Assembly: GCA_001799195.1 (NCBI GenBank)
Contig: MGSU01000003.1
Span: 1,647 to 21,157 of the forward strand
DNA length: 19,511 bases
Direction: 5' to 3'
Source: Deltaproteobacteria bacterium RIFOXYA12_FULL_61_11
Lineage (GTDB): Bacteria > Bdellovibrionota_F > JAHFAK01 > YA12-FULL-61-11
The position numbers and the translations under genes were made by a program. The notes beneath the pieces are model-generated. The model did not search any database and was not told the origin of the DNA. It saw only the letters and a list, made by a program, of their open reading frames with translations. Positions 1 to 19,511 of the stretch are shown here, piece by piece. Every line of letters starts with the position of its first letter. Position 1 is the first letter of the stretch.

Positions 1-2
1 GG

Positions 3-425
3 CGGCACGAAGAATACCTCGGTCTGGGAGCCTCGGCCGTTTCCTTCCGCTGGTGGCAGCCGCCCCCGGTACCAACCGTGGTACCAACCATGGTTTCGGA
101 ACGTTGCTGGTGCCGTTTCCGCAATGACTCAGAGCCAACGAAATACTCTGATAGGGTACTCATTGCGGGCAGTGCGTGTGCGGGAGCCGAGTTCCTCACC
201 CCGGCCCAAGCCAGGTTCGAGTTCGTTTTCCTAGCCCTGCGAACGGCCGAGGGCTTGATCTGTGACCGGTTCCGTCAACGCTTCGGTAGCGAAGTCGAGC
301 ACTGGTACGGGGCAGCGCTCCGCACCCAGGCCGAGGGCGGCTTCTTATCCATGGAGGGAGGGAGTATTCGTCTGACCGACCGCGGTATCCTTCATTCCAA
401 TAGGGTCTTCACCGCGTTGCTCTGA
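3..425 (+). CDS. hemW: HemW-like radical SAM protein, C-terminal part (5' truncated by window edge)
   Basis: The open frame enters from the left edge (first complete codon at 3) and ends with TGA at 423-425. The visible 140 residues carry the marks of the HemW/coproporphyrinogen-III-oxidase-like C-terminal half: EEYLGLGASAVSF matches the conserved Y-x-G-x-G-x-x-A-x-S block, followed by RFRND and Y. The helical tail is typical too, with FVFLALRTAEGL, a GGFL turn and RLTDRGILHSNRVFTALL at the end. The radical SAM CxxxCxxC motif would lie upstream, outside the window. HemW is a cytosolic haem chaperone that binds SAM and a 4Fe-4S cluster; it was long annotated as an oxygen-independent coproporphyrinogen oxidase. 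The family call is good; separating HemW from close HemN-like relatives needs the missing N-terminus. Confidence 0.82.
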   Translation, partial: RHEEYLGLGASAVSFRWWQPPPVPTVVPTMVSERCWCRFRNDSEPTKYSDRVLIAGSACAGAEFLTPAQARFEFVFLALRTAEGLICDRFRQRFGSEVEHWYGAALRTQAEGGFLSMEGGSIRLTDRGILHSNRVFTALL

Positions 426-432
426 GGGGACC

Positions 433-681
433 TTGCGTGTAGAAGCAGGAGGTTCGATCCTGGGTGGGGGCGTTCGTCAGCGCACGGGTGACGTTGCGGT
501 GAGCTGGTACACGTCGATCGATTCAGTAGAACATATTCCAGAGGAAGAGCGAGAGAACCGAATAATAACACACCATGTACGCGATGGATTGAGCTTTCAT
601 GTGGTGACCTCGATAACCCCGACGGACGTGCTGTTTTGCAGCTTGTGTGCCGGGGCTGAAGATAGCGCGGTCGCCGCTTAA
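433..681 (+). CDS. Possible small hypothetical protein (82 aa), doubtful
   Basis: A frame opening with TTG just after the hemW-like stop runs to TAA at 679-681. The product has mixed composition with acidic and hydrophobic stretches (SWYTSIDSVEHIPEEERE, ITPTDVLFCSLCAG) and no motif I recognise. No clear Shine-Dalgarno precedes the TTG, and the DNA becomes AT-rich toward its end. It could be a real short gene, a decayed one, or chance. It is listed only because it is the only sense-strand candidate in the 425-912 gap. Confidence 0.15.
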   Translation: MRVEAGGSILGGGVRQRTGDVAVSWYTSIDSVEHIPEEERENRIITHHVRDGLSFHVVTSITPTDVLFCSLCAGAEDSAVAA

Positions 682-854
682 TAGCTTGTATATATTCTAA
701 ATAGTAAGTTTTACAGAGGGAACGGCGGTGGTCGTGTACCTTCCCTGTCGCAGCCGCGCTCTGCCGGAGGGGACCTCGTCGCACCATGGCAACCCTCAGG
801 TCTGGGGGGGTGTAGCCAGTGCTTGGAGGCTCTCGGAACCCGACCAGCGGGGTG

Positions 855-882
855 TTGCAAAACCATGGGTGGTGGGTATACT
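855..882 (+). promoter_or_regulatory. Predicted sigma70-type promoter for the dipeptide epimerase gene
   Basis: TTGCAA (855-860) and TATACT (877-882, five of six consensus bases) are separated by 16 bases. Transcription would start near 889, about 24 bases before the ATG at 913, which is preceded by GGAGG at 904-908. Spacing and position make this a good match by eye; it is untested. Confidence 0.5.
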
Positions 883-912
883 TCCGCCGGATCGGGGATC
901 GCTGGAGGGTTC

Positions 913-1965
913 ATGACCGGGGCAGTACATATCGAGATCGAGACCAGGCAGCTCAAGCTGAAGGAACCCTTCGTCATTGCTGGAGCTTCGGCGGATGAAA
1001 AACCGATGGCTCTGGTCCGGCTACGGCAGGAGACGTCGGGAGGGGGCGTGCTCGAGGGGTTGGGTGAGGCCTCGCTTTCCATCAAGAGTGCCGAGAGCTT
1101 TGAGAAGAACCTCGATTTTCTCCATAATCTTCCCGAAGACTTGTTCGACGACCCGACCAGGATCAAGGATATCGCCGACCGTCTGGATCGCCTCGAGCGA
1201 GGTTGTCGGCCGGCCAAGTGTGCGGTCGATCTGGCGTTGTACGATCTGAACGGGAAGATGCTCGAGCGGCCTGTCTACAACCTCTTCGACCTCGAGAAAC
1301 ACGGAGTTCCCCACTCCTTCGTCACCCTCTGCCTGGGCGATGAAGCCCAGACCCTGGCTCGCGCGGCCGAGTTGCGAGGCCAGGACTACCTCAAGGTCAA
1401 GGTCGACTCGGCCTTCGACCTGCGACTCCTGGAGGAGATCCAGTCGATCAGTGGCGCCAAGTTGGCTATCGACGCGAACGAGAGCTGGCAATACGACGAA
1501 GCCGTGGAGAAGCTCAACCACCTGGCCGAGCGGGTCGACCTGGAGTTCTGCGAGCAGCCACTCCCCGCATCCAAGGTCCAAGACCAGCGCAAACTCAAAC
1601 AGGCGGTACCGGTCCCCATCTATCTCGATGAGGCCATCATCACCCGTCAGGACGTCGAACTCCTTGCCGAGTCCTGTGACGGTATCAACGTCAAACTCAT
1701 GAAATGCGGCGGCATCTATCGAGCGATCGAGTTGATCACCAGAGCCCGAGCACGGAACCTGAAAGTCCTTATCGGGTGCATGGTCGAGAGTTCCATCGGT
1801 ATCACCGGAGCCTCGCACATCGCCCACTTGGCCGACTACCTCGACCTCGACGGGAGTTCGTTCCTGGCCTGGGATCCCTTCGTCGGGACCTTCCTCCACC
1901 GCGGGCGGGTCATTCTGCCGACCGGGACGGGCCTTGGCGTGATCGAGAAAAAGCATGTCCAGTGA
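913..1965 (+). CDS. Dipeptide epimerase / enolase-superfamily (mandelate racemase-muconate lactonizing) enzyme
   Basis: The 350-aa length is typical of L-Ala-D/L-Glu epimerases, which invert the alpha carbon of dipeptides, often in murein peptide recycling. The capping domain is N-terminal (about 1-120) and the barrel follows. All catalytic elements of the MLE subgroup are visible: the KVK base motif (K161, K163), metal ligands D187 (AIDANES), E214 (EFCEQP) and D239 (YLDEA), and the opposing lysine K261 in NVKLMKCGG. A late acidic DLDGSSFLAWDP block closes the active site. I chose ATG 913 because GGAGG lies four bases upstream and the protein then begins exactly at the family's first strand. 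The frame stays open to 823, but that extension overlaps the promoter. The substrate dipeptide cannot be read from sequence; a different acid-sugar or o-succinylbenzoate role is less likely given the KxK context. The next gene starts inside its last codons. Confidence 0.9.
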   Translation: MTGAVHIEIETRQLKLKEPFVIAGASADEKPMALVRLRQETSGGGVLEGLGEASLSIKSAESFEKNLDFLHNLPEDLFDDPTRIKDIADRLDRLERGCRPAKCAVDLALYDLNGKMLERPVYNLFDLEKHGVPHSFVTLCLGDEAQTLARAAELRGQDYLKVKVDSAFDLRLLEEIQSISGAKLAIDANESWQYDEAVEKLNHLAERVDLEFCEQPLPASKVQDQRKLKQAVPVPIYLDEAIITRQDVELLAESCDGINVKLMKCGGIYRAIELITRARARNLKVLIGCMVESSIGITGASHIAHLADYLDLDGSSFLAWDPFVGTFLHRGRVILPTGTGLGVIEKKHVQ

Positions 1966-2569
1966 ACGTTCGTACCTCGGCAAAGTCTGCGTGTGGCCGC
2001 TCCTCGGGCTCTTGTGCGCAGTAGGTCCTGGTTGTGGGGCCAAGAAACCGGCGCCGACCTGGAAGAACGAAGTCTGCGAGTATCGGTCGACCCTCGATCG
2101 CTGGACCAAGGTGCAGAAGCTCTACGATCGGTTCACGACCCGCTTCTACATCACCACCACGTGGCGCAGTGATGCCTTCCGGCGGTGCTATGTGCATGAG
2201 CTCAATGCACGGAAACATCTCCTCCGAGATGATTTCGAGGCGCTGGTAACCCGGGAAACGGCTGAAGGAAACAGCTACCATGACTTCGTCCTTGCGCTCT
2301 ACACACCCGAGGAGCAACACAACGATCTCACCCGAGAAGGGAGTATTTGGAATATCGTGCTCGAAGTCGGAGGCGAACGTCGGCGGCCGGTTGCACTCAC
2401 CCGCTTGCACAAGACGCCGGAGCTGGAACTGATGTACCCCTATCTCGATCGTTGGCACACGTTCTACCTGGCGCGCTATGAACGCAAACCGTCGGACGCG
2501 GGGGTAACCCTCGAGGTTGCGGGTTTGACGCATGCAACCAGGCTGACCTGGGCGGCGGCAGAGGAATGA
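1955..2569 (+). CDS. Small predicted lipoprotein, function unknown
   Basis: This 204-aa protein begins with a positively charged start, a hydrophobic stretch (VWPLLGLLCAV) and then GPGC, a lipobox-like site with Cys27 as the likely lipidated residue. The lipobox is imperfect because Pro sits at -2. The mature part contains KLYDRFTTRFYITTTWRSDAF followed by an FRRCYVHE-like segment and ends in beta-rich sequence. The pattern is reminiscent of unassigned lipoproteins that begin with a helix of the form W-x-x-x-x-x-L-Y-x-x-F-x-T, but I recognise no named domain. The ATG overlaps the end of the epimerase gene by 11 bases, so the two are co-transcribed and probably translationally coupled. Whether they share a function is not evident. 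Confidence 0.75.
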   Translation: MSSERSYLGKVCVWPLLGLLCAVGPGCGAKKPAPTWKNEVCEYRSTLDRWTKVQKLYDRFTTRFYITTTWRSDAFRRCYVHELNARKHLLRDDFEALVTRETAEGNSYHDFVLALYTPEEQHNDLTREGSIWNIVLEVGGERRRPVALTRLHKTPELELMYPYLDRWHTFYLARYERKPSDAGVTLEVAGLTHATRLTWAAAEE

Positions 2570-2600
2570 AGAAAGGTGAGGGAAGGGAGGGACGGAGGGT

Positions 2601-3185
2601 TCAGTTCTGCCACTCGATGAAGAAGTCGATGGGTTTGAAATCGTCCTTGTCGCCCTTGTCGTCGTCGTCGTAACCGCCACCGTTATCGCCGCCGTTGTCC
2701 CCACCGTTATTCCCACCGTTGTTTCCGCCCTCGTCCCAGGGATCCTCGGGTTCGCTGCCCTTGCCCGGGATGGTCAATTTTTCGACCAGGACGCCTTTTT
2801 CGGTCAGGTACAGCTTGCCACCCTCTGCGATAACCATGAGATTGTTCTCGGATATCTCGAGGTCGAGCGCCTTGCACCCTTCTGGCAGGGTCAGGTGGAG
2901 CCGGAATTCGGTAACCTTCTTCTCCTTGTCGTTGACGAGTTGATAGATCTTCTGGTCTTCGCCCAGGACGAAGGCCATCATCTTGCTGTTGATAGCCAGG
3001 GCCACGGCCTTCACTCCGCCGGGGAGTTGGAAGAAAGGTTTGGGATCCTGAGCTTGTTTTGCCCAGTACAATTTTCCATCATGACCGATCATCATGACGC
3101 CGCTGTTGTTGATTTCGGCAACGCGAGAGGCCTGGGCCTGGAGGCACCATGCCGCGAGCAATACCACGAGAATACGTGCTTTCAT
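2601..3185 (-). CDS. Exported small protein with Gly/Asn/Asp repeat tail, function unknown
   Basis: The 194-aa product starts with a clear signal peptide (MKARILVVLLAAWCLQAQA, cleavage after AQA). A beta-rich body follows, with three repeats of roughly 40 residues (NNSGVMMIGHDGKLYWA, NSKMMAFVLGEDQKIYQL, SENNLMVIAEGGKLYLT) that look like blades of a small propeller-like or WD-type fold. The C-terminal quarter is low complexity: GG-NN/GG-DN units and then a poly-Asp/Lys stretch, ending in FFIEWQN. The start is well supported, since GGAGGAG lies just upstream on the minus strand. The acidic, flexible tail could bind cations or act as a spacer. No enzyme motif is present. The gene converges with the preceding lipoprotein gene (31-bp gap). 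Confidence 0.8.
   Translation of the reverse strand: MKARILVVLLAAWCLQAQASRVAEINNSGVMMIGHDGKLYWAKQAQDPKPFFQLPGGVKAVALAINSKMMAFVLGEDQKIYQLVNDKEKKVTEFRLHLTLPEGCKALDLEISENNLMVIAEGGKLYLTEKGVLVEKLTIPGKGSEPEDPWDEGGNNGGNNGGDNGGDNGGGYDDDDKGDKDDFKPIDFFIEWQN
2677..2736 (-). repeat. 12-bp tandem repeat inside the coding region
   Basis: Four near-identical 12-base units (plus-strand pattern CCnCCGTTrTyn) occupy 2677-2724 and a decayed fifth unit follows to 2736. They encode the GGNN/GGDN peptide units of the exported protein. The unit length is a multiple of three, so gain or loss of units would keep the frame. Confidence 0.8.
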
Positions 3186-3267
3186 CCATCTCCTCCTTTT
3201 TCCACTGTCAACAGACCCACTGACCGACCAGAGGGGCCATCCATCAATGACGCAGGCTTACCATGGA

Positions 3268-3284
3268 TTGACACACAGTGTCAA
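3268..3284. promoter_or_regulatory. Perfect 7-bp inverted repeat, operator-like
   Basis: TTGACAC-ACA-GTGTCAA is a perfect dyad of 7+7 bases with a 3-base spacer. It contains a consensus -35 hexamer on both strands, so a bound dimeric repressor would block transcription in either direction. Confidence 0.5.
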
Positions 3285-3295
3285 GCAAGAAGAAT
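3268..3295 (+). promoter_or_regulatory. Possible sigma70-type promoter reading into the inverted-repeat element
   Basis: A consensus TTGACA (3268-3273) is followed after 16 bases by AAGAAT (3290-3295; four of six). The predicted start near 3302 would lie just before the left arm of the inverted repeat at 3311. The -10 is weak, so this is tentative. Confidence 0.35.
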
Positions 3296-3310
3296 CCCAA
3301 GCGGGAACCA

Positions 3311-3498
3311 TTCAGTCTTGGGGTGGATTGAAGGTTGTTCGTCACCACGTTGGGGTGGCACCGACGGGGGTCCCCCACCACGCGCAAGGATGAGCATGGT
3401 GGGGGCGACCGCAAGGATGCGGACCTCCAAGCGACGCGCAGGATGCAGCGGCGTCGGTGTGAGAGGTGACAGGACCCCTCGAACCACCCAAGACTGAA
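3311..3498 (+). ncRNA. Candidate structured RNA or MITE-like element closed by an inverted repeat
   Basis: The arms TTCAGTCTTGGG(G)TGG at 3311-3326 and CCACCCAAGACTGAA at 3484-3498 are inverted complements, with 12 bases perfect, one bulged G and then three more pairs. Weaker complementarity continues inward. Between them are further hairpins: GGGGGTCCCCC near 3366-3376; CCCCACCA near 3373-3380 pairing with TGGTGGGG near 3397-3404; and CCGC-aaggat-GCGG near 3409-3422. The loop word GCAAGGATG or a one-base variant occurs three times (about 3384, 3411 and 3438). I match it to no known RNA family (not RNase P, SRP, tmRNA or 6S). No target-site duplication is obvious. The strand is assigned from the possible promoter upstream. 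Confidence 0.35.
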
Positions 3499-3547
3499 GT
3501 GTTACTCCCAAGCCCTCGGACCTCTCCGATCCGGCCGCAAAATACGC

Positions 3548-3576
3548 TTGACAAGGAGGCTGAATATCCCTACAGT
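3548..3576 (+). promoter_or_regulatory. Predicted sigma70-type promoter for tRNA-Val and probably infC
   Basis: A consensus TTGACA (3548-3553), a 17-base spacer and TACAGT (3571-3576; four of six) place the transcription start near 3583, about 28 bases ahead of the tRNA. No terminator is visible between the tRNA and infC, so the same transcript probably continues into the ribosomal protein operon. Confidence 0.6.
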
Positions 3577-3610
3577 CGCACCTCCGAGCCAGGCACTTGT
3601 GCCGGCACCT

Positions 3611-3684
3611 AGGCACGTAGCTCAGTTGGTTAGAGCACCACCCTGACGCGGTGGGGGTCGTCGGTTCGAATCCGACTGTGCCTA
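3611..3684 (+). tRNA. tRNA-Val (anticodon GAC)
   Basis: All arms fold: acceptor 3611-3617 with 3677-3683 (last pair G-U), D arm 3620-3623/3633-3636, anticodon stem CCACC (3638-3642)/GGTGG (3650-3654) around loop CTGACGC, and T arm GTCGG-TTCGAAT-CCGAC (3660-3676). The anticodon is GAC at 3645-3647. The anticodon stem and variable loop closely resemble enterobacterial tRNA-Val(GAC). Base 73 is A, as in Val tRNAs. The first pair is A-U rather than the usual G-C, and the 3' CCA is not encoded, so it must be added enzymatically. Confidence 0.97.
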
Positions 3685-3753
3685 TTTTCGGGCTGCCGAG
3701 ATTCTTGTGTCGCGGTGACCGGGCAATGTGTGATGGACTGTTGTGGCGTGGTT

Positions 3754-3766
3754 CCACCGGAGGTGG
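3754..3766 (+). promoter_or_regulatory. Hairpin burying the infC ribosome binding site
   Basis: CCACC (3754-3758) and GGTGG (3762-3766) can pair around a GGA loop, hiding most of the GGAGG that precedes the ATA start. An alternative pairing of GTGG (3743-3746 or 3748-3751) with CCAC (3754-3757) would leave the site free. This suggests translational control but is short and untested. Confidence 0.35.
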
Positions 3767-3769
3767 CGC

Positions 3770-4291
3770 ATAAGCACCAAGAAGGACAAGACTCGCAAGA
3801 ATGACGAGATCATTGCGCGGGAAGTTCGACTGATCGGGGAGGAAGGAGAACAACTCGGGATCATGACCCCGCGCGAAGCCTTGCGAGTGGCCGAGAATTT
3901 CGGACTGGACGTGGTGGAGATCGCACCGGATGCGAAACCGCCTGTCTGCAAGTTGATCGATTACGGGAGATTCCAGTACGAGCTGAAGAAGAAACAGGCC
4001 GAGTCCAAGCGCAAGCAGGTCGTCGTCCAGGTCAAGGAAGTCAAGTTCCGTCCGATCACCGATGAACATGACTTCCGCTTCAAGCTCAAGCATATCGAGA
4101 GGTTCTTGGCGGAAGGGAACAAGACGAAGGTGGTCATCCGGTTCCGTGGCCGGGAGATCGTGCACAAGGATAACGGGTTCGCCATGTGCGACAAGATCGT
4201 GGCAGAACTTGCCGAAGTGTCCGCGGTCGAGCAACCGCCCAAGATGGAAGGCCGCCAGATCGTGATGATCCTCGTGGCCAAGAAGAAGTGA
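3770..4291 (+). CDS. infC: Translation initiation factor IF-3
   Basis: IF-3 binds the 30S subunit, keeps it apart from 50S and proofreads the start codon. The protein has the canonical layout: [13 protein letters not shown] at the N-terminus, [40 protein letters not shown], a basic linker helix ([10 protein letters not shown]), [14 protein letters not shown] and a C-terminal domain ending in [10 protein letters not shown]. The expected N-terminus falls on ATA at 3770, six bases after GGAGG (3759-3763), so I place the start there (173 aa) rather than at the in-frame GTG at 3743, which would add nine atypical residues. Rare start codons such as AUU are a known feature of infC, used for autoregulation. 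The ribosome binding site can pair in a CCACC/GGTGG hairpin (3754-3766). rpmI and rplT follow. Confidence 0.95.
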
Positions 4292-4328
4292 GCTGCCGGG
4301 TATACCGGGTATTGAGGAGAAGACGACT

Positions 4329-4529
4329 ATGCCGAAGATCAAAACCAAACGGAGCGCCGCCAAACGGTTCTCCATAACCAAGAGCGGCAAGGTCAAGCGC
4401 AAGAAGGCCTTCTTGAGCCATATTCTCACCAAGAAGGCGCGGGGACGTAAACGCGGTCTTCGCAAGTCGGGATTGGTCGACAGCGCCAACATGAAATCCT
4501 TGAAGCACATGCTGCCCGGTAGGATCTGA
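4329..4529 (+). CDS. rpmI: 50S ribosomal protein L35 (bL35)
   Basis: The 66-aa basic protein is full length for the family and recognised at once from [20 protein letters not shown], the [10 protein letters not shown] block and the C-terminal lysine/arginine-rich tail. It is a small structural component of the large ribosomal subunit. GAGGAG lies ten bases before the ATG. It sits between infC (37-bp gap) and rplT (27-bp gap), the conserved bacterial order, so one transcript is expected. Confidence 0.98.
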
Positions 4530-4556
4530 GCCGGAGCGGTCGAGGAGGAACGAGCA

Positions 4557-4913
4557 ATGCCGAGAGTCAAAGGTGGAAGTGTCACGAGGCAGCGACGGAA
4601 TCGCGTCCTCAAGCAAGCCAAGGGTTTTCGCGGAGGTCGGAGCAAGCTGTTCCGCACCGCGGTCGAGCGGGTACACGGAGCGTGGGCCAATGCCTATCGT
4701 GGGCGCAAGCTGCGTAAACGCGATTTCCGCAGTCTGTGGATCGTGCGCATCAATGCCGCGGCGCGGGAGTTGGGTCTCAGTTACAACCGCTTCATCGAAG
4801 GCCTCAAACGGCTGGACATCGAGGTCGACCGCAAGATCCTGGCCCACCTCGCCGCCACTAGTCCCGCGACCTTCAAGGGGCTGGTAGAGAAAGTCCTGCA
4901 CGCGAAGTCCTGA
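4557..4913 (+). CDS. rplT: 50S ribosomal protein L20 (bL20)
   Basis: The 118-aa protein begins [16 protein letters not shown] and continues with the family blocks [37 protein letters not shown] and [14 protein letters not shown]20 binds 23S rRNA early in large-subunit assembly, and in several bacteria it represses its own operon by binding the mRNA. I could not identify a leader copy of its rRNA site here. A strong GAGGAGG precedes the ATG. The stop codon overlaps the start of the MerR-type gene (TGATG). Confidence 0.98.
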
Positions 4914-5245
4914 TGGTCACCGGCGATACCCGACCAGCAGCGAAGCCTCATTACAAGATAGGCGAAATTGCGGAGCTGTTGGGTGTAGCCCCTTCTGCTA
5001 TCCGGCACTGGGAAAAAGAGTTCGGAATCAATACCTTCAAACAGGGTTTATCGAAGCAGCGGCTTTACGACGCTGCCGATCTTGCCATACTGCAACGGGT
5101 GAGGTATCTGTTGCAGGTCGAACGCTACACGATCGAGGGGGCTCAACGCAAGTTGGACCACCCCGAGACGCGGCGACAAGTACGACGGGAAACGCTCATG
5201 GACATACGAAGGAACCTCGATGACCTGATTCAGGTCATCCCTTAG
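4913..5245 (+). CDS. MerR-family transcriptional regulator (short form)
   Basis: The 110-aa protein opens with a disordered stretch and then a winged helix-turn-helix of the MerR type: HYKIGEIAELLGVAPSAIRHWEKEF, followed by KQRLYDAADLAILQRVRYLL and a dimerisation helix (about 80-105). It lacks any C-terminal ligand domain and has no conserved metal-binding cysteines, so the effector is unknown. Short MerR proteins of this kind often lie at the end of the ribosomal/phenylalanyl-tRNA synthetase operon in deltaproteobacteria-like genomes. Here the gene directly overlaps the rplT stop by one base and pheST is absent between them. Translational coupling to rplT is likely, as no independent ribosome binding site is evident. 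Confidence 0.88.
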   Translation: MVTGDTRPAAKPHYKIGEIAELLGVAPSAIRHWEKEFGINTFKQGLSKQRLYDAADLAILQRVRYLLQVERYTIEGAQRKLDHPETRRQVRRETLMDIRRNLDDLIQVIP

Positions 5246-5259
5246 CAAAGGAGGAAGCC

Positions 5260-5820
5260 ATGCGCGTCGTCATACTGATGCTCACCCTTTCCCTGTCGTT
5301 GGCGGCATCCGCCAAGAACCTGCACCTCCTCGATCGCCACGAGAACGGGTATGCGCTCTGGAGGAGCGGGCAACCGACCGCCAATGAGTTCGCCGAATGG
5401 TGTATGCTCGGTATCACCAAGGTCGTGGTTCTCTCCGGAAATGCCGCCAAGGTCGAGCAGGTCTTCGCGCCGAGTTGCCCGACCATCGAGGTCATTTACA
5501 ATCAGAAGCAGGACGAACGGAAGCCGCTCCGGGCGAGTTTCCTCCGCTGGTTCGATGAACTCGTCGGAACGGCGAAGGATGAAGGGACCCAAGTCCTCTT
5601 CCGTTGTTTGTGCGGCTGTCACCGCACCGGCCGCCTAGCCGCGTATTATCAGATGAAGTACCAGGACGTTTCCGTGGATAAAGCGCTCGAGGTGATGGAA
5701 GAATACGGCGACTACATGTGGCTTTTCCCCAACCTCGACGAACAGGTCCGCGCCCTGCACGACTACATCGAGGGCAACGAGTGCAGTCAGAAAACATCTC
5801 TGTGCGTGATCCAGGACTGA
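5260..5820 (+). CDS. Exported CX5R protein phosphatase (tyrosine/dual-specificity-like)
   Basis: This 186-aa protein has a signal peptide (MRVVILMLTLSLSLAASA) and then a phosphatase core. RSGQPT at 35-40 is a hallmark of bacterial dual-specificity-like phosphatases. The catalytic loop is RCLCGCHRTG at 115-124, with nucleophile Cys116, Gly119 and Arg122 in the C-x-x-G-x-x-R arrangement. The residue before the nucleophile is Arg, where almost all family members have His, and the loop holds two more cysteines (118, 120). A general acid could be D85. Export puts it in the periplasm or outside. AGGAGG five bases before the ATG supports the start. The substrate is unknown (phosphoprotein, lipid phosphate or polyphosphate are all possible). 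The 3' end overlaps the udk start. Confidence 0.82.
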   Translation: MRVVILMLTLSLSLAASAKNLHLLDRHENGYALWRSGQPTANEFAEWCMLGITKVVVLSGNAAKVEQVFAPSCPTIEVIYNQKQDERKPLRASFLRWFDELVGTAKDEGTQVLFRCLCGCHRTGRLAAYYQMKYQDVSVDKALEVMEEYGDYMWLFPNLDEQVRALHDYIEGNECSQKTSLCVIQD

Positions 5821-6473
5821 GTCCCGACGGAACGGTTGCGAGGGCTCCTGCCGCGAGAACCATCATCGTCGGAATTTCCGGGGCTTCGGGATCTGGCAAG
5901 ACCCTGGTGGCAAAAACCATCCTGACTGAGGCAGGTGCCGGGCGAGTGTGCTTGCTCGGCGAGGATGCCTACTATCGCAACCTCGACGACATACCTGCAC
6001 ACCTGCGCGAGCGACGCAACTTCGACCATCCCGATTGCCTCGATCACGACCTGTTGTGCCAACACCTGGCCGTACTCAAGAGCGGGGGGACGGTCGAAAT
6101 CCCCCAGTACGACTATGCTACATACCAACGTTTGCCGAACACCACGATCATCGGGGGGAAGAGCCTTATCCTGGTCGAGGGCATCCTGCTCTTCGCGGAC
6201 CATCGGTTGCGCGATCTCCTGGACATCAAGATCTACATCGATACCCCCCTGGACATCTGTTTGCTCCGGCGCCTCAGGAGGGATACCGTCGAACGCGGGA
6301 GGAACGTCGAGACCGTGATGCACCAGTACGAGGAGACGGTGCGGCCGATGTATCTCCAATTCATCGAACCCTCGAAGCGGTATGCCGATCTGATCGTCCC
6401 GCGCGGGGGCAAGAACCGCATCGCCATCGATTTGATCAAGACGAAGCTGGTCGAGTTCGCGACCGTGGGTTGA
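5802..6473 (+). CDS. udk: Uridine kinase / P-loop nucleoside kinase
   Basis: Uridine kinase phosphorylates uridine and cytidine to their monophosphates in pyrimidine salvage. The Walker A loop GASGSGKT is at 27-34, followed by an LLGEDAYYRN block (family D-[SA]-[FY]-Y), the NFDHPDCLDHDLL motif, IPQYDYATYQR, ILVEGILLF and the lid LLRRLRRDTVERGR. These match Udk along its whole length. I place the start at GTG 5802, which gives 223 aa (E. coli Udk has 213) and overlaps the phosphatase gene by 19 bases. An upstream in-frame GTG at 5718 would add 28 poorly conserved residues. No strong Shine-Dalgarno is seen, so coupling to the upstream gene is likely. Broader P-loop kinases such as phosphoribulokinase are less likely. 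Confidence 0.93.
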   Translation: MRDPGLSPDGTVARAPAARTIIVGISGASGSGKTLVAKTILTEAGAGRVCLLGEDAYYRNLDDIPAHLRERRNFDHPDCLDHDLLCQHLAVLKSGGTVEIPQYDYATYQRLPNTTIIGGKSLILVEGILLFADHRLRDLLDIKIYIDTPLDICLLRRLRRDTVERGRNVETVMHQYEETVRPMYLQFIEPSKRYADLIVPRGGKNRIAIDLIKTKLVEFATVG

Positions 6474-6526
6474 TCTCCGTACAGGCCCTTACCGTCCGGT
6501 CGGAACCGTGGCGGACACCGGGCGCT

Positions 6527-7912
6527 TCATTGGTAGAAGAACTCGTAGGCCATGCCCGAGGGCGAGAGCTGGCCGCGGTCGTCATGTGCGTTGTCCAGGA
6601 CGAAGAGACCGCGTTGAGCGGTCACCGTGGGGAAGAGCGACTTGAGCGTGTACCACTGCTTGTCCTGATTGATGAGGCGTAATTCGATCGGGAAGGCCAG
6701 GTCGTCATCGTCGACTTCCTGGTCTTCGATGCCGAGGACAATGCGGCGATTGAAGTTGATCAAGGTCAGGGAGATGTCGAAGGTGAGTCGCTTCTCCGGG
6801 GACATGACTTGGATCTTCTTGGCGATGTTGCGTTTGAGGAGAAGTAACTCTTTGAAGAGATTGCGATAGATCATGAGGCCGAGGACCTTGCGTTCTTTAT
6901 AGGTCTCGGGGACCTGGAACTTGGGCAGGTTCTGGAGATAGAACTCCTGGCCGTATTGGATGGTCAAGGTCAGCAAGCACTTGTTGAAGATATCGTCGTA
7001 GTCGACCCCCAAGGTCGCCGGAGCGGTGGTATAGAGCCCGATTTCCTGTTCGATGTAGCTCTCGAGGATGATGCCCTTGAGCAAGGCCCGGTACTGTTCC
7101 TTGACGTTGTTCACGTCGACTCCGAAGGAATAGCCGACCTGCTTCTCCTTGGCGTTCTTGAGCTCTTCTTTGCAGACCTTGAGGTTGTTGGCCAGTTTGA
7201 TGGTCGTGGCCAGGTCGAGTTCGTCGCGGACCTCTTCCTGATGGCGCTTGTAGAGATCCTGGGCATATTCGAACTGTTTCTCTTCGAAGAGAAGGTCGGC
7301 GAGTTGCACCAGGTTCAAGCGAGGATAGTTGTTGGGGTCGGGCAGGATGGTCTTGAGCCCGCGCAGCACCTTGCGCTCGAGGAGGAAAGCCAGGCGGTCT
7401 TCCTTCTGTTGCTTCTTCTGTTCGCGGGTTGCGTCTTCGTCGATGGAATCGAGACTACGGTAGTCTTTCGAGGTGATTAGGAGAGGGAAGTTGACGATCT
7501 CTCTGAACGTGGAGGGGTTGAGCAAGCGCAGGTAGCCGCGATACGTGAAGATGTCCGTACGGAGGGGGGTTTTAATCTCCCCGTCGATCAGGATCACCGT
7601 GTCGATGCTCTTCATGCCGCAGAGGTAGATGGCCTTGTAATCGATCTTGTCGTTGAAGTAGAAGTTCATCGGGTAGACCGTTGAACCGTATAGCTTGCTA
7701 ATGGATTCTGCGAGTTGGTGATTTATATCGTCGAGTTTCTGCTTGGCCAGCGAGGTGTTGATGCCGGAGAAGAGCACCGCGAGATTGCGGTTCCTTGCGA
7801 TGGCAGTGATTTCGACTTTTTTCCCCATGCATCCCAGAGAGCCGGTGAGGCTGAGGAGGCAGCAGAGCAGCGCGGCGTGGGTAAGTGCGAGGCGAGAACG
7901 AACCCCTGGCAT
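6527..7912 (-). CDS. Large predicted lipoprotein, function unknown
   Basis: The 461-aa product begins with MPGVRSRLALTHAALLCC and a lipobox LTGSLGC, with Cys28 as the lipidated residue. The first 150 residues look like an alpha/beta domain (NLAVLFSGINTSL, IDTVILIDGEIK, GYLRLLNPSTFREIV), similar in layout to proteins that start with a small nucleotide-like fold. The middle (about 155-270) is rich in charged helices and may form TPR-like pairs (LADLLFEEKQFEYAQDLYKRH). The C-terminal part mixes helices and strands and contains an acidic run EVDDDD. No known family is recognised. It converges with udk (53-bp gap) and is divergently transcribed from the gene at 8018. Confidence 0.8.
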   Translation of the reverse strand: MPGVRSRLALTHAALLCCLLSLTGSLGCMGKKVEITAIARNRNLAVLFSGINTSLAKQKLDDINHQLAESISKLYGSTVYPMNFYFNDKIDYKAIYLCGMKSIDTVILIDGEIKTPLRTDIFTYRGYLRLLNPSTFREIVNFPLLITSKDYRSLDSIDEDATREQKKQQKEDRLAFLLERKVLRGLKTILPDPNNYPRLNLVQLADLLFEEKQFEYAQDLYKRHQEEVRDELDLATTIKLANNLKVCKEELKNAKEKQVGYSFGVDVNNVKEQYRALLKGIILESYIEQEIGLYTTAPATLGVDYDDIFNKCLLTLTIQYGQEFYLQNLPKFQVPETYKERKVLGLMIYRNLFKELLLLKRNIAKKIQVMSPEKRLTFDISLTLINFNRRIVLGIEDQEVDDDDLAFPIELRLINQDKQWYTLKSLFPTVTAQRGLFVLDNAHDDRGQLSPSGMAYEFFYQ

Positions 7913-7933
7913 CGACCTGGACCAGTAATCGAC

Positions 7934-7962
7934 TTGATCGCCAATCTAATGGGAAATATACT
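7934..7962 (+). promoter_or_regulatory. Predicted promoter for the 8018/nadK unit
   Basis: TTGATC (7934-7939), a 17-base spacer and TATACT (7957-7962; five of six) would start transcription near 7969, about 50 bases before the first start codon. Its spacer contains the -10 element of the divergent lipoprotein promoter, so the two polymerases would compete. Confidence 0.5.
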
Positions 7963-7971
7963 CAGCGTCAA
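7943..7971 (-). promoter_or_regulatory. Predicted promoter for the large lipoprotein gene
   Basis: On the minus strand TTGACG (7971-7966) and TAGATT (7948-7943) are separated by 17 bases. The start of transcription would be near 7936, leaving a leader of about 24 bases before the ATG at 7912. It overlaps the promoter reading the other way. Confidence 0.5.
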
Positions 7972-8017
7972 GCCGTAGGCCGAGTGGACCAAACGGTGAC
8001 GATGTTGGACGACGAGC

Positions 8018-8554
8018 GTGGAGATGAACGAACACGGCACCAGACGACGGCGTTCGCGCGGTGGGCAGAGGAGCGGCGCTCCGAACCCTGCCGAGGACAA
8101 ATTATTTTCCCGATTGGGGGCTCTTCGAGAGCGGCAGGATGACTTGGCCCGGCGCTCGGCAGGTTTGTCCCAGGAACTCGCCGGGTTGCTGCCCGACTCC
8201 TCCCTCGTGCCGGTGCGCTTCAAACAATTCCGCAATCGGGTCTTTGCCCTGTTCCCCGAGATCGAACGCAAGATCCTGCACAAGAAGGTCAACCTCGAGT
8301 TCAAAGGGCAGCAGGGTCGGGAGGCCAGTCTCCCGCTCAAACTCCTCGCCGAGGACAAGGATCAGTTCCGAGCCTTGCTGCAGGAACTCAACGACCTCTT
8401 GATCAGCCTCGACGAATCCAGCAACTACGCGGTTATCGAGCACGTGCACGAGACGCTCTTCGATATTGGCCGCAACATCGAACGCAAGCTCAAGCTCTTT
8501 CGTCAGCTCGCCTCGAAACGCGAGTTGCAGAAGATGTTCAAACAGGACACCTGA
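8018..8554 (+). CDS. Unassigned helical protein coupled to NAD kinase
   Basis: This is a 178-aa cytosolic protein. The N-terminus is basic and disordered (TRRRRSRGGQRSG), the rest mainly helical, with amphipathic stretches such as KLFSRLGALRERQDDLARR and EIERKILHKKVNLEFKGQQG and a C-terminal helix RNIERKLKLFRQLASKRELQ. No domain is recognised. The start may be GTG 8018 or ATG 8024; neither has a well-spaced Shine-Dalgarno, since GGAG touches the ATG. The stop overlaps the nadK start (TGATG), so the two are translated together and may act together, for example as a subunit or regulator of the kinase. That is inference from position only. Confidence 0.72.
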   Translation: MEMNEHGTRRRRSRGGQRSGAPNPAEDKLFSRLGALRERQDDLARRSAGLSQELAGLLPDSSLVPVRFKQFRNRVFALFPEIERKILHKKVNLEFKGQQGREASLPLKLLAEDKDQFRALLQELNDLLISLDESSNYAVIEHVHETLFDIGRNIERKLKLFRQLASKRELQKMFKQDT

Positions 8555-9420
8555 TGAGTTCTCCGACCATGCGCTTCCTCCTCGTTTACAAAGACAGCAC
8601 GCTCGATCATCGTTACCGCCGGGAGGGGGAACGGCAGCGTTATCTCGATGCAGCCCACGACCCGGTCTTCTCTCCGCTGGTGAGTGGGCATCACGCCCAT
8701 CGGCAGGCCATGGCCCGTATCGAAGCCGTGCTGAGAACCCTACCGGTCGAGGTGGACCGGGTCCTCCGCGGTCAAGCCTTCGCCGATGAGCCTTATGATC
8801 TGGTGCTCGCAGCGGGAGGGGATGGTACCTTGCTCGATGCCGCGGCCTACGTGCACCGGCGGCCTCTCCTCGGAGTGAATACCAGTCCAGGGACCAGCGT
8901 GGGCCATTTCTGTTGTTGTACCGCCGAAGAGCTCGAGCCTTACCTGCGGGATTTCTCGGGAGGCAGGGTCGTTGTACGCGAGTACTATCGACTACGCGTT
9001 ATCCTCAACGGCGTACCGTTGGAACGGCTGGTCCTCAACGATGTCCTGTATGCTCACAACCATCCCGCCGGCATGACCTCATTCACCCTCGAGCGGGGTG
9101 GGGTAACTTCTCAGTTCAAGTCCTCGGGCATGTGGATAGCCACGGCAGCCGGTTCGACCGCGGGTATACGCTCCGCGGGAGGGCAGGAACTCGAGGCTGG
9201 TTCCGGATCCTTCGAATACCTCGTCCGCGAGCCCTATCAGGGCACGGCCGCGACCATGGGTATCCTCCATACCGATGAGAGGCTCCACCTGCTCAACCGG
9301 ACCTTCGACACCTCCCTCTTCATCGACGGCACCCGTTGCACCGTGCCGCTCGAATTCGGCGACCGGGTCGAAGTGGGTTTGACCTGGGAGAGGCTGCGGA
9401 TCGTTCGGAAAGGACCGTGA
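8554..9420 (+). CDS. nadK: NAD kinase, NADK3/NADH-kinase-like branch
   Basis: NAD kinase transfers phosphate from ATP to the 2'-OH of NAD(H), making NADP(H). The 288-aa protein contains GGDGTLLDAA (88-97), the ATP-binding signature, LLGVNTSP (105-112), the NAD-binding LND block (161-163) and SSGMWIATAAGSTAGIRSAGG (190-210), equivalent to the GSTAY loop. NDVLYAHNHPAGMTSF, the SSG-x-x-x-x-TAAGSTA loop and YLVREP closely recall the plant NADK3/NADH kinase type rather than the usual bacterial NadK, whose loop reads STPTGSTAY. I therefore infer membership of that branch. CCC at 120-122 is unusual. The start overlaps the preceding stop codon. The diacylglycerol-kinase family shares GGDGT but not the later motifs. 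Confidence 0.88.
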   Translation: MSSPTMRFLLVYKDSTLDHRYRREGERQRYLDAAHDPVFSPLVSGHHAHRQAMARIEAVLRTLPVEVDRVLRGQAFADEPYDLVLAAGGDGTLLDAAAYVHRRPLLGVNTSPGTSVGHFCCCTAEELEPYLRDFSGGRVVVREYYRLRVILNGVPLERLVLNDVLYAHNHPAGMTSFTLERGGVTSQFKSSGMWIATAAGSTAGIRSAGGQELEAGSGSFEYLVREPYQGTAATMGILHTDERLHLLNRTFDTSLFIDGTRCTVPLEFGDRVEVGLTWERLRIVRKGP

Positions 9421-9433
9421 CGCGACGAGGGCC

Positions 9434-10678
9434 TCATTCGGAATTCGGCAGCGCATTCATGGCGTGGTAACTACCGACCTGTTTTCCGGCCAAGATTCTG
9501 AAACCGAACATAATTGCCGCGGCGACGAGCAACCAGAGGGCCGAGAACATCCAGGCCGCGCGATCGCCGAAGACCTGGGCATACAGCCCGAGTCCCAGCA
9601 AGCCCACGGTGCGGCCGAGGTCGGCGAGCAGAGAACGTACCGAGAGCACGGTCAGCCTCCCCTCGTTGTCGGTCAGGTGGTTGATGAGATCGGCTTTCAG
9701 TGCCTCATGGTGGGGCTTGAAAAACTCGAAGAGCAGGTACCAGAGCACGTAGGAGGTCGGATGGCCCGCCGAGAGCATGGTTAGGCAGAGGAAGACGCAC
9801 GAGAGTACGGTTAGGATGATGAGGGATTCGACCTTGCCGCGGAACAATCTGACGAGAACGGTGATCAGCGAACTGCCGAGGAAATGAGCGGCGGCGATCC
9901 CGACCCACGCCCAGCCGAGGTAACGGATGGGGAAGCCATGCAGGTGGGAGAGGGAGGTCAACCAGTAAATGGAGGGGAACGCCAGGGCTAGACTCATCAC
10001 GAAGGTGGCGCTGAGCAACAGGGCGAGTCGGGGATCGTCGTAGATTTGGCGGTAGCCGGAGGTGAGCCGGCGGAGGTCGAAGGTGACCCGGCGGGAGAAG
10101 GTGAGCGTTCCCGTCTCGCCCATCACCAAGGCAGTAATGGCACCGGTGACCACCATACTGACGGCGACGGCCAACCAGGGGAGGGCGAGGTCGAGGGAGC
10201 CGAGGTACGCTCCGGCGAGACCGCCGAGGATGTAGGCCAGACTCTTCAGCCGTTGCCGGTTGGCCAGGACCAGGTAGACCTCCTGTCCGCGGCCGCTGTT
10301 GCGGAGTTGGTTGACCATCCAGGAGACCAAACTACCGCTGACCAGGGTTGCACCCAGGCCCGAGAGTATCTCCGCGGCTACGAAGTGCCAGAAATCCAAG
10401 CCGAGGAAGAATACCACTGCCGCGACGGCTTTCACCGCGCAGCCCAAGAGAAAGGACCGCTGGCGGCCGTGGAGTTCTCCATAGGCAGCGGTCAGCGGTT
10501 CCAAGGAGAGGGAGGCCAGGGTGAAGACGGCGAAGACGAGGTGCACGTCAAGCCGGGCGAGTTGGCGCTCGAGGAGGAAGAGGACGAAGGTCGTCTTGGT
10601 GAAGCTGATCGCGAACGTATAGAGGGTCGAGAGCAGGTAATAGAGCAGGGCCACGTCGTGGCGCCACCGCCCCATCAT
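9434..10678 (-). CDS. Major facilitator superfamily transporter
   Basis: The 414-aa integral membrane protein has about twelve hydrophobic segments in two halves joined by a basic cytoplasmic loop (about 180-210, containing FSRRVTFDLRRLTSGYRQIYDD). The loop after the second segment has the small-polar-basic pattern AAYGELHGRQR, comparable to the MFS motif-A D-R-x-G-R-R. This is the main ground for the family call. Substrate and direction are not predictable. I choose the ATG at 10678, which overlaps the stop of the upstream gene (ATGATG/TGA) and begins right before the first membrane segment. An earlier in-frame start (10714) would add 12 residues inside that gene. It ends 13 bp from the convergent nadK stop, with no room for a separate terminator. 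Confidence 0.85.
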   Translation of the reverse strand: MMGRWRHDVALLYYLLSTLYTFAISFTKTTFVLFLLERQLARLDVHLVFAVFTLASLSLEPLTAAYGELHGRQRSFLLGCAVKAVAAVVFFLGLDFWHFVAAEILSGLGATLVSGSLVSWMVNQLRNSGRGQEVYLVLANRQRLKSLAYILGGLAGAYLGSLDLALPWLAVAVSMVVTGAITALVMGETGTLTFSRRVTFDLRRLTSGYRQIYDDPRLALLLSATFVMSLALAFPSIYWLTSLSHLHGFPIRYLGWAWVGIAAAHFLGSSLITVLVRLFRGKVESLIILTVLSCVFLCLTMLSAGHPTSYVLWYLLFEFFKPHHEALKADLINHLTDNEGRLTVLSVRSLLADLGRTVGLLGLGLYAQVFGDRAAWMFSALWLLVAAAIMFGFRILAGKQVGSYHAMNALPNSE

Positions 10679-11721
10679 TGAGGTGGGGAGAGGTTGGCGA
10701 GGATATGGTCGCAAAAGCCGGCCACCGGTCCCTCGACATCATGGAGCGTGTCCCCGAAGTTCACCAGGAAGACCCGTGAGAGCAAGCCGGTGGTGGAGTC
10801 GAACAGTTGCCCCTTGAGCGAGAACCCGCCCGGGTCGGCCACCATCGCGGCGAGCAGGAGATGGCGTTGTCCGAGCCGTATTCCGAGCAAGCGGAGGTGC
10901 TTGAGTCGGAGAGGGTCGTTGTCGTTGACCGGCCTGAGCCGGTCCTGCAAGGAGTAGGGCTTAAGCCGGAAGAGCAGTTCGTCTCCATCCTTGGGGAGCT
11001 CGAGCAGGGCGAAGTGCGGACGGTGATCGTCGGCCTGGAGGGTCACGAAGTGGAGCCCGGGCCGCAAGCCGTCGATCCGCAGAACCCCGAGGTCGTCGGT
11101 TCGTCCTCGGGTTTTGCCGAACCAGTCGATCCTGGTCCTGGGGGGGGTCGTACGCACGGTGACACTTTGTTGAGGCAGGAGGGAAAAGTCGGCGCGGAGG
11201 TTGTGGATCAATTTCTGGACTTTCGGGGTTACTTCCGGGGCCTCGAGCAGGTCAGGAGAATCGGCGTTGAAGACCGAGAAGAAGGCTTTCGAACTGCGTT
11301 GGTAATCGTTCAGGAAATGGTACCCGAGCCCCTGATTGATGAGGATATCGATCAGGTACGGGTAGGATTCGCAGGTCGCGGCTTGTTCATGGTAGATGGT
11401 TAAGGCTCGGTCAAGGAGTACGAGCGCTTCTGCGAAACGGGTGGCAAAACTGTGTTCTTTGGCCTCCGCGATGAGGCGTTCGACGTCGGGCAATGCTTCG
11501 CAGCGGAGCAATTCCTTAGAGAGGTCCGGCAATCCGGCTTGGCGCACGACGTCGACCCCCGAGGCCGCGAGCCGGTTCGAGAGCGCGGTGTCTATCCGTG
11601 CGAAATTATAAGCGGATACCCCTTGGTTCAGAAGCACGAGGAGATCGAGTTCGTGGGCAAAGGAAGCAACGGGAAGGAGCAGGAGGAGGAGCGTGGCGAG
11701 CCGGGTATCAATCGTCGACAC
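10675..11721 (-). CDS. Secreted TPR-like / PEGA-domain protein, function unknown
   Basis: A signal peptide (MSTIDTRLATLLLLLLPVASFA) leads into a 348-aa protein. Residues 40-175 are helical and TPR-like (a GLGYHFLNDYQRSSKAFFSVF unit is the clearest), ending in the PEVTPKVQKLI hinge typical of such proteins. Residues 186-254 form a PEGA-type beta domain (SVTVRTTPPRTRIDWFG, DGLRPGLHFVTLQADDHRP), a surface-layer-like fold seen in many secreted proteins. The C-terminal 90 residues are unassigned. The start is GTG 11721, overlapping the preceding small gene by 14 bases; the ribosome binding site is weak, so coupling is likely. The MFS gene overlaps its stop. This architecture is common in myxobacteria and relatives. 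Confidence 0.82.
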   Translation of the reverse strand: MSTIDTRLATLLLLLLPVASFAHELDLLVLLNQGVSAYNFARIDTALSNRLAASGVDVVRQAGLPDLSKELLRCEALPDVERLIAEAKEHSFATRFAEALVLLDRALTIYHEQAATCESYPYLIDILINQGLGYHFLNDYQRSSKAFFSVFNADSPDLLEAPEVTPKVQKLIHNLRADFSLLPQQSVTVRTTPPRTRIDWFGKTRGRTDDLGVLRIDGLRPGLHFVTLQADDHRPHFALLELPKDGDELLFRLKPYSLQDRLRPVNDNDPLRLKHLRLLGIRLGQRHLLLAAMVADPGGFSLKGQLFDSTTGLLSRVFLVNFGDTLHDVEGPVAGFCDHILANLSPPQ

Positions 11722-11998
11722 TGGTACTTGTTCCCCGATTCTTCACCACCTCGATGCGCTTCCTTATCTTGCTAATCTGGCACTTTGTCAATTTCATGTC
11801 GGCGAAGTGGTCGAGAGACCACGCCAAGTTGCGCACGTAATCGCGCTCTTTCTTGCTCAAGTTATAGCCGCGTAAGGCAGAGCGGCTCTCGGTCATGATC
11901 TGGACTTTGAAATGATCGTCTTTGTACGCTCTAGCCAGGAATTTGTGCAGGTTCTCGGAAATGATTCGCTCGGCGCGTTTTTTCTCGCTCTCGGCCAT
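11708..11998 (-). CDS. Small charged protein (96 aa), first gene of a three-gene operon
   Basis: A short cytosolic protein begins MAESEKKRAERIISENLHKF and has about 40% charged residues. The segment FLARAYKDDHFKVQIMTESRSALRGYNLSKKERDYVRNL resembles the helical LigA/Nif11-like leader fold (x-F-L-x-x-A-x-x-D-x-x-F then ALxGYxLxxxE) found in some small proteins and RiPP precursors. The resemblance is by eye only and no core peptide or maturation enzyme is visible. I choose ATG 11998 because GGGGAGG precedes it at good spacing; an in-frame ATG at 12046 would overlap the promoter. The gene overlaps the TPR-like/PEGA gene by 14 bases. Confidence 0.72.
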   Translation of the reverse strand: MAESEKKRAERIISENLHKFLARAYKDDHFKVQIMTESRSALRGYNLSKKERDYVRNLAWSLDHFADMKLTKCQISKIRKRIEVVKNRGTSTSVDD

Positions 11999-12028
11999 CA
12001 GGAACCTCCCCTCAAGGTGAACAGTGGG

Positions 12029-12057
12029 GATATACATAACCACCATGGTATTGTCAA
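12029..12057 (-). promoter_or_regulatory. Predicted promoter of the small/TPR-PEGA/MFS operon
   Basis: On the minus strand a consensus TTGACA (12057-12052), a 17-base spacer and TATATC (12034-12029; four of six) point to a start near 12022, about 24 bases before the small gene's ATG. The upstream region (about 12055-12105) is AT-rich, as an UP element would be. Confidence 0.55.
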
Positions 12058-12198
12058 ATAATATAACGTATGTCAGTATAGTTTTATTAGAAGGCTATAC
12101 ATGCCGTGTGTTCGTGTTTCCCGCGCCATGGAGGTGTAGGGGGTTGTCCGGGGTTCTGTCGGTGAGGAGCCGAGCGGGAGAAGCCGCCCCTGGGGAGG

Positions 12199-14001
12199 TT
12201 ATTCGGAATTCTTGAGGACTGAGAGGAAGGCGCGCTGGGGAATCTCGACGTTGCCCACCACCTTCATGCGTTTCTTGCCTTCTTTCTGTTTCTCCAAGAG
12301 CTTGCGCTTGCGGGAGATGTCCCCACCGTAGCATTTTGCCAGGACGTCCTTGCGGTAGGGGGAGATGGTTTCACGGGAGATGATCTTGCCGCCGATAGCC
12401 CCCTGGATCGGCACCTTGAACTGCTGCCGCGGGATCTCGTCCTTGAGGCGTTTGCAGATGTCCCGGGCCTTCTGCTCGGCCCGTTCCCGATGCACGAGCA
12501 TGGACAAGGCATCCACCGGAGCGCCGTTGACCAGGATGTCCAGCTTGACCACTTCGGTCTGCTTGTACTCGGTGACTTCGTAGTCGAAGGAGGCATACCC
12601 CCGGGACAGGGACTTGAGCCGGTCGTAGAAATCGTAGATGACCTCGGAGAGGGGGAGGTCGAAAACCGCCTCGACCCGGCGCTCGTCGAGGTAATTGAGT
12701 GCCGATTGGACCCCGCGGCGTTCGATGCACAGGGTGAGGATGGCGCCGAGGTACTGTTGCGGCGTGATGATGCTGGCACGGATATGCGGTTCGTACGCGG
12801 CCTGGATTTCCCCGGGGTCCGGGTAGTAGGTCGGGTTGTCCAGTTCCATGATCTCGGTCTTCCCGTGGAGCTGGAGTCGGTATTTCACCGAGGGCGCGGT
12901 CATGATGAGGGACTGGTCGAATTCGCGTTCCAGCCGTTCTTGAATGATCTCGAGGTGCAATAAGCCGAGGAAACCACAGCGGAAGCCGAAGCCGAGGGCG
13001 ATCGAGGAATCCTTCTCGTAGACCAGCGAGGCGTCGTTGAGCTTGAGCTTCTCCAGGGCATAGGTGAGATCCGCGTAGTCGTCGCTGGCCACCGGATAGA
13101 TCGAGGAGAACACGACGGGTTTGACCTCTTTGAAACCCGGAAGGGCCTTGGTGCAGGGACGGTCGGCGAGGGTCACGGTATCGCCGATCTTGATGTCGCT
13201 GATGGTCTTGATCCCGGCCAGGAGGTACCCGACCTCGCCGGCCTCGAGCGAGGGAGTGGGCACGAATTTCAGACACAGGTGGCCGACTTCCTCGATGTTG
13301 TACTCGCGCTGGTTGGACAGGAACAGGATGCGGTCGCCCTGCCGGACACGGCCCTGCATGAGTCGGACGTACATCACCGTGCCCTTGTAGGAGTCGTAGT
13401 GAGAATCGAAGATCAGGGCTTCGAGGGGGTTGTCGGCCAACCCCTTGGGCGGAGGCACCCGCTGCAGCACTGCCTCGAGCAAGGGGCGGATACCCGTGCC
13501 CTCTTTGGCCGAGACCAGCAGGGTGTCGTTACGGTCGAGGCCGAGTTCCCGTTCGATCTGGTCCAGGCAACCCTCGATATCGGCCGAGGGTAGGTCGATC
13601 TTGTTGATGACCGGGATGATGGCCAGGTCTTGTTCGAGAGCCAGGTAGAGGTTGGCGATGGTCTGGGCTTCCACTCCTTGGCTGGCATCAACGAGCAAGA
13701 GCACGCCTTCGCACGAGGCCAGGGCGCGCGAGACCTCGTAGGTGAAGTCGACGTGTCCCGGCGTATCGATGAGGTTGAGGAGATGGGGATCGCCTCGATC
13801 GTCGATATAGTGGAGCGCCACGGTCTGGCTCTTGATGGTGATCCCACGCTCGCGCTCGATGTCCATGGTGTCGAGGATCTGGTTGCGGAACTCGCGGTTG
13901 CTGACCGCCTTGGCCTCCTGGATGATGCGATCGGCAAGGGTCGATTTCCCGTGATCGATGTGGGCGATGATGCTGAAATTGCGGATGCTCTTGGGGCTCA
14001 T
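12199..14001 (-). CDS. lepA: Elongation factor 4 (LepA)
   Basis: LepA is a ribosome-associated GTPase related to EF-G, involved in translation quality or 30S biogenesis. The 600-aa length is exactly typical. G1 AHIDHGKST is at 13-21, the switch-I block RERGITIKSQTV at 50-61, G3 DTPGH at 79-83 and G4 NKID at 133-136. Later come the domain-II/III parts, the LepA-specific C-terminal region (GAPVDALSMLVH, KLKDEIPRQQFKVPIQGAIGGKI as a family block) and a tail rich in lysine ending in a short RAFLSVLKNSE. The ATG at 14001 follows GGAG at proper spacing, and the encoded N-terminus matches the family. A longer open frame exists upstream but is not conserved. The gene stands alone, with no lepB next to it. 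Confidence 0.97.
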   Translation of the reverse strand: MSPKSIRNFSIIAHIDHGKSTLADRIIQEAKAVSNREFRNQILDTMDIERERGITIKSQTVALHYIDDRGDPHLLNLIDTPGHVDFTYEVSRALASCEGVLLLVDASQGVEAQTIANLYLALEQDLAIIPVINKIDLPSADIEGCLDQIERELGLDRNDTLLVSAKEGTGIRPLLEAVLQRVPPPKGLADNPLEALIFDSHYDSYKGTVMYVRLMQGRVRQGDRILFLSNQREYNIEEVGHLCLKFVPTPSLEAGEVGYLLAGIKTISDIKIGDTVTLADRPCTKALPGFKEVKPVVFSSIYPVASDDYADLTYALEKLKLNDASLVYEKDSSIALGFGFRCGFLGLLHLEIIQERLEREFDQSLIMTAPSVKYRLQLHGKTEIMELDNPTYYPDPGEIQAAYEPHIRASIITPQQYLGAILTLCIERRGVQSALNYLDERRVEAVFDLPLSEVIYDFYDRLKSLSRGYASFDYEVTEYKQTEVVKLDILVNGAPVDALSMLVHRERAEQKARDICKRLKDEIPRQQFKVPIQGAIGGKIISRETISPYRKDVLAKCYGGDISRKRKLLEKQKEGKKRMKVVGNVEIPQRAFLSVLKNSE

Positions 14002-14365
14002 GGGTCTCCGGGGATCTAGGGCTGAGTGGGTGTACCAGAGGGGGGGGAGAAATGCAAGGTGTGGACGGACAAATGGACAACACGACCGCCACACCGACGG
14101 CGCCTGCCTCCTGCCTGACAGGCCTGCTTCCTGCGGCCTGCTAGAGGGGTGCGGCCCTGCACCCACCACGCCGCTGGAGGTCGGCATCCCTGCCGCCACC
14201 CCGACGCGTCGAAAAGGACTGACCCTTTTTCCACGTCAATTCTTATTTCGTGCGCGAAGAAGGCCTTGGTAGGTCCTGTTCTCGGAGTAACGCTTCCATG
14301 CTTGCCGTCGAATCGACCCGATGCTACCCTTGCCGGCATAGAAAAGGTGGTGGTGAGGGTGGCGT
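14002..14365. other. 364-bp gap between divergent lepA and lipoprotein genes
   Basis: It must hold the lepA promoter (minus) and that of the lipoprotein gene (plus); I find only weak hexamer matches for either. It contains a G8 run at 14040-14047, a 20-base-period direct repeat at 14102-14134 and a small A/T-armed hairpin at 14211-14231. No coding frame is convincing. Confidence 0.5.
14102..14134 (+). repeat. Short direct repeat, 20-base period
   Basis: GCCTGCCTCCTGC (14102-14114) recurs as GCCTGCTTCCTGC (14122-14134), with 12 of 13 bases identical. The bases between the copies (CTGACAG) complete a small GCCT/AGGC hairpin. Confidence 0.5.
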
Positions 14366-15844
14366 GTGGAAACCGAGTCCAGTTCTGGAAGTTTTTCTTT
14401 CCAGGGACAAGTCCGGCTTGGGAAGTCGTTCCCGTGTTCTCTGGTACTGCCGATCATGTTGTTCTTTTTCTCTCATCTTGGTTGCAGCTATCTGATCGAT
14501 TGTGGTGATCTATCGGAATGGTCATGTAGTCTCTATGATCATTGCGACCCGATGTACGCTGAACGCACCAATATCGATCACTTGAACAATTGCATCGATA
14601 GGAGAGACATGTACCTTGGCTGTGCCCAACAACTTGGGATTTCCAATTTGGATAATCGAAATGAAGTGGGAATAATGAGCTTCATTGATGCCAAAGGGAA
14701 TTGTATTGTTCTCCAGAAAGATGGGCATCACGAATACTCTGACGATCTGTTCAGCGGAAAGGATTGGATCGATCCTGAGACAAGAAGCCAGCCTTGTTAC
14801 CATGCATTCGAACGAGTCGTACAAGATAGCAATGATGAAGATTATTTTACAGGCCGACAACCGAAGGTTGTAGAGTCATCGGGGTTCGTGGTACCTTGGT
14901 CCACCGAGCATTGCTCGGACGTTCCTGAAGACCAAAGAATCACAGCGAAGAAAATCAGCGGTGAGTGTAGCCGACTGGGCATCGAAGAATGTGTCGAGGC
15001 CAAACAATGCCATCTTGTTTGGGCGGCAAGAAGAAGCATCAAATGGGGATGCGACCTGCCGCTCAAGCCGGTCGGTTGTACCGAGAAAAGCGACTGCGGT
15101 GGGGCCTTCGTCAAGTATCTCGACACCGACGGGATCTGTTGGTCTTTCAACGAACAATGTGCCCCGACGCGTGAGGAATTCCAAACGATATTGGCCAACC
15201 TGTCGAACACAAGGGTGAAACTACGAGGTTCCTGCCCCGAGAACCGCGATTTCAGGTTCCCCTTTCCCTGTCATGAAGTTCTCTATGAGGAGAGTTTACG
15301 AGACGACAACGAGGATCGACTGCCTGACATACTCTATGATGTACCTCCCGATCAGCACGACTGGTTTGACTATGATCTCAACGGGAAACCTGATTTGATC
15401 GAACTATTCAGTCTGCCGGGTCGTCACGACGATGCATGGTACCGCTACCAATTGTATGATGATAATCTAGATGGTATACACAATCTCTTCGAGAACCTGT
15501 CTACTAACCCTGCTGATTGGTTCGACGGAAATGACAACGGCATACCCGATGTAATAGAAGTCTATTGTCCACTGTCGCCGAGAAACGAGTGTATCTACAA
15601 TGATGTCGAAGCCATTGTCCATCGTTTAGAGCCCTATGCTCCGGACCTTCGAACTGCGCTTCGACATCCGCGACGTTGGCGCGATTGTGACGGAGACGGG
15701 AACCTGGATATTTTCCAATACCTCATGCAAAGTAAACGTCATTGGCCGCCTTCGTATGGGGATTGTTCCGTCGATGTGTCCGACATCACGCTACCTGATG
15801 GTTTCAGGTACCCGCCGACAACTGGCACGACCAATGGCAAGTAA
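14366..15844 (+). CDS. Cysteine-rich lipoprotein with EF-hand-like calcium-binding repeats
   Basis: This 492-aa predicted lipoprotein has an unusually long start (about 20 residues) and then FPCSLVLPIMLFFFSHLGC, where HLGC is the lipobox and Cys40 the likely anchor. GTG 14366 follows GAGGG by six bases. The mature protein has about two dozen cysteines, probably paired as disulfides outside the cytoplasm. The C-terminal third holds five acidic loops of the D-x-D/N-x-D/N-G-x-x-D type: DDNEDRLPD (313-321), DYDLNGKPD (335-343), DDNLDGIHN (365-373), DGNDNGIPD (387-395) and DCDGDGNLD (440-448), each followed by a short helix. These are typical of calcium-binding thrombospondin-type-3 or dockerin-like repeats. 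The N-terminal part is unassigned. Its base composition is clearly more AT-rich than its neighbours, suggesting recent transfer or fast evolution. Confidence 0.78.
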   Translation: METESSSGSFSFQGQVRLGKSFPCSLVLPIMLFFFSHLGCSYLIDCGDLSEWSCSLYDHCDPMYAERTNIDHLNNCIDRRDMYLGCAQQLGISNLDNRNEVGIMSFIDAKGNCIVLQKDGHHEYSDDLFSGKDWIDPETRSQPCYHAFERVVQDSNDEDYFTGRQPKVVESSGFVVPWSTEHCSDVPEDQRITAKKISGECSRLGIEECVEAKQCHLVWAARRSIKWGCDLPLKPVGCTEKSDCGGAFVKYLDTDGICWSFNEQCAPTREEFQTILANLSNTRVKLRGSCPENRDFRFPFPCHEVLYEESLRDDNEDRLPDILYDVPPDQHDWFDYDLNGKPDLIELFSLPGRHDDAWYRYQLYDDNLDGIHNLFENLSTNPADWFDGNDNGIPDVIEVYCPLSPRNECIYNDVEAIVHRLEPYAPDLRTALRHPRRWRDCDGDGNLDIFQYLMQSKRHWPPSYGDCSVDVSDITLPDGFRYPPTTGTTNGK

Positions 15845-15936
15845 GAGGCAAATGTATCTCAAAACGAACCCTCGGTAGGACTTCCTTGCAGAGCACCGGC
15901 GGAACATGTCTCCCGAGACCTCCTCTGCGAGGGCTC

Positions 15937-16922
15937 TCAGCGTCCGGTCAGTAGGTCGACCAGGACCGGATCCAGAGCAGGCCAGGGCGGGACGAAGAAG
16001 CTCGAGTTGTGCCAGAGCAGTACGAAATGGCCGCGGTATTTGCGCACTGTGGTCACCAGCTCGTCGAGACGTTTCCGCACCTGCTCGGGGGTGAGTTGCT
16101 GGTAGGTCACGAAACTCGCGTCCATAGCCAGGAGGGGCAGCTCGCGGAGCTGGAGGCGCCTTCTCATTCCGAGGTCGAACACCAGGAATTCGTGACAGGT
16201 TCCGCAACGGAACCCCTCGTGTCCGGATATCCGAGCGAGAGATCGAACTCCATCTCGTGATCATCCCAGATACACCAGGTGGTTGGGACCTCGAAACGCA
16301 GCGAGTGTTGCCGGCCACGGCGCAGGTGGTTGGGCGCGAATTCCTGGAACCTTCGGAATTCGGCTGCCCAACGCTCGGGCTGGTTATAGGTGACATAGCT
16401 GAGGTGAAAGCCCAGGAGGTGTCCACGACGATTGATCGCGGCGATTGCGCGGGGCAAGGTCCACGAGGTCAGGTTGTACCCGGCATCGAGCCGGGTCGAG
16501 CCGCCGACCATGAAGAAGAACTGCGCACGAACCCCAATGGACTCGGCAAGATCCATCAAGCGATCGAAGCTGTCGTAGGGGTCGGGGTGGTCGAGCACGA
16601 AGGTCGCCGCGCCGCGGGCCGCGGTGTATAGGAAGGCCCGGGCCGACCGGGTGTGCCGCAGCACGCTCAGCGAGGTTCTTGCCACCCTGCGGCGACGCGG
16701 CCAGAGCTGCAACTGATCTACATCACAGGTCAATTCCCAACAGAAGGCATGCTCGCGTCGGGGGGCGGTATAGCCGAGGTGCACCAGCATGGTCCAGAGC
16801 AGTTCGACGTACTCATCGACCACGGGACGGTGCAGGAACCCCTGGCGCAGGGCTACGCTCGAGGCTGCCGGGAAGCGCCCGTGTTCATCACGCTCCCCTG
16901 GCAGATGTTCTTCCCAGCGAGC
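15937..16922 (-). pseudogene. Polysaccharide deacetylase family protein, broken (5' end lost, internal frameshift)
   Basis: Read on the minus strand from about 16920, the frame resembles the long NodB-type deacetylases of bacterial surface polysaccharide loci: RWEEHLPGERDEHGRFPA, GFLHRPVVDEYVELLW, the metal-binding TCDVD (D146 and D148 counted from the open frame at 17159), DPYDSFDRLMDLAE, RAQFFFMVGG and the second motif GFHLSYVTYN (His252). Then RQHSLRFEVPTTW and FDLSLGYPDTRG appear, and the reading frame changes. At the C-run at 16213-16216 one base seems missing. The continuation FRCGTCHEFLVFDLGMRRRLQLRELPLLAMD, which the family expects, lies in a different frame and runs to the stop at 15937 (WHNSSFF near the end). 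The first part of the gene is replaced by IS1380 sequence. It is therefore almost certainly non-functional, unless the frameshift is a homopolymer sequencing error; the missing N-terminus would remain. Confidence 0.8.
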
Positions 16923-18074
16923 TGTCCGGCCCAGGCCAAGGATTTCTTGTACCGGTTCCATCAGGACGAGCAGGGGAAGCGACTGACGAAGAAGCAGGAC
17001 ACGACGTTGTCGGTGGTCGGTCACGCAACGATCCGGCCGGAAGGTCCGGGTCTCGCCTGCTTGGCCGAGCTGCTCGTCGAGCTCGTCCGAAAGCTCCAGG
17101 CCATCCATCAGAAGCAACTGGCGACCTTGGACGTGGATGCCACGATCATCGCGGCGCACAAACAGACTGCGCTCAAGGCCTACGAAGGGACCGTGGGGTA
17201 TCAGCCGCAGCTCGCGTACTGGGCCGAGCAGGGGGTGTTCGTGGTGGACCAGTTTCGGGACGGCAACGTGAATGCAGAGTACAAGATCAAAGAGTTCTTT
17301 GAACGAGCCTTCGCCGTCCTGCCGGGTTCTGTGACCCGGCGCAGACTACGGGGAGACAGCGCACTCTACAACGAGGACGCGTTGACCTGGTGCGACGACT
17401 TCGGCATCGAGTTCGCTGTGTCGGCTGACATGACCCAGCCGCTCCGACACAGCTGTCGAGCTATCCCCGAGCATGCATGGCACACGTATACCACGGTGCG
17501 GGGGACACGCGTGGAGGACCTGACCGAAGAACGACAGTGGGCCGAGGTCGTTGACTTCATACCCGGGTGGCAACGCAACCGTAGCAAACATGGTCAGGCC
17601 TTTCGTTATCTTGCCATTCGGGTCTGTCCGCGGCAGCGAGGCCTGTTCCTCGCGGACCAAGAACAGTGGCGCACCTTTGCCGTGGTCACCAACATGGACT
17701 GGGACGGCGAGCGCCTCTTGCGCTGGCAACGAGAGAAGCAAGGCACCGTGGAACACGGCCACGACATCCTGAAAAATGAGCTCGCCGCCGGCACCATACC
17801 CTGCGGCATCTTCGGATCCAACGCCGCCTGGTTCCGGCTCAACGTCATCGTGCATGCCCTGGATACCTTCCTCAAGGTCACGACGCTCCCCAAGGAACTG
17901 GCCACGGCCAAGCCCAAGCGCTTGCGCTTCCTCTTCTACACCATCGCTGGCTTGGTGGTCCGCCATGCTCGTTCCATCGTCCTCCAGCTCGAGGCCAACC
18001 TGCCCTCCTCGCACTGGATCGCCAATGCCCGCCACGCCCTGCTCGAGCTCGCTCCGAGGTTGGCCATGACGTAG
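16923..18074 (+). pseudogene. IS1380-family transposase, N-terminally truncated
   Basis: About 384 codons from CPAQAKDFLYRFHQDEQ to the stop at 18072-18074 match the IS1380 DDE transposase. LATLDVDATIIAAHK holds the first catalytic Asp (codons near 17130-17138), YEGTVGYQPQLAYWAEQ and FRDGNVNAEY follow, and LRGDSALYNED holds the second Asp (17355). VEHGHDILKNELAAGTIPCG probably holds the catalytic Glu (near 17751), and PKRLRFLFYTIAGLVVRHAR is close to the end. Roughly the first 90-110 residues of a full-length protein are missing. The frame stays open 5' to a GTG at 16653 only because it runs antisense through the broken deacetylase gene; residues 1-90 of that 473-codon frame are not transposase. 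I expect no activity. Confidence 0.88.
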
Positions 18075-18137
18075 CTCACACACCACTCCAACCTGCTTCG
18101 GAGCCTCGTCACCAGGACAGGTGCGCCTGCATATGCC

Positions 18138-18164
18138 CTTTTTCGGCGCGTATCGCTGAAAAAG
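18138..18164. terminator. 11-bp hairpin after the transposase remnant
   Basis: CTTTTTCGGCG (18138-18148) pairs with CGCTGAAAAAG (18154-18164) around a 5-base loop (CGTAT), with one G-U pair. The U run sits in the stem rather than after it, so it is not a classic intrinsic terminator. It could instead be a structural part of the IS right end. Confidence 0.4.
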
Positions 18165-18274
18165 ACCTCGCCAAGGTCACCACGGGCAGGCGCGGACACC
18201 TCCGATGCTCCGCTCACCTGAAAAACTCGAAAGTCGAACTCCTGCTTCTGCAAGGAGCCGACGATTGGGGTGGT

Positions 18275-18286
18275 AACGGTACCGTT
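18275..18286. promoter_or_regulatory. 12-bp perfect palindrome overlapping the ychF -35
   Basis: AACGGTACCGTT is a perfect palindrome whose last two bases are the first two of the -35 hexamer TTGCGA. A dimeric regulator bound here would affect ychF transcription; a chance occurrence is possible. Confidence 0.35.
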
Positions 18287-18313
18287 GCGAGACGGCTCCC
18301 TATCGAGTATGAT
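18285..18313 (+). promoter_or_regulatory. Predicted sigma70-type promoter for ychF
   Basis: TTGCGA (18285-18290) and TATGAT (18308-18313; five of six) are 17 bases apart. The start of transcription would be near 18320, about 26 bases before the ATG at 18346. Confidence 0.55.
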
Positions 18314-18345
18314 CCGCCGCCCACGAACGGGTGGAGGTAGGTGTT

Positions 18346-19425
18346 ATGAGTATGAGTTGCGGTCTGATCGGGGTGCCTGGTGCCGGTAAGACGACCATCT
18401 ACAATGCCATCACGGCCGCGGGCGCCGGCAGTTTCGACGGCGGCGAGATGAATCGCGCCATGGTCGAGGTCCCGGATCCCCGCGTGCCTCCCCTGGTCGT
18501 GCTCTACGAGCCGAAGAAGATCATCCAGGCCTCGCTCGAGGTCGTGGACATTCCGGGGCTGGCCAAGGGCTCGACCGCCGATGAAGGGAGAGGTACCAAG
18601 CTGCTGGGACACGTCAAGGGGGTCGATGCCCTGTTGCACGTGGTGCGCTGTTTCGATGATCACACCATCCCCTTTGCGTACGAGACCATCGATCCGGCCC
18701 GGGACGTCGAGACCATCGACCTGGAGCTGGTCGTGGCCGACACCCAGACCCTGCAGAATAAGATCAATCGGTTGGCTCGTAAGGCCAAGGTTGGTGACAA
18801 GGATGCGCTCCGCGAGCTCGACCATTGCCAGAAGGTCCTGCACCACCTGGAAGAAGGTCTTCCCGTCCGCCGACAAGGGCTCGGACCGGAAGAACTCGCC
18901 GCGGTCTACGAGTGTCACCTCATTTCGCAGAAGCCGGTCTTGTATGTGGCAAACCTCGCTTCTCCCGCCGAGGCCGAGAACGGACACGTCGCGAAGCTCC
19001 GAGAACTCGCAGCCGCCGAAGGTTCGGAGGTGGTCACGGTGTGCGGCCGCGACGAGGCTGATATCGCCCAGTTGCCTCCCGACGACCGGCCGGAATTCCT
19101 GGCTGCCCTGGGACTCCAGGCCTCGTCGATGGAAAGACTGATCCGCGCAGGGTACCGACTGCTCGGCCTGTGCAACTTTTTCACCGCGGGGGAGAAGGAG
19201 GTCCACGTCTGGACCTGCCGTCAGGGGGACCCCGCCCCGGTGGCTGCGGGCAAGATCCACTCGGACATGGAAAAAGGTTTCATCCGCATGGAAGTGATCC
19301 GCTATGAGGACCTGGTCGCGCTCAAGAGCGAGCAGGCCGTGATCAAGGCGGGGAAGCAGCGGGTCGAGGGCCGGACCTACCTGGTCCAGGACGGCGACAT
19401 TGTGGTTATCCGTTTCAATCGCTGA
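18346..19425 (+). CDS. ychF: YchF/OLA1-type translation-associated P-loop NTPase (divergent)
   Basis: YchF proteins are ribosome-associated ATPases of the Obg group. The 359-aa protein has the P-loop GVPGAGKTT (9-17), VEVPDPRVPPL, IIQASLEVVDIPGLAKGS (switch II DIPG at 68-71), GRGTKLLGHVKGVDALLHVVRCFDD, a central coiled-coil arm, and the C-terminal TGS domain (GKIHSDMEKGFIRMEVIRYEDLV, GKQRVEGRTYLVQDGDIVVIRFN). It departs from the usual form in two places: the P-loop lacks the NVGKS core (GAGKT instead), and the strongly conserved YPFCTIEPN segment before PDPR is replaced by SFDGGEMNRAM. The NxxE specificity motif is also altered (VANLASPAEAE). GGAGGT seven bases upstream fixes the ATG at 18346; a GTG at 18331 is in frame but unlikely. 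Confidence 0.93.
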   Translation: MSMSCGLIGVPGAGKTTIYNAITAAGAGSFDGGEMNRAMVEVPDPRVPPLVVLYEPKKIIQASLEVVDIPGLAKGSTADEGRGTKLLGHVKGVDALLHVVRCFDDHTIPFAYETIDPARDVETIDLELVVADTQTLQNKINRLARKAKVGDKDALRELDHCQKVLHHLEEGLPVRRQGLGPEELAAVYECHLISQKPVLYVANLASPAEAENGHVAKLRELAAAEGSEVVTVCGRDEADIAQLPPDDRPEFLAALGLQASSMERLIRAGYRLLGLCNFFTAGEKEVHVWTCRQGDPAPVAAGKIHSDMEKGFIRMEVIRYEDLVALKSEQAVIKAGKQRVEGRTYLVQDGDIVVIRFNR

Positions 19426-19459
19426 ACAGGAAGTCCATACCTGAGGAGAACGGCCGGCC

Positions 19460-19511
19460 ATGATCGTCCTCGGCTTCGGCGGTATGCACAACCCCCATCA
19501 CCCGATCGTCG
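19460..19511 (+). CDS. Start of an unidentified gene (cut by window edge)
   Basis: ATG 19460 follows GAGGAG (19443-19448), 34 bp after the ychF stop. The 17 visible residues read MIVLGFGGMHNPHHPIV, a strand-glycine-histidine start that fits several enzyme families. Too short to identify. It is probably co-transcribed with ychF. Confidence 0.6.
   Translation, partial: MIVLGFGGMHNPHHPIV

Follow-up and report, generated by a model that had tools for sequence, protein, structure and literature searches.

The window analysed here, a stretch of 19,511 nucleotides from the genome of Deltaproteobacteria bacterium RIFOXYA12_FULL_61_11, contains a short segment full of hairpins and closed by a long-range inverted repeat. 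An earlier note, made from sequence alone, had offered two possibilities for it, a structured non-coding RNA and a mobile element that is not autonomous, which raises the question of which of the two it is. The mobile half of this proposal is established by the copies, inverted repeats, duplications and an empty site described below. The structured-RNA half has received some support, from covariation in a conserved core, from a + strand asymmetry of wobble pairs and from recurrence of the core in distant genomes, although production of an RNA has not been shown.

Boundaries and fold of the element

The element is found on the + strand and is 203 bp long, comprising a base MITE and one 54-bp module. 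An exact 8-bp repeat, TCCCAAGC, is present in both flanks, and the element is therefore assigned to positions 3303–3505; alignment with 12 other copies also underlies these limits. The two copies of this target-site duplication (3295–3302 and 3506–3513, no strand) contain no mismatches. The left terminal inverted repeat (3303–3322, + strand) has the family consensus GTAWNNNTTCAGTCTTGGG, and the right one (3487–3505, − strand) reads GTAACACTTCAGTCTTGGG on that strand with no mismatches to the consensus. The words TTCAGTCTTGGG (3311–3322) and CCCAAGACTGAA (3487–3498) are exact reverse complements.

Folding of the segment is far more stable than that of shuffled sequences, with z-scores of −4.0 on the + strand, where none of 200 shuffles equalled it, and −5.5 on the − strand. 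The loop word GCAAGGATG is found at 3383 and 3411, and GCAGGATGC at 3438 is its one-base deletion variant. The first GCAAGGATG word is accounted for by a conserved motif at the apex of a core helix (3381–3396), discussed below. A search of the window region against Rfam gave the neighbouring tRNA-Val as its sole match.

Most of what the earlier note had claimed is thus upheld, namely the perfectly complementary end words, the richness in hairpins, the loop word occurring three times with a one-base variant included, and the lack of a match to any known RNA class over the element or its core. The proposed element of about 190 bp, closed at 3311–3498, is real but longer, as its duplication-bounded ends indicate. 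The candidate TTGACA promoter placed just upstream required correction and is considered with the surroundings of the element.

A dispersed family in the source genome

The source genome assembly is fragmented (4.64 Mb in 342 contigs, 87% complete). A DNA search with the element found at least 13 copies of 87–100% identity in its own genome, on 13 contigs, and no copy in 58 other genomes. With a covariance model built for the short form, at least 89 places were detected at E ≤ 1e-3; these copy numbers are lower bounds. The search for dispersed copies, which had been proposed as a check, thus points to a mobile element. The terminal repeat GTAWNNNTTCAGTCTTGGG occurs at 173 sites in the genome, as opposed to 18 for a reversed control pattern, and several copies lie at contig ends, the pattern of collapsed repeats.

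A perfect 8-bp flanking duplication was observed in 18 of 61 complete copies, and one with at most one mismatch in 32 of 61; the chance expectations, with a boundary search of ±5 bp allowed, are estimated at 0.2% and 5%, respectively. The absence of a clean duplication from about half of the copies is expected if these are old, and equally if other mechanisms operate. An empty paralogous site was also identified: once one of the duplications is taken out, the joined flanks of copy C160:4296 give a gapless alignment of 209 bp, at 85% identity, to C34:4399–4607.

No autonomous partner with the same ends was seen among about 100 of the 173 terminal-repeat sites in this fragmented assembly, and only truncated or paired short copies came up when a complete insertion sequence bounded by these ends was sought. 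A transposase with a DDE_Tnp_1_4 domain, which is taken to be IS1380-like, is encoded in the window at 16653–18074 (+ strand), and the terminal repeat of the MITE was not seen around it. Elsewhere, locus L286 (G000:C53) contains an IS66 with tnpA, tnpB and a truncated tnpC, near an element of a second repeat family with tandem 54-bp modules. This second family is represented in the window at about 14095–14215 (− strand), upstream of lepA, and carries related twin-hairpin modules (GGCAGGGATGCC with ACCTCC, and GGTGGGTGCAGGGCCGCACCC). Further copies are found in L141, L143, L176, L177, L193 and L205, some of them with tandem modules in 54-bp steps.

The conserved folded core

Among the copies the centre is more conserved than the ends. 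The core (3352–3478, + strand), defined by covariation and by homology across lineages, has three helices in the frame GGGUGRC...RCAGGACCC with strong covariation. Helix P1 pairs GGGGT (3352–3356) with ACCCC (3474–3478), P2 pairs CACC (3359–3362) with GGTG (3465–3468), and P3 pairs CCCCCACCA (3372–3380) with TGGTGGGGG (3397–3405), all on the + strand. P2 and P3 are separated by the joint GACGGGGGT (3363–3371, + strand), and P3 is capped by the apex motif CGCGCA...TGAGCA (3381–3396, + strand), whose columns are invariant and which recurs in distant genomes. RNAalifold returned nested helices with one covarying G-C/A-U pair.

Plain pattern matching, which uses no structure model, counted 61 wobble cells in hairpin 1 on the + strand against 1 on the − strand. 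Fifty-five of the 61 fall in one column pair, which probably reflects a single ancestral change, and without that pair 6 remain on the + strand as opposed to 1 on the − strand. The asymmetry points to selection on the folded + strand. A role of the core as RNA or single-stranded DNA is probable, an inference that rests on the covariation and the wobble asymmetry without transcript data.

The core could not be assigned to any described class. Searches of Rfam at gathering thresholds and at permissive E-values (3–5) gave no core match beyond weak, chance-level ones, a pattern scan of IMG/VR gave no match, and no described repeat emerged when the literature was searched for the core word. Sequence words had brought T-box, attC/integron, 6S and known riboswitches into consideration, but these candidates were set aside for lack of a model match. 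In addition, the T-box-like GGGTGGCACC is paired in the element, and the AAC/GTT ends are not constant.

Genomic placement and surroundings

Each of the 61 copies whose gene context is usable is intergenic, and none interrupts a called gene. Thirty-one have divergent neighbours, 26 have co-directional ones and 1 has convergent ones, while for 3 one neighbour could not be called; the shares expected from the lengths of empty spacers on the same contigs are 32%, 55% and 13%, respectively. The copies avoid convergent gene ends. The median distance from a copy to a gene start is 106 bp, and only 2% of copies, compared with 25% in the null, lie less than 50 bp from one. Copies occur in both orientations. 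The gene calls behind these figures are hexamer-based estimates made in this analysis.

In the window, tRNA-Val(GAC) at 3610–3685 lies directly downstream of the element and is followed by infC, rpmI and rplT. The TTGACA that had been proposed as part of an upstream promoter (3268–3273) is outside the element, within a separate palindrome, TTGACACACAGTGTCAA (3268–3284), located upstream of a − strand gene (2601–3185); the palindrome may be an operator or part of a promoter. A better candidate, TTGACA-17-TACAGT, starts at 3549, downstream of the element, and would serve the tRNA-Val gene at 3610.

Proximity to gene starts might suggest a cis-regulatory RNA leader, or a riboswitch-like element, duplicated upstream of genes, and both the median distance of 106 bp and the avoidance of convergent ends speak for it. 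However, the element in the window is located 44 bp upstream of the likely tRNA-Val promoter, outside the transcript, the copies take both orientations, 31 of them lie between divergent genes, and Rfam gives no match even at E-values of 3–5. This explanation is considered very improbable.

Size ladder and twin-hairpin modules

The lengths of complete copies cluster at 146–149, 200–204 and 251–256 bp, a ladder of about 148, 202 and 256 bp, and the steps are of 54 bp because whole twin-hairpin modules are added. The module in the window (3406–3459, + strand) is placed between P3 and the 3′ strand of P2 and is absent from the ~148-bp copies; a second module, where present, is found within hairpin 1 or after GGGGTGGC.

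Each module contains two hairpins. Hairpin a, CCGC[AAGGAT]GCGG (3409–3422, + strand), has the hexaloop ANGGAN. All 55 modules keep this loop, its second base being A, G or T, and the stem pairs of the hairpin covary over these modules (GC, CG and TA at one position, CG and GC at the next). Hairpin b, CGACGC[GCAGGATGC]AGCGGCGTCG (3432–3456, + strand), keeps the CAGGATG loop GCAGGATGC in most of the 55. The pattern used to gather the modules tolerated a single mismatch to GCANGGATGC, and the constancy of the loop, but not the covariation of the stem, is therefore partly built in.

These loops raise the possibility of a mobile CsrA sponge, in which a transcribed element would sequester CsrA through CANGGAUG and CAGGAUG hairpins in the manner of CsrB/RsmZ, the MITE spreading a regulatory RNA or CsrA sites. 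Published CsrA targets include hexaloop hairpins with RUACARGGAUGU and repeats of CAGGA(U/A/C)G, and dual-site bridging is best at more than 18 nt (PMC7652899). In line with this, each module has two GGA sites 23 nt apart, hairpins a and b fit the published consensus, the ANGGAN hexaloop is universal among the modules (with the reservation just given) and CAGGATG is present in most second hairpins, on stems that covary. The source genome also contains a canonical csrA gene.

On the other hand, the ~148-bp copies have no module, no internal promoter was identified in the element, and half of the copies are flanked by divergent genes, whose transcripts would not reach them. Only 31 of 72 copies have AAGGAT as the loop of hairpin 1, and the GCGCA...GAGCA frame of that loop is accounted for by the conserved apex motif; for these reasons the CsrA interpretation, first applied to all three loops, was narrowed, hairpin 1 being variable at GGA. 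No literature linking CsrA and MITEs was found in the searches. The sponge remains a rather unlikely possibility, in which both binding and transcription are hypothetical.

The core in a distant lineage

A covariance model built from the source genome only (R1) gave one match elsewhere, in genome G132, with an E-value of 7e-5. G132 and its relatives are called distant here in the sense that, by kinship label, they share only the domain with the source genome. The G132 copy has GGGTGACGC, GGGGGACCCCC, GGGGGTGAG and GCGGCAGGACCC in common with the source-genome core, and compensatory changes are present. A core-only model (R2) found the core in 18 of 289 relatives of G132, representing 17 genera, mostly at 2–13 copies each. 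R1, which contains no G132 sequence, recovers all 29 distant loci tested, most of them below 1e-5 and the best at 4e-14. The motif CGCGCA...GAGCA at the P3 apex is found in the source genome and at six distant loci and is missing from the G132 copy. The covariance model and search for homologues, proposed beforehand as a check, thus revealed both covariation and core homologues in a distant lineage.

The covariation score of the distant set is 0.45, compared with 0.14 for shuffles and at most 0.053 for slid controls, and its wobbles number 20 on the + strand and 0 on the − strand. This alignment was fitted to the model, and part of the covariation and of the asymmetry is therefore expected.

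In its distant form the core, of 78–130 nt, often lies within perfect palindromic arms of up to about 30 bp that are specific to each locus. The arms measure 27 bp at L317, 25 at L333, 30 at L335 and 26 at L328, where the random maximum is usually 3–7, and other distant copies have shorter or decayed ones. In G165, two cores share 100% identity but their arms only about 40%; within each locus the arms pair. A BLAST search with the whole L333 region cut the repeat exactly at the core (query 803–880), the arms being unique, and at L332 the left arm takes in the 3′ end of the upstream gene. In the related genome G170 the orthologous recR-mglA spacer contains neither core nor palindrome and only partly resembles the left arm; this hints that the right arm may be a new inverted copy, although the comparison is merely suggestive. 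In G161, weaker second cores are found at L339 (1753–1836) and L326 (729–812), within about 250 bp of the first and in the opposite orientation.

The distant form suggests another explanation, that of a small mobile repeat in which the core itself enters or makes palindromes, through snap-back during replication or the integration of a single strand, and the source-genome copies retain a fossil arm in their TTCAGTCTTGGG ends. The repeat unit ending exactly at the core of L333, the identical cores with unlike and yet perfectly pairing arms, and the spacer of the related genome without core or palindrome are consistent with it. SMR-A of Haloquadratum, moreover, inserts in palindromes without duplications (PMC3119063). 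However, the source-genome copies have conserved ends and direct 8-bp duplications, which are typical of a DDE transposase, and the explanation is held to be unlikely. Literature on snap-back palindromic insertions was not found in the searches.

A bolder reading joins the two forms into an undescribed class of mobile structured elements. The core would spread in at least two distant bacterial lineages, each insertion being framed by a new perfect palindrome derived from flanking DNA, probably through snap-back copying from a folded RNA or single strand, and in the source genome a transposase system would have co-opted it and CsrA-type hairpin modules would have been attached to it. This reading is judged possible but less likely than not.

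Proposed mechanism and related elements

The preferred explanation is that the element is a MITE, a non-autonomous DNA transposon moved in trans, which carries a captured folded core as cargo. Dispersal, inverted ends, 8-bp duplications, the empty site, the conserved fold, the homologous cores elsewhere and their unique arms there are shown; the explanation as a whole is likely, with the transposase, the capture of the core and its role as RNA or single-stranded DNA inferred. A transposase supplied in trans, itself inferred, would recognise the GTAW...TTCAGTCTTGGG ends and insert the element mostly upstream of genes, creating the 8-bp target duplication. The core belongs to a group of small, mobile, palindromic elements whose spread extends to the distant lineage; it is inferred to be the older mobile unit, captured in the source genome between ends recognised by the transposase, and the 54-bp twin-hairpin modules would have been added after this capture.

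IS66 family elements have GTAA-type tips and 8-bp duplications. Both features are present in the element and suggest that the putative transposase may be IS66-like, but the one host IS66 that was traced has the ends GTAAGCGCGTAACC, which match those of the element at the tip only.

Among described elements, MITEs in general and the SMR-A repeats of Haloquadratum walsbyi come closest, the latter on the basis of form alone. Like MITEs, the element is short and non-coding, with inverted ends, direct target duplications and many dispersed intergenic copies; unlike them, it has a conserved folded core in common with a distant lineage, length steps of whole 54-bp modules and a transposase that is unidentified. 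SMR-A repeats are about 110 bp long and inserted within palindromes without duplications, and their mobilisation has been called enigmatic (PMC3119063). They are similar to the distant-lineage form of the core in their prominent inverted ends, many copies, insertion in palindromes and lack of coding capacity. However, they are archaeal and use the palindromes of IS605-type elements, whereas the palindromes around the distant cores are unique to each locus, and the source-genome copies carry 8-bp duplications. In its repeated hairpins, whose loops read CAGGA(U)G and CANGGAUG, the element recalls CsrA-sequestering RNAs of the CsrB/RsmZ type; it is, however, a repeat of mobile DNA for which no transcript has been shown, with a few sites per copy at most. 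REP/BIME and the IS605-derived PATEs are likewise dispersed palindromic intergenic repeats, but the element differs from them in its conserved terminal inverted repeats and direct duplications.

Small mobile repeats without genes are common, and their mode of movement is mostly unknown. Identical, exactly bounded cores within unrelated perfect palindromes make palindrome-making or palindrome-seeking insertion testable, and the presence of the same core within a conventional MITE of another lineage indicates that transposases can capture such units. If the modules bind CsrA, the transposon would distribute binding sites of a global regulator across the genome.
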